Shown: piece by piece, positions 1 to 64,000 of the stretch
Position numbering within the stretch: position 1 is the stretch's first letter
Layout of the letters: every line of letters starts with the position of its first letter
Source: Nitrosomonas sp. Nm34
Lineage (GTDB): Bacteria; Pseudomonadota; Gammaproteobacteria; Burkholderiales; Nitrosomonadaceae
Length of the DNA: 64,000 nucleotides
Direction of reading: 5' to 3'
Assembly (NCBI RefSeq): GCF_900113925.1
Contig: NZ_FORD01000003.1
Coordinates: forward strand, 1-64,000
Position numbers and translations under genes: made by a program
The notes under the pieces: model-generated
Told to the model about the DNA's origin: nothing
Database searches by the model: none
Seen by the model: only the letters and a program-made list of their open reading frames with translations

Positions 1-288
1 CGCATAAAATAGCGATGGGGTGGATGGGCTATGCCTATTAACTGAAGAAATCCCCACTTTTTGCCATAACTCCACCAGAAAACACAAAAAAGCTTAATGC
101 TTAACAACAAATTCTGACTACAAATACGATTCATCCAAATTAAAAATCAATTTCTGGCAAATTCGCTCTTAGTTTGGATGCTCGTGCAATATTCGGGCTA
201 GGGCGCTGCTAAGCAAGCCGGGCAAAATTAATACACGAAATCTCGCACAGCCAGATAATTATGATTATCATATAAAGGGGTATATTGA
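1..288. other. left-edge stretch without a supported gene
   Basis: Translation in all frames gives only short fragments. A 12-residue open stretch at positions 3-41 ending in TAA could be the tail of a plus-strand gene that begins outside the window, but it is too short to identify. No promoter, terminator or RNA structure stands out. Confidence 0.4.
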
Positions 289-619
289 TTGGATTTCCGC
301 CGTAAAGTCCTGTCTGTTCGAGAGAAAGAAGGATTGACGATATCCGAGGTAGAGCGACCTGATTTGATGTTGGCGTGGTAGGGTGACGCGCTGGATCAAG
401 AACATTAAGCGCAAATCTCAAGGAGTTCACAAACACAAAATTGATCTTGATGCACTGTGGCAGGAGTGCTATTCCTGATTATCCGATACCTATCAGTACG
501 TGCAAGCAAAACGTTCATGTGTAGCGCAGAACGCTACAAAGCACTGTGTAGCCAACGAAATCAAACTGCCGATATGTTCTTCAAACCCTACACATTCTGA
601 ATCATTCTTGGTTGGTTAG
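289..619 (+). pseudogene. IS630-type transposase remnant (N-terminal part)
   Basis: Translation from 289 gives LDFRRKVLSVREKEGLTISE, which matches the helix-turn-helix start of IS630-family transposases. It stops at a TAG near 380. A shifted frame continues with VTRWIKNI, then KIDLDALWQE, and after a TGA with DTYQYVQAKRSCVAQNA, in the order expected of the family. The catalytic DDE domain is absent, so this is a decayed fragment with a frameshift and several stops, and it cannot make an active transposase. The family assignment is from remembered motif patterns. Confidence 0.6.
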
Positions 620-679
620 GCTAATAGCTGGTTTGAATCTCATTACGGCAAGTGCTCCGATAAAAAGCTCTGGCAACTT

Positions 680-783
680 ATTCCATTTTTAAATCTAAAC
701 TGACTTTGTCAGCTTCAACTTGCCATATTAATTATACTGCCTACGGCTCGCCTTCGCGTCATTTTTAATTTAGAAATGAAATT
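680..783 (+). repeat. MITE-like dispersed repeat, copy 1
   Basis: An element of about 104 bp bounded by imperfect inverted ends of the form ATTCCATTTNTAAATCNAA and its complement. The interior holds CTGACTTTGTCAGCTTCAAC and CGGCTCGCCTTCGCGTCA. The same unit recurs seven more times in the window. No coding capacity is seen. This copy lies between the IS630 remnant and the rRNA operon. Confidence 0.75.
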
Positions 784-1119
784 ATAAATACGAATATGGC
801 GCACATTACTGCGCATCAGGAATTGAATCTGGGATAATATCAGATGGCAAATAAGACTAGTAGCCACGCGCCACTTAACGAGGAAATTGAGTAAAACTGA
901 CTTCAGTTTATACAAAGAAAACAGATAAATGTAGAATCATTACCATACTAAGACAAAAGAATTCCTAAAAATTTCTTTAATTGATATCTACTTTATCGAT
1001 TCAGGTAAAACTGGATTGGAATGAAACAAATGAATGAACAACACTTTCGATAAACTAAACTAAGATAAATTGTATTTATATAATATCTTAATAGCTTTTT
1101 AAGTGTAAGAAAACAATAA
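784..1119. other. AT-rich stretch downstream of the rRNA operon
   Basis: There is no convincing gene. The stretch is AT-rich and lies downstream of the minus-strand 5S gene, where an operon terminator would be expected. I could not identify a clear hairpin followed by a T-run. Confidence 0.4.
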
Positions 1120-1233
1120 GCTTGGCGGTGACCTACTTTCACATGCGAAAACACACTATCATCGGCGCAACTTCGTTTCACGGTTCTGTTCGGAATGGGA
1201 AGAGGTGGTTCCAAAGCGCTATAGCCGCCAAGC
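1120..1233 (-). rRNA. rrf: 5S ribosomal RNA
   Basis: Read on the minus strand the sequence starts CTTGGCGGCTATAGCG, contains CCGAACAG and GTGAAAC, and ends GTAGGTCACCGCCAAG, so the two ends pair as in bacterial 5S rRNA. The length of about 114 nt is normal. It is the last gene of the rRNA operon, about 90 nt after the 23S gene. Ends are judged from the terminal helix and may be off by a few bases. Confidence 0.95.
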
Positions 1234-1321
1234 GTAACCTTTTTGTTTTAAAGTAGATTAAAACAAATAAACTTTTAAATTAATTTTCCTGTCAAGAGAT
1301 GTTAATTTATTCTCAAAATTA

Positions 1322-4212
<2,891 letters not shown>

Positions 4213-4384
4213 CTATAATTTTGAGAACTTCTTTTCTTGATACACAACTCCAGATTTTTAAAATACTACCGATCTTTCCAGATAATATTTTATGCTCCAA
4301 CAAATATTAATCAATTGATTCAATTAATATTCATATATCAGCTTTTATGTTTCTGAATTTGTTTAATTTACAATCTACTTTTTC

Positions 4385-4403
4385 TATTTTTTTAAAGAAC
4401 AAA
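4385..4403 (-). promoter_or_regulatory. boxA-like antitermination site in the 16S-23S spacer
   Basis: The minus strand reads TTTGTTCTTTAAAAAAATAG, close to the Nus-dependent boxA consensus TGYTCTTTAA. It sits between the tRNA-Ala gene and the 23S gene, as expected for rRNA antitermination. The function is inferred from sequence and position. Confidence 0.6.
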
Positions 4404-4486
4404 GCCAAACCAGCAATAAAATATAATCTTATTTTTCATGATTACCGAGAGATATTTTTCTCGAACCATCAAGATTGGACATAATA

Positions 4487-4562
4487 TGGTGGAGGTGAAC
4501 GGGATCGAACCGATGACCCCCTGCTTGCAAAGCAGGTGCTCTCCCAGCTGAGCTACACCCCC
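4487..4562 (-). tRNA. tRNA-Ala (UGC)
   Basis: The minus strand reads GGGGGTGTAGCTCAGCTGGG at the 5' end, has the anticodon TGC inside CTTTGCAAG, a T-loop GGTTCGATCC, and ends CACCTCCACCA with an encoded CCA. It lies in the 16S-23S spacer and is co-transcribed with the rRNAs. Confidence 0.97.
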
Positions 4563-4566
4563 TATC

Positions 4567-4643
<77 letters not shown>

Positions 4644-4742
4644 ATAAAGGATCCTATATTAGCACAACCTTTTGCCTCATATCTCATTTGCTATTTAACT
4701 TTTAAAACAACCAATAGATTGTAGGCGCTTAGCAATATTTCA

Positions 4743-6284
<1,542 letters not shown>

Positions 6285-6420
6285 AATTTAATTCTATTTG
6301 CTCAGCATTTAGCATATATTAACATCTATACACTATTTACCTTGTATAACTCTTAGTTACTAATTTAATATCAATCAAATTAGTTATATTTACTAAGCGC
6401 CTACATCTATTGGCTGTTTA

Positions 6421-6436
6421 TTTTTTTAAAGAGCTG
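6421..6436 (-). promoter_or_regulatory. boxA-like site in the rRNA leader
   Basis: The minus strand reads CAGCTCTTTAAAAAAA in the leader between the promoter and the 16S gene, matching the boxA pattern of rRNA antitermination. A second site lies in the 16S-23S spacer. Confidence 0.55.
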
Positions 6437-6472
6437 GTTGCTTTTTTTTCGTCTCAAGCAACAGAGATGTGC

Positions 6473-6500
6473 ATTATACAGACCATATTTTCTCCGTCAA
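6473..6500 (-). promoter_or_regulatory. rRNA operon promoter (sigma-70 type)
   Basis: On the minus strand a TTGACG -35 box (6500-6495) and a perfect TATAAT -10 box (6478-6473) are separated by 16 nt. Transcription would start near 6466, about 180 nt upstream of the 16S gene. The fit to consensus is as expected for a strong rRNA promoter. AT-rich DNA upstream (6500-6600) could act as an UP element. Confidence 0.75.
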
Positions 6501-6800
6501 GCTTTTTAACATTTTTTTTAAAATAAATTTTCTCAATCAACGAATACAATAAACTCACATCGATTATTTGATTATTGTTTCAATAGTTTACAGGCATATT
6601 ACAAAATATTACCATCCTGTTATTCTCTATTGATTCAAGCGACATGTTTCAACTTTGCATGTTACTGCGCTTTTCCAGGATTAATTGGTTGCGCTATAAA
6701 GTAATGCTCACCACCTGACAATGAGTGACAGCAAATTACGATTTATTATTTGCCAGCCGCTACAAACACAAACAGGGCAACCCCTGAACCACTCTGATTG
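6501..6800. other. intergenic region between the rRNA promoter and the GH57 gene
   Basis: No gene is supported. The part next to the rRNA promoter is very AT-rich. The part near 6800 follows the 3' end of the minus-strand GH57 gene, but no clear terminator hairpin with a T-run was seen. Confidence 0.4.
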
Positions 6801-8825
6801 TTACTCAGAATACTCTTTTGCCTTCACTTCCAGAGTAATCCTTAATTCACGCTCAGTAACTGGCCAGATCAATTTTAATTTGACAGCCTGCATAATCTTT
6901 TCATAGCCTCCCTCCGATTGAGATACAGAAAAGTGAGGTTGCGCACAAAATCTGATTGGAGCAGAAGTACTCATTAGCAGCATACCCTGCAGAACCACAT
7001 CCTCCATAGCGATGTTAGTGATATCCGCCAAATCCATATATTGCCCAAAACCGCCCAACACCGTGGATTCATCTTTAACATAACGGCCACCTGGACCATC
7101 ACAACTGGGCATAGCTAAATTGATTTCGGTTTCCAGATGGCCCTCTACATTCCCCGACAAGTGATAGGAAACTAAAAGGCGGTTGCCAGAAAGCTCCAGT
7201 ACCTTAACGACTTCACCTTGATCGTTTTTGGACAAGAAACGGATACGAGACTCATCTTGTGATTCGAGATGATAAATTAATGACACTTTATTTAGGTTGT
7301 CAAAAAACAGGCTTTGCGGATGAGCGTCAACCTGTAAGTCAGAAAGAATAATTTGATTCTTAAAATTGATCCGATCATGCGCAGATGCAATACCCGTACC
7401 GCTATGTTTGGGTATTTCAAGTGCATTGGGTTGTATTTTGCAGTAGTAATGTTCTATTTGACGACGTAACGTGTCACCAAAATTATGCTTGAGCTGATAG
7501 GCATCAAATTCACATAGGCTCGCATTGCCATCAAGCTTAACTACAGCCTGGAGTACTTGATTATGTAAATAGGCTTCTTCCACACCGTCCAGATCGGTAT
7601 CCTCGATAAAAAAAGCAGGACGTGGTGCACACTCATCCAACAAACCTTCTAATTCGACAACATTATTGTATATAGCTCGTCGCAAATGCGGGAGATATAG
7701 ACCACCGAACAAGCCATGCCAATAAGCATCATTGGCTTGTGCAGCATACAATTTTTGTCGCATCGCATCAGAGCATTGCGTTACCGGCAGCGCAGCAAAA
7801 CGGGCAGAAAGGGATAGCATACGCTTGTGCATCCAGTTCGATTCAGGGTAACGAGAAAAAAAATTTTTCCAGATACCTCCGCGTAGAAAGGATTTATTAT
7901 GCTCATACCAGCCAGTTGCTTTTGCCTGGCGCACTAGATCAGCATAAGCATTAGCTGGTCCAGCAGGTAACGTCCATTCATTCATCTCAATGTAGGAGGT
8001 AGTCGGCAGATAAATTATTCCATGAGATTTTTCCAAAGCATGATAATCATGATAATGTCGAGGAAAAATTTTGGGAGAAGCCAGTACACCTTGAATAAAT
8101 TGCTCAAGCCAGCCCTTCTCATATACCCACTGATAGGTCTCAGGCCAAATGCCAAATTTCTCGATATCATCGAAATAAATAGCGGCAACACCCTTGTTTG
8201 TTGTTGAGTTTTCAGCTAGAGACTCAATATAGGCCACCGCTTCATGTGCTGGGGAAAAAGGTAACTTATAACGAAGCATTTCAGATATAGGGAAAAGATC
8301 CAAGGCGCGATCATCTTCCTCGGTGGTAAAGAAACCATTGAGTTCTGCTTTGGTTTTGCCCGCACACATAAAATGATAATCATCTACGATAACGTAGCGA
8401 ATCCCGCAATCTACCAACGCGGGCACCACGGTTGATTCCCATACCCGCTCAGTGAGCCAAGCACCCTGTGGACGCTGCCCGAATCTTTCCTCTAATTTCT
8501 TGGAAAAAGTTTCAATTTGTCCAATACGGTCCCGATTGGGAATAACCGCTAATACTGGTTCTGTTTCTCCCGCACCGAAAAGCTCTACTTGCCCCCGCAT
8601 GACCATCTCACGCAATAAAGCCATATCATTGGGGTAATGCTCAAATAAGAAATCAAGTAGCCATCCAGAAAAATGAAGAGCAAACTTAAAATCTGGATAA
8701 CGATATAAAACTTGTAAAAAAGGTCTATAACAACGCAAATGCGCATCGACTAAAACTTCTGCAAAGTTTCCAACCGGCTGATGCGCATGAACACCAAATA
8801 GTAAAGAGATAGATTGAGATGCCAC
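6801..8825 (-). CDS. GH57 4-alpha-glucanotransferase-like enzyme
   Basis: The 674-residue protein starts FGVHAHQPVGNF, the first GH57 signature, and carries the nucleophile motif WLTERVWES (E126) and the acid/base motif YFDDIEKFG (D219/D220). These match the 4-alpha-glucanotransferase/alpha-amylase branch of GH57. The beta-rich C-terminal half matches the DUF1925/DUF1926 region of those enzymes. It should transfer or hydrolyse alpha-1,4-glucan chains in the cytoplasm, as no signal peptide is seen. The start is GTG at 8825. It lies 113 bp downstream of a second GH57 gene on the same strand and near glgC and glgB, which supports a role in glycogen metabolism. Transferase rather than amylase activity is a family-level inference. 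Confidence 0.88.
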   Translation of the reverse strand: MASQSISLLFGVHAHQPVGNFAEVLVDAHLRCYRPFLQVLYRYPDFKFALHFSGWLLDFLFEHYPNDMALLREMVMRGQVELFGAGETEPVLAVIPNRDRIGQIETFSKKLEERFGQRPQGAWLTERVWESTVVPALVDCGIRYVIVDDYHFMCAGKTKAELNGFFTTEEDDRALDLFPISEMLRYKLPFSPAHEAVAYIESLAENSTTNKGVAAIYFDDIEKFGIWPETYQWVYEKGWLEQFIQGVLASPKIFPRHYHDYHALEKSHGIIYLPTTSYIEMNEWTLPAGPANAYADLVRQAKATGWYEHNKSFLRGGIWKNFFSRYPESNWMHKRMLSLSARFAALPVTQCSDAMRQKLYAAQANDAYWHGLFGGLYLPHLRRAIYNNVVELEGLLDECAPRPAFFIEDTDLDGVEEAYLHNQVLQAVVKLDGNASLCEFDAYQLKHNFGDTLRRQIEHYYCKIQPNALEIPKHSGTGIASAHDRINFKNQIILSDLQVDAHPQSLFFDNLNKVSLIYHLESQDESRIRFLSKNDQGEVVKVLELSGNRLLVSYHLSGNVEGHLETEINLAMPSCDGPGGRYVKDESTVLGGFGQYMDLADITNIAMEDVVLQGMLLMSTSAPIRFCAQPHFSVSQSEGGYEKIMQAVKLKLIWPVTERELRITLEVKAKEYSE

Positions 8826-8938
8826 TAAGTTTCACTCGTTTTATGTTATGGACAGTTTGAAGCTCCTAAACTAATGCATTTTTTATTTTATGAAAACAAT
8901 TTCATACCAGGCGTCTATTCTTTTTACTTTGACCCGCT

Positions 8939-10645
8939 TTACGATGAGCGCCGCATCGTTTCAATCACCTCAGTATATCTTCCACCCTGACTGATTGGCT
9001 CCAGCACGATTGCGGGTACTGGCAATTTCAGCAAACGATAGAGGTTGGCAAGATTTTTTCGAAACAATTGATCAAAACTAGCAACTGCCTGTGCAGAATT
9101 ATAATCACCAAACCACCAGAACCAGTCAGAACTCTCACATGATGCAAGCTGCTGTTCTACCATTAATTTTTCTTCATCCGTCAGACGCCCGCTCTTCATT
9201 ACAAAATCATAACTCTGTTTAGCTGTACATAATAGATCCCAGGCTAAATTTTTGTCATGATCACCTATCCAAGTAGAAAAGCTTCCGTAAACCCAGCTTC
9301 CTGCAGCTAGTACAGGTAAAATTTGGGTTTCAGCCTGCGTATCAATTAAATTCACAATATAATCACGATAAGTCGTTGTTTGAATGAATGGGTGGTTTTC
9401 AAGCAAATCGTAAAGATCTTTGAGAAAATAGTAACCATTATAAGGATAAGACTCCCAGGCATTTTCACCATCAAGAATGACACTTACAATGGGATACGTA
9501 ATTGCCTGCACCTCATGATGAATTTTCTCAAGCATATGGATAAAATTTTCTGCTGCATCGCGCCCAAACCATTTTGAATATTCGAACCCGATCATATCGG
9601 ATAATTTGTCATCACGAAAAAAACAAAACATCCCGTTTTTTTCCTCAGATACTTGGTAGGGGCGGTAAAGATAGTGATTCCGATTCGGTAACGATTGATT
9701 CGGAAACGATTTACGCAAGCTGTTAACCAATACACCCTCACCACTGGCACTCCATTGGCAGTCCAATTCCATGAAGATATTCAGCAAATCTTTTGATATC
9801 CCCCCTTCAGCAGGCCAGAAGCCCGCAGGCTGCGTATCAAAGTATTGTCTGTGACGATTGATAGCTGACTTTACATGAAAGGTAACGCGCTCACATCCTC
9901 CCGGATAAATTGCATTCGAAGGTAAAGTAGCCTCGGGAAGACTATCACGCGCTGACGAGAAATCAATCAGCAAAGGAGCCAACGGATGAAAATGAGGCGT
10001 AGTGGATAGTTCAATTTGACCGCTGGCAGCAAGTTCACGGTAACGTGGAATCAATTCCTGAATAAGCTTTCCAATAAGATTAAATAGCTGCAATCTATCT
10101 GTATAACTAAAATTTTTACCTTGCGCCATGAGCTTTACCACAAACTCATGGCTTCGCCGCACACTTTCCCCCGTCCATGCAAGGTGATACCACATTAACA
10201 GATCAGCCAGATACTGACCGGAAACATAGATTAAATCCTTATCCCCCTGCCTTTTGAGCATATCGTACACATCATGCAAATGTTGATAGGCAGGATAAGG
10301 TTTTAGCATGGTGGCATGATTGCTCTGAAAGCAGCTATTCAGTATAGATGCACGTTCATTCACCGTGATCATATTCAGATCGGGCGTAGCAAGCAGGCGT
10401 AATAATGGATCACGTATTTTTTTCTGTGTAAACTGCTGTGCATAATCTTCAAGTTGATCCAACAATATGGGCACAAAATTGACGATCGCCTTGACACAGG
10501 GATGTTGTTCTAAGTGATGCGCCATATCAGTGTAATCTTTGATGGCATGCAAATATACCCACGGCAGCAAGAATTCACCTGTGTCACGGTCCCGGTAATC
10601 GGGTTGATGCATATGCCATAGTAAAGCGAGATTCAGTGGTTTCAT
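8939..10645 (-). CDS. GH57 family glycoside hydrolase
   Basis: The 568-residue protein begins with LLWHMHQPDYRD, typical of the second large GH57 branch (alpha-amylase/amylopullulanase-like). GFWPAEGGIS near residue 280 carries the predicted nucleophile E280, and VILDGENAWESY near 392 carries the acid/base aspartate D392. No signal peptide is seen, so the enzyme is probably cytoplasmic and acts on glycogen or maltodextrin. It is upstream of, and co-directional with, the other GH57 gene, so the two may be co-transcribed. No strong ribosome-binding site precedes the ATG. Exact substrate specificity cannot be read from the sequence. Confidence 0.87.
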   Translation of the reverse strand: MKPLNLALLWHMHQPDYRDRDTGEFLLPWVYLHAIKDYTDMAHHLEQHPCVKAIVNFVPILLDQLEDYAQQFTQKKIRDPLLRLLATPDLNMITVNERASILNSCFQSNHATMLKPYPAYQHLHDVYDMLKRQGDKDLIYVSGQYLADLLMWYHLAWTGESVRRSHEFVVKLMAQGKNFSYTDRLQLFNLIGKLIQELIPRYRELAASGQIELSTTPHFHPLAPLLIDFSSARDSLPEATLPSNAIYPGGCERVTFHVKSAINRHRQYFDTQPAGFWPAEGGISKDLLNIFMELDCQWSASGEGVLVNSLRKSFPNQSLPNRNHYLYRPYQVSEEKNGMFCFFRDDKLSDMIGFEYSKWFGRDAAENFIHMLEKIHHEVQAITYPIVSVILDGENAWESYPYNGYYFLKDLYDLLENHPFIQTTTYRDYIVNLIDTQAETQILPVLAAGSWVYGSFSTWIGDHDKNLAWDLLCTAKQSYDFVMKSGRLTDEEKLMVEQQLASCESSDWFWWFGDYNSAQAVASFDQLFRKNLANLYRLLKLPVPAIVLEPISQGGRYTEVIETMRRSS

Positions 10646-10907
10646 GAATTAAAAGCAGATTGCCTATCTAATTACTCAAAAAAATATGAATTCTTAGTTA
10701 AGACCCGTCATATGGGCATGCCCAAGAACACCATGCCGATTATGCTGATCCATTCCTAAATCAAGCCTGACTCTGCTGGCTTCACCTTGCTGTATTATTC
10801 ATACTGCCTGCCGCTCGCTTTCACGCTATTTTTGATTCGGAAATGGAATGGCTTACTAATGAATTGAGGACGGTATTACCCTCTACCAGCCCCCCCTTTT
10901 CAGATGC
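10646..10907. other. glycogen-locus spacer containing a MITE copy
   Basis: No gene is seen. Most of the spacer between glgC and the GH57 pair is taken up by a MITE-like repeat (10751-10850), which may separate the two minus-strand transcription units. Confidence 0.5.
10751..10850 (+). repeat. MITE-like dispersed repeat, copy 2
   Basis: Starts CATTCCTAAATCAAGCCTGA and ends TTTGATTCGGAAATGGAATG, giving the same inverted ends and interior (CTGCCTGCCGCTCGCTTTCACG) as the other copies. It lies between glgC and the upstream end of the GH57 pair. Confidence 0.75.
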
Positions 10908-12152
10908 TTAACGAACATAATGTATGCTTTGACCCAGCATTTCGGGCGTTATGAGTGTAATCCCTTTTTTCGTTACATAGAATCGCTTGCTGTCTTCTTC
11001 TGGATCGAATCCAACTTTCAATCCTTCCGGTATGACGCAGTTTTTTTCAACGACCACGCGCTTCAAATGGACATGCCGACCTATATCTACATTAGGAAGC
11101 ACGACCGAGTCCTCGACGATCCCATAGCTTCGAACTTGGACATTGGAAAATAATAATGAGCGACGAATGGTTGCGCCACTAATAATACATCCCCCCGAAA
11201 TCGTAGAATCAAGCGCATGTCCTCGTCGATCGTCACCATCAAACACAAATTTGGCAGGCGGTAATTGTTCCTGGTAAGTCCAGATCGGCCAGTCTTCATC
11301 ATATAGATTAAGAGCAGGTGTAATGGTCGTAAGATCGATATTAGCTTCCCAGTAAGCATCCACTGTCCCCACATCGCGCCAGTAAGGAATACCGGCAGCC
11401 ATATTGACACAACTGCTATGAAAGCTATGTGCATAAACACGATGATGATTCACTAAGTACGGAATCAAATCTTTACCAAAATCGTGCGAAGAATGAGTGT
11501 CATCGTGATCGCGAATCAATTGTTCAAACAGAAATGAAGCATTAAAGAGATAAATACCCATGCTAACCAATGCACGATCTGACTGACCTGGCATGGAGGC
11601 GGGATGATCAGGCTTCTCAGTAAAACTAGTCACATGCCATTTATCGTTTACCGCCACCACCCCAAAAGCAGTGGCTTCTTCCAGTGGTACCTCCAAGCAG
11701 GCAATAGTGATGTCTGCGCCTCTTTTTTTATGCTCGACAAGCATTCTACTGTAATCCATTTTATAAACATGATCACCACCCAATATCAGAACATAGCCAG
11801 GAGCATGATAACGCAAAATATCAAGGTTCTGAAAAACAGCATCGGCAGTCCCTTGATACCAAGTTTCTTCAGTTCGCTGTTGAGCTGGAAAAAGCTCGAC
11901 ATATTCTTTGAACCGCCCATCAAGAAAGCTCCAGCCACGCTGGATATGGCGAATCAGGCTCTGCGCTTTATATTGAGTAACCACTCCAATACGCCGCACA
12001 CCCGAATTGACACAATTCGACAGAGGAAAATCTATAATACGGAACTTACCACCAAACGGCACAGCTGGTTTAGCACGCCAGTCTGTTAGATGATGTAAAC
12101 GGCTGCCACGTCCTCCTGCGAGTATTAATGCAAGCGCGTTATGTGTAAGCAT
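10908..12152 (-). CDS. glgC: glucose-1-phosphate adenylyltransferase
   Basis: This enzyme makes ADP-glucose from glucose-1-phosphate and ATP, the committed step of bacterial glycogen synthesis. The 414-residue protein has the nucleotidyltransferase motif AGGRGSRLHHLTDWRAKPAV at the N-terminus, FGGKFRIIDFPLSNC, the LGGDHVYKMDY metal/nucleotide loop and FTEKPD, followed by a C-terminal left-handed beta-helix region (ISGGCIISGATI). The length is normal. A GGGAG Shine-Dalgarno lies 7 nt before the ATG. It is divergent from glgB, with a shared 273-bp promoter region. Confidence 0.96.
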   Translation of the reverse strand: MLTHNALALILAGGRGSRLHHLTDWRAKPAVPFGGKFRIIDFPLSNCVNSGVRRIGVVTQYKAQSLIRHIQRGWSFLDGRFKEYVELFPAQQRTEETWYQGTADAVFQNLDILRYHAPGYVLILGGDHVYKMDYSRMLVEHKKRGADITIACLEVPLEEATAFGVVAVNDKWHVTSFTEKPDHPASMPGQSDRALVSMGIYLFNASFLFEQLIRDHDDTHSSHDFGKDLIPYLVNHHRVYAHSFHSSCVNMAAGIPYWRDVGTVDAYWEANIDLTTITPALNLYDEDWPIWTYQEQLPPAKFVFDGDDRRGHALDSTISGGCIISGATIRRSLLFSNVQVRSYGIVEDSVVLPNVDIGRHVHLKRVVVEKNCVIPEGLKVGFDPEEDSKRFYVTKKGITLITPEMLGQSIHYVR

Positions 12153-12425
12153 TCAATATCTCCCGATCTGAGAAGATCCATTTAATTGATAATATGAATA
12201 TGGATAATCAATACATCAATCACAACACAAGCAATCCAGCATAGAAAATAAGCCCATCTAGTAGATGTTATAGCGTTACTATAGTCAAGCTCGCCACTTT
12301 ATACTTTAGAATATGAGTTGTATTATGTAATCTATTGTATTTATAGCATCTTATCTTACTGGATCTTAATTGTCATTTCCAGACATAACCCTCTCTTGTT
12401 TTCTTGTTAGTTACTATCGAGGCCT
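12153..12425. promoter_or_regulatory. divergent glgC/glgB promoter region
   Basis: This AT-rich 273-bp gap separates the divergent glgC and glgB genes and should hold both promoters. No operator or riboswitch-like structure is obvious. Confidence 0.45.
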
Positions 12426-14630
12426 ATGAAATCTGAACTTGTACATACCAGCACTGATTCATTGCAAGAAATGTTGTTAGCGGCACGATTACATAACCCA
12501 TTTGATTACCTGGGCGTGCACAGGGAGCAGGATGATGCGCTGGCAACAAGAGTATTCCAGCCTTATGCTGCCAATGTCTGGATTCAGACAGCCAATGGTT
12601 TTGAGCCAATGACACGGATCCATGATGAGGGTATCTTTGAATGGCATAGCAAAATACCTCCCATGCACCCCTATCTCTTGCGAATCGAGGAAAAGACTTC
12701 ACTGGGAGCCGTGCGTGAATGGTATGACCCCTATGCTTTTCCTGTGCAAATTTCCGATTATGAGCTGTATTTATATAATGAAGGCAATCTGCGTCAAGCT
12801 TATCGAACCCTGGGTGCACAGTTGACTGCCATACATGGAATTGCCGGTGTCCGCTTTGCGGTCTGGGCACCCAATGCTGAACGTGTCAGCATAATTGGTG
12901 ATTTTAATCGTTGGGATGGGCGAATACATCCAATGGCTGTTCATCATCATAGCGGCGTATGGGAATTATTTATTCCTGGTTTACCAAGTGGCACCCTTTA
13001 CAAATATGAGATTCGCAATCGTAATACTGGCGATATCTTGATCAAGACAGATCCTTTTGCAAATTATCATGAGCTGCGCCCCAGCAATGCAGGCCGCACT
13101 CCAATGGAAGAAAACTTTGTTTGGCAGGATACAGATTGGATGCAGAAACGAACTGGCTGGGACTGGTTACATGCACCACTCAATATCTATGAAATTCATG
13201 CAGGCTCATGGAAACGGCATCCCGATGGGCGTTTCTATACTTATCGTGAGCTTGCCCAGCATTTGATTCCTTATCTGCTCGACATGGGCTATTCACATGT
13301 TGAATTATTGCCGATATCAGAACACCCACTTGATGAGTCCTGGGGTTATCAGACAACAGGCTATTTCGCGATATCAAGTCGATATGGCTTGCCAGAAGAT
13401 TTCAAATTTTTTGTGAATGCTTGTCATCAAGCAAACATCGGAGTCATCCTGGATTGGGTGCCAGCCCATTTTCCTCAGGATATTTTTTCCTTAGCCCGCT
13501 TCGACGGCACTGCCCTTTACGAGCATGAAGATCCTCGTCTGGGATTCCATCAAGACTGGGGAACATTTATTTTCAATTATGGGCGTAATGAAGTGAGATC
13601 GTTTTTACTCTCAAGCGCGCATTATTGGTTAAATGTATTCCATATCGATGGATTACGTGTGGATGCAGTAGCTTCAATGCTTTATCTGGATTACTCACGC
13701 AAAGCAGGAGAATGGTTACCCAATAAATACGGTGGCCGGGAAAACCTCGAGGCGGTAGATTTCCTGCGCGAACTCAATATTATGGTGCATGAAGCGTTTC
13801 CCGGCGCGATTACTTTGGCGGAAGAATCTACCTCGTGGCCAGCAGTATCACGTCCCACTTATGTGGGTGGATTAGGGTTTTCCATGAAATGGAACATGGG
13901 TTGGATGAATGACACGCTTACTTATATGAAGCTTGACCCCATTCACCGTCGTTATCAGCACAATAATTTAACCTTTAATCAGTTATACGCCTACACCGAA
14001 AACTTTGTATTGCCACTATCACACGATGAAGTGGTGCATGGTAAAGGCTCTTTGTTAGCCAAAATGCCAGGCGATGTCTGGCAGAAATTTGCCAACTTGC
14101 GTTTGTTGTTTACCTACCAACTGACTTGCCCCGGCAAAAAACTTAATTTTATGGGTAACGAATTTGCTCATGGGTCTGAATGGCAAGTTAATAAAGAGCT
14201 TGATTGGAATTTGCTGGAATATGAGCCTCATCGCGGCGTACAAATGGCATTACGCGACCTGAATCATCTTTATATGAATACCCCCGCATTACATCAGCTT
14301 GATTTCTTCGCGGAAGGGTTTAGCTGGGTCGATTGTCATGATGCAGAGCAATCTGTCATTAGCTATCTGCGTCATGCGCAAGATGGTTCGTTTAGGCTGA
14401 TTGTATTAAATTTTACGCCAGTCACGCGCATGAAATACCGTATCGGCACGCCTGTCAGCGGCTCCTACCAAGAAGTATTTAATAGTGACTCCGCTTATTA
14501 TGGCGGGAGTAATATAGGAAATGCTGGCTGGATTACCACAACCGGAGAACCCTGTTTAAGTTTTGCTGATTCCCTCATGATCACGCTGCCACCATTAGCT
14601 GGGATTATTCTGAGGCCGAGTAATACTTAA
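12426..14630 (+). CDS. glgB: 1,4-alpha-glucan branching enzyme
   Basis: Introduces alpha-1,6 branches into glycogen. The 734-residue protein has an N-terminal GlgB domain (NPFDYLGVH near 24), a CBM48 domain (about 140-230, FAVWAPNAERVSIIGDFNRW) and a GH13 barrel. The catalytic regions are DWVPAHFPQD (about 343), HIDGLRVDAVASMLYLDY with nucleophile D413, LAEESTSW with acid/base E466, and LSHDEVVHGKG near 533. The length matches the long bacterial GlgB form. It is divergent from glgC, which supports a glycogen locus. Confidence 0.96.
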   Translation: MKSELVHTSTDSLQEMLLAARLHNPFDYLGVHREQDDALATRVFQPYAANVWIQTANGFEPMTRIHDEGIFEWHSKIPPMHPYLLRIEEKTSLGAVREWYDPYAFPVQISDYELYLYNEGNLRQAYRTLGAQLTAIHGIAGVRFAVWAPNAERVSIIGDFNRWDGRIHPMAVHHHSGVWELFIPGLPSGTLYKYEIRNRNTGDILIKTDPFANYHELRPSNAGRTPMEENFVWQDTDWMQKRTGWDWLHAPLNIYEIHAGSWKRHPDGRFYTYRELAQHLIPYLLDMGYSHVELLPISEHPLDESWGYQTTGYFAISSRYGLPEDFKFFVNACHQANIGVILDWVPAHFPQDIFSLARFDGTALYEHEDPRLGFHQDWGTFIFNYGRNEVRSFLLSSAHYWLNVFHIDGLRVDAVASMLYLDYSRKAGEWLPNKYGGRENLEAVDFLRELNIMVHEAFPGAITLAEESTSWPAVSRPTYVGGLGFSMKWNMGWMNDTLTYMKLDPIHRRYQHNNLTFNQLYAYTENFVLPLSHDEVVHGKGSLLAKMPGDVWQKFANLRLLFTYQLTCPGKKLNFMGNEFAHGSEWQVNKELDWNLLEYEPHRGVQMALRDLNHLYMNTPALHQLDFFAEGFSWVDCHDAEQSVISYLRHAQDGSFRLIVLNFTPVTRMKYRIGTPVSGSYQEVFNSDSAYYGGSNIGNAGWITTTGEPCLSFADSLMITLPPLAGIILRPSNT

Positions 14631-14757
14631 ACAGCCTAGTACCTCACCGAACTTTCTATTCATAGTCAGTAGCGTTTACATCCATGACATCAAACAAAGA
14701 AGGCATATTGGGGTTAGTCTGGATTATCTTCATAAACAAAAAATTTACGCAGAGCGA

Positions 14758-15471
14758 TTACTCTTCCGTTTTTAATGCCTTGATCCATTTGCGGTATAAC
14801 TGATCGGCAATGGTATTCAATTTCGACACGCGAGACTTCAGATTCATTTGCATGGCATCAGCTGATTGCACTGCAGGACTGGCCTGATTCTGTATAATTT
14901 CTGTCGCATTCATTCTACTCCAGCTAAGCACCATGTCTTCGGTCATCTCCACATGGCACTGCATTCCCAGATGAATTCCTAATGCAAATGCCTGATTTTG
15001 GCAATAATCGTTGGAAAGCAGCAATGAACTTCCAGCAGGTAAAGAAAAGGTCTCCCCATGCCAGTGAAATAGTTCAAATTCTTTTACATCCTCTAACCAT
15101 TCGCGCGCAACCGGATTATCCGCCACGCGGACTTTTCCCCAGCCCAATTCTTTGATAGGATTCGCCTCAATAATACCTCCAAACGCTTTGGACATAAGTT
15201 GGCCACCCAAACAATGCCCCAATACAGGCACATCATGAGCTACTGCTTGCTTAATCAGGTTAAGTAATAAGTCAATCCAAGGCAGGTTATCGTTGACGCT
15301 CATGGGGCCTCCCATCAGAGCCAAGCCACTAAATGGATAAATATTACCAGGAAGGCCCTCCCCCTGATCGATGCTGATTAGCTGCCAGGGAATATGATTG
15401 TTGTCGAGAAATGTGGCAAAATAGCCAGGTCCCTCAATAGGGGAAAATCTAAAAATTGCAATTGGTTTCAT
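14758..15471 (-). CDS. class I glutamine amidotransferase-like protein
   Basis: The 237-residue protein has a class I GATase fold: the oxyanion loop LALMGGPMSVND, the nucleophile elbow GHCLGGQ (C87), and the catalytic His-Glu pair in QCHVEMT (H173, E175). Stand-alone proteins of this type are often annotated as GMP synthase-like or gamma-glutamyl hydrolases; no synthetase domain is fused or adjacent. The substrate is unknown. The ATG follows AAAGG at a good distance. It lies convergent to glgB, so co-regulation with that gene is unlikely. Confidence 0.85.
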   Translation of the reverse strand: MKPIAIFRFSPIEGPGYFATFLDNNHIPWQLISIDQGEGLPGNIYPFSGLALMGGPMSVNDNLPWIDLLLNLIKQAVAHDVPVLGHCLGGQLMSKAFGGIIEANPIKELGWGKVRVADNPVAREWLEDVKEFELFHWHGETFSLPAGSSLLLSNDYCQNQAFALGIHLGMQCHVEMTEDMVLSWSRMNATEIIQNQASPAVQSADAMQMNLKSRVSKLNTIADQLYRKWIKALKTEE

Positions 15472-15688
15472 GGCGATAACCTTTCTGGTATAACAAATCT
15501 TTAACTGCTAATTGTAGCTTTTTCCATTGAGTTCTTTCTTCTGATTGTATTTTTAAATGATTTTGTGAACCGGGACCATTCGACGCACTTTTTTCAGGCT
15601 CAATTTAATCGATGCCAATCACCTTTCAATCAGCTTGACAGATCAGGAGGAATAACGCTCTGTTTTTCCATTCTTTTAATCAACAGTT

Positions 15689-17083
15689 ATGGCCACACAC
15701 AACACTACGTTCTCTGATCTGGTTCGTTTAGAGCAATTGCGCCACATTGAAACGGGCAAAGCAGAAGCGCTGTCATACGCAAGCATCGCTGATATGGAAA
15801 CCCACGCTGTTTCTGATTTCAATTACCCTGTTTTTCTAAAACGGCTAACCACCCGTGCCCGGCGCCTGATTCAGGATAATGCGCTAGCTACAACATTACA
15901 ATATCCCCAAAAACTTTTTATCCGTGCGAGCCGAATAAGCTTAATAAGCTCGGCAATTTTGGGCGCATTGGCAGCAGGTAATGCAATAGGCGAGTCTTCC
16001 ACGCTCAACATATATTGGTTATTAGCAGTTTTGCTCGGCTTCAATTTAATTTCCATTATGCTGTGGGTGATAGGTATTTCATTCAAATCACAGGGATTGA
16101 GTGCAGGGGTTGTCGCTCAGCTGGCTTGCTGGTTACCCTATCGTCACAAGGAAAAGGAGAGTGATACGATTGCTTTACTTGCCGCACGCGGCTGGTGGGA
16201 AGCCAATTTGACTGGTACAGTTGGCAAATGGCGCATCAGTATTCTCACTCATCAATTCTGGCTGACTTATCTGGCGACCGGGATAGTCTTACTGGTGCTG
16301 CTCATGATGGCAAAGCAATATGACTTTATTTGGGGAACGACATTACTACCAGAAAGCAGTCTTCCTGAACTGACTCAATGGCTGAGTAAACCTATGGAAT
16401 TTTGGGGTCTGGTTCCTCCCGACAGCTCTCAGATTGCAGCAAGCCGAGTGAGCGCGATTATACAAGAACAAGATGCGGAAACCAGAAGTGCCTGGGCCAA
16501 ATTCTTGTTGAGCGCCTTATTGCTCTATGGCATTGCGCCTCGGCTTATATTGCTACTTGTTTCTGTGCTGATGCTAAAACTAGCTGAGCATCGCTTCAAA
16601 ATAGATCTCTATTTACCTTACTATATTACTTTACGACAACGTTTAATGGCGCATCAACTTGAGTCCAGCGTCATTGATGCAGACCCGAATATAGTCGTAG
16701 ATAAAAAGATCACTCCTCGACAAGTTGGCCAGGGTATATTGCAAAATGCACTCGCAATTGGGATTGAACTTGATGATCATATCGTTTGGCCAGATGGCAT
16801 GAACTGCAGCAAAAATGTCATTGATCAGGCATCGTTTTCGGAAGCAGCCAACATCATCCAGAAATCCGATAGTGCGTTGCTGATTGGTGTGGCTGCTCAT
16901 CGCCTGCCAGACAGAGGCGTGCAACGTACCATCCGGGATCTGATGACTTATACCTCTGGAGAGGTTTGGTTAGTTTTACTGCGCAGCCGCGCAGCCATTC
17001 CCGTTGCCGACACACGCAAACTCGCATGGTTCAGAACGGCTGAGGCATGCGCTATTCCCGCTGAATGTGTTATCACTCAATAA
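15689..17083 (+). CDS. DUF2868 membrane protein
   Basis: The 464-residue protein has hydrophobic segments near residues 88-110, 112-132, 190-208 and 270-300, interrupted by soluble stretches, so it is an integral inner-membrane protein. The N-terminal RLEQLRHIE and overall layout match DUF2868 proteins, which are regularly encoded just before a DUF3482 GTPase, as here. No enzymatic motif is visible. The ATG has no close ribosome-binding site (an AGGAGG lies about 37 nt upstream), so the start is less certain. Two genes in a row with a 2-nt gap suggest one transcription unit. Confidence 0.8.
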   Translation: MATHNTTFSDLVRLEQLRHIETGKAEALSYASIADMETHAVSDFNYPVFLKRLTTRARRLIQDNALATTLQYPQKLFIRASRISLISSAILGALAAGNAIGESSTLNIYWLLAVLLGFNLISIMLWVIGISFKSQGLSAGVVAQLACWLPYRHKEKESDTIALLAARGWWEANLTGTVGKWRISILTHQFWLTYLATGIVLLVLLMMAKQYDFIWGTTLLPESSLPELTQWLSKPMEFWGLVPPDSSQIAASRVSAIIQEQDAETRSAWAKFLLSALLLYGIAPRLILLLVSVLMLKLAEHRFKIDLYLPYYITLRQRLMAHQLESSVIDADPNIVVDKKITPRQVGQGILQNALAIGIELDDHIVWPDGMNCSKNVIDQASFSEAANIIQKSDSALLIGVAAHRLPDRGVQRTIRDLMTYTSGEVWLVLLRSRAAIPVADTRKLAWFRTAEACAIPAECVITQ

Positions 17084-17085
17084 CC

Positions 17086-18504
17086 ATGAATGTAGCAGAT
17101 AAAGCATCACACCAGGATATTCCCTCATTGATAAATATTGCAGTGGTAGGCCACACTAATACCGGTAAGACCTCGCTGATTCGCACCATGCTGCGAAGCA
17201 ATCAATTCGGTAAAATCGAAGATAGTGCAGGAACGACTCGCCATGTTGAACGGGCAACTATTTTTGCTGATAATGAAGCCATATTGAATTTACATGACAC
17301 CCCTGGTATTGAGGATTCTCATGCACTGTTAAGGCAACTTAAATCGATTGGCACGCATCATAAATCGTTTTCACCCATCGAAATATTAGAAAAATTCATT
17401 GCCACCACGTCTATCGATGATCCATTAGAACAAGAAGCCAAGGTCATCAGGCAAATATTGCGCAGCGATGTCCTATTGTACATCATCGATGTGCGCGAGC
17501 CTGTATTGGAAAAATATCTGATGGAAATCGAGGTGCTCAGCAAGGCTATGAAACCCATCATCCCGGTTTTCAATTTTATTGCCAACCACACAGCAGAGCT
17601 TGCCATCTGGCGAAAAAAACTGGCTGCTTTCAATCTTCATACCTCATTAGAATTCGATACAGTCGCCTTTTCTTTTGAGGCGGAGAAGCGGTTGTATCAA
17701 AAAATACAAACTCTGGTGGAATCACACTATGAGCAATTGCAGAAACTCATCAATTACCGCGCCACGGTATGGGACCAACTCTGCCTGTCTGCAGCCAGAC
17801 GCATCGTTGAGTTGATTGTATCGGTTGCCTGCTATCGTGAAAGCAAACGGAACCAGAGCGATAGTCATGCAAATTCAACCGCCGTCCAAAAATTAAAGGA
17901 TTTCGTGAGAAAATCCGAACAAAGCTGTTTAAGAGATTTGCTAACCATTTTTAATTTCTCAGAGAAAGACATTGCTCTCCAAAAAATTCCTGTCAGCAAT
18001 GGCCAATGGCAGCTTGATATATTTGCTCCCGGGGTTCTCAAGGCGTATGGTCTTGATATTGGCAGTGCTGCACTCAAAGGTGCAGCAACAGGCGCAGGAA
18101 TTGATCTGATGGTGGGTGGGCTAAGCTTAGGAGCAGCCACTGCCTTGGGTGCGATCGCTGGCACTGGCTGGTCAACATTTAAACGCTATGGCAAGGAGAT
18201 CAAAGCCAAAATTCAAGGCATGCAATGGTTGTGTGTGGATGAAAGCACGCTGCAGATACTCTACCTCCGTCAGCAGCAATTGTTGTCAAAACTGATGCAT
18301 CGTGGTCATGCTGCGTACCAGGCAGACCAGATTGATACGACCACTGTATCTGCTTCAGAAAAATTACCCAGTAACTGGCCCGATATAATCAATACCCTGC
18401 AACAGAATCCGATATGGTGTAAACCTTCTACCGCTCGAAATCAAGATCCACAATATCAAAATATTGAAGCCAAACTGATCAATGCATTGCTAGCTAACGG
18501 CTAA
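17086..18504 (+). CDS. DUF3482 GTPase-domain protein
   Basis: The N-terminus has a G1 P-loop (GHTNTGKTSLIRTML), a threonine-containing G2 region (GTTRHVE) and a G3 motif (LHDTPGIED), so it is a TrmE-Era-like P-loop GTPase. A classical NKxD G4 is not obvious. The C-terminal half is DUF3482, with a glycine/alanine-rich hydrophobic stretch (about residues 320-355) that could contact membrane. I choose the ATG at 17086, just after the stop of the DUF2868 gene; an upstream in-frame ATG at 17065 overlaps that gene. The pair is presumed to act together at the inner membrane, but its role is unknown. Confidence 0.85.
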   Translation: MNVADKASHQDIPSLINIAVVGHTNTGKTSLIRTMLRSNQFGKIEDSAGTTRHVERATIFADNEAILNLHDTPGIEDSHALLRQLKSIGTHHKSFSPIEILEKFIATTSIDDPLEQEAKVIRQILRSDVLLYIIDVREPVLEKYLMEIEVLSKAMKPIIPVFNFIANHTAELAIWRKKLAAFNLHTSLEFDTVAFSFEAEKRLYQKIQTLVESHYEQLQKLINYRATVWDQLCLSAARRIVELIVSVACYRESKRNQSDSHANSTAVQKLKDFVRKSEQSCLRDLLTIFNFSEKDIALQKIPVSNGQWQLDIFAPGVLKAYGLDIGSAALKGAATGAGIDLMVGGLSLGAATALGAIAGTGWSTFKRYGKEIKAKIQGMQWLCVDESTLQILYLRQQQLLSKLMHRGHAAYQADQIDTTTVSASEKLPSNWPDIINTLQQNPIWCKPSTARNQDPQYQNIEAKLINALLANG

Positions 18505-18606
18505 TTCCATTTCCAAATCAAACATGACGCGAAGGCGAGCTGCAGACAATCTCAATAATATGGCAAGGTGAAGCCGACAAAGTCAGTTTTGATTTAGAAA
18601 TGCAAT
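18504..18606 (-). repeat. MITE-like dispersed repeat, copy 3 (opposite orientation)
   Basis: Starts ATTCCATTTCCAAATCAAAC and ends TCAGTTTTGATTTAGAAATG, with the interior GGCGAGCTGCAGAC being the reverse complement of copy 1. It begins at the stop codon of the DUF3482 GTPase gene (TAA at 18502-18504). Confidence 0.78.
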
Positions 18607-18862
18607 CAAACCCATCTGACGCTCGTCAAGAAACAGGCAGTAGTCATCTCCAGCACATGGCGGATAGAACGCGCACCGACACCGCCAAGATAACTCACAG
18701 TTCTCTTATATTTGGGAAAATATCGTAGATTCAGCTTTCATTCAGGATCTGCTGGATAAGATGACAGTCAGTATCGCACATGATGAATCCATCTCAATTA
18801 TTAGTTGCTGAAACCAGCACAATGAGCATCACTGAATGGTGTAATTTGATAATTAATTTTGT
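18607..18862. other. intergenic stretch without a gene
   Basis: Only short open frames are seen between the MITE copy and the stem-loop that precedes the exported-protein gene. No homology is recognised. Confidence 0.4.
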
Positions 18863-18910
18863 TTAGCCTGGATATTTTGCCAAGCTGATTTAGCGAAATA
18901 TCCAGGCTAA
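18863..18910 (+). promoter_or_regulatory. perfect 15-bp stem-loop in leader of exported-protein gene
   Basis: TTAGCCTGGATATTT (18863-18877) and AAATATCCAGGCTAA (18896-18910) are exact inverted repeats with an 18-nt loop. The structure ends 27 nt before the ATG at 18938. There is no T-run after it, so it is not a standard intrinsic terminator for the plus strand. It could be an operator, an mRNA structure or the remnant of a small element. Confidence 0.6.
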
Positions 18911-18937
18911 CTCCACCAAACTCAAATAAAAATTGAT

Positions 18938-20107
18938 ATGAACAGATTCAAACTGATTTGTATGACTGTCGTCTTGGCTTGCTCGATATCGGCAGCTTCA
19001 GCATGGACCGCTGATGGGGATAGTATCGACTTTGATAAGAGTGATCTTGGAGACGATTTTGATTCTGATGTTGATTTTAGTAATGATTTCGGTAGCGATT
19101 CCGGAGAAAACTTTGATTGGAACGGAGATTTTACAAACAGTTTTGTGACAAGAGATATGGATCAAAGGGAAGACTTTTATCCAAGTGCAGATTCGGAACA
19201 GAGTAGCCTCATTTATCAAAACGAAAATTTTACTCAGCCGGAAAATTTTGAGCGAGCCGATAATCCAAGCCCAGGACGAGACTTTGAGCAATACAATGAG
19301 GTTATGACAAAGGATTACGCTAATCATGATATGGTGGGATCTGTTCATCAAGATAAGCAGTCTGTCGAACTCACTCACCCTCCGCAGGAAGGTGAGTTTG
19401 TCCCGGATAATGAATTCGCCCCAATTCATCAAGCTACCAATGGAGATTCCACTCAGCATGGTCAGCCTATTCAGCAGGATGGATCAGCTCAGGCAGACTC
19501 GTCCATCCAAACCAATGTTGCTCAGGGTGATTCTTTAGCCCAGAACATTCATATTCAGAACGCTCACTCGCTTCAGAATAATGAACATGATCACCACGGT
19601 GCACTTAGCCACGGTATTTTGCATGGTCAGCATCACGCACATTACCATGATTTTGGTATTGGATTTGGGCTAGGTATCGACCCAGGATGGGGAGCTGGTC
19701 CTTTTTATTCTTTCATCCCTTTCAGCAGCTTTGGTTATTATGGATATGGTGGTTTCGCACCTTATAATAGTTTTGGTTTACACAGCAGTTTCGATTCTTT
19801 TGGAGGAATTGGTTTTTATAGTGGCTATGTTCCTATTGCTTATGCTGGCTTTGGCTCCTATGGCCGTTTTGAAAGTTACTATCCGTCAGGTGGCTTCCCC
19901 GCGGTGATTGCTGATCCGGCATTCCCAATAACCATGACCAGCGTGCCGCCCAGCAAACCGGCTTATATTCAACAACAGAATGTTTCACAACCTGCTCCTG
20001 AGCCAAAAACCAATTATTGGCACTATTGTCGAAAACCAGAAGGGTACTATCCTTATGTTAGGAAGTGCCCTGATGGTTGGGTAAAAATTCCTTCACAGCC
20101 TTCTTAA
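18938..20107 (+). CDS. exported low-complexity protein with C-terminal YC..CPxGW motif
   Basis: The 389-residue protein has a clear signal peptide (residues 1-22, cleavage after SAASA). The mature part begins with an Asp/Ser/Phe-rich segment (about 25-75, repeated DFDSD/DFSND units), then a Gln/His-rich region (about 150-235), then a Gly/Tyr/Phe-rich region (about 235-320). It ends with YWHYCRKPEGYYPYV and CPDGWVKIP, a pattern I recognise from the C-termini of many small proteobacterial envelope proteins of unknown function. It probably sits in the periplasm or on the cell surface. The gene is 24 nt upstream of a lipoprotein gene on the same strand, so the two may be an operon. Confidence 0.75.
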   Translation: MNRFKLICMTVVLACSISAASAWTADGDSIDFDKSDLGDDFDSDVDFSNDFGSDSGENFDWNGDFTNSFVTRDMDQREDFYPSADSEQSSLIYQNENFTQPENFERADNPSPGRDFEQYNEVMTKDYANHDMVGSVHQDKQSVELTHPPQEGEFVPDNEFAPIHQATNGDSTQHGQPIQQDGSAQADSSIQTNVAQGDSLAQNIHIQNAHSLQNNEHDHHGALSHGILHGQHHAHYHDFGIGFGLGIDPGWGAGPFYSFIPFSSFGYYGYGGFAPYNSFGLHSSFDSFGGIGFYSGYVPIAYAGFGSYGRFESYYPSGGFPAVIADPAFPITMTSVPPSKPAYIQQQNVSQPAPEPKTNYWHYCRKPEGYYPYVRKCPDGWVKIPSQPS

Positions 20108-20131
20108 TTAAATTTCAAAGGAAATCTGGTT

Positions 20132-20674
20132 ATGCCAAGAATTACTAAAATATCCATGCTGCTGTCACTCACGCTGCTCACAGCATGTGTTCACATACCG
20201 ACGGGACCAGGCGTAATGGTTTTACCCTCAGCAGATAAAACGTTTGAGCAATTTAGATCGGATGACTTGCTCTGTAGACAATTTGCGAGCGAGCAAGTCA
20301 GCGAACAAACGCCACGCCGTGCATCCATATTCAGCGGTATGGAAACCGCCGCTCTTACAACTGCATTAGGCGCCATCGCAGGCACTGCTTTTGGTGGCGG
20401 ACGAGGTGCGGCCATTGGTGCAGGGAGTGGCTTATTGGTGGGAGGATTGGCTGGCAGCAGTTCTGCACAATCTTCAGGAAATATCAATCAACAGCGCTAC
20501 GATACAGCTTATATGCAGTGCATGTATGCCAATGGTCATCGCATCCCCTCTCCCGGGCGTTTTGTCAACGAGGGATACTCAAGCAGCGGTAGCAAGCCGG
20601 CACCCCAACGTGCTCCTTCAGACAGCTATCCACCTCCCCCTCCAGGCAGCCCTCCGCCGGCTCCTCCCTACTAA
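20132..20674 (+). CDS. glycine-zipper lipoprotein
   Basis: The 180-residue protein starts with a lipoprotein signal peptide ending LLTAC (lipobox, Cys19). A glycine-zipper segment (GAIAGTAFGGGRGAAIGAGS, about residues 87-115) is of the type found in outer-membrane-inserting small lipoproteins. Two cysteines flank it (LLCRQF and MQCMYANGH). The C-terminus is proline-rich. An AAGGAAA ribosome-binding site precedes the ATG. It directly follows the exported low-complexity gene, suggesting a shared envelope role. Confidence 0.8.
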   Translation: MPRITKISMLLSLTLLTACVHIPTGPGVMVLPSADKTFEQFRSDDLLCRQFASEQVSEQTPRRASIFSGMETAALTTALGAIAGTAFGGGRGAAIGAGSGLLVGGLAGSSSAQSSGNINQQRYDTAYMQCMYANGHRIPSPGRFVNEGYSSSGSKPAPQRAPSDSYPPPPPGSPPPAPPY

Positions 20675-21111
20675 ATTTATTTAATGATACTATTTCAAAC
20701 GTCAATAAGTAGAATCATGAAATAATCCCATAGCGTAAATAGCGTAGTGAGTCGGATCGAGAATTGCGTCGATCTTACCGCAGGTAAAATGACCATACCT
20801 TACGTTCTGGCCGATGGTCATGAATATAGAGTTGAAATGGATCAACGCGATAATTAAATGAACTGGGAAGTTACTTTTGCAGAACCAGGCGGTCAATAAT
20901 CATGCTTCATTGTGGATGGCTCCCCGCCCGATGGACAGGTGGGGTTGTATACTACTTGTCCGCTCATCTTCATCATATAAACGCATTAACCCTCATTCTC
21001 GCGCGATCTCATCTTCTAAGATAGCTGTTCTGAAAAGCCGGTCATGCTGAACCATACCATACGCTGGCGATCAAATTTTTGCTGAACTTATTTGAAAAAA
21101 TGGGGATCCAC
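20675..21111. other. intergenic stretch with no supported gene
   Basis: Several short open frames occur (for example 20702-20896 on minus), but none has a convincing ribosome-binding site, domain or codon pattern. The stretch may contain decayed coding sequence. No promoter for the msrB gene is clear. Confidence 0.4.
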
Positions 21112-21654
21112 ATGAAAAAACGCACTTGGCTGAAAGGGTTGGCTACATTGATCACACTGCCTTTTATCTCATCCTATCCACGCGAGTTAGGTGCCGAACA
21201 ACAAAGGAGCACAAAAATTAAAATCGATCCGATAACCGTTGCCCCGCTCAATAAACCGCATGAAGCGTGGCGTTCGTTATTGTCACCCGAGGCTTACCAG
21301 GTATTGTTTGAAGAAGACACGGAGCCTCCTGCAAGCAATCCTCTTAACCAAGAATATCGTGATGGCACCTACATTTGTGCCGCTTGCTATTTACCCTTAT
21401 TCGATAGCAAACATAAATATGATAGCGGTACCGGATGGCCCAGCTTTACCCAACCTATTTCTGGCCATATCGGCACCAAACGTGATTTCAAGCTGATCTG
21501 GCCTCGCACCGAGTATCACTGCGCACGCTGTGAGGGCCATCAGGGCCATGTCTTCAATGATGGCCCACCGCCACGCGAAGAGCGCTGGTGTAATAATGGA
21601 TTAGCGCTAAGGTTTATCCCTAAAGAAGAAGCACTCCCCGAACTGAGGGGATAA
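21112..21654 (+). CDS. msrB: exported peptide-methionine (R)-S-oxide reductase
   Basis: Reduces methionine-R-sulfoxide in oxidised proteins. The MsrB domain has the zinc-binding pairs CAAC and CARC, the core GTGWPSFTQPI, HCARCEGHQGHVFNDGP, and the catalytic cysteine in RWCNNGLALRF. The usual RYCINS active-site sequence is changed to RWCNNG but keeps the cysteine. The N-terminus from the ATG at 21112 (MKKRTWLKGLATLITLPF) is a signal peptide, so the enzyme is probably periplasmic; an upstream in-frame ATG at 21079 would bury it. A GGGGAT precedes the chosen start. No msrA is nearby. Confidence 0.9.
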   Translation: MKKRTWLKGLATLITLPFISSYPRELGAEQQRSTKIKIDPITVAPLNKPHEAWRSLLSPEAYQVLFEEDTEPPASNPLNQEYRDGTYICAACYLPLFDSKHKYDSGTGWPSFTQPISGHIGTKRDFKLIWPRTEYHCARCEGHQGHVFNDGPPPREERWCNNGLALRFIPKEEALPELRG

Positions 21655-21972
21655 AACATAAAGGCTGAAAGATTAAATCAAATTACATGAAATGAATAGC
21701 CGATGGGCTGACATATGGCTATTCTTAATATTGGCTGCCCTTGCAGGCTGGCAGTAGCCGGATCGGATTGATCTGACCGGCGCTGACAAATCGTTTCTTA
21801 AATCAAACGCTTGATAAAGCTCATGGTATGATCGAAACCATGTCGGGATATATCAGTGGCTACTTACGAGTCAATCAGCAAGACAGAACTGACCACGTCG
21901 AAGTCGTACAGATTATTTTGGGCCAACCAAAAACAGCTCTCAGCATTATATAATCCCATTTGAGTATCTTAT
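21655..21972. other. intergenic stretch, possible decayed sequence
   Basis: Only fragments are seen. A 37-codon frame from 21840 contains GYLRVNQQDRT, faintly like the start of a serine recombinase, but the similarity is too short to support a call. Confidence 0.35.
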
Positions 21973-22073
21973 ACTATTTACAAATCAAAGATGATGAGAA
22001 GGCGAACCGCAGACAGCATCAATAAAGCAGCAAGGTGAAGTCGACAAAATCGGAATCGATTTAGCAATAAAAT
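21973..22073 (-). repeat. MITE-like dispersed repeat, copy 4 (opposite orientation)
   Basis: A more diverged copy: ends ATTTACAAATCAAAG and GATTTAGCAATAAAAT, interior AAGGCGAACCGCAGACAGCA and AAGGTGAAGTCGACAAAATC. It ends 50 nt upstream of the Crp/Fnr-type regulator start codon and so lies in that gene's promoter region. Confidence 0.7.
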
Positions 22074-22091
22074 GATTGGTGTATCGGGTCT

Positions 22092-22105
22092 ATAGGCTAG
22101 CCTAT
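22092..22105. promoter_or_regulatory. 14-bp perfect palindrome before regulator gene
   Basis: ATAGGCTAGCCTAT is a perfect palindrome 18 nt upstream of the regulator's ATG. It is a candidate operator, perhaps for autoregulation; it does not match the FNR or CRP consensus. Confidence 0.4.
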
Positions 22106-22123
22106 TTTTAATCAGCACTGTCA

Positions 22124-22822
22124 ATGTCCTCCTCAAAACACGATCATATAAAAGCTGAATTTCTCAATCCGCTGTTAGAGCAAAATTTGCAGCAATGGAA
22201 GCAAATATGTCCTTCCATTCAGGAAATCGAAATTCCTGATAAACATTTTCTCTATCGCCAAGGGGAAAGCTGCGCAAATCTTTTTTGGATAAAAGAAGGT
22301 ATCGTAAAACTTACCTATCTCACGATCCAGGGTAATGAGTTGACGCTTGCTTTAATAAAATCAGGGTGTGTCATTGGACAACTGCAGCATGATTGCGCTA
22401 AACCAATCATGCAAGAAAGCGCACAGGCTCTGGGAAAAGTCTCGTTCTATCGGATAGAATATGAAGATTTCAGAAAGTTGATATATCGCTGGCCGGAGTG
22501 GTCATGGGCTGTTTTCGAGACCATGTCTAACCGTCAGCAGCAGATTGAACGCAAACTCCGCACTATCCTTACTCAGCCAGTTGGCAAACGGGTTGTTGCA
22601 ACACTCCTTGATCTTGCTCAATTATTTGGAACACGATGTAAACATGGATATTCATTGGAAGTTTTCCTCACTCAGCAAGAGCTGGCAGATCTAGTAGGTG
22701 CCAGCCGTTCTGTAGTCAGTACCATCATGAATGAGTTTAGAAATCGAGGATTACTTGACTATACGCGCGAGCAGATTTGTATCAACGATGCCGCATTAAT
22801 CAATGAGCAATCGTTTGATTAA
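22124..22822 (+). CDS. Crp/Fnr family transcriptional regulator
   Basis: The 232-residue protein has an N-terminal cyclic-nucleotide-binding-like domain (about 30-140; FLYRQGESCANLFWIKEGIV) and a C-terminal winged helix-turn-helix (about 165-220; LTQQELADLVGASRSVVSTI). The N-terminal cysteine cluster of FNR is absent (cysteines at CPSIQ, SCANL, SGCVIG and DCAK are scattered), so an oxygen-sensing iron-sulfur cluster is not supported. The ligand is unknown. An FNR-type DNA box lies 2 kb downstream, before the MtrA-like gene, so it could regulate that operon; this is only an inference. Confidence 0.9.
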   Translation: MSSSKHDHIKAEFLNPLLEQNLQQWKQICPSIQEIEIPDKHFLYRQGESCANLFWIKEGIVKLTYLTIQGNELTLALIKSGCVIGQLQHDCAKPIMQESAQALGKVSFYRIEYEDFRKLIYRWPEWSWAVFETMSNRQQQIERKLRTILTQPVGKRVVATLLDLAQLFGTRCKHGYSLEVFLTQQELADLVGASRSVVSTIMNEFRNRGLLDYTREQICINDAALINEQSFD

Positions 22823-22935
22823 ACTCAGCTGTTGCGATATTTACCCTAAGCGGTTGTTGTCTAGCTAACAGACATTGGCAGTAACACCGTATTAAAGTAC
22901 TGACTGTTACTCACCATCAATAAAGGAGCAGTCAA

Positions 22936-23313
22936 ATGAAAATAATTTCACCACGTAACCATGGCTATTTGGATTTCCTGACAGTGGTTATATTTTTACT
23001 CGCACCTACCTTATTAGGTTTAAGCAAAATACCCGCAATGCTTGCATATGGGTTGGCTGCAGTTCATCTTGCTGTTACCTTGATTTCCGGTTTTCCCTTT
23101 GGCGCCTTCAAGATAATTCCCTTTACGTTGCAAGGCTGGATCGAGCGCATAGTTGGGCCGGTATTAGTGGCAGTTCCCTTCATCCTAGGTTTCGCTGACG
23201 AGTTTATCGCTCGGAATTTTTATATTGCCATGGGACTTATTATTATTGTGGTAGGATTACTGACAGACTATCGAGGTGAAAATCGCTCAATCTTTATGAC
23301 GATAAAAGACTAA
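22936..23313 (+). CDS. small four-helix membrane protein (SPW-repeat-like)
   Basis: The 125-residue protein has four hydrophobic segments (about 10-28, 33-50, 72-88, 95-113) and motifs PRNHGYLDFLTV and IERIVGPVLVAVPFILGF that resemble the SPW-repeat membrane family. AAGGAG lies 9 nt before the ATG. The function is unknown; it may be in the cytoplasmic membrane. It follows the Crp/Fnr-type gene by 113 bp. Confidence 0.7.
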   Translation: MKIISPRNHGYLDFLTVVIFLLAPTLLGLSKIPAMLAYGLAAVHLAVTLISGFPFGAFKIIPFTLQGWIERIVGPVLVAVPFILGFADEFIARNFYIAMGLIIIVVGLLTDYRGENRSIFMTIKD

Positions 23314-23451
23314 TTTTCTAAAAAATGGCTATCACCAGGATATGAAATAGGTATAGGCACCACAGCCCGACAGGAATGCTTACGTCACACAAAGAGAGCG
23401 CCAGGATTCAACACCTCGCATGCTTTTTAGCACATCACTGGAGGAAGTACC

Positions 23452-23826
23452 ATGCCTATACCAATCGTTATTTTGATACGGCTCTTACTGATCATTTGCG
23501 CAACATTGCTTCTTACTCCTATCAAACAAGCAGTAAGCGCTTCGCCATCCCTCTTTTACACTGTTCTACCCTTAAACATTAGTAAAAAAGATTGCCTGAG
23601 TCGTGCATACACAGCAATTGCTTCTGAAGTAACAGGACAAATCCTGCAGCGTGCAGATGATGTTGCGCTAGTCAACAACGATTATAACCTGGCCGTGCAT
23701 TGCCGACGAACCAGTGATAAAAAGAGTTTCATCACCATCATGGTCACCCACCAATCGAGTTTCCAGGAAGCCAAAGAGCTTGCTTTGAGTATTCAGCACG
23801 CAATGGAAACCGGCTCGCTCAGATGA
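23452..23826 (+). CDS. small exported protein of unknown function
   Basis: The 124-residue protein has a signal peptide or membrane anchor (MPIPIVILIRLLLIICATLL, likely cleavage near residue 30) and a soluble domain with two cysteines (DCLSRA and VHCRRT) that could form a disulfide in the periplasm. A GGAGG lies about 12 nt before the ATG. The family is not recognised. Confidence 0.6.
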   Translation: MPIPIVILIRLLLIICATLLLTPIKQAVSASPSLFYTVLPLNISKKDCLSRAYTAIASEVTGQILQRADDVALVNNDYNLAVHCRRTSDKKSFITIMVTHQSSFQEAKELALSIQHAMETGSLR

Positions 23827-24417
23827 GCCTGTTGATTGAAAAATTTCAGGCCACCTCTAAAAATAGTTGGACATGAAATAAGATAAGCAATTGTTTCTGC
23901 CAGCACCTTCATTCCGACCTCCCAGTTCACATACATATCTATATAAAAAACCGTAACTGGACAAGGTGTAGCGTGCAATGATCCGGTTGGACCGTATGCA
24001 TCGAGGCCACAGATCTGCTCCTTCTATGAGCACAATTTGCGCGATACTAGGGAGTGGCCTACTATACAGCTACATGAAAGAATTAGAATTGCGAAAAAGT
24101 GTTTCTCTAGTCCTGACATAGCCTTTTCCTTAAGCGATCAACTGCGATTGGCAGGTTCATTTATCAATAGCCAATTTCCCCTCAAGAATTTTTCATTATT
24201 TCTATCACATCTCACTTATGTCGCTAATTAGCGACAAATTACTTCACGTAAAAACAGATAGTTATACAAATGACACGAGATATGTTAATAAATTGGCGAC
24301 AATTTATTTATAATCTTTCAACCTTATTTTAGTCAAGTATTTGATTATATTATATAAAATTTATTGGCACATATATTGCTCACAGAGAACATAATAATAA
24401 TTATTATTAATTGTTTC
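23827..24417. other. long AT-rich stretch before the electron-conduit operon
   Basis: No gene is supported; a 64-codon frame at 24037-24231 has no recognisable domain. The 24240-24420 part is strongly AT-rich. Confidence 0.45.
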
Positions 24418-24431
24418 TTGATTTACATCAA
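24418..24431 (+). promoter_or_regulatory. perfect FNR-type binding box
   Basis: TTGATTTACATCAA matches the FNR/ANR consensus TTGATNNNNATCAA exactly. A TAATAAT (24453-24459) lies where a -10 box would fall for an FNR-activated class II promoter, giving a start near 24466. The next gene is the MtrA-like cytochrome, whose ATG is about 490 nt downstream, so the mRNA would have a long leader. Confidence 0.6.
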
Positions 24432-24957
24432 AGTATCGTAACTGATAATTATTAATAATTACTTTATTAAGTATCTAATCCATTATCAACAACAAAACAT
24501 CAATAACCTCCAGGGCTGATTCCGGTATTGGGTGATGATTTCGCTTAATCAAGTGTTTGAAAGTTTTATCTTAATTTTTAAATGTTAGGTATGAAGCATT
24601 AGTAGATATCGTCAAATTGCAAGCAGTATCAGCTTACTTATGATGCTGGCAGCGCACTCTTGCAGATGCCAATAATTATCAATTCATTCAAGTGCAGTCA
24701 AAAGCTACCTACTATTGAAGCATTACGCTTAATCAACGTTATTGCCACAAATTTATTTCAGTAGTTACAAGCTTGTCTGGCCACCTCAGGGTTTAGAAAG
24801 TGTGCTTTTTTTACCTTTACAAATCTATAGCCCTGTTGAGGTGAGAAACCTCACAGATAAAGACTGCCTTTAAAAGCAAATTAACTTTTTCTAGCGGTTG
24901 CGCTTAACCCCCACACAAGAAATATCAATCTTATTTAATTTAATGAGGGCTTGGATC
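24432..24957. other. leader region of the MtrA-like operon
   Basis: No good open frame is present between the FNR box and the cytochrome gene. A short hairpin, GAGGTGAGAAACCTC (24838-24852), lies about 105 nt before the start codon. Whether this is a regulatory leader or holds a second promoter cannot be told. Confidence 0.4.
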
Positions 24958-25911
24958 ATGCCAAATGATTTTAAGAAATTAAACTCCGTAATGTTACGAC
25001 TCGTATTGTTAATTCTCTTGCTATGCATTATGCCAAATGCAATAGCGCAGGAAGAAGATGATTCTGAGGGAGAAGCCCCAGACATCGTTCTCCGGGGTGA
25101 TGGAAAATGCACAAAATGCCATGACGAGACCAGCGATTATCCTGTGTTTGCCATTGGCAAAACCAAACATGGGACTGTGGCTGATAGTCGTACTCCAACT
25201 TGTACAAGCTGTCATGGAGAGAGTGATCAGCATATGAATAACGACGATGCGATGCCGCCACCACCATCACGCACCTTCGGGAAGAATTCGACGACCCCTG
25301 TTTTGGAGAGGGATCAGGCATGTTTAGACTGCCATCAAGGGGGTAAACGCATGAATTGGATAGGCAGTGCTCATGCGAACCGGGATATAGCATGCACTTC
25401 TTGTCATCAGATTCATACCGACCGAGATAGAGTCCGTGACAAAATGACTCAATCAGAAACATGCTTCACGTGCCATAAGGAGCAACGCGCCCAGATTAAC
25501 CGTCCTTCCCGCCATCCCATTCGAGAAGGAAAAGTGGTGTGCTCAGACTGCCATAATCCGCACGGCTCAGCTGGTCCGAGCATGACAGTGCGCGATAGCG
25601 TCAATGAAACTTGTTTTACCTGTCACATGGAAAAGCGCGGACCCTTCATTTATAACCATCCACCTGCCCAGGAAAATTGTGCAATCTGCCATAACCCGCA
25701 CGGCACAACAGCACCTAACTTGCTCAAAGTGCGTTCACCTTTCCTTTGCCAGGAATGCCATGAACCCAATACTCACCAGAGTTCCCTCGGAACGATCACA
25801 GGAGCTTATGCGAGAAATACACTCGCAAGAGGTTGTATGAACTGCCACACCAACATTCATGGCAGCAATAACCCAGAAAATGTTCGCAATAATGGACTCT
25901 TTCAACGCTAA
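24958..25911 (+). CDS. MtrA/DmsE-type periplasmic decahaem cytochrome c
   Basis: The protein has ten CxxCH haem-binding motifs (CTKCH, CTSCH, CLDCH, CTSCH, CFTCH, CSDCH, CFTCH, CAICH, CQECH, CMNCH) spread evenly over about 317 residues, the size and spacing of the MtrA/MtoA/PioA/DmsE family. I choose ATG 24958, preceded by GAGGG at 8 nt, which gives a signal peptide ending MPNAIAQ; earlier in-frame starts exist at 24898 and 24943. MtrA-type proteins plug an outer-membrane porin and carry electrons across it. The porin gene follows after 20 nt. No MtrC-type surface cytochrome is in the window, which resembles the two-protein Mto/Pio arrangement linked to inward electron flow; the direction is inference. 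Confidence 0.92.
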   Translation: MPNDFKKLNSVMLRLVLLILLLCIMPNAIAQEEDDSEGEAPDIVLRGDGKCTKCHDETSDYPVFAIGKTKHGTVADSRTPTCTSCHGESDQHMNNDDAMPPPPSRTFGKNSTTPVLERDQACLDCHQGGKRMNWIGSAHANRDIACTSCHQIHTDRDRVRDKMTQSETCFTCHKEQRAQINRPSRHPIREGKVVCSDCHNPHGSAGPSMTVRDSVNETCFTCHMEKRGPFIYNHPPAQENCAICHNPHGTTAPNLLKVRSPFLCQECHEPNTHQSSLGTITGAYARNTLARGCMNCHTNIHGSNNPENVRNNGLFQR

Positions 25912-25931
25912 TTACCAGGAGAAACAGCAAC

Positions 25932-28022
25932 ATGAAACTACCTTTTTCTTTTCAGATCAAGGTTGCCGCTACCTTGCTGATCATAGCCAGCTCGGTTTGG
26001 GCAGAACAGGATGAGAATATTAAACGGCTGACTAAGCCACAGAGCACCATTAATTTTGGCGCAGGCTATCTATTCAATGATAATGCCCGCTTTGGTCAAT
26101 TTAATGGCTTACGTGATGATGGTTTTTACGGTATTTTCAATCTCGACATAATAAGAAGAAATGATGATACCGGCACCTGGTTTAAGCTACAAGGTCGTAA
26201 TCTGGGTTTCAAGAACCGGGATATCCGGCTTGAACATAGCAGACAAGGTAATTGGGGTTACTTTTTTGAATTCAGCCAGACACCACGGTATGAACCCTTC
26301 ACAGCCAATACTGCAGTTGGAGGCATCGGCAGCTCCCATCTGCAGGTTCCCACTACTCCCACTGCCGGAGGCCCTGAGCATCTTAAAACCGAACGAGAAT
26401 CTTTTGCATTTGGTATTAATAAATTCCTGCCTGCAAATTTTGAACTGCAACTCCATTTCAAGAATGAAGATAAAGATGGCGCCCGCATATTCGGACGAGG
26501 CAATCGGTTAGGCCCGCCTGGACCCACTGCAGTAGGTGGTTATGAATTCCTTCCTGAGCCTATTAATTACACCACGCGTATTTTTGGTGCCACACTCAAT
26601 TATAACGGCAAAGATCTCCAGTTATCCGGAGGTTACTATGGAACACTGTTTGAAAACAAAAATAAAGCCTTGACCACTACTGGCGGCAGCAGTGTAGGCG
26701 GAATTTTTGCCCCTGCCTTATTTACTCCTATTGCACTACCCCCCGACAATCAAGCCCACCAGGCGTTTTTATCTGGTGGGTATTCCTTTAATCCCCATAC
26801 ACGGGGTACATTCAAGGCTTCCTATACGATAGCAAGTCAAACAGATGGCTTCTTTCCAACCCAGCTTGCAGCTCCTGGCACTCCGAGTGATCTGCATGGC
26901 AAAGTGGACACCACATTAGTGCAAGCAGCCCTTACTTCCCGGCCGTTATCCAAGCTTAACTTACTGGCAAATTTCCGCTATGAAGATCGTGAGGATAAAA
27001 CGCCAGTTTTTCTTTACAATCCGAATGCCTTTAATGTTGATTTAAATGGAAACCGTTGGACTGGATTTAACACCCCACGTTCTTTCAGGACCTTTACCAA
27101 TAAATTTGAGGCGAACTACGCATTGCCAATGAATTTGCGTCTGATTGGTGGTATTGATTATGAGCACTGGGATCGGACTGGAACACCTCAAACAACAGGC
27201 CATCGAAATAGTACCGACGAACTATCCGGACGCGTAGAATTAAGGCGCACAATGGCAGAAACTTTGACAGGAACCCTCTCATATATACACAGTGACCGCT
27301 GGGGTTCACATTTTTTAACCAACACCACAGCAACAGGCCAACCATTCTTTAACCTGATCGCGCCGATCAATCTCGCTGATCGCAATCGGGACAAAGTGCG
27401 GTTATTGCTTAATTGGGAGCCTTTTGAGCCTCTATCCGTGCAAGCCGCGGTAGACCACTCATGGGACGATTATAATGGCGACCGCAATAACTCAGGCTTT
27501 GGTATAAAAAAAGGTATGGCACGAAACTACTCGCTGGATGCTGTTTATACATTTTCCGAAAATTTGCAAGCAAATGCATGGTTCTCAAGAAACGAAACAC
27601 AAATCGATCAGAATTCCAGAACACCTGCGCCGCGCGTCCCCTGGTCTGTTAAGCTGGAAAATTCAAGCACTTCATTTGGCGTTGGCGTAAATGGCAAACC
27701 CCATGAGAAACTCGATATCGGCACCAACATTACTTACTCTGAAATAACTGACAAGTTTAAACAATCAATCACTGAAGTTGAATGTTGTCCCGGTAATACG
27801 CCGGTACCCGATATTAAATTCAAACAAGGTAGATGGAATTTATTTGCAAGATATGCCTTACAAAAAAATCTAGGCCTTCGCTTGGATTATATTCTGGATT
27901 ATTTTAAAACGAACGAGTGGACCTGGAGCGGATGGACTTATACCGATGGCACTCGTTTAAGCCAAGATCAAAGGCAATGGGTCAATTTTCTTGGCATTTC
28001 TGCCTATATAAATTGGCAATAA
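25932..28022 (+). CDS. MtrB/PioB-type outer-membrane porin
   Basis: The 696-residue protein has a signal peptide (cleavage after SVWA) and the long series of alternating beta-strands of the MtrB/PioB family, for example INFGAGYLFNDNARFGQFNG at the N-terminus and a final strand ending in ISAYINWQ. In known systems it forms a barrel of about 26 strands that sheathes the MtrA-type cytochrome. The N-terminal CxxC of Shewanella MtrB is missing; the only cysteines noticed are an adjacent pair in EVECCPG near residue 617. AGGAG precedes the ATG, and the 20-nt gap shows co-translation with the cytochrome gene. Confidence 0.9.
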   Translation: MKLPFSFQIKVAATLLIIASSVWAEQDENIKRLTKPQSTINFGAGYLFNDNARFGQFNGLRDDGFYGIFNLDIIRRNDDTGTWFKLQGRNLGFKNRDIRLEHSRQGNWGYFFEFSQTPRYEPFTANTAVGGIGSSHLQVPTTPTAGGPEHLKTERESFAFGINKFLPANFELQLHFKNEDKDGARIFGRGNRLGPPGPTAVGGYEFLPEPINYTTRIFGATLNYNGKDLQLSGGYYGTLFENKNKALTTTGGSSVGGIFAPALFTPIALPPDNQAHQAFLSGGYSFNPHTRGTFKASYTIASQTDGFFPTQLAAPGTPSDLHGKVDTTLVQAALTSRPLSKLNLLANFRYEDREDKTPVFLYNPNAFNVDLNGNRWTGFNTPRSFRTFTNKFEANYALPMNLRLIGGIDYEHWDRTGTPQTTGHRNSTDELSGRVELRRTMAETLTGTLSYIHSDRWGSHFLTNTTATGQPFFNLIAPINLADRNRDKVRLLLNWEPFEPLSVQAAVDHSWDDYNGDRNNSGFGIKKGMARNYSLDAVYTFSENLQANAWFSRNETQIDQNSRTPAPRVPWSVKLENSSTSFGVGVNGKPHEKLDIGTNITYSEITDKFKQSITEVECCPGNTPVPDIKFKQGRWNLFARYALQKNLGLRLDYILDYFKTNEWTWSGWTYTDGTRLSQDQRQWVNFLGISAYINWQ

Positions 28023-28040
28023 TTCAACGCAGAAAGAAAA

Positions 28041-28069
28041 CTGGCCAGCTGGATAAATCTGCTGGCTAG
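28041..28069 (-). terminator. likely terminator of the convergent cytochrome gene
   Basis: CTGGCCAGC and GCTGGCTAG form a 9-bp arm pair with one G-T-type mismatch around an 11-nt loop. On the minus strand the hairpin is followed by TTTTCTTTC, as for an intrinsic terminator. It lies between the converging mtrB-like and mono-haem cytochrome genes. Confidence 0.5.
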
Positions 28070-28088
28070 AAAGTTCCAGGATGACAAG

Positions 28089-28964
28089 TTAGGGTATGGC
28101 GCCTGGTATGCGTTTTACCGTACTTATCGCTTTCAGATAAGCGATGAGTTCTTCTATCACCTTTTCCCGCGCTGGAATCTCGGCTGTCAGTGGCGGCATG
28201 GTCGTGTTATAGCGGATGCTGGATGGATTATCAATCCAGCGTTTCAGATATTCTGGTTGGATATACTCGGTCACACTCAGCGGATAATTTAATTCAGGCG
28301 CCTTGCCGCCACCTTGACCATTGATGGTATGACAGGCAATGCAGTGCTTGCGAAAATGGAGAAAGCCTTGCTGTACTTGCTGGGATGCATTGGCTGGCGG
28401 AAAAAGTGCTGGAAAACGGGTGGCAAAAGAGGCCAGTTCAATCTCTTTTATCTGATAAGGCATGTCAGCCGCGCCTTCTTCGCGTAATTCAGTTGACTTC
28501 AGACTATCCCATACCAGGTATAACGGCTCTAATTTAACCGTTTCATTATTCTGCAAGACGTTTTCCAGCGTAAACGGTGAATCATCTGCGCTAGCAAAAG
28601 CAAAATAGGCGTCATATGCAAGAAACTTTGCTACGGGAATGCTTGGCTGGTAACCATCTGCACAGAGAAAAACGATCTCTTCTGCCTCTCTCCAGTTTTT
28701 GCCAAAAATATGATCAAAAAGTGACCGTGCTGAATAAACTTGGTAAGTACGTATTCTTTTTTCATGTGGCTCATAAATTTTGAGAAAGCGCTCAGATGCA
28801 ATCGCTGCGAATTCTTCCAAATGCAGGATTCGAACGATCTCACCCTTGTTTTTAAATTCAATCTTCGTATTAATCGCACTGCCTCGGGCAAATGCCAAGT
28901 TGGTTAAACCCATCACCACGTACACAACAACAAGCATGAATCCGCAATAGCAAAGATTTCTCAT
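28089..28964 (-). CDS. exported mono-haem cytochrome c with N-terminal oxidoreductase-like domain
   Basis: The 291-residue protein has an N-terminal signal or anchor segment (about 8-28). A region of about 150 residues follows that resembles a shrunken molybdopterin-oxidoreductase-like fold (FLCADGYQPSIPVAKF); this is a weak resemblance. The C-terminal cytochrome c domain has one haem site, CIACH (near residue 209), and a distal Met in NTTMPPL (near 256). GAGG precedes the ATG. It is convergent with the MtrAB-like genes and may pass electrons to or from the conduit. The cytochrome part is certain, the N-terminal domain is not. Confidence 0.78.
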   Translation of the reverse strand: MRNLCYCGFMLVVVYVVMGLTNLAFARGSAINTKIEFKNKGEIVRILHLEEFAAIASERFLKIYEPHEKRIRTYQVYSARSLFDHIFGKNWREAEEIVFLCADGYQPSIPVAKFLAYDAYFAFASADDSPFTLENVLQNNETVKLEPLYLVWDSLKSTELREEGAADMPYQIKEIELASFATRFPALFPPANASQQVQQGFLHFRKHCIACHTINGQGGGKAPELNYPLSVTEYIQPEYLKRWIDNPSSIRYNTTMPPLTAEIPAREKVIEELIAYLKAISTVKRIPGAIP

Positions 28965-29883
28965 TTTGTTCTACCTCATGATTTTAGTTAAGCTACCTAT
29001 CCTTTATTCTTCTGATAGATTTAGACTAAAATACAATGTACGCCGACACATCAGCAAATAATATCTTTAGGTGCTCAATTCATTAGAAGTAAGTAATTTT
29101 TTTGACCTGCTCTTTTGACAAACACATCGCAAGATATATCTGTCAATGCTTAAAAAGAAGATAGCAGATTATGAAAACGGCTAGCTGAATAAAACTTGAT
29201 ACAAACTGAACGAGAACACTGCCGATCAGCTTCATTCAAATGAACTAATTCCAAGGAATGAAAACGGTTGCTTGTACTTTACCGTACTTACTTCTATTAA
29301 AAGGCATACTGTTCCTTCGCCCCCGGCAATTTTTTCATCCTTCTGCCTAAAGCGATAGCCCTAAATCAAACTCCTCTATATTTTCTTTTATTTTGCGCTA
29401 ACGCCTCCAGCTGATCAGTTACCTCTTCCCTATCCCGCGAAAGCACATCTCTGATCAGAACAGTAGCCTGTCAAAATCAGAAGGCGATAAGCTATTCAAC
29501 ACCTCAGCAGTGAGATCCTGCTTAAAATGATCTACTACTTGGTTCGCAATTTTTGAATACCATCCATATGAATTTACCTTTAACAGTAAATTTTATGGAA
29601 AGCTTTCTCTTCAAGCTTAGAATTATATTACAAACTGAACCTCCACCTGGTTCCTGGTGCCTGGTAATTAACAGCAATGGTTTATAAAAGTCCGAATCTC
29701 CAGCCTACGTCAGAATGACAATACCATGGCGCATTATATAATTGATACCGGCTGATTACCGACTCCATGACAAGGTTGCATAAGTTCGTCACCGCTTTGG
29801 ATTTCGGCTTGCGATAGACCACTACCAAGTCTTTGAGGGTAAAATTTTGCCAGCTGTTGTAAACTCTGCCTGACAGCTTATGC
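28965..29883. other. 919-bp stretch with decayed sequence
   Basis: No intact gene is present. The minus strand around 29400-29570 reads DHFKQDLTAEVLNSLSPSDF before stops, which looks like decayed coding sequence of unknown type. The stretch separates the electron-transfer genes from the restriction-modification operon and may mark an insertion boundary. Confidence 0.4.
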
Positions 29884-31146
29884 TCATTCCATTACTGATT
29901 GAACCGTGACCTGACCATTCATGAGCATGGGGAGCAGCCAGTCGCGTAGAGCCACTAACTTTTCATTTTCCTGCTCTAAAATATCTTGCCTCGTAAAAAT
30001 AGCGGATACTGCTGCTGTATATTTTTCAGATACATTCTTCGGCGGGAGTGCGATCTTTACTGTTTTAAGAACACTGGCCGATACTTCCTTAAAGGTTGAA
30101 CCGGAAGCATACTGGGTGATTGTCTTCAAGCTACTGTTTACTGTGTAATAGATAAAGGCTGAGGAATATTCTTTATTTGGGACAAATGACTTAAAACCTT
30201 GATTTGTCGTAAGTTCATTCCGAGCAATGGCCATGTAACCTATTGGCGCTCTCGAACTCAATAAAACAGTCCCCTTTGGATATTTTTTAAGTTTAGCAGA
30301 CTTGATTCCGACCTCACTGACATCTGTTGCCCCTCGGGTTATAAATTTCTTTCCTTGATTATCAGAAAGGTCGTTTGGTGTAATCCAGTGAGTGCCATTT
30401 CTACAAAAATTATCAGTTTCTGTTGTCGATGGCGTGCTTCCGCCGACTATCTGCCCTAGGTCTTCTAATGTCCCTTCAATCCATCCCTCCGGTATTTCTC
30501 GCTTCAGAGTTGGGTTGTATACCATTTTGCCACCGGAGCTTTTATAGGGTTTGCTGTTGGCGTCGGGCTTGCCATTTGAGAAGGGCTTGCCCTCCCTTCG
30601 GCGCTGCTCAGGGCAGGGAGCGAAGTCGAAGGGAAAGTCAAACTGCACAAACCAATAATCGTACAAGGTCTTCGCCACTGCTTCCAGCTCGGCATTGTTG
30701 CGGTTGTTAAGCTCGATTTTAGCGTCTAGTGACGACAGAAGATTAGCAATCTTTATTTGATCTTCCAAAGCAGGCTTGAAAGTGTCGATTTGATGAACAA
30801 AATTCCGATTCAAAGTGGGATTAGCTGAACCAGAATCAAGTTGCGCGAGCGGAAGAGCTTTCAAATAATAAAAAATATATTTCGGATCGTTACCTTTGAA
30901 GTCTTTTACCCAAAGACTCGTATCGTGAGGCCAAAAATCAGATTCAATGTAAAATGCCGTACCCAAAGTACCTTTTCGGCCAATTACTACACCCGGTCCT
31001 TTTACTTTGAATTCATTATGATAGCTAGTAACTCCACTAGAGGATACTACCGGATATAAACCATCCATTTGTGTTTTCTTTGTAATATCAAACCCTCTTT
31101 GAAGAGTTAAAATTTCTCCTATTTTTCCTTTGACCCATTTACTCAT
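29884..31146 (-). CDS. hsdS: type I restriction enzyme specificity subunit
   Basis: The 420-residue protein has two target-recognition domains (about 1-130 and 215-370) each followed by a conserved helical repeat (LSSLDAKIELNNRNNAELEA and IFTRQDILEQENEKLVALRD), the standard HsdS layout. It determines the DNA sequence recognised by the R-M complex. At about residues 176-190 (CPEQRRREGKPFS) a short insertion interrupts the usual FDFP..GKPYKSSGG linker, encoded by a palindromic DNA segment. Its start overlaps the end of hsdM by 8 nt, so the three genes form one operon. Confidence 0.93.
   Translation of the reverse strand: MSKWVKGKIGEILTLQRGFDITKKTQMDGLYPVVSSSGVTSYHNEFKVKGPGVVIGRKGTLGTAFYIESDFWPHDTSLWVKDFKGNDPKYIFYYLKALPLAQLDSGSANPTLNRNFVHQIDTFKPALEDQIKIANLLSSLDAKIELNNRNNAELEAVAKTLYDYWFVQFDFPFDFAPCPEQRRREGKPFSNGKPDANSKPYKSSGGKMVYNPTLKREIPEGWIEGTLEDLGQIVGGSTPSTTETDNFCRNGTHWITPNDLSDNQGKKFITRGATDVSEVGIKSAKLKKYPKGTVLLSSRAPIGYMAIARNELTTNQGFKSFVPNKEYSSAFIYYTVNSSLKTITQYASGSTFKEVSASVLKTVKIALPPKNVSEKYTAAVSAIFTRQDILEQENEKLVALRDWLLPMLMNGQVTVQSVME
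30594..30633. repeat. palindromic segment inside hsdS
   Basis: CCCTTCG (30594-30600) and CGAAGGG (30627-30633) are exact inverted arms around a GC-rich centre containing GCTCAGGGCAGGGAGC. The segment is far richer in GC than its surroundings and keeps the reading frame. It resembles short CCTTCGAC...GCTCAGGGC repeats known from many genomes. Confidence 0.6.
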
Positions 31147-32773
31147 AATTTAAACTTGCCAACTGCTTTTTAATCTCCACCTCTAATTCCCGCGACTGGC
31201 TGAATAAACTCTCCAAATTATCGCTAAACCCTTTCATCTTGGTGGCAAACTGTTCCGGCGTGATGTCCACATAGTCAATCTTGACATCAAAATACTGACC
31301 GGCGCTGAGCGAGTAATTCTTGGCTGCGATTTGCTCATAAGTGACCGCCACCGAAAAATCCTCCTCCTGCCGCTTGGCATTGAACACATCGATGATGCGC
31401 TGCTCTTCTACCATCGTTAGCACAGTTTTCTGGTTTTTACCGTCCTTGATTTTCTCACCCAGACTCGAGGCATCGATCAGCACTACATCACCCTGATTGC
31501 TGGCATCGATAAACAGAATGGACACATTAGTGCCCGTGGTCGCGAAGATGTTGCTCGGCATCGACACCACACCGGCCAGCATTTTGTGTTTGACCAGATG
31601 TTCGCGGATGCCTTTGTCGATGCCGGCTTGGGCGGTGATGAAGCCAGTCGGCACCACCACCGCTGCCTTGCCGCCGGGCTTGAGCGATGTAATGATGTGC
31701 TGCAGGAACAATTGGTAGATTTCCATCTTGTCCGTGGCCTTAGCTTTGACCTTCGGGATGCCAGCAAAGAAGCGCTCCTTGCTAGTCTTGGTGTCCAGCT
31801 CGTCGCGGTAATCGCTGAAATCCATCTTGAATGGTGGATTGGAGACGATGTAATCGAAACGCTTCAGCTCGTTGCCATCCTTATGGTACGGGTGCAGCAG
31901 GGTGTTGCCCTGAATCACGTTGGGAATGGAATGCACCAGGTTATTCAGGATCAGGTTGAGGCGCAGCAGGTTGGATGACTTTTGCGAAATGTCCTGGGTG
32001 TATATGCTGCAACGGTTTTCGCCGATGGCATGGGCCACGTTCATCAACAAAGTGCCGGAGCCGGCGGACGGATCATAGCAACTGACATTTTTGATTTTGC
32101 CTTGCTGTTCCCTGGGCACCAGAATTGCCGCCATGATGCGGGCGACCGCATGCGGCGTATAGTATTCCGCGTATTTGCCACCGCTGTTGCTGTTGTAGTC
32201 CTTGATCAAGTATTCGAAAATCGTGGCGTAGAAGTCGAATTTTTGGTTGAAGATGCGCTCGAAGCTAAACTCCACCAGTTTGTTGATGATCGCGCGGCAG
32301 AAGGCATCGCGTTTGAATTCGTCGGCAATGTATTGACTGAGCTGGTCGAACAGCACCACCTTGGCGCCGCCGTCGGTTTTAACTGAGAACACGTCGTTGT
32401 TGCTGATGGCGATATCCATCAAAGTATCATCGAACAGTTTGGCGAAATCCGGCGCGTTCTGCTGGCTGAACAGGTAGCTGATGAAATGGTTCGACTTCAA
32501 CCGTGCGGTATCCGCTCCCATTTGCAATTGTAGCATTTCCAGATCGTCTTCACTCAGTGCAGCCAAGGCTTCTTCCCATTTCTCCGCTGTGGCGATAGAT
32601 GGGTCGATTTGCTTGGCCTCAAACGCGAATTTGTCGTTTAAAAATTTGTAGAGAAAGGTTTGGGTGATGATTTTGAACTCGTTGCCATCGTTGCCCAAGC
32701 CATAGTTGGCGCAGATGCTTTTCAGGCTGTCGATCAGGGTTTTGGTTTTTTGTTGGAACTCAAGTTCTACCAC
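31139..32773 (-). CDS. hsdM: type I restriction-modification methyltransferase subunit
   Basis: N6-adenine methyltransferase of the type I complex. The 544-residue protein has an N-terminal helical domain (HsdM_N, about 10-140), the SAM-binding motif I DPSAGSGTLL (about 210) and the catalytic motif IV SNPPF (about 285). C-terminal residues include a coiled, charged tail that would contact HsdS. The length is normal. Overlaps hsdS at its 3' end and hsdR at its 5' end by a few bases, indicating translational coupling. Confidence 0.95.
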   Translation of the reverse strand: MVELEFQQKTKTLIDSLKSICANYGLGNDGNEFKIITQTFLYKFLNDKFAFEAKQIDPSIATAEKWEEALAALSEDDLEMLQLQMGADTARLKSNHFISYLFSQQNAPDFAKLFDDTLMDIAISNNDVFSVKTDGGAKVVLFDQLSQYIADEFKRDAFCRAIINKLVEFSFERIFNQKFDFYATIFEYLIKDYNSNSGGKYAEYYTPHAVARIMAAILVPREQQGKIKNVSCYDPSAGSGTLLMNVAHAIGENRCSIYTQDISQKSSNLLRLNLILNNLVHSIPNVIQGNTLLHPYHKDGNELKRFDYIVSNPPFKMDFSDYRDELDTKTSKERFFAGIPKVKAKATDKMEIYQLFLQHIITSLKPGGKAAVVVPTGFITAQAGIDKGIREHLVKHKMLAGVVSMPSNIFATTGTNVSILFIDASNQGDVVLIDASSLGEKIKDGKNQKTVLTMVEEQRIIDVFNAKRQEEDFSVAVTYEQIAAKNYSLSAGQYFDVKIDYVDITPEQFATKMKGFSDNLESLFSQSRELEVEIKKQLASLNYE

Positions 32774-35700
32774 GCACGTGCTCCGGTATTAAATTCTTGC
32801 AAATATTCCGCGACGACCAGCTGATTGATATAGCGCGAGGCGTCGGGATTGAGTTTGATTTGTTGTTGTTTCATAAAGCGGTGGATAACCAGCGGCATCA
32901 TGACCCGCTCAAAATAACTTTCATTGTCGAGAATCTGGGTGTTTTGCAATACTTGCTCGTCGGCATCCTGCTTGACACCAATCAGAGCCTCGAAGATTTT
33001 ACGCTCTGAATCGGAAATACTGCCGCGCTCGGTTAGCCGTTTATGAATGCGGGTATATTTGGCATCGCCCTGATATTTCTGACGCAGCTGGTTGTCCTGG
33101 CGATTGAGCTCTTTGATGCGCTCGTGAATCTTATTCAGGGCATCGATGTTGGCATTCATTTCTTCTTGAGTGACTTCTGACAGATTCTTTTTCTTGAATA
33201 GCCGTTCCAGTTCTTCCTTCAACATAACGAACATGGGATCTTGCTGGTCAAAATTGCTGGCCAGCGCTTCACGGGTGCGGCGCAGGGTGTTCTTCAGCTT
33301 ATCGGCCAGCACCAGTTCTTCTTCGCCGATTTTAGTGAACTTGAAGATCACCTCTTCCAGCGCCACATTCAATAAGTTAGCGGTACCGGCTCCTTGCTCG
33401 AGGGTCTCTTTGAGATTGAGCAAGTCAAGATGGTTACTGGTTTCCCGATACAGCAGATTGAGTTTTGGGAAATCCAGCCGTTCCAAATAAGCATATTCTC
33501 CTTGCAAGCGAATCAAATTGTACAGATTTTTGGCGTCAGCCAGCGCTTTTTTCAACGCCAGCACGGTCTCCCGGTCTTGTAATTCGCTGAGCTGCTGCGA
33601 AAACACTTCGGCATTTTCAATATTAAAACGGAACAACACGTCCTTGATATGCTCAATCTCAGTGGCGATTTCGGCCTGCGATTTGAACAGCTTGGAGTAA
33701 TGCTCCATCTCATCGCCAAGCTCGGCTTGCAATTCGTCAAAATAAGCCTTATTAGTCGCATCGAACTCCTGGCGAATGTCGGCAAAATCCACTACATAGC
33801 CATAGCGGAAGCCTTTGTAGGTACGGTTGACCCGCGTCAAGGCTTGCAGTAGGTTGTGTTTGCGGATGACACGGCCCAGGTAAAGCTTTTTCAAGCGCTT
33901 GGCATCAAAGCCGGTGAGCAGCATATTGTAGACAAACAGAAAGTCGATTTTGCCGGCCTTGAACTCTTCCACCCAGTCTTTGCGCGCCGCCTTGGTGCCG
34001 ACATCGTGCAAAATCAAAGCCGCGGATCTCACTCGATTGCTTTGTTTGCGCTGGAATCGATAAGCACTTTCTGGTTGGGCTGCTTTCGCATAGAGGGCGT
34101 CTTTAACTTGTGCTGCTGCCGGCATGGGGCTTTTGGCATACTTCGTGTTGAATATTTCAAACATCTGTTTAGCTTGTTCCGAGCTGTCACAGATTACCAT
34201 GCCACCAATGCTGGCATCACTGAGTGCGCCACGGCTTTTTTCGAAATCGGTGATGATGTAATCGAGCATCGGTTCAACAAAGGTGGAATGGGCATAGACC
34301 AATTTTTTGTCGATGTCGCCTTGTTGCACTTCGACTTCTGCCAGTGCTTGTTGTAGCGTGATTTTATAATGGGTCGCGATTTCTTCCCGGATCAGCCGCA
34401 AGGTATAACCGTCGGCAATAGAGGCATTGTAGTAATACTTGTGGATATAGTCGCCAAATAGTGCACGTGAGTTGTAGTCATCACCCAGCAGTGGCGTTCC
34501 GGTGAGGCCAATTTTGATCGCGTTGCGATCCGACTGATCCAGATTAGCCAGGAAGCTCCCTCTAGGATTGTAGCTGCGGTGTACTTCATCCAAAAAGTAA
34601 ACGCGCTGAATGGCGATAGCGTAGTCTTTAGTGGATACGACATCAGGATCATCTTTGAATTTTTGAATGTTGACCACCGTAATCTCCGGCTTGCCGGAGT
34701 GGTTGTGAATGACTTGCGTGACTTTGATGTCCCGGCTGAATGCCTCGCGCGAATCAATCGTGTGCACAGTCAAGCCGCGGCTGGTGAATTCGCGGTGCGC
34801 CTGAATTAGCAGGTCGAGCCGGTCGACGATGAAATAAAATTTGGGGATGATGTGCCGTCGCTGGAAGTAATCGGTTAAAAAGCGCACATTATAGTAGGCA
34901 AGTGCAGTCTTACCGCTGCCCTGCGTGTGCCAGATAATGCCTTTTTTGCCTCCCTCGTTTAGCTTGTGCTCGATGGCTTTGGTGGCGAATAACTGCGGAT
35001 ACCGCATGATGTGCTTTTGCAAGCCATCGGTTTCAAACACGTAGACCAAGGTGTAACGTAAAACGAAAGCAAGCCGCTCGCGGCTCAGCAATGAAGTGCA
35101 GATGCGATTAGTCGGCCGATTGGGGTCTTTGTTGGTGATGAACTCAGGATTGCTGCGGATGACTTCAAGGTTGTTATCTTTCAGCACGTTCAGTTCGGTT
35201 TCATCCGATAACGGCTTGAGTAAGGCCGTGAGATTTAAGATTTCTTCTTCGCGAAAATAGTTGAATTTGGGCTCTTGGTAAGACGGGCTGGCATAGAATG
35301 CGCCTTGGATGGGTTGAACCTCACCCTCATTGTATTCCATGTTATTAGAGAAGATCATGAACTGGATGATATTTACAAAACGCCTGAATTTTGAATTTTG
35401 GAAACGTTTATTGATCCGATCGCGCTCCGCCAGTATACCCTCGCGATTATAGGGCTTTTTAACTTCGATAAACACCAGCGGCATACCGTTGACGAGCAGG
35501 ATGATATCGGGTCTGAACTCCTCATCGCCGTTTTGGTAAGTGAGTTCGGTTACGACATGAAAGCTGTTGTTGTTGAAATTCTCAAAGTCGATCAGCTTGA
35601 TACCTGAGCGGGCGATGAGCCTCTCGTGGAAAGCCTGGCCTAAATCCTCATTATCTAACGCCAGTTTCATATCTTCCAGCAAACGGTCAATATCGGCCTC

Positions 35701-35865
35701 TTCCAAGCCGGGGTTGATCTTGCCAATCGCAGTTTTGAATAGCGCTGGAAATATATTGGTTTCCAAGCCCCAATGCTGGTCTTTAAGCGACAGATATTGG
35801 TAACCCAGACGAATTAAATGCAAGATGACAGGGATTTTGACGCGCGTATCTTCTGTGAACTTCAT
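32767..35865 (-). CDS. hsdR: type I restriction enzyme endonuclease subunit
   Basis: The 1,032-residue motor-nuclease subunit has a PD-(D/E)xK nuclease domain near the N-terminus (RPDIILLVNGMPLVFIEVKK, about 118-137), a helicase Walker A motif (TQGSGKTALAYY, about 310), a DEAD-like box (FLDEVHRS, about 430) and later helicase motifs (LTGTPLLG; QALTRVNRTYKG). A long helical C-terminal domain should bind HsdM. The length and domain order are normal and no frameshift is seen, so the system looks intact. It is first in the hsdR-hsdM-hsdS operon. Confidence 0.95.
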   Translation of the reverse strand: MKFTEDTRVKIPVILHLIRLGYQYLSLKDQHWGLETNIFPALFKTAIGKINPGLEEADIDRLLEDMKLALDNEDLGQAFHERLIARSGIKLIDFENFNNNSFHVVTELTYQNGDEEFRPDIILLVNGMPLVFIEVKKPYNREGILAERDRINKRFQNSKFRRFVNIIQFMIFSNNMEYNEGEVQPIQGAFYASPSYQEPKFNYFREEEILNLTALLKPLSDETELNVLKDNNLEVIRSNPEFITNKDPNRPTNRICTSLLSRERLAFVLRYTLVYVFETDGLQKHIMRYPQLFATKAIEHKLNEGGKKGIIWHTQGSGKTALAYYNVRFLTDYFQRRHIIPKFYFIVDRLDLLIQAHREFTSRGLTVHTIDSREAFSRDIKVTQVIHNHSGKPEITVVNIQKFKDDPDVVSTKDYAIAIQRVYFLDEVHRSYNPRGSFLANLDQSDRNAIKIGLTGTPLLGDDYNSRALFGDYIHKYYYNASIADGYTLRLIREEIATHYKITLQQALAEVEVQQGDIDKKLVYAHSTFVEPMLDYIITDFEKSRGALSDASIGGMVICDSSEQAKQMFEIFNTKYAKSPMPAAAQVKDALYAKAAQPESAYRFQRKQSNRVRSAALILHDVGTKAARKDWVEEFKAGKIDFLFVYNMLLTGFDAKRLKKLYLGRVIRKHNLLQALTRVNRTYKGFRYGYVVDFADIRQEFDATNKAYFDELQAELGDEMEHYSKLFKSQAEIATEIEHIKDVLFRFNIENAEVFSQQLSELQDRETVLALKKALADAKNLYNLIRLQGEYAYLERLDFPKLNLLYRETSNHLDLLNLKETLEQGAGTANLLNVALEEVIFKFTKIGEEELVLADKLKNTLRRTREALASNFDQQDPMFVMLKEELERLFKKKNLSEVTQEEMNANIDALNKIHERIKELNRQDNQLRQKYQGDAKYTRIHKRLTERGSISDSERKIFEALIGVKQDADEQVLQNTQILDNESYFERVMMPLVIHRFMKQQQIKLNPDASRYINQLVVAEYLQEFNTGARAW

Positions 35866-35976
35866 GAAAATCTTTAAAAGAAATTAAATCACCCTCAATT
35901 TCATTATTTGCCTTATCTGCTACCTCTTAAATTATTAATAGGCTCGGCGTAGTAATGGCTTATCTCTATAAGCAAT

Positions 35977-36009
35977 AAAAAACCCAGATAAGAAACACTC
36001 TGGGTTTTT
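35977..36009 (-). terminator. intrinsic terminator after ssb
   Basis: AAAACCCAGA and TCTGGGTTTT are exact inverted arms around a 10-nt loop. On the minus strand the stem is followed by a T-run (A-run 35977-35982 on plus), so it ends ssb transcripts about 27 nt after the stop codon. The structure is nearly symmetric and might also act on plus-strand transcripts. Confidence 0.8.
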
Positions 36010-36035
36010 GGTTACTAAAATAATTTCGGTGTATT

Positions 36036-36500
36036 CTAAAACGGAATATCATCTTCCAGATCGTCAAACCCGCTACCTGTCTTATTATAGTTAGCAGGTT
36101 TATTAGCGTAGCTCGCACTGCTATTGTATTCCCCTTCCCTATCAGCAGATTCGAAGCTGGCGCCAGCTGCGCGGCCACCTAACATTTGCATACGATCAGC
36201 GACAATCTCAGTGGTATATCGCTCAATATTAGATTTATCCGTCCATTTACGTGTCTGCAAGCGCCCTTCAATATAAACCTGAGAGCCCTTTTTGAGGTAT
36301 TCACCCGCAATCTCAGCTTGCTTGCCAAACATCACCACGCGATGCCATTCGGTTCGCTCTTGCTTTTCTCCACCTTTATCTTTCCAGGTATCGGTGGTAG
36401 CAATATTCAAATTGGCCATGGCGTCACCGCTTGGCATATAACGTACTTCCGGATCCCGTCCCAGGTTTCCGATCAGGATAACTTTATTAATTGATGCCAT
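36036..36500 (-). CDS. ssb: single-stranded DNA-binding protein
   Basis: Protects single-stranded DNA in replication and repair. The 154-residue protein has the OB-fold start [20 protein letters not shown], the core [20 protein letters not shown], and the acidic C-terminal tail DDLEDDIPF used to recruit partner proteins. The length is normal. It starts immediately after the MFS gene on the same strand, and uvrA is divergent beyond it, an arrangement common in proteobacteria. Confidence 0.97.
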
Positions 36501-37886
36501 TTATGCACTCCCCTTCAATAATTGGACAACTTTTTCTTCATCAAACCCCTTGAGGTCGACTTTTAGATAAGCCACCTGTTCATTGGCCAATACCAGCGCT
36601 TCATAAACGCCGGGCAATGCTGCCAGTTCACGCGACAGTCCACTGGCTTGAGCCGCATCCATCTGTTCAACATGATACATTTTGGAGCGCACTGCTGCAG
36701 GTGCTTTCATGGTAGCTGCCAGATACAACCAGGTAACCAGCAATAATGCGCAGAAGGCGGCAATCGCATCCATGCCGTAATGCTGATAAAAATACCCCCC
36801 CACACTTGCGCCAACAAATGCACCCAGAAACTGGGTACTGCTGTAGACTCCAATGGCCGTTCCTTTCGCGCCAACCGGTGCGATTTTTGAAATAAGTGAA
36901 GGCAGGCTGGCTTCCAGCAGGTTGAAAGCCGTAAAAAACACCAGTAGTGCCACTGCGGTTCCCCATAAGGATTGATGCATGAGCGCCAGTAAAATTTGCC
37001 CCGCCAGTAGCAGGACGACTGCGGCAACGAAGATGAGTTTGAGTTTGGCTTTCTTTTCCCCGTAGATAATGGCAGGCACCATCAGTACCACCGATAAAAC
37101 CAGTACCGGCAGATAAATCTGCCAATGTTGCTCCGCCGCCAGCCCCGCATCACGTAGTGACAGTGGCACGACCAGCCAGAGCGCCATCAATACGGCATGT
37201 AACGCAAAAATACCATAGTTCAGGCGCAATAATTGCGGATCACGCAGAACATCGGCAAAGCGTCCGGTGGATACTTCCGTATCGGAATGAAAACGGCTGA
37301 TGACAGGATCAGGGATCATTTTGTTAACAACTACAATCGCCGCGATCGCTAAGATACCTGTCATAATGAAAATACCCGGTACGCCGATCCATTGGTTCAG
37401 CAAAGGCGCCAGCATCAGTGAAAGTGCAAAGGTAGCACCAATAGTCATACCGATCATGGCCATGGCTTTGGTGCGGTGCTCTTCGCGAGTCAGATCGGCG
37501 GCAAGCGCCATAACCGCTGCAGAAATCGCGCCTGCGCCCTGAATGACACGACCGGCAATGACCCAATAAATATCAAGGGCAGTCGCGGCCATAAAACTAC
37601 CGATGGCGAACAGCACTAGCCCTAAATAAATAACAGGCTTACGTCCGATGCGATCAGACATCCAGCCAAACGGGATTTGCAAAATCGCCTGGGTCAGTCC
37701 GTAAGCACCCAATGCGATCCCCACCAGCGTGTAATTATCCCCACCGGGAAGATGTTCTGCAAATAGCGCAAAAACGGGCAAAATAATGAATAGTCCAAAC
37801 ATGCGCAATCCATACACACCGGCCAGGCCGATGGAGGCGCGCTTTTCTACCGGAGACATTTTTTCGGAAGTTGATAATGCAGACAT
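36501..37886 (-). CDS. MFS transporter with C-terminal YajR-like domain
   Basis: The 461-residue protein has about 12 membrane segments and the MFS motif [14 protein letters not shown] between helices 2 and 3. After the last helix (about 390) a soluble tail ([18 protein letters not shown] through [10 protein letters not shown]) resembles the YAM domain of YajR. The substrate is unknown; family members are proton-coupled drug or metabolite exporters. Its stop abuts the ssb start codon, so the two are probably co-transcribed. Confidence 0.87.
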
Positions 37887-37952
37887 GAATCAGATTGTGA
37901 GAAAACTGGAAAGTTAGGTATATTAGCAGGTTGACCCATACTTAGGTAGCTG

Positions 37953-40805
37953 ATGGAACTGATTAAGATTCGCGGGGCACGCACCCATAACCTCAAAAAT
38001 ATCAACCTCGATATCCCACGCAATAAACTCGTGGTGATAACCGGCTTATCCGGCTCAGGTAAGTCCTCGCTCGCATTTGATACCCTGTATGCGGAAGGAC
38101 AGCGCCGCTATGTCGAATCGCTATCCGCCTATGCGCGGCAGTTTCTACAACTGATGGAAAAACCCGATGTCGACCTGATCGAGGGATTATCCCCTGCCAT
38201 CGCCATCGAACAGAAAGCCACTTCACATAATCCACGCTCAACGGTTGGCACCGTCACTGAAATCCATGATTACCTGCGCTTGCTGTTTGCGCGCGTGGGC
38301 GAGCCGCAGTGCCCGGAGCACGGCATTACCCTGTCCGCCCAGAGTGTCTCGCAAATGGTGGACCAGGCACTGCTATTGCCGGAAGGCACCAAACTGATGA
38401 TACTGGCGCCGAGCGTGGTCGGGCGCAAAGGAGAGCAACTCGATCTATTCGACGAACTGCGTGCGCAAGGATTTGTGCGCGTGCGGCTCGATGGAGAAAC
38501 GTATGAAATCGACAATCTGCCAAAACTGGAAAAAAACAAGAAGCATACCATCGAAGTGGTCATTGACCGGTTGAAAATATCGCCTGATGCCAAGCAGCGA
38601 TTGGCGGAATCGTTTGAGACCGCCTTGCGTCATGCTGATGGCCGCGCCCTGGCTGTAGAGATGGAAAGCGGCAAGGAGCATCTGTTTTCCGCCAAATTCA
38701 GTTGCCCGGTATGCAACTATGCCTTATCGGAGCTGGAACCCCGCTTGTTCTCCTTCAATAACCCGGTCGGCGCCTGCCCCAAATGCGATGGGCTGGGACA
38801 GATTACCTTCTTTGATCCTGAACGGATCGTTGCCTTCCCGCATTTATCCCTTGCTTCCGGCGCGATCAAACATTGGGACAGGCGTAACCAGTTTTATTTC
38901 CAGATGCTGATGGCACTGGCCAGGCATTATGATTTTGATCTGGAAACGCCCTTCCAGCAATTGGACGAAAAAATCCAGCACATCATCCTGCATGGTTCCG
39001 GCAAGGAAAAAATTAAATTTTCTTACCTCAATGAAAGTGGTCGACCCTATCAGCAAACACATGCTTTTGAGGGCGTCATTCCCAGTCTGACGCGCCGTTA
39101 TAAGGAAACCGATTCACAAACCGTGCGCGAGGAATTAGCGAAATTCATCAACTCGCGCGCTTGCCCGGATTGCGAAGGGACGCGCTTGTGCCGTGAAGCA
39201 CGGCATGTGCAGGTCAATGGAAAAGCTATCTATGAAATCAGTGCATGGCCGCTCAAGCAAGCGAAATGGTTCTTCGATGAGCTAACGCTGGCTGGACACA
39301 GACAGGCAATTGCGGAACGAATCATACGGGAAATCGCCACCCGCCTGCAATTTCTCAACAATGTCGGACTCGACTATCTGTCGCTCGACCGCTCTGCTGA
39401 TACCTTATCGGGCGGAGAATCCCAGCGTATCCGCCTGGCGAGTCAAATTGGCTCTGGCCTGACAGGTGTGATGTATGTACTGGATGAACCTTCGATCGGA
39501 CTGCATCAGCGCGACAATGGCCGCTTATTGGAAACGCTGCAGCACCTGCGCAATCTCGGCAATAGCGTGATCGTGGTGGAACATGATCAGGATGCCATTC
39601 AGCTGGCCGACCATGTGATCGATATGGGACCTGGCGCTGGTGAACATGGTGGCGATGTTATTGCGCAAGGCACCCCGGCAGACATTCAGCAAAACGCCTC
39701 CTCGCTGACTGGTCGCTACCTTTCAGGCCGATTAGCCATCGAGGTGCCACCAAGCCGCACTTCCCCCAATCCTGAACGTATGCTGAGAATCACCGGTGCA
39801 TCTGGCAACAATCTAAAGAATACCGATCTCAACTTGCCTGTTGGCCTGCTGGTCTGTATTACCGGGGTGTCGGGTTCAGGCAAATCCACGCTGATCAATG
39901 ACACGCTATATTGCGCTGTGGCGCAACATCTCTATGGCAGCAGCACGGAGCCTGCGCCTTATCAGGAGCTTGAAGGCATGGCCTTTTTTGATAAGGTGAT
40001 CAATATGGATCAGACACCGATTGGCCGTACCCCACGCTCTAACCCGGCTACTTATACGGGCTTGTTTACGCCGATTCGTGAACTGTTTGCCGGTGTCCCG
40101 CAGGCACGCGAGCGCGGCTATAATCCTGGGCGTTTTTCGTTCAACGTCAAAGGAGGACGTTGCGAAGCCTGTCAGGGGGATGGCGTCATCAAGGTAGAGA
40201 TGCATTTCTTGCCAGATATCTATGTCGCCTGCGACGTCTGTCATGGCAAGCGTTATAACCGGGAAACACTGGAGATCCAATACAAAGGCAGAAACATCTA
40301 CGAAATCCTGCAGATGACTGTGGAAAATGCTTTTGCATTCTTTGAGTCCGTGCCGGTGGTCGCGCGTAAACTGCAAACCTTACTGGATGTTGGATTGGGC
40401 TATATCACACTCGGACAATCGGCTACCACGCTCTCAGGCGGGGAAGCGCAGCGTGTAAAACTGTCACTGGAACTGTCCAAGCGTGATACCGGCCGCACGC
40501 TTTATATCCTTGATGAGCCTACTACCGGTCTTCATTTCCAGGATATTGATCTCCTGCTAAAGGTGCTGCACCGGCTGCGTGACCATGGCAATACCGTTGT
40601 CGTGATTGAACATAACCTCGATGTGATTAAGACCGCGGATTGGGTCATCGATCTTGGGCCAGAAGGGGGTCATGGCGGCGGCCAGATCATTGCCGAAGGT
40701 ACACCGGAAGATATCGCGCAAAACCCGGCCAGTGTCACTGGCGAATATTTAAAACCGATGCTTGCTGCCGCGAGTAAAAAGAAAAGCACAGAGGTAAATG
40801 CTTGA
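37953..40805 (+). CDS. uvrA: excinuclease ABC subunit A
   Basis: DNA-damage recognition ATPase of nucleotide excision repair. The 950-residue protein has two ABC ATPase modules: Walker A sites [12 protein letters not shown] (about 32) and [12 protein letters not shown] (about 640), signature motifs [12 protein letters not shown] and [12 protein letters not shown], and zinc-binding pairs CPVC...CPKC and CEAC...CDVC. The length is typical. Divergent from the MFS-ssb unit; the short gap (37887-37952) must hold both promoters. The 3' end overlaps the next gene by 4 nt. Confidence 0.97.
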
Positions 40806-42073
40806 ACCCACGCGAACTGTTGCTCAACAGTTTCCAGGCAGCGCTAGATGCAGCTGATCCGCTAAAAATCGTCCCGACTCATTTGCCGAGTCAACCCAAA
40901 GGAAAGACCTTAGTAGTGGGAGCAGGCAAGGCTGCCGCAGCCATGGCGCAGGCAGTAGAAGCGCATTGGCCAGCGAAAGCGCATTTAGAAGGCATTGTCA
41001 TCACACGCTATGGTCATGGCCTGCCTACCCGTAAAATAGCAGTCATCGAAGCAGGTCACCCGTTACCTGACCAGCATGGTGAACTGGCCACACGAGCGAT
41101 TCTGGCACGCGTGCAGGCACTCGACACCAACGATTTGCTGCTCGGTTTGTTCAGTGGCGGTGGCTCCAGCCTGTTATCGTTGCCGATGACAGGCGTCTCG
41201 ATGGGTGAACTTAAGGATATCACTCGACAACTGCTGCTTTGCGGTGCATCGATCCAGGAAATTAATACGGTGCGCAAACATCTATCCGCCGTACTGGGGG
41301 GCAGACTGGCTGCTGCTTGCCGTGCGCCGAGCCATTGCTTGATTATTTCCGATGTCACCGGAGACGAACCGACGCATATTGCCTCAGGCCCTTGTGCGCC
41401 TGATCCCACTACTTATGCCGACGCGCTCGCCGTGATCAAACATTATGCCATCCGCGCTTCTCCTCATGTCATGAATATTCTGCAGAATAAAAGTCAGCAT
41501 AGCGAAGAAGAAACTCCCAAACCGGGTGATCCCATTTTTAGAAAGGTAAAAAATTGCGTTATTGCCACGGCACACCAATCACTCGCAGCCGCTGAGCGTT
41601 TCTTTCGCACGCACCACATCACGCCGCTGATGCTGGGCGATACCGTCACCGGAGAAGCCAGGGAAGTGGCCAAAGTATATGCGGCTATGGCAAAAGAAAT
41701 CCGCCATTACGGTAATCCGTTTAAACCACCCGTAGCATTAATCTCAGGTGGAGAAACCACTGTAACGGCCAAAGGCCATGGCCGAGGTGGGCGTAATACC
41801 GAATTTTTACTCTCGCTCGCCATTGCATTGGATGGACTGAAACAAGTCTATGCACTTGCCTGTGACACCGATGGCATCGACGGCACAGAACAAAACGCTG
41901 GCGCTATCCTCACTCCCGATTCGCTCACTCGTGCTCATCAGCTTGGTCTCAATCCCAATCCCCTGCTAAATAACAATGATGCCTATACCTTTTTTGAACA
42001 ACTCAATGACCTGCTCATCACTGGGCCTACTCGCACTAATGTGAATGACTATCGAGTGGTTTTGATCTTATAG
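40802..42073 (+). CDS. type-2 glycerate kinase (MOFRL family)
   Basis: The 423-residue protein starts at TTG 40802, overlapping the uvrA stop codon in TTGA. The N-terminal DUF4147 domain has [20 protein letters not shown] and [13 protein letters not shown]; the C-terminal MOFRL domain has the name-giving type of motif [17 protein letters not shown] and CDTDGIDGT. Family members phosphorylate D-glycerate at position 2 to give 2-phosphoglycerate. Translational coupling to uvrA is likely, though the two functions are unrelated. Confidence 0.9.
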
Positions 42074-42162
42074 AGATTTTCTATCTATTCCATGGCCGGT
42101 AACTTACTGGTTCGGCGAAATGAAGTGCCAGCTTTATTCAAGATGATTCTATTGAAGTTCTC

Positions 42163-42267
42163 ATTCTATTTCTAAATCAAACCTGACTTTGTCGGTTTCA
42201 ACTTGACGCATTATCTCTATACTTTACGCATATCACCTATTAGTCATTTTTTATATGAAAATGAAAT
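42163..42267 (+). repeat. MITE-like dispersed repeat, copy 5
   Basis: Starts ATTCTATTTCTAAATCAAAC with CTGACTTTGTCGGTTTCAAC, but its right half is diverged (TATATGAAAATGAAATT). It lies about 90 nt after the glycerate kinase gene. Confidence 0.65.
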
Positions 42268-42642
42268 TAATCTTCTTATTTTTCAAGCGATGAGGCCGCT
42301 TGTATCGTTTCTACTAATCACTGCAGCTACAAAATCAATTAAGCTTTTTTCACCAAGTGCCGATAACTAAAACAGATTTAGTTGCAAAAATTAAACGAGC
42401 AAGGAAGTTACCGTCTATTTTATGCAATGAAATTCTGAAGAGCGCTGAATAATTGAATGTAATTAGGTGCGAGGGAGTTGTTCCAGCAATATCACTCCAG
42501 TTCGAAGCAGATTGCTGAACTGTCAGGTCGAGTTAATGATAGTTCTCATGAAGCTTTATGTGAATATCATATACCATATGCATCGATTTAATTAATAACA
42601 TTCATGCGTATTTATCAATTCAATCGAAGGAGTTTTTAAATA
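42268..42642. other. upstream region of the HGNG-repeat gene
   Basis: No gene is seen. A GAAGGAG ribosome-binding site (42626-42632) precedes the ATG of the repeat protein. No -35/-10 pair is convincing. Confidence 0.45.
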
Positions 42643-43374
42643 ATGGGACATGATTCATTAGGTGGTGGACACGGAAATGGGCATGGAAATGGACACGGAA
42701 ATGGACATGGAAATGGGCATGGGAATGGACATGGAAATGGAAATGGGAATGGGAATGGGAATGGACATGGTAATGGGCATGGAAATGGACACGGAAATGG
42801 ACATGGAAATGGGCATGGGAATGGGAATGGGAATGGGAATGGGAATGGACATAATGAACAAAACACTCTAAATCTTAAAGAGATATTAGATCAGCTTTTA
42901 AAGGATCATACTCCAGATCATGGTCATAAGGTTGATGCACATTTAGAATATCTTAACCAATCGAAAGATGTTGAGTATTTAGAATACACAGGAAATTCAC
43001 AGCATTTACAATATTTAGAAAGCTCAGAGCATTCTCAATATTTAAATATTGATGTGGAAGATTATGAAATTCCTGCTTTGCATCAGCTTGATAGTGGTGG
43101 CTATGGTAGTGATTCTCTAGTTGGTGGCTATGGTGATGACATCATCAATCTTGGTGGGCTTGGTGATCACATTATTCAGATTAATAATGACCATCTACCC
43201 TTCCAACTCGGTGATATTCATGCTGGTGCAGATATGAACCTGTCCTTTACTCATGTTTCCCAGATCAATAATAGCTTTACCTTTGAATTCACGGATGGGA
43301 ATTCATCGATTACGTTAGTTGGTGTATCTGCTAGCGAAATTACTACCCATCTGGAGATATTCAATTTGGTTTAA
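42643..43374 (+). CDS. HGNG-repeat protein with RTX-like motifs
   Basis: The 243-residue protein has no signal peptide. Residues 9-72 are tandem HGNG and NGNG units. A helical stretch follows (about 75-90), then a region where YL recurs every 8-12 residues (LEYLNQS, VEYLEYT, LQYLESS, SQYLN). GGYGSDSLVGGYGDDIINLGG (positions 43099-43161 in DNA) resembles RTX calcium-binding repeats, and the last 60 residues are beta-strand-like as in type I secretion substrates. A secreted, metal-binding surface or matrix protein is plausible but inferred. A terminator follows directly. No transporter genes are adjacent. Confidence 0.7.
   Translation: MGHDSLGGGHGNGHGNGHGNGHGNGHGNGHGNGNGNGNGNGHGNGHGNGHGNGHGNGHGNGNGNGNGNGHNEQNTLNLKEILDQLLKDHTPDHGHKVDAHLEYLNQSKDVEYLEYTGNSQHLQYLESSEHSQYLNIDVEDYEIPALHQLDSGGYGSDSLVGGYGDDIINLGGLGDHIIQINNDHLPFQLGDIHAGADMNLSFTHVSQINNSFTFEFTDGNSSITLVGVSASEITTHLEIFNLV
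42662..42852 (+). repeat. 12-bp minisatellite coding HGNG units
   Basis: Units of the form GGACATGGAAAT or GGGCATGGGAAT are repeated in tandem. A larger block with GGACACGGAAATGGACATGG followed by GGGCATGGGAATGG occurs twice (from about 42697 and 42788), showing a segmental duplication. Repeat number is likely to vary between strains by slippage, in steps that keep the frame. Confidence 0.8.
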
Positions 43375-43406
43375 TTAAATCAACATATGTAGCATATGTT
43401 CTAGAT

Positions 43407-43435
43407 AGCCCGCAAGAAATATGCGGGCTTTTTTT
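43407..43435 (+). terminator. intrinsic terminator after the HGNG-repeat gene
   Basis: AGCCCGCA and TGCGGGCT are perfect arms around a 7-nt loop, followed by seven Ts. A separate perfect inverted repeat, AACATATG-TAG-CATATGTT, lies just before it at 43382-43400. Confidence 0.88.
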
Positions 43436-44049
43436 ATAACCCAAAAAAATTATTGTGTATAGACATTTCATATATTCCGATCGATAGAGATTTAATGACA
43501 AAAAATATATTGATGCTGGCAATACTTATTATATATGACTAAAGCAAGCATTTTGGTGTGAGCCTGGCGCTGGTGAGCCGCACATAAAATCAGCGGAAAA
43601 GAAAAAGAATGTCAAATATGAGGCATGGTCCTATACATAGCTCTATCATCTGCTTAATTCTTCACCGGCATAGCACAATTAGGAAACTTCGCTTTCTCTC
43701 GAATATCCAATTAATACGTAGTATTACCAAGAAAACACTTATGGCGTGCAATGCGAATCACAGGTTGATCTCCATATAACAGGATATCCTCAAATAGGAC
43801 TGTCATTGTTTCGAAGATATGAAATGGCAAACCATGACACAACACACCCAATTGGTGTTAAAAGAAAGCTATGCCATATTAGCAAACTTTTATATCGTCG
43901 ATATCGTTGAGCTTGACAATCTCAAAAAGATCGGAAAAGTTATTATGATCATAGACGCTTACAGAGATATCAAGACGAAACGCTATTGGGACGTTCCAGA
44001 AGGGATTGCTTGATGCACTTTACTTTAATTGCAGAAGGTCATCGCTATT
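43436..44049. other. stretch with one doubtful small ORF
   Basis: No supported gene. A 64-codon frame at 43819-44013 (plus) has no good ribosome-binding site and no recognised domain; it may be chance or decayed sequence. Confidence 0.4.
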
Positions 44050-44745
44050 ATGCCAAACATTCTAATTACCGGTAGTAATCGCGGACTCGGCTTGGAGTGG
44101 TGCCGTCAGTATGCGGCGACAGGTTGGCGGGTTTTCGCCACTTGCCGATTTCCTGCACAAGCGGAAGAATTGCAACAGCTGGAAATCGAACACAATACCT
44201 TAACCATACATCGGCTGGATGTCACCGATTCCGATCAAATTGGCGCCTTGGCAAGAGAACTTGCGGACTATCCTATCGATCTCTTGATCAACAATGCGGG
44301 AGTTTATTTCGAGAAATACATTCAGCCAGAGCAGGACATTGATTATGCAGCCTGGTCCCACACTTTCTGCGTGAATACGATGAGCGCATTGCGCGTGAGC
44401 CGCACGTTCCTTGATCATTTGCGTCATAGTCAAAAGCGTTTAATTGTTGCAATCAGTAGCCACATGGGCTCCATTGCCGAGATCGAAAGTCCCGGTAGTT
44501 ACTACTATCGCTCCAGTAAAGCGGCGTTGAATGCCACCATGAAGGGATTTTCATTAGAGCTAAGACCGCAGCAGATAGGAGTATTATTGCTGCATCCCGG
44601 TTGGGTACGAACGCGGATGGGCGGTCCGGATGCGCCACTGACTACCCAAGAGAGCGTCAAAGGGATGCGCGCTCTAGTCGACGCCTTTGCCTTGGCAGAT
44701 AGCGGTCGCTTCTTCCGCTATGATGGCAGCGAAATCCCTTGGTAA
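44050..44745 (+). CDS. short-chain dehydrogenase/reductase
   Basis: The 231-residue protein has the Rossmann motif ITGSNRGLGLEW at the start, the structural LINNAGVYFEK, and the catalytic residues Ser in AISSHMGS and YxxxK in YYRSSKAAL. It is an NAD(P)-dependent oxidoreductase of the C-factor-like SDR group; the substrate is unknown. I choose ATG 44050, with AGAAGG 9 nt upstream; an in-frame ATG at 44029 would only add 7 residues. Confidence 0.9.
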   Translation: MPNILITGSNRGLGLEWCRQYAATGWRVFATCRFPAQAEELQQLEIEHNTLTIHRLDVTDSDQIGALARELADYPIDLLINNAGVYFEKYIQPEQDIDYAAWSHTFCVNTMSALRVSRTFLDHLRHSQKRLIVAISSHMGSIAEIESPGSYYYRSSKAALNATMKGFSLELRPQQIGVLLLHPGWVRTRMGGPDAPLTTQESVKGMRALVDAFALADSGRFFRYDGSEIPW

Positions 44746-44908
44746 TAAGACAAACTGTACCAGGAATGATCTGTTGAGCCGCTTGAGTAGTTTAAGTTGG
44801 GCGGACCTGTCTCGCCACGGCGTAGGGAATTTGCGTTAAGCTGTATGCTTTATACATGCGTTATAGAAAAAAAGAGGTGTAATTTTTAATGCATAAAATG
44901 GTGTGGTG

Positions 44909-45304
44909 ATGATGGGCAGAATCTGGGAGCTTTTTGAATCACGCGTAAGTCATCTTCGTTTTCAGGATGAAAAAGTAGAGCTACATTTTCCCTTTACCTA
45001 CATTCATTTGGAACACAAGCCGGCTGTCGTCTGGAGCCAGGAGGTGATAATGCTTATGGAGCATGCTCAGCTTGAGGTACCGTTACCACCACTGCCCAAT
45101 ACTGTGATCGAGGGTTATTTAGAGCTGAACGGGAAACATTATGAGCCGATCCCGCTTCCGCTACCTCAGACTCATACTCATCCTCAAAAGCAGAGTAGCC
45201 GATTATATTTGCAATTTGCTGATGAAAGTGTACTGGCGTTACATGGAGAGCATTTGGAAATCAGACTGGTGGGCGAAAAGCTATTTTTGAGCGATCGATC
45301 ATGA
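44909..45304 (+). CDS. conserved-looking protein of unknown function
   Basis: A 131-residue soluble protein, with beta-strand-like segments (VELHFPFTYIHLEH; LYLQFADESVLALHGEHLEI) and a proline-rich middle (VPLPPLPNTV; PIPLPLPQT). No domain is recognised. Start choices cluster at 44903 (GTG), 44909 and 44912 (ATG); none has a strong ribosome-binding site. The gene stands alone after the SDR. Confidence 0.6.
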   Translation: MMGRIWELFESRVSHLRFQDEKVELHFPFTYIHLEHKPAVVWSQEVIMLMEHAQLEVPLPPLPNTVIEGYLELNGKHYEPIPLPLPQTHTHPQKQSSRLYLQFADESVLALHGEHLEIRLVGEKLFLSDRS

Positions 45305-45576
45305 GATCGAAGAACAAAAATATTTGAAATATGGTTACAAATTTATTCGAAAAATAAACTCTAAAAAGATCAAGTGCTCATTCTCATAGCAGCTTTTATT
45401 TTCGCCATATGGTGCCATGAGTGACAATACTGAGCTGATTTGCTGGCTGCTTCACCCTCCATTTCTTCAGCGATCTTCTTCGTTACTGGCCAATTAATCA
45501 TAAAACTTTAATAGCTAAGGGCTAAAAGCTAAGCAAATTAGGTAAGTATATTGTTTTGCTTGGTCGTAATACTTTA
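45305..45576. other. intergenic stretch
   Basis: AT-rich sequence between a plus-strand gene and the 3' end of the minus-strand Nudix pseudogene. Nothing recognisable is seen. Confidence 0.4.
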
Positions 45577-46074
45577 TTACTCAAAATAATGCGCCACTTC
45601 TGTATTTTTCGGTATGTAGTCAAGTTGTTGCATTAATCTTTCAAGAAATGGTCGCTGCCCTTTCAGGATTTTCTTCTTAGCCTCCTGTACTTCAAACCAT
45701 CGCGCTCTATCGACTTCAGAAAACTGCTGAATTTTGCCGCTCCTGGGTGGCCATTCCATGCTAAACAGGTTACTTACGAGGTTTGAAATGTCAAAATCAT
45801 GTTTTAGAGCCCATGCATGCACTATTTTCCGACTAGGCTGTTTTATTTCACCCAGGTCAATAAACATGCCGTCTACTTCATGTCCTGTTTCCTATCGAAA
45901 CTCTCGTTTAGCCGCAGCGAGCGGATCTTCATCTTTTTCATATATCCCTTTTGGGATTGACCATGCTCCCTCTTCCCTTTTCGCCCAGTGAGGCCCGCCA
46001 GGATGAACCAGCATGACTTGAAGCTTGCCATCAATAAAGCGGTACAAAATAATACCTGCACTTTGAATGCTCAT
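45577..46074 (-). pseudogene. Nudix hydrolase gene with in-frame stop in the Nudix box
   Basis: The minus strand encodes an N-terminal part (SAGIILYRFIDGKLQVMLVH, then GIYEKDEDPLAAAKREFR) and, after one TAG (45894-45892) in the same frame, the continuation ETGHEVDGMFIDLGE to the C-terminus at 45577. The Nudix box GX5EX7REUXEEXGU is intact except that the first Glu of the EE pair, a metal-binding residue, is replaced by the stop, a one-base GAG-to-TAG change. The rest matches small bacterial NTP pyrophosphohydrolase-like Nudix proteins of about 165 residues. It is probably a recent pseudogene, unless the codon is read through or is a sequencing error. Confidence 0.85.
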
Positions 46075-46249
46075 GAGTTAACTCTACAAAACTCACTAAT
46101 TATGTCGAGAACAAAATCTATATCTCTGCTGCCTTTCTAGACGCATATTTAGGCACCTATATCACCATTAAATGTAAGGTGAGAAAAGAAAAAGGAAACA
46201 AAATTCTAAACTTGATAAGGCAGCATCAAAGAAATTAACCTCTATATAA

Positions 46250-47245
46250 CTACTTTTCCGGGGTAGGTGTTTCGGCTCCCGGGAAAATACCCACCCGAGC
46301 GATGCCATCGCTACCAATGACGCCGCGGTACATTCCTATGGTATTGAAGCACATGGCATGATTGCCTTCTGCATCCAACACAATCAAGCCACCATCACCC
46401 CCCATGGCGGCAATTTCTGCTAGCACATTATTGGCCGCATCGGCAATCGGTTTATGCTGTAATCGCACCTGTGCTGCCGTATGGAACGCAGCTGCCGCTC
46501 GAATGAACATTTCTCCCGTGCCAGTGGCAGATACTGCAACCGAGCGATTGTCCGCATAAGTACCGGCCCCAATGATCGGCGAATCTCCCACGCGTCCGAA
46601 ACGCTTGTTCGTGAGTCCGCCCGTTGATGTACCAGCAGCGAGATTACCGTGACGATCCAGCGCCACGGCACCCACCGTACCGCGCTTTTCATGCTCGTCT
46701 GGCAATAGTACACCAGCATCGTGATCGCGCAGTACGTGTTCTTTGGCAATCGCTTTTTGTAACTGATCCCAGCGGAATTGTGTATAAAAATAAGATGGAT
46801 CTACGATCGCAAGGCCCTGTTCAGCAGCAAAGGCTTCAGCGCCCTCGCCCATCAGCATCACATGCGTGCTTTTTGTCATCACGGCATGAGCAGCAAGGAT
46901 CGGATTGCGGATTGTTGTGACCGCAGCAACAGCCCCAGCCATGAGTGTAGAGCCCTCCATAATCGATGCCTCCAGTTCGTTGCGGCCAGTATGGCTGAAC
47001 ACCGAGCCTTTGCCAGCATTAAATAAGGGGCAATCTTCCATCACCACGATTGCCGCAATCACAGCATCAATGCTGCTGCCACCTGCTGCAAGTACCGCAT
47101 AACCCGCCATTAAGGATTGAGCGAGCGCCTGTGTGTAAGCGTGCTCGAGTTCTGCTTTCAACTTACCACGCTTAATAGCGCCAGCGCCACCGTGAATGAC
47201 CAACCGGATGGGTGAGATATCAGCCATTACGGAGTTAATTCCCAT
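46250..47245 (-). CDS. iaaA: isoaspartyl peptidase/L-asparaginase (Ntn hydrolase)
   Basis: The 331-residue protein matches plant-type asparaginases that mature by self-cleavage. It has the start LVIHGGAGAIKRG, the cleavage site HEKRGTVGAVALD (catalytic Thr after Gly), and the substrate loop RVGDSPIIGAGTYAD followed by SATGTGE. Members cleave isoaspartyl dipeptides and asparagine. No signal peptide is seen. GGGAG lies 5 nt before ATG 47245; an ATG at 47227 is the alternative. Confidence 0.92.
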   Translation of the reverse strand: MGINSVMADISPIRLVIHGGAGAIKRGKLKAELEHAYTQALAQSLMAGYAVLAAGGSSIDAVIAAIVVMEDCPLFNAGKGSVFSHTGRNELEASIMEGSTLMAGAVAAVTTIRNPILAAHAVMTKSTHVMLMGEGAEAFAAEQGLAIVDPSYFYTQFRWDQLQKAIAKEHVLRDHDAGVLLPDEHEKRGTVGAVALDRHGNLAAGTSTGGLTNKRFGRVGDSPIIGAGTYADNRSVAVSATGTGEMFIRAAAAFHTAAQVRLQHKPIADAANNVLAEIAAMGGDGGLIVLDAEGNHAMCFNTIGMYRGVIGSDGIARVGIFPGAETPTPEK

Positions 47246-47484
47246 TTTTCTCCCAAGATAAACGTATTGAGCTTGTTTTTAATATCCATGAATCATTCTA
47301 AAATTACCATTGACTACTTGATTATAGAAATCTCTTATAGAAATCTCTTCGAGATTTTCTCATTCTCCAAAATGGTAAGACTGCTGCGAAGTGTATTTTA
47401 TGTCACTGCAAACACAAATACTGTGTTGCGCTCGTTGCAGAGAACTGCCCTGCGGTTCCATAAAGATCGGCGAGCGTCATGCCG

Positions 47485-47522
47485 GCCCTGCCTGCCGTAT
47501 CAGGCAGGGCTGCATGGCAGCC
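47485..47522. other. overlapping GC-rich hairpins
   Basis: GCCCTGCCTG/CAGGCAGGGC (47485-47510) is a perfect 10-bp stem with a 6-nt loop. GGCTGC/GCAGCC (47508-47522) is a second perfect stem sharing three bases with it. They lie about 40-75 nt past the stop of the dihaem gene on the minus strand, without a T-run. They could be a 3' end structure for that mRNA. Confidence 0.5.
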
Positions 47523-47560
47523 CTGAACCAATCCGCTCGTCTAAGCACCGCCTCGCCACG

Positions 47561-49126
47561 TCAGCGTGTCTTCAAGAACTCCGTCAGAGCATGCTTCTCC
47601 TCGCTGGAAAGTTCTACACCAAAATAATGCCCTTGATTTTCAATCAAATCCGGGCAGAGATTAGCACCACTGTTGGGATCGATATGAGCGAACTGGGCAA
47701 TAGGCGTTCCCACTGGTAGCGTCACAATACCGGATGGAGTTGGCAATTGCACTAAGTCGGTAGTCCGCTGGATCGACCCGGGTTCGTCCCGTTTGTCAGG
47801 GTTTAACAACAGATCCATCGCGTCCTGATAAGCTGTGATAAGGCTGGCGACTGACGGATCGCCAGGGTGGCGGCCCAATCGATTATTGTGGAAGAACGGG
47901 GCTGTTGCCCATATACCAACCAGGGGCATGTCACGGTAGAAACCTGGCCCGCCAGTAGGCCGCTCCTTATATTGGTCCGAGGAAAAAGCGGCCCAGATGT
48001 GTCCAGCCATCCAGTTGGTAGTCCGGGCGCGGCAACTGTTCGTACCAATTTCCGAGAATGGATGCATCAAATCATCGGAGAGCACGTTGTGCTTGAGAGA
48101 ACGGTCTCCATCCGAGTGACAGGATGCACACGCGCGCGAAAAGACTTTCTTGCCTGTACCAACGACCTTCCAGTCGATAAAGTTAGCACCCTCCGGAGCA
48201 TTCACCAGACTTGGAGGACGAGGCGTTTGCAGGAAGGCGCAGAGTTTTCCTACCGACTCCTCTGCCTTCAGCAGCTCAGGACATACCTGCCTGCACTCAG
48301 CAAGATCGATGGGCGTCTGACTTCCTCCAGGGCCATTAGCAAGGTGCCCAACCATGCACTCTGCCGCACACATACCTATGTTGAAATAAACCCGAATGGC
48401 TGCCTGCTCACAACCGATATCATCCTCTCCTCCCTGCCCGTTGCGATGAACACGAGCAGGCTCGCCATTCATAGTCACATCAAAAAATGGACGGTCCGGC
48501 ACGGACCAGATCGGCGTAATCATCCCGGGATTATTGATGTGATCGTTTTCTAATAAGGTGGTATCTACGGTGCCTGGCGCCCAGCTGGAGAAAATCTGGT
48601 AGCGGGGATCGTGCGGTGAAAGGTGGCCTTTGAAGATTTTCCCGATCTGCAGAAACTGATTACCGACAGTGGGGTGAATATTTTCCTGCTGTGGACGGTT
48701 CGGGTTTGCAGGAGGACGCACAGGATCAAACCCCGCATGGCAAGCAGCACAAGTAACCCCAATGAGGGGCGCCCCTCCGGAAGGATTGGGAAATTTGCGC
48801 ACCCCAATAACACCGGTAGACTCGGGATCAGCGCATTTATCGAGGTAACCGGTCAATGCATCGCCTGGAGTACAATCTGGGTCATTGATAACCCCATACT
48901 CGTCGAACCGGTTATCTCGTGGCGTAGTTAACATTTGATCAAAACCAAAACGGAGACTGAAAGGCGGGTTAGGCAAAATAATACTGAAGAAATGCTCACC
49001 ACCGAACGTGCTCTTAAACCAAACGTCGCGTCCCTCGGCCACATCTTGACTGTTTCCTGCAAAACATGTCCCAAGGACAAGAAGTGTAATGAAGTACGCT
49101 GTAATAGCTGATAGCATTTTTTTCAT
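47561..49126 (-). CDS. exported dihaem cytochrome c peroxidase/RoxA-like protein
   Basis: The 521-residue protein starts at ATG 49126, preceded by AAGGAGG at a good distance, and has a signal peptide ending near LGTCFAG. Two haem sites are seen, CAACH (about 130) and CASCH (about 334). The segment NWMAGHIWAAFSSDQYK and WATAPFFHNNRLGRHPG is of the type found in RoxA-like dihaem proteins and relatives of bacterial cytochrome c peroxidase. A pair of extra cysteine clusters (GMCAAEC; ECRQVCPEL) lies between. It should be periplasmic. Whether it is a peroxidase or a dioxygenase-like enzyme cannot be read from the sequence. Confidence 0.82.
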   Translation of the reverse strand: MKKMLSAITAYFITLLVLGTCFAGNSQDVAEGRDVWFKSTFGGEHFFSIILPNPPFSLRFGFDQMLTTPRDNRFDEYGVINDPDCTPGDALTGYLDKCADPESTGVIGVRKFPNPSGGAPLIGVTCAACHAGFDPVRPPANPNRPQQENIHPTVGNQFLQIGKIFKGHLSPHDPRYQIFSSWAPGTVDTTLLENDHINNPGMITPIWSVPDRPFFDVTMNGEPARVHRNGQGGEDDIGCEQAAIRVYFNIGMCAAECMVGHLANGPGGSQTPIDLAECRQVCPELLKAEESVGKLCAFLQTPRPPSLVNAPEGANFIDWKVVGTGKKVFSRACASCHSDGDRSLKHNVLSDDLMHPFSEIGTNSCRARTTNWMAGHIWAAFSSDQYKERPTGGPGFYRDMPLVGIWATAPFFHNNRLGRHPGDPSVASLITAYQDAMDLLLNPDKRDEPGSIQRTTDLVQLPTPSGIVTLPVGTPIAQFAHIDPNSGANLCPDLIENQGHYFGVELSSEEKHALTEFLKTR

Positions 49127-49431
49127 ATCTGTCCTCCTTAAAAACGGCATTTCCACCAAAGGATAAAAAAATGACCACCCTATAACAATAGAATGAATGA
49201 ATGGTTAAATGCCACAATGTTAGGTTTAAACTTCTCCAGAAAAATTGTGCCTCGTTTCAATCTGGTAATGCTTTAATATTTTGATATAGTTTATTATCCC
49301 GAGTGAATAGTTTTTAAAAAATGAGCCGTATGCGTGTAATTGCAAATCGCAATTGGTATAAATATATTGCTATACTGCGTTATCTCTAACTATTCCCTCT
49401 CAATTCATAAACATCGATACTTTATACCTAA
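49127..49431. other. intergenic stretch upstream of the dihaem gene
   Basis: AT-rich; contains the AAGGAGG ribosome-binding site of the dihaem gene at its left edge. No operator or RNA gene is recognised. Confidence 0.45.
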
Positions 49432-49971
49432 TCATGTTTCTTCGAACTCGTCAAGAATTTGCTCGTATAACTGCCGATCAGCATCACTGAACAAAACAAA
49501 GCGGATATGCTTAACCATCAAAAGCCTGGGAAGCATATTGAAAATTGTCTGAAAGGCGATCCTGGTAGCTAATTCCAAGGGAAAGCCAAAAAAGCCCGTC
49601 GAGATTGCCGGAAAAGCAATAGATCGGATGCGATTATTCTCGGCCAATTGCAGCGCATTATGATAACAAGAGGATAACAACTCATCAGAAGGCTCATCTT
49701 TACCGTAGACTGGCCCAAGACAATGAATAACATAACGGTTTGGTAGATTATGTGCTCCGGTTATGACCGCCTGACCAGGCAGAATAGGTGCGAACTTGCG
49801 GCATTCCTCTTCGAGGCCGGGGCCTGCTCCCCGATGAATCGCGCCTGCCACCCCTCCTCCCATTTGCAACATGGCGTTAGCCGCGTTAACAATGGCATCC
49901 ATATCAGCTTGAGCTGCAATATTCCCCTGAACACACTCAACCGTTACGCCGAAGAATTCACGCTTAATCAT
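49432..49971 (-). CDS. macro-domain protein (YmdB-like)
   Basis: A single macro domain of 179 residues: VECVQGNIAAQADMDAIVNA, AANAMLQMGGGVAGAIHRGA and the ligand loop FPAISTGFFGFP. Members bind ADP-ribose and remove O-acetyl or phosphate groups from its derivatives. GGGAG precedes the ATG. It is divergent from the kinase-RNase Z fusion gene, which is of interest because ADP-ribose-1''-phosphate is a by-product of some tRNA splicing routes. Confidence 0.93.
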   Translation of the reverse strand: MIKREFFGVTVECVQGNIAAQADMDAIVNAANAMLQMGGGVAGAIHRGAGPGLEEECRKFAPILPGQAVITGAHNLPNRYVIHCLGPVYGKDEPSDELLSSCYHNALQLAENNRIRSIAFPAISTGFFGFPLELATRIAFQTIFNMLPRLLMVKHIRFVLFSDADRQLYEQILDEFEET

Positions 49972-50033
49972 AAATTACTTCTCCCATCATTGGGTTAGAG
50001 TAAATTGATATCCTTAACCGCTTTACTCTTTTT

Positions 50034-50137
50034 ATTCCATTGCTAAATCAAAACTGGCTTTGCCGGCTTTATCTTACCGTATGATCGATACTGTCTGCGG
50101 CTCGCCTTTACGCCTTTTTTGATTGGGAAATAGTATT
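50034..50137 (+). repeat. MITE-like dispersed repeat, copy 6
   Basis: Starts ATTCCATTGCTAAATCAAAA with CTGGCTTTGCCGGCTTTATC and ends TTTGATTGGGAAATAGTATT; interior CTGTCTGCGGCTCGCCTTTA. It lies between the divergent macro-domain gene and the kinase-RNase Z gene. Confidence 0.75.
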
Positions 50138-50415
50138 ACACTTCAATGACTAGCTGTTGCAGTTTACTCTTTGTCCACCTGCTGAGTCGTGTCAGCCAAA
50201 CGGTTTAGCAGAAAGTCCAGGACGAGAACTTTGAGAGCAAATAATACCCACCCAGCTTCAGCAGATTGGCAGCGATGCCATTTTATGTTTAACAAAATCC
50301 AGCTTAGCTTTTTCTACCTATAGAAATGATTGGAAACTGCCTCAGTTAAAAAACTTTTGTGATCAAATTAAGACCAAAAGTCATCCAGCTTTTTGCACGT
50401 AAGGAGGGAGAATGC
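50138..50415. other. upstream region of the kinase-RNase Z fusion gene
   Basis: No gene is seen. The right edge has AAGGAGGG (50401-50408), an excellent ribosome-binding site that fixes the start of the next gene at 50416. Confidence 0.5.
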
Positions 50416-52401
50416 ATGTTTAGCAATAATAGACACTACTTGCCTGTTTTAGCGTATCGACCGGCTGAAATCGCTACCACCGTATTAACACACCACCGGC
50501 GCATATTGTTGCATGGCCCACCTGGAGTCGGCAAATCGACGCTGGCTGCTCAGTTGGCACACGAACTCAACAAGGCTGGCCAAAGCTGTTATGGTATCTG
50601 TGCTGATCCCGGTTCACCTGCCTTTGGTTTTCCAGGCGCTGTTTCTCTCGCTAGATGGCAATCGGATGATTGGCAGGTGTACAGTTATGAAGCTATCTGC
50701 AGCCTCAATGCCGGTCGTTTCCGTCTGCCATTGGTTTTAGCGATACAACATCTTATCCCATCGTCTGATAACAACATACTGTTAATTGATGCCCCTGGCG
50801 TCACCCGTGGCGTTGCTGGCAGCGAATTGCTGCAAGGTTTGTTTGAAGTAGCAGCTGTTGATGCTGTGCTCATGCTTACTGCGGCTGGTCGACCTCCAGC
50901 GCTACTCGATGAACTGCGTAGCTTGACGAGTCATATCTTCATAGTCCCAGCCAGGGTGGAAGCCAGGCAACCCGGAAAACGTAGTCGCGCTCACCAGCGT
51001 ACAAAACTATGGAATGACTACCTTAAGCAGGGTATTGAACAAACGGTCGATCTGACGCAAGTAAATATTATCGGCACACCACCTCCTTTAGGTGAAGTCA
51101 GTGCCTGGGCTGGAAGGCAGGTCGCATTATTGAATCGCAATCAGACACAGGTCATGGCCGAAGTGAAGCATTTGCACGGAAAACGGCTAACTGTCAGGTT
51201 GCCATACCTACCCCATGCTTTCGACAGTTTAGTGATCCGAGATACGCAGCGTTCGCTCAGCGGTCTAGTGGAAACAGCGGTACCGTTTGCGGCAGAACCG
51301 CTCACCTACCTGCCGGCCTCCAATACGAGCGACCCTCTCCTGCAACATAGTGGGATGCAAGTGATGGGGCGAGTCGGGCAAATCGATTTCTGTCTGGTCA
51401 ACGGGATTCTTGGCGACCCACTATTGCACGTACGCTTGCGGCAGCAAAGGCGGAGCCTGTTGTTCGATTTGGGAGAAGGGGTGCGTCTGCCGGCACGCAT
51501 TGCTCATCAGGTAACGGATGTTTTCATCAGCCATACTCATATCGACCATATTGGTGGCTTCATAATGTTACTGCGTTCACGCATTGGAGAGTTTCCACCA
51601 TGCCGTCTGTATGGGCCGCCAGGATTGGCTCAACACATCAAAGGTTTTCTGCAAGGTATTCTATGGGATCGGATCGGTGAGCGCGCACCTCGCTTTGAGG
51701 TAGCAGAAGTACATATCGACCGTTTATTGCGCTTTCGCCTCCAAGCTGGCCAGCAAGCATGTGTACCGTTAGCCGAGATCAAGTTGGAAGCAGGCGTGAT
51801 CCTGCAAGAGACGGGTTTTTGCATTCGAGCACAATTGCTAGATCACCACACACCAGTGCTGGCCTACGCCTTCGAACCGACGAAAGAAACCAATATCCGC
51901 AAAGATTATCTGCAAACACATAACCTGAAGCCAGGGCCTTGGTTGGCCCAGGTAAAAAAACACCTGTTGGCCGGAAATGACGAAGCAATCATTACTCTAC
52001 CTGACGGCACGATGACCAGCGTGGCGGTTATCGCAACTAACCTGGTCCTGATCAAGCCAGGCAAGAAATTAGTTTATGCGACCGATTTTGCGGATACCGC
52101 AGATAATCGCCTGCGGCTACAGGCTTTAGCTCGATACGCCCATACCTTTTTCTGCGAAGCTTGCTTTATGGAAACAGATACCAGCCAAGCTACGCAGACT
52201 GGTCATTTAACTACACGCGCTTGTGGCGAAATCGCAACAGCTGCTGAAGTTGCCAGACTAGTGCCCTTCCACTTTTCCCAGCGCTATGCTGACCAGCTAC
52301 AGCAGGTTTATGATGAGATACATGCTGTCTGCTCATGTGTTGTTATGCCGCCTGTTTTGCAACCTGTTGGGCGTACTAACAAGCAGGATGAACTATCCTA
52401 G
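50416..52401 (+). CDS. Clp1-like kinase domain fused to RNase Z-like nuclease
   Basis: The 661-residue protein (ATG 50416, AGGAGGG 7 nt upstream) has two parts. Residues about 20-230 form a P-loop domain with Walker A GPPGVGKSTLA and LLIDAPGVTRGVAGSELLQG, resembling Clp1/Grc3-type polynucleotide 5'-hydroxyl kinases. From about 300 to the end it is an RNase Z-like metallo-beta-lactamase domain: HTHIDHIGG (metal site), DHHTPVLAYAFE, YATDFADT and PFHFSQRYADQ, the last being close to the HFSQRY signature of tRNase Z. Most metal ligands are present, so nuclease activity is plausible. A protein that could both cut and phosphorylate RNA suggests RNA end-processing or repair. The fusion is seen; the function is inference. 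Confidence 0.85.
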   Translation: MFSNNRHYLPVLAYRPAEIATTVLTHHRRILLHGPPGVGKSTLAAQLAHELNKAGQSCYGICADPGSPAFGFPGAVSLARWQSDDWQVYSYEAICSLNAGRFRLPLVLAIQHLIPSSDNNILLIDAPGVTRGVAGSELLQGLFEVAAVDAVLMLTAAGRPPALLDELRSLTSHIFIVPARVEARQPGKRSRAHQRTKLWNDYLKQGIEQTVDLTQVNIIGTPPPLGEVSAWAGRQVALLNRNQTQVMAEVKHLHGKRLTVRLPYLPHAFDSLVIRDTQRSLSGLVETAVPFAAEPLTYLPASNTSDPLLQHSGMQVMGRVGQIDFCLVNGILGDPLLHVRLRQQRRSLLFDLGEGVRLPARIAHQVTDVFISHTHIDHIGGFIMLLRSRIGEFPPCRLYGPPGLAQHIKGFLQGILWDRIGERAPRFEVAEVHIDRLLRFRLQAGQQACVPLAEIKLEAGVILQETGFCIRAQLLDHHTPVLAYAFEPTKETNIRKDYLQTHNLKPGPWLAQVKKHLLAGNDEAIITLPDGTMTSVAVIATNLVLIKPGKKLVYATDFADTADNRLRLQALARYAHTFFCEACFMETDTSQATQTGHLTTRACGEIATAAEVARLVPFHFSQRYADQLQQVYDEIHAVCSCVVMPPVLQPVGRTNKQDELS

Positions 52402-52720
52402 CAAAACCAACCCTAGCTTGGCTGCGTCAGTAAAAACCAGGCAATGATCAGCATCTGCACCACGATGAGAGAAATGCAAAAATGCCCCCTATGCCATAAG
52501 CTTAACTCTTCCATTAAGCAGTCAACTGAAATCTCCAGGTTTCATCTTTTATGTCCCCGGTTTCCTGGTATCCCATCCTTATTTTTGACATAAAGACTGA
52601 TCAGCTCTTATTTAGCAGTCACCTAGCTAATATCACTAGCAAAAATAGTGTTCTCCAATGTCAAAGTAGGCAAGAAAATTAAACTGTGCAGTTCGTTGAC
52701 CAGGACGGTCTGCCAGTAAA
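52402..52720. other. intergenic stretch between convergent genes
   Basis: No gene is seen between the fusion gene and the minus-strand carboxypeptidase. No clear terminator with a T-run was identified. Confidence 0.4.
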
Positions 52721-53959
52721 TCAGGACCGTACCACGAGGCATCCTATTCCCTGCCGGACCAGACTCTGGCAGGCAGTATGCGCTTCGTTTCTCTGCAAAC
52801 CTACCAACTGGGCTCGATAGAGTTTGCGATTGCTAACCTCAACCTCAGTGACCACCACTTCACCTGCTACCCAGCGGGTAGCAGCTTGCGCCTGGGCCTG
52901 GGCTCGTTTATATGCCTGATAAGAACCGATTTGAATTCCCCATTTGTTGTTGCTATCCACCCCGGCAGCTCTCTGGGACGCAACAGTGGCTTTTGCCTGA
53001 ACAGGTCGTTGCATCATGGCTGGCTCAAGCGTTCTTACCTGCGAGGAAGCCGGTTGGGAGAGAGGAGTCGGCATACTGGCTCTCATGGCTACCACTGACC
53101 TCGCATCCACCATATTGCTGACATTACGGGCTGACTTGGCCATAACTGATTGCGTAAAGCTGCGATCCAGCAACTGGGCCATATGCTGATCGCGCGAGGT
53201 GGCACTTTGTCCTCCCATTACCACCCCAATTACCCGCCGGTTTCCCCGCTTGGCAGAAGTAGCCACATTGAAGCCAGAAGCCCGGATAAAGCCGGTTTTC
53301 AGGCCATCTACACCGGGGATGTTACGTACCATACGGTTGTGACTATGATAAGTTATACCTTTGTAACGAAAGGATTGGGTCGAAAAATAATGGTAGTACT
53401 GAGGGAAATCCTTCATTAACCGCGTAGATAAGATCGCCATATCCCGGGCCGTAGTTCTCTGTTCACTGTGCGGCAGACCGGAGGCATTGCGGAAAATAGT
53501 GGAATGCATGCCAAGCTTGCGTGCTTTATCCGTCATCATGCGGCCAAAATTAGCTTCAGTACCCCCCAGCGCCTCGGCTACTACCGCTGCCACATCGTTG
53601 GCGGAACGGACAATCAATGCTGGAATCGCATCACGTACGCTAAGGACATCACCCGATCGTAGCCTGATATTGGTCGGTGGCATAGATGCTGCATGAGTCG
53701 ATACCCGCATGGAAGTATCAAGACTCATCTTCCTTTTCTCCACCGCCTCAAATAACATGTAGAGCGTCATCATCTTGGTTAGAGAGGCTGGATAACGGCT
53801 GGCATCAGCATGTGACTCGTGCAGCACTTGAGCCGTATCCACATCGATCACGATGGAAGCATGGCGGGGATTCGCCTGTACCTGGCTTACCAGGAAGAGT
53901 AACAACAATACAGCAAGGGCAAAAAAACCTTCTCTCCTTGCACCTTTCATAGCAAACAT
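52721..53959 (-). CDS. D-alanyl-D-alanine carboxypeptidase with SPOR domain
   Basis: Serine peptidase family S11 (low-molecular-weight penicillin-binding protein). From ATG 53959 (AAGGAAAGG before it) there is a signal peptide ending VSQVQA. Active-site motifs are SLTKM (S of SxxK), SAND (SxN) and DGLKTGF (KTG). The C-terminal about 75 residues form a SPOR domain (WGIQIGSYQAYKRAQAQAQA), which binds denuded peptidoglycan at division sites. It trims the terminal D-alanine of peptidoglycan stem peptides. The in-frame ATG at 53992 would put an unlikely leader before the signal peptide. Confidence 0.93.
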   Translation of the reverse strand: MFAMKGARREGFFALAVLLLLFLVSQVQANPRHASIVIDVDTAQVLHESHADASRYPASLTKMMTLYMLFEAVEKRKMSLDTSMRVSTHAASMPPTNIRLRSGDVLSVRDAIPALIVRSANDVAAVVAEALGGTEANFGRMMTDKARKLGMHSTIFRNASGLPHSEQRTTARDMAILSTRLMKDFPQYYHYFSTQSFRYKGITYHSHNRMVRNIPGVDGLKTGFIRASGFNVATSAKRGNRRVIGVVMGGQSATSRDQHMAQLLDRSFTQSVMAKSARNVSNMVDARSVVAMRASMPTPLSQPASSQVRTLEPAMMQRPVQAKATVASQRAAGVDSNNKWGIQIGSYQAYKRAQAQAQAATRWVAGEVVVTEVEVSNRKLYRAQLVGLQRNEAHTACQSLVRQGIGCLVVRS

Positions 53960-54556
53960 GGAACCTTTCCTTTCTGCAATCATGCAAATCAATCAATCAA
54001 TGAAGTTATCTATCGATGAGTCCACTCATCATCTTGTCTTGTCAATAGATCAAATGAAACATACTGCTACTGAATAGCATATAAATTATCTTATCTATGG
54101 TCGTAACCTACGCCGCAATCGCAATGTCTTGAAACAGCCCAGGATTTAGGAAAAACGTAAATCATAGGGCCGAACTTGGTACCCATCAGCCTTCAATGGC
54201 TGCTAAACAAATTACATACAAGTGGCAAACTTAAAGGATGGATATATCATCCTTTGCATGATCATCAAATAACCTGAGCTTTTTCCTTAGCCTGCTTATT
54301 TGCATATTTCAAAAGCTATGTTCCTTTATCGTTTAACGCCTGCCGAGCAGATTGCTCCATGCATTGATTTTTTCACACACTCCACGATCTAATTGGTTCC
54401 CACCATGGGTGCATAAATACAGCGAATCCTTCCCCATGGCAATTTAAAGTCAGGTCAATGCAATAGCCGTGATTTTATCCGAATTGTGGTTAAACGCCAT
54501 ACCTGATTTGTGGCTATTAATACATCTAATTATTTGCACTGATTCTCTACGGAAGG
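53960..54556. other. long stretch without a gene
   Basis: Only short frames on either strand. The minus strand near 54400 reads KDSLYLCTHGGNQLDRGVCE between stops, perhaps decayed coding sequence; no family is recognised. Confidence 0.35.
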
Positions 54557-54750
54557 ATTTAAGGACGCCTTTAAAAATTCAGCGTTCTAAACAAGACAAG
54601 ACGAGAGCAAAAAATGTTGACGCAGCCTATCACTGATAGGTAAGGAAACATTTTTTTGTGAACAACGAAGTATGGTGACGAGACGGGGTAAGCAGGCAAT
54701 CCGCAAAGCGGATGCTCGCAAATATGAATTTTTAGAGGTACCCTTAAGGC
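54557..54750. mobile_element. second type of inverted-repeat element (about 190 bp)
   Basis: TTAAGGACGCCTTTAAAAATTCA (left, from 54559) is an imperfect inverted match of TGAATTTTTAGAGGTACCCT (right, from 54725). The unit between them has no full gene. The ends look like the termini of an insertion sequence, so it may be a MITE or the deletion remnant of one. It lies next to MITE copy 7. Confidence 0.45.
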
Positions 54751-54766
54751 GTATCGGATGTCTATT

Positions 54767-54869
54767 ATTCCATCGCCAAATCAAACCTGACACAAAGGCG
54801 AGCCGCAGACCGTATCAATCATACGGCAAGGCGAAGCTGACAAAGTCAATTTTGATTTAGCAATGAAAT
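54767..54869 (-). repeat. MITE-like dispersed repeat, copy 7 (opposite orientation)
   Basis: Starts ATTCCATCGCCAAATCAAAC and ends TCAATTTTGATTTAGCAATG, with the interior AAGGCGAGCCGCAGACCG. It ends about 28 nt before the start codon of the broken M50 protease gene, so it forms most of that gene's promoter region. Confidence 0.78.
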
Positions 54870-54897
54870 TACCACCTCATCGAAGGAGAATTGAATA

Positions 54898-56017
54898 ATG
54901 CTGGAATCTTCTTTTCGTCTCGGCACTATTTTTGGTATCCGTATCGGCGTGCACTATATGTGGTTTATCGTCTTCTTTTTGCTAATCAGCTCACTTTTCG
55001 TTGTATTCAGAAATCCCATCCAGAATGGAGCAGTCATGACACATTTCTGACTGCTTTGCTGGCTACATTGCTATTTTCGTCAGCATCATCCTGCATGAAT
55101 TAGGCCACAGTCTGGTAGCAATCGCTCACGGAATCAAGGTGCGCGCCATCACACTCTTCGTTTTCGGGGGAGTGGCACAAATTGGGAAGGATGCAGATAC
55201 TGCTGCAACCGAATTCTTCATTGCGATTGCAGGGCCTCTGGGAAGCTTTGCTCTCGCGGGCCTCTTCTATTTACTTAAGCTTTGGCTAATGCCCTACAGC
55301 GAAACCGCCACGGCAGTACTCGAGTGGTTAACAACTATTAACCTTATAGTAGCCAGCTTTAATCTCATACCTAGTTTTCCAATGGATAGGGGTCGTGTTT
55401 TCCGTGCCCTGATATGGAAAATGACTGGAAATGCTGCTAAAGGAATGCAATGGGCTGTAATGAGTGGCAAGATAGTTGCTTATGGTTTGATGATGATAGG
55501 AATGCTGCTAGCCTTGCAGCCAGCCATGCTGGTCAATGGTTTATGGCTAATGGGGATAAGCTGGTTCTTGCTTGCCATGGCAGAGGACAGCAAGCGTACT
55601 TATTTCAGGGAGCACCTGGCTGGCCATGTCTCTATTGGTGATGTAATACAAAAAGAAGCCCCGATGATAACTGCAGATATGAGCATACTATCCTGGATAG
55701 ATGAAAGCATGTTGTTAACCGGCCATCGTGCGTGTCTAGTAATTGAAGATAACCAGACTATCGGCTTAGTATCACTAAGTGATGTAGTTAAGTGTCCACG
55801 TGAGCAATGGTCCAGCACGTCAGTGCGCAAAATCATGACCCCGCTTAAACGCCTTAGTATCGCACAACCGACTAACAGCATCCTTGAGGTATTACAAATC
55901 ATGAATGAGAATGGCATTAACCAAGTGCCTGTACTCGACCAAAGGGAAATTATTGGCTGGATCGATCGCGAACATATACTGAAGATTTTGCAATTACACC
56001 TTGATACCGGTCGTTAG
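54898..56017 (+). pseudogene. site-2 protease (M50) with CBS domains, two frameshifts
   Basis: Starts MLESSFRLGTIFGIRIGVHY at 54898 after a GAAGGAG site. The frame then changes near CCC (55015-55017), continues as SHPEWSSHDTFLTALLATLL, and changes again at TTTT (55074-55077) to give VSIILHELGHSLVA, the zinc motif HExxH. The rest is in one frame: the second metal motif NLIPSFPMDRGRV and two C-terminal CBS domains (about last 110 residues). Each shift is explained by loss of one base in a short run of identical bases, so either real decay or sequencing error is possible. If intact it would be an intramembrane metalloprotease of about 370 residues. Confidence 0.85.
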
Positions 56018-56139
56018 CCTCGTCAATATGGCTCCGACTATCAGAATTTATCCTGTATGCCAATAAGAAATATAGCATCCAGCCGATAAATGGCTAATTG
56101 ATAATGCCTCTGCCTATAAACTGGAAATATGAGGGTTTG

Positions 56140-56955
56140 TTATTGACGCACATAGATCGGTAAGCGTGGCTGCCACTGGCGCCATCCGCTTACCCCTTCA
56201 GGCAAGCGCTCATGCGCACCTAATACTAATACACCCCCTTCTAATAGTCGTGTTTGTAATTTATGTAGAAATTGCATTTGTCTCTCCAAGCTAAAATAGG
56301 TAAACACTAGGTTGCGGCATAGCACCAAATGATAAGATTGCATATCTATATCTTGCTCTACATCGCTTACCGAGAAAGTGACTAGATGCTGATAAATAGG
56401 AGAAAGACAATATCGATCATTGATTTGTCTGAACGCTTTTTGACGCCATTCAGGTGCTAAACTCTTCACACTACTAAATGGATAGCACGCTTTGCACGCC
56501 TGTTGAATCATGAGTGGCTCAATATCTGTTGCAGTAATCGAAATGACCACTTCTGGATAGCGATCTTGCAAAACAAAAGTCCAGAGTAACACTAGGCTAT
56601 AAGCCTCTTCACCTCTGGCGCAACCTGCACACCAGCAATAGAAGTATTTTTCACCTCGTAGTTGCAGCTGAGCACATAATCGGGGTATTAATTCACTTTC
56701 AAGTCGGTTAAAAACGACTTTATCGCGGTAAAAACGCGAGATAGTAACATGACACAAGCTGGTCAGGATTTGCCATTCAGAGACATGGTTAAGCAAATAA
56801 TCACGATAAGCCAATTCATCCACAAGACCTAACTGGTTAATACGCTGACCTATACGTTTACATACTTGTTTTCTAACCCGACGAAAACCTGGCCAACGCA
56901 GCTGCATTTGCGGCAGGGCCCACTGCAAGAAATGAATACAGGTTTCATCTTTCAT
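56140..56955 (-). CDS. CheR-like protein methyltransferase
   Basis: The 271-residue protein has the CheR layout: an N-terminal helical domain (about 1-75) and a SAM-dependent methyltransferase domain with ISRFYRDKVVF (CheR: TxFFRD), WCAGCARGEEAYSLVL (motif I) and VLCRNLVFTYFS. CheR enzymes methylate glutamates of chemoreceptors. No cheB, receptor or other chemotaxis gene is in the window, so it may be an orphan or act on another target. No good ribosome-binding site precedes the ATG. Confidence 0.88.
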   Translation of the reverse strand: MKDETCIHFLQWALPQMQLRWPGFRRVRKQVCKRIGQRINQLGLVDELAYRDYLLNHVSEWQILTSLCHVTISRFYRDKVVFNRLESELIPRLCAQLQLRGEKYFYCWCAGCARGEEAYSLVLLWTFVLQDRYPEVVISITATDIEPLMIQQACKACYPFSSVKSLAPEWRQKAFRQINDRYCLSPIYQHLVTFSVSDVEQDIDMQSYHLVLCRNLVFTYFSLERQMQFLHKLQTRLLEGGVLVLGAHERLPEGVSGWRQWQPRLPIYVRQ

Positions 56956-57426
56956 AAATGTTAGCTATTTAATACTTGGCTTCCTTTTCCTGTTATTGTT
57001 TTAGCACTACTTCCTATAAAAACAATGCTCTTGCATCCAGTATATTGCAAGCAATTTAATCGCATTGTTAAAACTTTATCTGGCTGGATTAATAACGCGC
57101 AGGCCAGATCGCTTGCTCTTTTTTTTCAATATAATTATTGTATTAGCATGGAATAAAAATTGTAGGCTTATGCATTATTGCTTGTCTCTTTATTATTCTT
57201 TAGCATCAACATAAAACAAAACTGAACAGTTTGATTCATTGCTTCTGCGCTGCTTCAAGTGTCAATCATAGAATCGACACAAACATTAAGCCATACTCAA
57301 CCAATTATTTGGTTCAGTATGGTTCTGACGCCAGAATATTTTGGCTAAACGGATGATGAAGTTTTTCGCAGGAACTAATTCTCAAGCTGAAATTAAATAT
57401 TGAGAAAAAACCAAAGAGGGATTTCA
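56956..57426. other. leader region of the cupin-like gene, with hairpins
   Basis: No gene is seen. CCATACTCAACC (57291-57302) and GGTTCAGTATGG (57311-57322) pair with one C-C mismatch, and GTGTC/GACAC (57259-57280) forms a weaker hairpin. AGAGGG before 57427 is the ribosome-binding site. Confidence 0.45.
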
Positions 57427-58626
57427 ATGGAGATTGCTGACAAAACACTGAAAAGAACGGCTCTGACGTCTGTAAAAAGCATGCTGGCTACCCCGTTAGC
57501 TGGCATGGCGACATTTTTATATGCTACGTGGCAATTGGTGGTAGAGCAGCAATTTTTCTTACGCATGTTGTTTGTGGAGCGAATGGGTAAACGCGGTGTA
57601 GTAAAACTGCCGTTAGGGTATGGAAATGTATTGGCGCTAAAGAGCATCATGTTGTGTCAACATCTCACTAATAATCCTAACCTGTTGCAAAAAATGCGTC
57701 GGCAAACAGAGCAGCGCATGCTAAAAAGATTGCAAAACTATAATCTACCACGCCGAGTTGTTTTAAATATTGCGCAATATCATCCTGGTGAGATTGAGCC
57801 ACGCCAGTTTTACCATGAGCATGTCAAACGCGCCGTTCCATGCATTTTACGTGGCTTTGTAGAAAATGCACCCCAGGACTGGACACTCGCAAGATTAGCG
57901 GAGCGATTTCCAGACACCATAGTGCAGGTTCTGGACAAGAACGCTAAGAAAATGATTAACACATCACTCAGCGAAGTTGCACTCGATCGCCGCCGTAATT
58001 TCATTCCGCAACAATTATTGCTCGACCAAAACCCAGCCTTCTACCATTATTTCGGTATTCCACGGTCACATGCTTATTTCCCCGTGATGGGCCGTCCATC
58101 CAAGCCCATTCTGAGTTTTCTTATACTTGGTTTGGGTAAAGGGTTGAACGCTAATTACCACTGCGAGGAAGGTCTCAACTGGTATCAAGCTGTATCAGGA
58201 TCCAAGCACTGGACGTTGATTGAATCCGAGTATTCGTGGTTGTTATATCCAGCTGCACGTGGCAATGGTATGCGTCGGTTTGCAGATTTTCGTGCTGATG
58301 AGCAAGGCGAACCAAGCGATCGTAATACGTATGCATTGGTGGAATACGCACCGCGCTATGAATTCGAGCTGCACCCAGGAGATGTTTTATTTTTTCCAGC
58401 GTGGATGTGGCACAAGACCATCAATCTAGATGAGGAAGGATTAGGGATTACTTGTCGATACAGCGCGCCAGCAGTGATGTCGAACAGGTATTTCCGTGGC
58501 CTGCAGCTGCTCTCCGCTGGCTTCTGGAAAAGCTGCGTTGAAGTTATCAGCAGCAGCATACGCGGCAATATTGGCGATCTAGCCAAAGACACTGACCACA
58601 ACGAGCAGGAAACCCCACTCTACTGA
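57427..58626 (+). CDS. cupin-like (JmjC-related) protein
   Basis: The 399-residue protein has an N-terminal hydrophobic stretch (about 20-45) and a C-terminal cupin-8/JmjC-like domain from about 115: LRGFVENAPQDWTLARLAER, the metal-site region NYHCEEGLNWYQAVSGSKHW and the second histidine in FFPAWMWHKTINL. The usual HxD is HxE here. Relatives are Fe(II)/2-oxoglutarate hydroxylases. The membrane-like N-terminus is unusual. ATG 57427 follows AGAGGG; an upstream ATG at 57400 lacks one. Confidence 0.8.
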   Translation: MEIADKTLKRTALTSVKSMLATPLAGMATFLYATWQLVVEQQFFLRMLFVERMGKRGVVKLPLGYGNVLALKSIMLCQHLTNNPNLLQKMRRQTEQRMLKRLQNYNLPRRVVLNIAQYHPGEIEPRQFYHEHVKRAVPCILRGFVENAPQDWTLARLAERFPDTIVQVLDKNAKKMINTSLSEVALDRRRNFIPQQLLLDQNPAFYHYFGIPRSHAYFPVMGRPSKPILSFLILGLGKGLNANYHCEEGLNWYQAVSGSKHWTLIESEYSWLLYPAARGNGMRRFADFRADEQGEPSDRNTYALVEYAPRYEFELHPGDVLFFPAWMWHKTINLDEEGLGITCRYSAPAVMSNRYFRGLQLLSAGFWKSCVEVISSSIRGNIGDLAKDTDHNEQETPLY

Positions 58627-58763
58627 AAAAGACCTGGCTGCTATTTTTCAACAAAACTGAAATTAATCAGCCCGTTTGACTTTTCTTGATCGATTAACCA
58701 CGAGTACATAATGACGGAAAAACTGCTATCTTTATATGATGATAAATACCGACAAAAAATATC

Positions 58764-59903
58764 ATGGCAAAAATGATGCGTGCTGTACGGTTTTTTACTC
58801 TTCTTGGGATCGCTTTGTTTCTGTCATTCCCCATTTATAGCGATGTGATCCCAGATGACTCATATATTGCAGGTTATGCCACAGGGATGCTCAAACGTGA
58901 TTTTCAACTTGATCTCTCTTCCCTGGTGGTACGCAACGGTGTGATTACTTTGCCAGTCGGTAACTTGCCACCTGAAGATCGTGCTCAAGTTCAACAAATG
59001 TTATCTGAAATTCCGGGAGTCACCGGTGTCGAGTTAATTGAGGGTGATCATCAACAAAAGCTGGCGGTTTTGCCACCGCCAGCTAAACAGCAAGTGCCGG
59101 TAACTCCGTCTGGTAAAGTTGTGGGAGTTTTTCCTACGGGCTTTCTACCAACCGGTCATTTATTTTTGCCCTTATTGGCCGATCCACGCTGGGCACATTT
59201 CTCTGCCAGCTATCGCAACTATGTAGGGGCCGATATTGATGGAGAAAATAATGGGGCAGTCAGTTTCGGCGAAACTATCCCCTTCTATCGCGCCAATCTT
59301 GGCCAATCCACTATCCAATGGGAAGCAGGACTGCAGGCGGGTGTTTTTAGCGACTTCAATCTTGATGCAAAGTCTTCCGATCTGATCAATACTGATTTTA
59401 TTGCTTCTATCTACTCAAGCATGCGCATGAGTCAACTTTCCGCTTTTGCCCGCATTTTTCATCAAAGCTCGCATCTTGGCGATGAGTTTTTACTGAGAAC
59501 CCAGCTGGAGCGCGTCAATCTGAGTTATGAAGGGGCTGACCTCAAGCTTTCATATGAGTTCCCATACGGAATCCGAGTCTATGGCGGAGGGGGAGGTATT
59601 TTTCATAAACATCCTTCAACCATTAAACCCTGGTCAATTCAATATGGGCTTGAATTCAGAAGTCCTTGGCGTCTTGATTTTGCTGCAATGAGACCTATAC
59701 TAGCTGTTGACTTAAAGAATCACCAACAAAACGATTGGAACGTGAATGTATCCGCCAGAGCCGGGTTTCAGTTCGACAACCACCATGTATTTGGTCGCAA
59801 ACTGCAGTTTCTGATAGAGTATTTTAACGGTAACTCTCCTACTGGTCAGTTTTACAAAGAGAAAGCTGAGTATCTCGGAATTGGTGCACACTATCACTTT
59901 TAA
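58764..59903 (+). CDS. DUF1207 outer-membrane protein with BON-like N-terminus
   Basis: The 379-residue protein has a signal peptide (cleavage near IYS), a small N-terminal BON-like domain (about 30-95; GYATGMLKRDFQLDLSSLVV and GVTGVELIEG), and a C-terminal DUF1207 domain (about 120-379) with alternating strands and a terminal aromatic (GIGAHYHF), as in outer-membrane barrels. The function is unknown. It is convergent with the cysteine-pair repeat gene. Confidence 0.85.
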   Translation: MAKMMRAVRFFTLLGIALFLSFPIYSDVIPDDSYIAGYATGMLKRDFQLDLSSLVVRNGVITLPVGNLPPEDRAQVQQMLSEIPGVTGVELIEGDHQQKLAVLPPPAKQQVPVTPSGKVVGVFPTGFLPTGHLFLPLLADPRWAHFSASYRNYVGADIDGENNGAVSFGETIPFYRANLGQSTIQWEAGLQAGVFSDFNLDAKSSDLINTDFIASIYSSMRMSQLSAFARIFHQSSHLGDEFLLRTQLERVNLSYEGADLKLSYEFPYGIRVYGGGGGIFHKHPSTIKPWSIQYGLEFRSPWRLDFAAMRPILAVDLKNHQQNDWNVNVSARAGFQFDNHHVFGRKLQFLIEYFNGNSPTGQFYKEKAEYLGIGAHYHF

Positions 59904-60019
59904 CTTAAAAACCAGTGAGTGTACAGAGCAAAGGGGAAGAAATCAGTGAGGCAGGCTGAGACTATATTACATAGCTTTGAGCTAGCCCTTACTAATCGTT
60001 ACCATTCCAGCATTGCTGA

Positions 60020-60589
60020 TTATTTCATCAACTCACGCATGAGGCTGTTCACGTCCACTGGCGTTCCCAAGCGACGAGCAACCTCTAAAATTTGGCCGGG
60101 TCTGGGTTTGACTAAATGGGAACATGCTTTCGAGTTTGCGTAAATGCTGTCTTGACAGTAAGCCGGTCTTGCACCCGAGCAGGCAGATGTATTGGCGTAG
60201 CTAGAACTGCTGCAATAGGATGGGTGCGATACAAAACATGCACCGGAATTGGCGTAGCTATCGCTTTCACAATAAGCTTCGTTAGCCAGGAAGCAGGCGC
60301 CTGAATTGGCGTAGCTCGAGCTACTGCAATATATTGGATGTGATGTGAAGCACGCACCCGAATTCGCATTGCTATCGCTTTCACAGTAAAATGCATTCAT
60401 CAGGAAACATGCTCCTGAGTTAGCAAAGCTTGTACTATCACAATAGGAGGGATGCGAGGCAAAACATGCTATGGCATCAGCATGGGTAGTACTTTTACAA
60501 TATTCTGGCAGCTCAGTAGAAAATGTATAACCATTGAACAGATTCAGAAGCAGAAACAATAGCATGAGCCGCCAGATACTTCTCATCAC
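60020..60589 (-). CDS. exported protein with seven 19-residue cysteine-pair repeats
   Basis: The 189-residue protein has a signal peptide (residues 1-24) and seven tandem repeats, for example SHPSYCDSTSFANSGACF, each with one Cys in YC and one in ACF. The repeats alternate between an SHP type and an NA/NE type, so a 38-residue pair has been duplicated. All 14 cysteines lie in the repeats, as expected for a disulfide-stabilised solenoid outside the cytoplasm. The C-terminal 30 residues (PRPGQILEVARRLGTPVDV) differ. The family is not recognised. Confidence 0.7.
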   Translation of the reverse strand: MMRSIWRLMLLFLLLNLFNGYTFSTELPEYCKSTTHADAIACFASHPSYCDSTSFANSGACFLMNAFYCESDSNANSGACFTSHPIYCSSSSYANSGACFLANEAYCESDSYANSGACFVSHPSYCSSSSYANTSACSGARPAYCQDSIYANSKACSHLVKPRPGQILEVARRLGTPVDVNSLMRELMK

Positions 60590-60871
60590 CCACTCCGATA
60601 TGTCTCTTAAACTTTGTCTTGAACCTTAACAGAGCACTCATTCACTCAACACCCCCAACAGCATCAACATAACCAAGCATTAGGTTGTCAGCCAATTAGC
60701 TGAGGGTTAAATCCATTTGAAATTTCCAATAAAAATCTTGGAACTTCCTCGTTCAATTGATCCCGTCAATTTAATCAATCATTCAAGTAGAATAATCAGA
60801 TATTGACTGTTAGCAGTACTATTTTCTGGGAACATTTCCCAGACAGTGAAAAATAAGTCATAGACAACAGA

Positions 60872-61192
60872 TCAAACGTCAGCATTGTGTGGCGTATCTA
60901 CATTTTGGGTGGGCATCAAGCCAGATCGATCAGCTGTAACCCTGCAGTGTGGCTTATCATTAGCAATATCAAAATCATTTTGCAAGTGAAATGGCTGCAG
61001 GTTTTCCAGATGATCAGGATTACCTGGTTTAATATTTACAATCTTCCAGCCATATTCTGACTTTGCATTATTATAATTTTGTCGATTTATCCATGCCCCA
61101 CATTGGTCCTTGCGCCACTCGGATATATCTTGCTCTTGCGTCCCTCTTCCTTTTTCCCAGACTGCCTGTACCAGATTAACATCAATAGCCAT
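60872..61192 (-). CDS. degenerate HNH-endonuclease-like protein
   Basis: The 106-residue protein (ATG 61192; a start at 61207 is possible) reads VWEKGRG, EWRKDQCGAWINRQNY, SEYGWKIVNI and LENLQPFHLQND, the pattern of small HNH proteins that run VWEKG...WRKDxCGAWI...SEYGWEIDHI...NLQPLHWxNN. The key DH of the HNH site is replaced by VN and the final N/H positions are altered, so nuclease activity is doubtful. Confidence 0.65.
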   Translation of the reverse strand: MAIDVNLVQAVWEKGRGTQEQDISEWRKDQCGAWINRQNYNNAKSEYGWKIVNIKPGNPDHLENLQPFHLQNDFDIANDKPHCRVTADRSGLMPTQNVDTPHNADV

Positions 61193-61207
61193 AGTCTTCT
61201 CCTGCAA

Positions 61208-61478
61208 AAAGGTTCTTTAAATATTTTCTAATGATCAGAACGAGTATTTTCCGCACTGCCATGCTTAAAATTTATCAATCCTATTTTTCAGCCTCTCATT
61301 AGAATTAGAATACTGGATAAGCAGCAAATTCCATCATGCAGATAACAAAGGAAAGTATCAGCAATATATGGCTTATCTCCTGCTGTGCTCTGAGAAGCAC
61401 AGACTGAGCATTTACCACTGAGAAATGATCGACGCTGGCGCATGCCATTCTCACGACGCCAGACGCAAAGAAACTCGC
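61208..61478. other. intergenic stretch
   Basis: No gene is seen upstream of the HNH-like gene. It ends at the partial MITE copy. Confidence 0.4.
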
Positions 61479-61525
61479 TCTATCTGCGGCTCGCCTTAAC
61501 GTCATTTTTAATTTAGAAATGGAAT
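61479..61525 (+). repeat. MITE-like dispersed repeat, copy 8 (right half only)
   Basis: CTATCTGCGGCTCGCCTTAA and ATTTTTAATTTAGAAATGGA match the right half of the element; the left half is missing. The right end abuts the truncated P-type ATPase fragment. Confidence 0.7.
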
Positions 61526-61530
61526 AATGA

Positions 61531-61894
61531 GTAATCACCGCCGCACTACTGAGGCTGTCACCACCAAGCTTGCGATCACCGGAGTTAAACCAGAGATTCT
61601 GCCGGAACACAAAGGCAAAATTGGCAGAAAACTACAGGGGCAGGCAGAAAGATCGCTATGATGGGCGATGACATCGACGATGTACCCGCATTAGCTGCGG
61701 CCGATGGAGGCATTGCTATGGGAACAGGTACTGATGTCGCTATGAAAAGCGCGGGCATTACGTATCTCAAAGGCGGCCTGTCCGGTATTGTTCGCGCTCG
61801 CAAGCTATCCATGGCAATCATGAGCAATATCCGACAAAAACTGGTCTTCGTGTTTATTAACAACGCTGCCGGAGTACCCGTAGCAGCAGATTAG
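61531..61894 (+). pseudogene. heavy-metal P-type ATPase fragment
   Basis: Frame 1 from 61533 gives [20 protein letters not shown] and [14 protein letters not shown], ending in TGA near 61660. A second frame gives [33 protein letters not shown] and [20 protein letters not shown], ending at 61894. Together they match the P-domain end and the following helix of CopA-type ATPases, beginning just after the GDN motif. Both ends of the protein are missing and there is a frameshift, so it is non-functional. The MITE half lies just upstream, suggesting that the element took part in the rearrangement. Confidence 0.8.
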
Positions 61895-62405
61895 TAATAC
61901 TTTGAGATTACAGTTCGTTTCTCTCGAGTAATCGGCCGATAACGTTGCTGCAATACATAAAAATTATCAGAATTTTTTTCAATTTGAGTTAGCCAAATTA
62001 CTTTCTGGATCATTCCTCAACATGTTTGACAACATATAGGATTCTGGGTACATTCCGGCTAGATTAAAAAAATATTTAAATTAACTTTCCTTCCAATGCA
62101 ATGATATTAAAAATAACGCGCTTCTCGAATGCATGCACTCGAAGCAGCATAGGAAGCTGCCGATCAGTGCTGTAATTACGGAAAGCGTCAGTCGATGTGG
62201 TGCAGTCTTGAGAGCCTTGGCGCATGAGTTATGGATTAAACATTTTTTGAATAGCTTACCTAAATCGTGCGTTTCCAAGGGAGTTACATTGATACTTATG
62301 TCCAGAAGAAAAATCGTATTACTATCGGCCACCGTTAAAAATCAATTATACGGGGCCAGACTCATCGTGCATTCATTTGATAGGTATCCCATATTACGCA
62401 CTGCT
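61895..62405. other. stretch upstream of the pentapeptide-repeat gene
   Basis: An open frame extends upstream from the next gene to 62133, but residues there show no pattern and lie before a clear signal peptide. It is probably non-coding. Confidence 0.4.
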
Positions 62406-63059
62406 ATGCACCCTGCTTTCCGATTGCTCGCTAATTGTTTTCGATACTCTCTCGTGCTAGCTTTGTTTATTTGCTTTGAAGCATTTGCCCAAGGAGCGCG
62501 CAATATAGAAGGGTGCAATATCCGGCGAGGCACGTTTTGTGTGGATATGAACCTGTATGGGAGCGATCTGCAAAATGAGAATCTGGCAAATTCCCAGTTC
62601 ACTCGGTCGATACTTTCCAAAGCGAATCTGACTGGAGCCAATCTGAATGAAGCGAACCTATCGAGTACTCAACTACACGAGGCCAACTTGAACCAGGCCT
62701 CACTGGTAAAAACGAATGCCCGGGGCGCACGTTTCAATGACGCCCAACTGGTAAAAGCGAATCTGCAAGGGGCCGTTCTACAAAATGCGGATCTCAGTGG
62801 CGCTAATTTAACAGGGGCCATGCTGACCAACGCAGATCTCACCAACGCGAAGCTTAGTAATGCCATACTCGATAATGCCGATATTCAGCGTGCTAATATG
62901 CGCGCAGCCCATTTGCGGGGAGCATCTCTGGTTAACGCTAATTTGCAGGGAGTAAATTTTACTGGTGCCGATCTGACTGACGCAGATCTGAGTGGAGCCA
63001 ATCTCGGGCAGACTATTTTTAACATGACACGTACGAGCGGATGCAAGAACTGCCCCTAA
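62406..63059 (+). CDS. exported pentapeptide-repeat protein
   Basis: From ATG 62406 the 217-residue protein has a signal peptide (MHPAFRLLANCFRYSLVLAL, cleavage after FAQ) and about 30 A(D/N)LxX repeats (ANLTGANLNEANL, ADLTDADLSGANL), which fold as a right-handed four-sided helix. Cysteines flank the repeats (GCNIRRGTFC; SGCKNC). It is probably periplasmic or surface-exposed. The function is unknown. A longer start at 62133 is open but would hide the signal peptide. Confidence 0.82.
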   Translation: MHPAFRLLANCFRYSLVLALFICFEAFAQGARNIEGCNIRRGTFCVDMNLYGSDLQNENLANSQFTRSILSKANLTGANLNEANLSSTQLHEANLNQASLVKTNARGARFNDAQLVKANLQGAVLQNADLSGANLTGAMLTNADLTNAKLSNAILDNADIQRANMRAAHLRGASLVNANLQGVNFTGADLTDADLSGANLGQTIFNMTRTSGCKNCP

Positions 63060-63587
63060 AGCGTGCGATGCTCCTCCAACTCTTGTGTATCAGCAGCATA
63101 TAACTCGAATAGCGCCTGAATTTACCCCTCGAATCTTTGTAACCAGATTGATTAAATAAATGATGCAGATTCGCGTCACCGCTGGTCGGCAATAGCGAGT
63201 GAGGGAGCTATCATCACGACGGTATCACGACTCCTGCTATTCATTATGTGAGTTCGACATAAGAATCATCACATCACGATTGGAAGAGCTTGAGGGAGTC
63301 TGATATTAAGCGAGAGTTTCTTCTCATGAATAATGAGGGAAATTTTTCTCTAAAATCGCTTCACCATAAGGAATTCAGTTTCCCTTTACAGCTTTTTTTA
63401 TTCCGAAATCACGTTGAATATGGCAAAAAAAATACCGCTCGAAGGCGGCCTTAAGTAAGTAGTTTGTCATGCCAACAAGGTCAGCCGTACTACATGGCAT
63501 ACTTGGGCGATATCAATTCCCTCGACACCTTGGTTTTCTTTTAGGAGGCTTTAATTCCCGCCGAAGACTTTCAGAATTAAAGAAATT
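63060..63587. other. stretch without a gene
   Basis: No supported open frame, hairpin terminator or repeat was recognised between the pentapeptide-repeat gene and the partial gene at the right edge. Confidence 0.4.
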
Positions 63588-64000
63588 CTATTGAAGATTT
63601 TTAGGTGGCGGTAATATGAATTGGAGCTGCTCTCGCTTGCCGTTTACAATATCATCTGTTAATTGACAAAGATAATTTATTGTAATGATTGAATAACCTG
63701 GCTCAAGCTCTTCTATTTCGCCATGCTGATTTTCAAGCATATTGATAACCGCAAAAAGTGAACCATACTCAAGAGCAACAGTCGTGTTATGTTCATCCAC
63801 AGAGGGGGCAACAATTATCTTATCTTGATATTTTAACTGCTGAGGTACTGGAGCAATAATATGGGTTTCATTCTTGTATAAGAGATTATCGTATGTCCCA
63901 TAATCGACAAGTAAAACGCCAGAGTAATTCTTTTCATTGCAAAACTGTCGAAGGATTTTGGAGTAATCACGATTTGACTTAACTTTGGTATTAGGATATA
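63588..64000 (-). CDS. partial gene, C-terminal part of an unknown protein
   Basis: The minus strand stays open from the window edge to the TAA at 63588, giving about 136 residues (for example NYSGVLLVDYGTYDNLLYKN and ALEYGSLFAVINMLENQHGE). The start lies outside the window. No family is recognised. The composition is that of a soluble protein. Confidence 0.6.
   Translation of the reverse strand, partial: YPNTKVKSNRDYSKILRQFCNEKNYSGVLLVDYGTYDNLLYKNETHIIAPVPQQLKYQDKIIVAPSVDEHNTTVALEYGSLFAVINMLENQHGEIEELEPGYSIITINYLCQLTDDIVNGKREQLQFILPPPKNLQ

Follow-up and report, generated by a model that had tools for sequence, protein, structure and literature searches.

A Clp1/Grc3-like domain fused to RNase Z in Nitrosomonas and other Gammaproteobacteria: a candidate enzyme for the repair of RNA ends

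Within the window, the whole stretch of 64,000 nucleotides analyzed here from Nitrosomonas sp. Nm34, a single open reading frame (ORF; 50416..52401, forward strand, 661 amino acids) joins a Clp1/Grc3-like P-loop domain to a ribonuclease Z (RNase Z) domain. This kinase–RNase Z fusion is kept as a single polypeptide across diverse Gammaproteobacteria, and its association with RNA-repair genes is statistical and, in some genomes, physical. On balance, and with some reserve, we favor the reading that the fusion works on the ends of damaged RNA, most probably of tRNA, in repair or quality control.

The frame is open from its ATG to the stop codon, and an in-frame GTG upstream, at 50359, provides an alternative start that would give a protein of 680 amino acids. 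Two domains make up the protein: a Clp1/Grc3-type P-loop domain (residues about 7–312) and an RNase Z domain with its arm (residues 318–649). A search of the PDB with the whole protein returned as top matches the ribonuclease Z chains 1y44 and 2cbn, which we take to be the enzymes of B. subtilis and E. coli, respectively. Conservation was read from an alignment of 18 sequences, namely the window protein and 17 two-domain homologues of 46–84% identity; three further fused copies (in genomes G536, G623, and G848) lie outside this alignment. Together, the 17 homologues and the three additional copies rule out an assembly chimera as the origin of the fusion. The original prediction, made from the letters of the window, had described the ORF as a Clp1-like polynucleotide kinase fused to an RNase Z-like nuclease and had proposed an HMM search as a check. 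As far as the fusion is concerned, that description is borne out: the frame is intact, the architecture is kept in homologues, and the CLP1_P and RNase Z models each match their half. An AlphaFold2 model computed with the window protein and two close relatives as input reached a mean pLDDT of 30.6 and was useless for judging the fold. Close matches were seen in Nitrosomonas sp. Nm33 and N. communis Nm44 (84 and 89% identity).

The N-terminal half (residues 7–312, 50434..51351, forward strand) matches the Pfam family CLP1_P at 2.6e-12 (47.4 bits, against a cut-off of 26.6), and with the P-loop present the family is matched in 18/18 aligned sequences. Because P-loops match many families, residues 1–55, which include this motif, were deleted, and the Pfam and PDB searches were repeated on the 18-sequence alignment. 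CLP1_P was then the one Pfam family shared by all 18 (best 4.1e-12) and the only one matched by the window protein (2.2e-7). The first two PDB matches were both Grc3, with whole-sequence E-values of 0.002 and 0.0028 and weak single segments. The Grc3 alignment places DPGSPAF opposite DPGQPEF, and the clasp region is also aligned. When the P-loop is kept, AAA ATPases such as midasin outrank Grc3 in the PDB (1.2e-12 vs. 1.6e-6), which is what a P-loop is expected to produce and is by itself no evidence for a kinase. A MinD-like or generic AAA identity of this half, the former being the outcome that the original prediction had set against its own reading, was rejected: the AAA-type matches sit at the P-loop and vanish on its removal, and what remains is CLP1_P throughout the alignment and Grc3 as the best match.

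Clp1 kinases carry four motifs: Walker A, a Walker B of the form [D/E]hhQ, a clasp [T/S/L]xGW, and a lid RxxxxR (PMC6777427, excerpt). In the fusion, Walker A, of the form GxxxxGK[S/T], is present in 18/18 (GPPGVGKS, residues 34–41, 50515..50538, forward strand, as are all features of the fusion below), with G34, G39, and K40 invariant and either S or T at residue 41. The predicted metal-binding or catalytic Asp of Walker B lies in DPGSP (residues 64–68, 50605..50619), aligned with DPGQP of Grc3; this Asp is kept in every sequence, and the Gln of the motif is found in none (0/18), its place being taken by S, N, M, or T. The clasp-like segment DAPGVTRG (residues 125–132, 50788..50811) likewise departs from its consensus, as P127, G128, and G132 are kept in 18/18 and the Trp position is V or L throughout (Trp in 0/18). 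Finally, a basic lid-like segment (residues 183–196, 50962..51003) contains two invariant arginines, R191 and R195 (18/18), spaced RxxxR where Clp1 has RxxxxR. Since the clasp Trp and the Walker B Gln are missing and the lid spacing differs, we call this half divergent: judged by its sequence, it is a divergent Clp1/Grc3-family domain, for which RNA kinase activity is predicted as likely. The kinase call of the original prediction is thus upheld at the level of the family but not at that of the full motif set.

The invariance of Walker A, the metal Asp, and the two basic lid residues, together with CLP1_P as the sole general family match once the P-loop is gone, argues against a competing reading that we hold to be fairly unlikely, namely that the N-terminal half, instead of being an RNA kinase, is a Clp1-descended P-loop ATPase or GTPase that regulates or loads the RNase Z, or that phosphorylates something else, so that only the nuclease acts on RNA. 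The lost Trp and Gln fit such a protein, the first 50 residues match many P-loop families, and bacterial Clp1 proteins were once annotated as GTPases (PMC6777427, excerpt); on the other side, the lid of Ts-Clp1 is also altered, yet this protein is an active RNA kinase, though one whose clasp is kept (PMC6777427, excerpt).

The C-terminal half (residues 318–649, 51367..52362) is an RNase Z of the PRK02126 type by its NCBIfam and PDB matches. Family tests used PRK02126 and TIGR02651. The ribonuclease Z subfamily PRK02126 matches residues 325–640 at 1e-77, and the RNase Z models scored below their curated cut-offs (261.5 of 315 bits for PRK02126, and 111.4 of 292.95 bits); Pfam adds Lactamase_B_2 at 7.7e-13. 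Nine predicted metal-binding or catalytic residues are identical in 18/18 sequences: H373, H375, D377, and H378 in the metal-binding motif HTHIDHIGG (residues 373–381, 51532..51558); H477 in LDHHTP (51838..51855), which aligns with 1y44; D557 in ATDFAD (52078..52095); E581 and H597 in CEACF...GHLTT (52153..52215), aligned in the PDB match and corresponding to the HEAT and HST motifs of RNase Z; and H619 in HFSQRY (residues 619–624, 52270..52287). The original prediction had singled out HTHIDHIGG and HFSQRY as marks of tRNase Z and had named loss of key metal ligands as a sign to the contrary; both motifs are where it placed them, and every ligand is retained throughout the alignment. Between these motifs lies the flexible-arm region PGPW...K...LPDG (51910..52008), with G507 in 18/18 and P508 in 17/18 sequences. 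It matches the GP arm of 1y44 and is the equivalent of the tRNA-binding arm of RNase Z; the alignment with 1y44 and 2cbn runs over the HxHxDH motif, this arm, and the later motifs.

In all 23 fusion genomes, the window's included, no RNase Z match is better than the fusion, and it alone covers the arm region, as other matches end by model position 162 or start at position 199 at the earliest. These observations, and the retention of all catalytic residues, would suit an RNase Z that processes tRNA 3′ ends as a housekeeping enzyme and carries an accessory ATPase domain, but we consider this improbable in view of the tRNA genes themselves. The window's genome has 41 tRNAs, and the surroundings of 30 were examined; ARAGORN identified there 34 distinct tRNA sequences, and CCA is encoded in 34/34. 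RNase Z is not needed where CCA is encoded, as in E. coli, and the tally makes routine tRNA 3′ maturation an unlikely role for the fusion. Moreover, 76 of the 85 genomes of the genus lack any match at E 0.001, a threshold that a strongly diverged RNase Z could escape, and the RNase Z of the fusion type is thus dispensable in the genus; one genome, G103, retains remnants only. A housekeeping role would also leave the association with RtcA, described below, unexplained.

A survey of genomes, also proposed in the original prediction, found the whole fusion in 7 of the 85 genomes of the genus. In the class-wide sample, a strong match to the N-terminal half (E 7e-38 or better) occurs in 14/369 genomes, including the window's, from 13 families; in every one of the 14, the ORF is fused. 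Intact copies are lacking in 78 of the 85 genus genomes. In G103, about 16 kb separate two short remnants of the fusion; beside them lie an ORF that is macro-like by its sequence and a CBS/M50 gene, the latter also bordering the fusion region of the window; the ninth match in the genus (G114) is a short P-loop match. Among the weaker hits examined in the class, G456 (locus L037) holds a distant relative at a locus without an RNase Z match, i.e., unfused, and G287 (L036) a cut or broken copy close to a contig end. A search of the phylum with CLP1_P placed 7/398 genomes over the cut-off: the window's genome; the fused G536, G623, and G848; G565 (L109), whose copy runs off a contig end; and the marginal G622 and G665, the locus of the G622 hit giving no match to the A2 profile. 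In a tree of 31 RNase Z domains, a single branch (support 92/69, 94% of bootstrap trees) sets the 20 fused ones apart, a grouping that fits a single origin of the fused RNase Z with modest support. A mobile origin was considered and rejected. None of 50,697 phage and 72,556 plasmid records covers 80% of the fusion; matches came from 29 plasmid records and a single phage record, and in the 15 plasmid matches listed, as in the phage match, only the RNase Z half is involved. Viral contigs yielded no relative of the kinase half.

The link to RNA repair, out of sight for the original prediction, involves RtcA, the RNA 3′-phosphate cyclase. RtcA is found in 38/369 genomes of the class sample (four of the 38 matches being partial), and it is present in 8/14 fusion genomes vs. 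30/355 others (Fisher p 1.2e-5, a test that ignores phylogeny). With the window's genome excluded, the figure is 7/13 fusion genomes (p 6.6e-5 by the same test, with the same proviso). Counting all fusion genomes, 14 of 23 have RtcA; it was not found in the other nine, some of which are incomplete drafts, nor in G006, the fusion-less genus genome searched for it. The two genes are also physically close in several cases. For instance, in G169 (L058) RtcA (4.6e-76) lies 34 bp upstream of the fusion on the same strand, in G102 it is about 17 kb away on the same contig, and in G000, G101, G050, G121, and G176 it is 10–23 kb away, again on the same contig. In the window's genome, the distance is 21 kb, and the fusion forms no operon with a repair gene. 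RtcA lies within 22 kb of the fusion in three of the eight class-sample genomes that have both; if the genes were placed at random in a 3.3-Mb genome, such proximity would have a probability of about 1e-4. Among the stretches fetched around the loci, RtcB is on the contig of the fusion in G176 only.

No single neighbor is common to all fusion loci. In the window, the fusion is isolated, with a macro-domain gene (49432..49971, reverse strand, divergent from the fusion; Macro 5.3e-42) on one side and a carboxypeptidase gene on the other. The macro-domain gene occupies the same position in G101 and G121 and lies 4.4 kb from the fusion in G050, which hints at its product as a possible partner. A second candidate partner is a stand-alone CheR-like methyltransferase of 271 amino acids (56140..56955, reverse strand; CheR 1.2e-32). 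When neighbors were clustered, its gene formed the most widespread cluster, at 6/21 loci, five of them in the genus; it adjoins the fusion convergently at L052 and L056 and on the same strand at L060. Orthologs of the window's copy (E below 1e-100) occur in 6/7 fusion genomes of the genus vs. 0/78 others, a link that may reflect common descent. In the class sample, where the threshold was set at the gap seen (E below 1e-70), 14 genomes have the CheR-like gene, and 11 of these have an RtcA match (p 9e-10, ignoring phylogeny). Of the same 14 genomes, 4 have the fusion (p 0.001), or 3/13 with the window's excluded (p 0.008).

Some loci assemble these genes into blocks. In G308 (L060), THUMP, Prim-Pol, MJ1316, fusion, and CheR-like genes follow one another on one strand with a largest gap of 139 bases; the MJ1316 domain of this block is annotated as ‘RNA cyclic group end recognition’. 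The THUMP match of the G308 copy, at 19.1 bits, is below the Pfam cut-off, and that of the G176 homologue, at 27.6 bits, is above it. The pair RtcA–MJ1316 recurs in the seven fusion genomes of the genus. Elsewhere, the order is Prim-Pol–RtcA–MJ1316 (G217), THUMP–RtcA–archease–RtcB (G176), or RtcB–archease–THUMP with a divergent CheR (G143), and RtcA adjoins the CheR-like gene in G461 and G330.

How might the two halves act together? RNase Z cutting leaves a 3′-OH on the tRNA and a 5′-phosphate on the trailer, so a kinase would have nothing to do on that end. By this established chemistry, the suggestion in the original prediction that the polypeptide could cut RNA and then phosphorylate the 5′ end so produced is, in that wording, doubtful. 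Should the N-terminal half be a kinase, it more probably acts on a 5′-OH end made by another nuclease, and the 3′ fragments of RNA cut in this way begin with such an end. The RtcBA system responds to broken tRNAs (PMC7790460, excerpt), and RtcA makes 2′,3′-cyclic ends and also adenylylates 5′-phosphate ends (PMC8131947, excerpt). In animals, 5′ phosphorylation by Clp1 takes away the 5′-OH substrate of RTCB, and Clp1 is apparently a negative regulator (PMC13247085, excerpt).

For the fusion, we infer the substrate, the kinase activity, and the order of steps as follows. The RNase Z half would dock on the acceptor/T arm, either in a tRNA or in its 3′ half, and trim a damaged 3′ end to a 3′-OH that the CCA-adding enzyme could rebuild. 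The P-loop half would move a phosphate from ATP onto 5′-OH ends left by ribotoxins or stress nucleases; the RNA binding that the clasp provides in Clp1 may here come from the RNase Z arm. Because RtcB cannot seal a 5′-phosphate, the fusion would steer broken RNA away from direct sealing by RtcB and toward decay or toward ligation of 5′-phosphate and 3′-OH ends. The fusion would thereby form a repair or disposal branch beside RtcB, acting at damaged tRNA ends.

A wider proposal, which we offer tentatively and regard as somewhat unlikely, makes the fusion the central part of a modular system for tRNA-end repair in Gammaproteobacteria that has so far gone undescribed. In such a system, the RNase Z would clip the damaged 3′ end and the Clp1-like half would phosphorylate 5′-OH ends; the MJ1316 and THUMP proteins would recognize broken RNA; RtcA would cyclize or adenylylate ends; Prim-Pol would rebuild RNA; and the CheR-like methyltransferase would mark or protect ends. 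By way of the kinase half, broken RNA would be switched between sealing by RtcB and another route.

In eukaryotes, Grc3/Nol9, a Clp1-type kinase, works with the nuclease Las1, and the fusion repeats this kinase–nuclease pairing, with Grc3 as its best solved match outside the P-loop. By analogy, the kinase could phosphorylate a 5′-OH end from which the metallo-beta-lactamase half degrades or cuts, in the turnover of rRNA or mRNA. Las1 is even fused, at times, to a metallo-beta-lactamase in Ascomycota (PMC3710099, excerpt). Las1 itself is a HEPN nuclease on a chain separate from Grc3 (PMC3710099, excerpt), whereas in the fusion the nuclease is of the RNase Z type and shares its chain with the kinase half. 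Such a machine is improbable, in our estimate, as the C-terminal half has the arm and the HEAT/HST-type residues of RNase Z and is not an exonuclease of the RNase J type, and no rRNA-processing gene is among the identified neighbors. RNA repair is a frequent countermeasure to ribotoxins and the distribution of the fusion is patchy, but a role as an anti-phage defense gene is very improbable, since PADLOC gives the fusion weak P-loop matches only (best 1.5e-5, residues 18–53) and no match for seven neighbor or partner proteins, and the phage and plasmid records described above contain no match over 80% of the fusion, nor the viral contigs a relative of the kinase half.

With repair or quality control of RNA ends as the preferred reading, the fusion can be set beside known systems. 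It shares the CLP1_P domain (PF16575), Walker A, and the metal Asp with the bacterial and archaeal Clp1 kinases Ts-Clp1 and Ph-Clp1, and it differs from them in being joined to RNase Z and in its missing clasp Trp and Walker B Gln. Stand-alone RNase Z proteins of the PRK02126 type have the same catalytic and arm regions but are about 340 amino acids long and, in the aligned examples, have no kinase half; the fused copies group together, and the window's fusion falls below the PRK02126 cut-off. Human ELAC1, a short RNase Z that acts in tRNA repair rather than maturation, in eukaryotic ribosome quality control, has no kinase domain, unlike the fusion. Yeast Trz1 and human ELAC2 are tRNase Z enzymes with a proposed nucleotide-binding motif (PMC1156898, excerpt); there, the P-loop is an uncertain pattern inside a metallo-beta-lactamase protein and not a fused kinase domain. 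With RtcA/RtcB systems, the fusion shares genomes and, in some cases, neighborhoods containing RtcA, archease, RtcB, and MJ1316. Described rtcBA operons comprise ligase and cyclase, sometimes with Ro60 and Y RNA (PMC7790460, excerpt), and the titles and abstract openings searched showed no Clp1–RNase Z member. At the same level, titles and the starts of abstracts, none of the papers listed describes a fusion of Clp1 with RNase Z, although InterPro or UniProt architecture lists may show it. The domain structure of bacterial Clp1 is described as ‘essentially simple’ (PMC10598085, excerpt), and none of the words RNase Z, lactamase, fused, and Nitrosomonas occurs in the main text of PMC6777427.

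Bacterial Clp1 kinases are rare, reported in 14 of 1,543 species (PMC6777427, excerpt), and the fusion, tied as it is to RtcA and other repair genes, gives bacterial Clp1 a specific candidate role in handling the ends of broken RNA. If this is true, bacteria too contain a kinase in competition with RtcB, a role that Clp1 appears to play in animals. The fusion also suggests that RNase Z can be a repair enzyme where the genome encodes CCA. Around RtcA, the genes for CheR-like, THUMP, and Prim-Pol proteins are additional candidates for components of RNA repair in bacteria.

In the window, the fusion gene is flanked by a divergently transcribed gene for a Macro-domain protein resembling ADP-ribosyl hydrolases (49432-49971, minus strand), which holds the same position relative to the fusion in two further genomes (G101 and G121) and lies 4.4 kb from it in another (G050). 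Macro proteins can use ADP-ribosylated RNA ends as substrates. A pentapeptide-repeat protein (match at 4.1e-51) is encoded at 62133-63059 on the plus strand.

In G103 (locus L070), two remnants of the fusion gene (1462-1611 and 17700-17876) are separated by ~16 kb holding other genes, including a 2,992-codon ORF; the split remnants represent loss of the fusion gene in a relative. A Limimaricola plasmid (L233) has an RNase Z-like stretch (277-1530) within a gene whose product carries the annotation GXWXG-domain protein; this may be a further RNase Z fusion.

Several gene types lie near RtcA, the RNA 3'-phosphate cyclase, or the CheR-like methyltransferase gene. In several genomes, one or the other is adjoined by a gene for a protein family of ~90-107 residues (L187, 9310-9633; L189, 10497-10796; L179, 11432-11698), for which Pfam gave no confident match. 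Phosphoribosyltransferase-type genes likewise adjoin RtcA or the CheR-like gene (L170, 10759-11358; L186, 8221-8862; L191, 1845-2447). Upstream of the fusion in L058, the start of RtcA is overlapped by a gene for a PtsI/PEP-synthase-like C-terminal protein (6403-7674). Finally, Prim-Pol-type genes adjoin RtcA or sit near the fusion in three genomes (L060, 6545-7330; L189, 8686-9474; L196, 1938-2810), which suggests that the RNA repair includes a polymerase.
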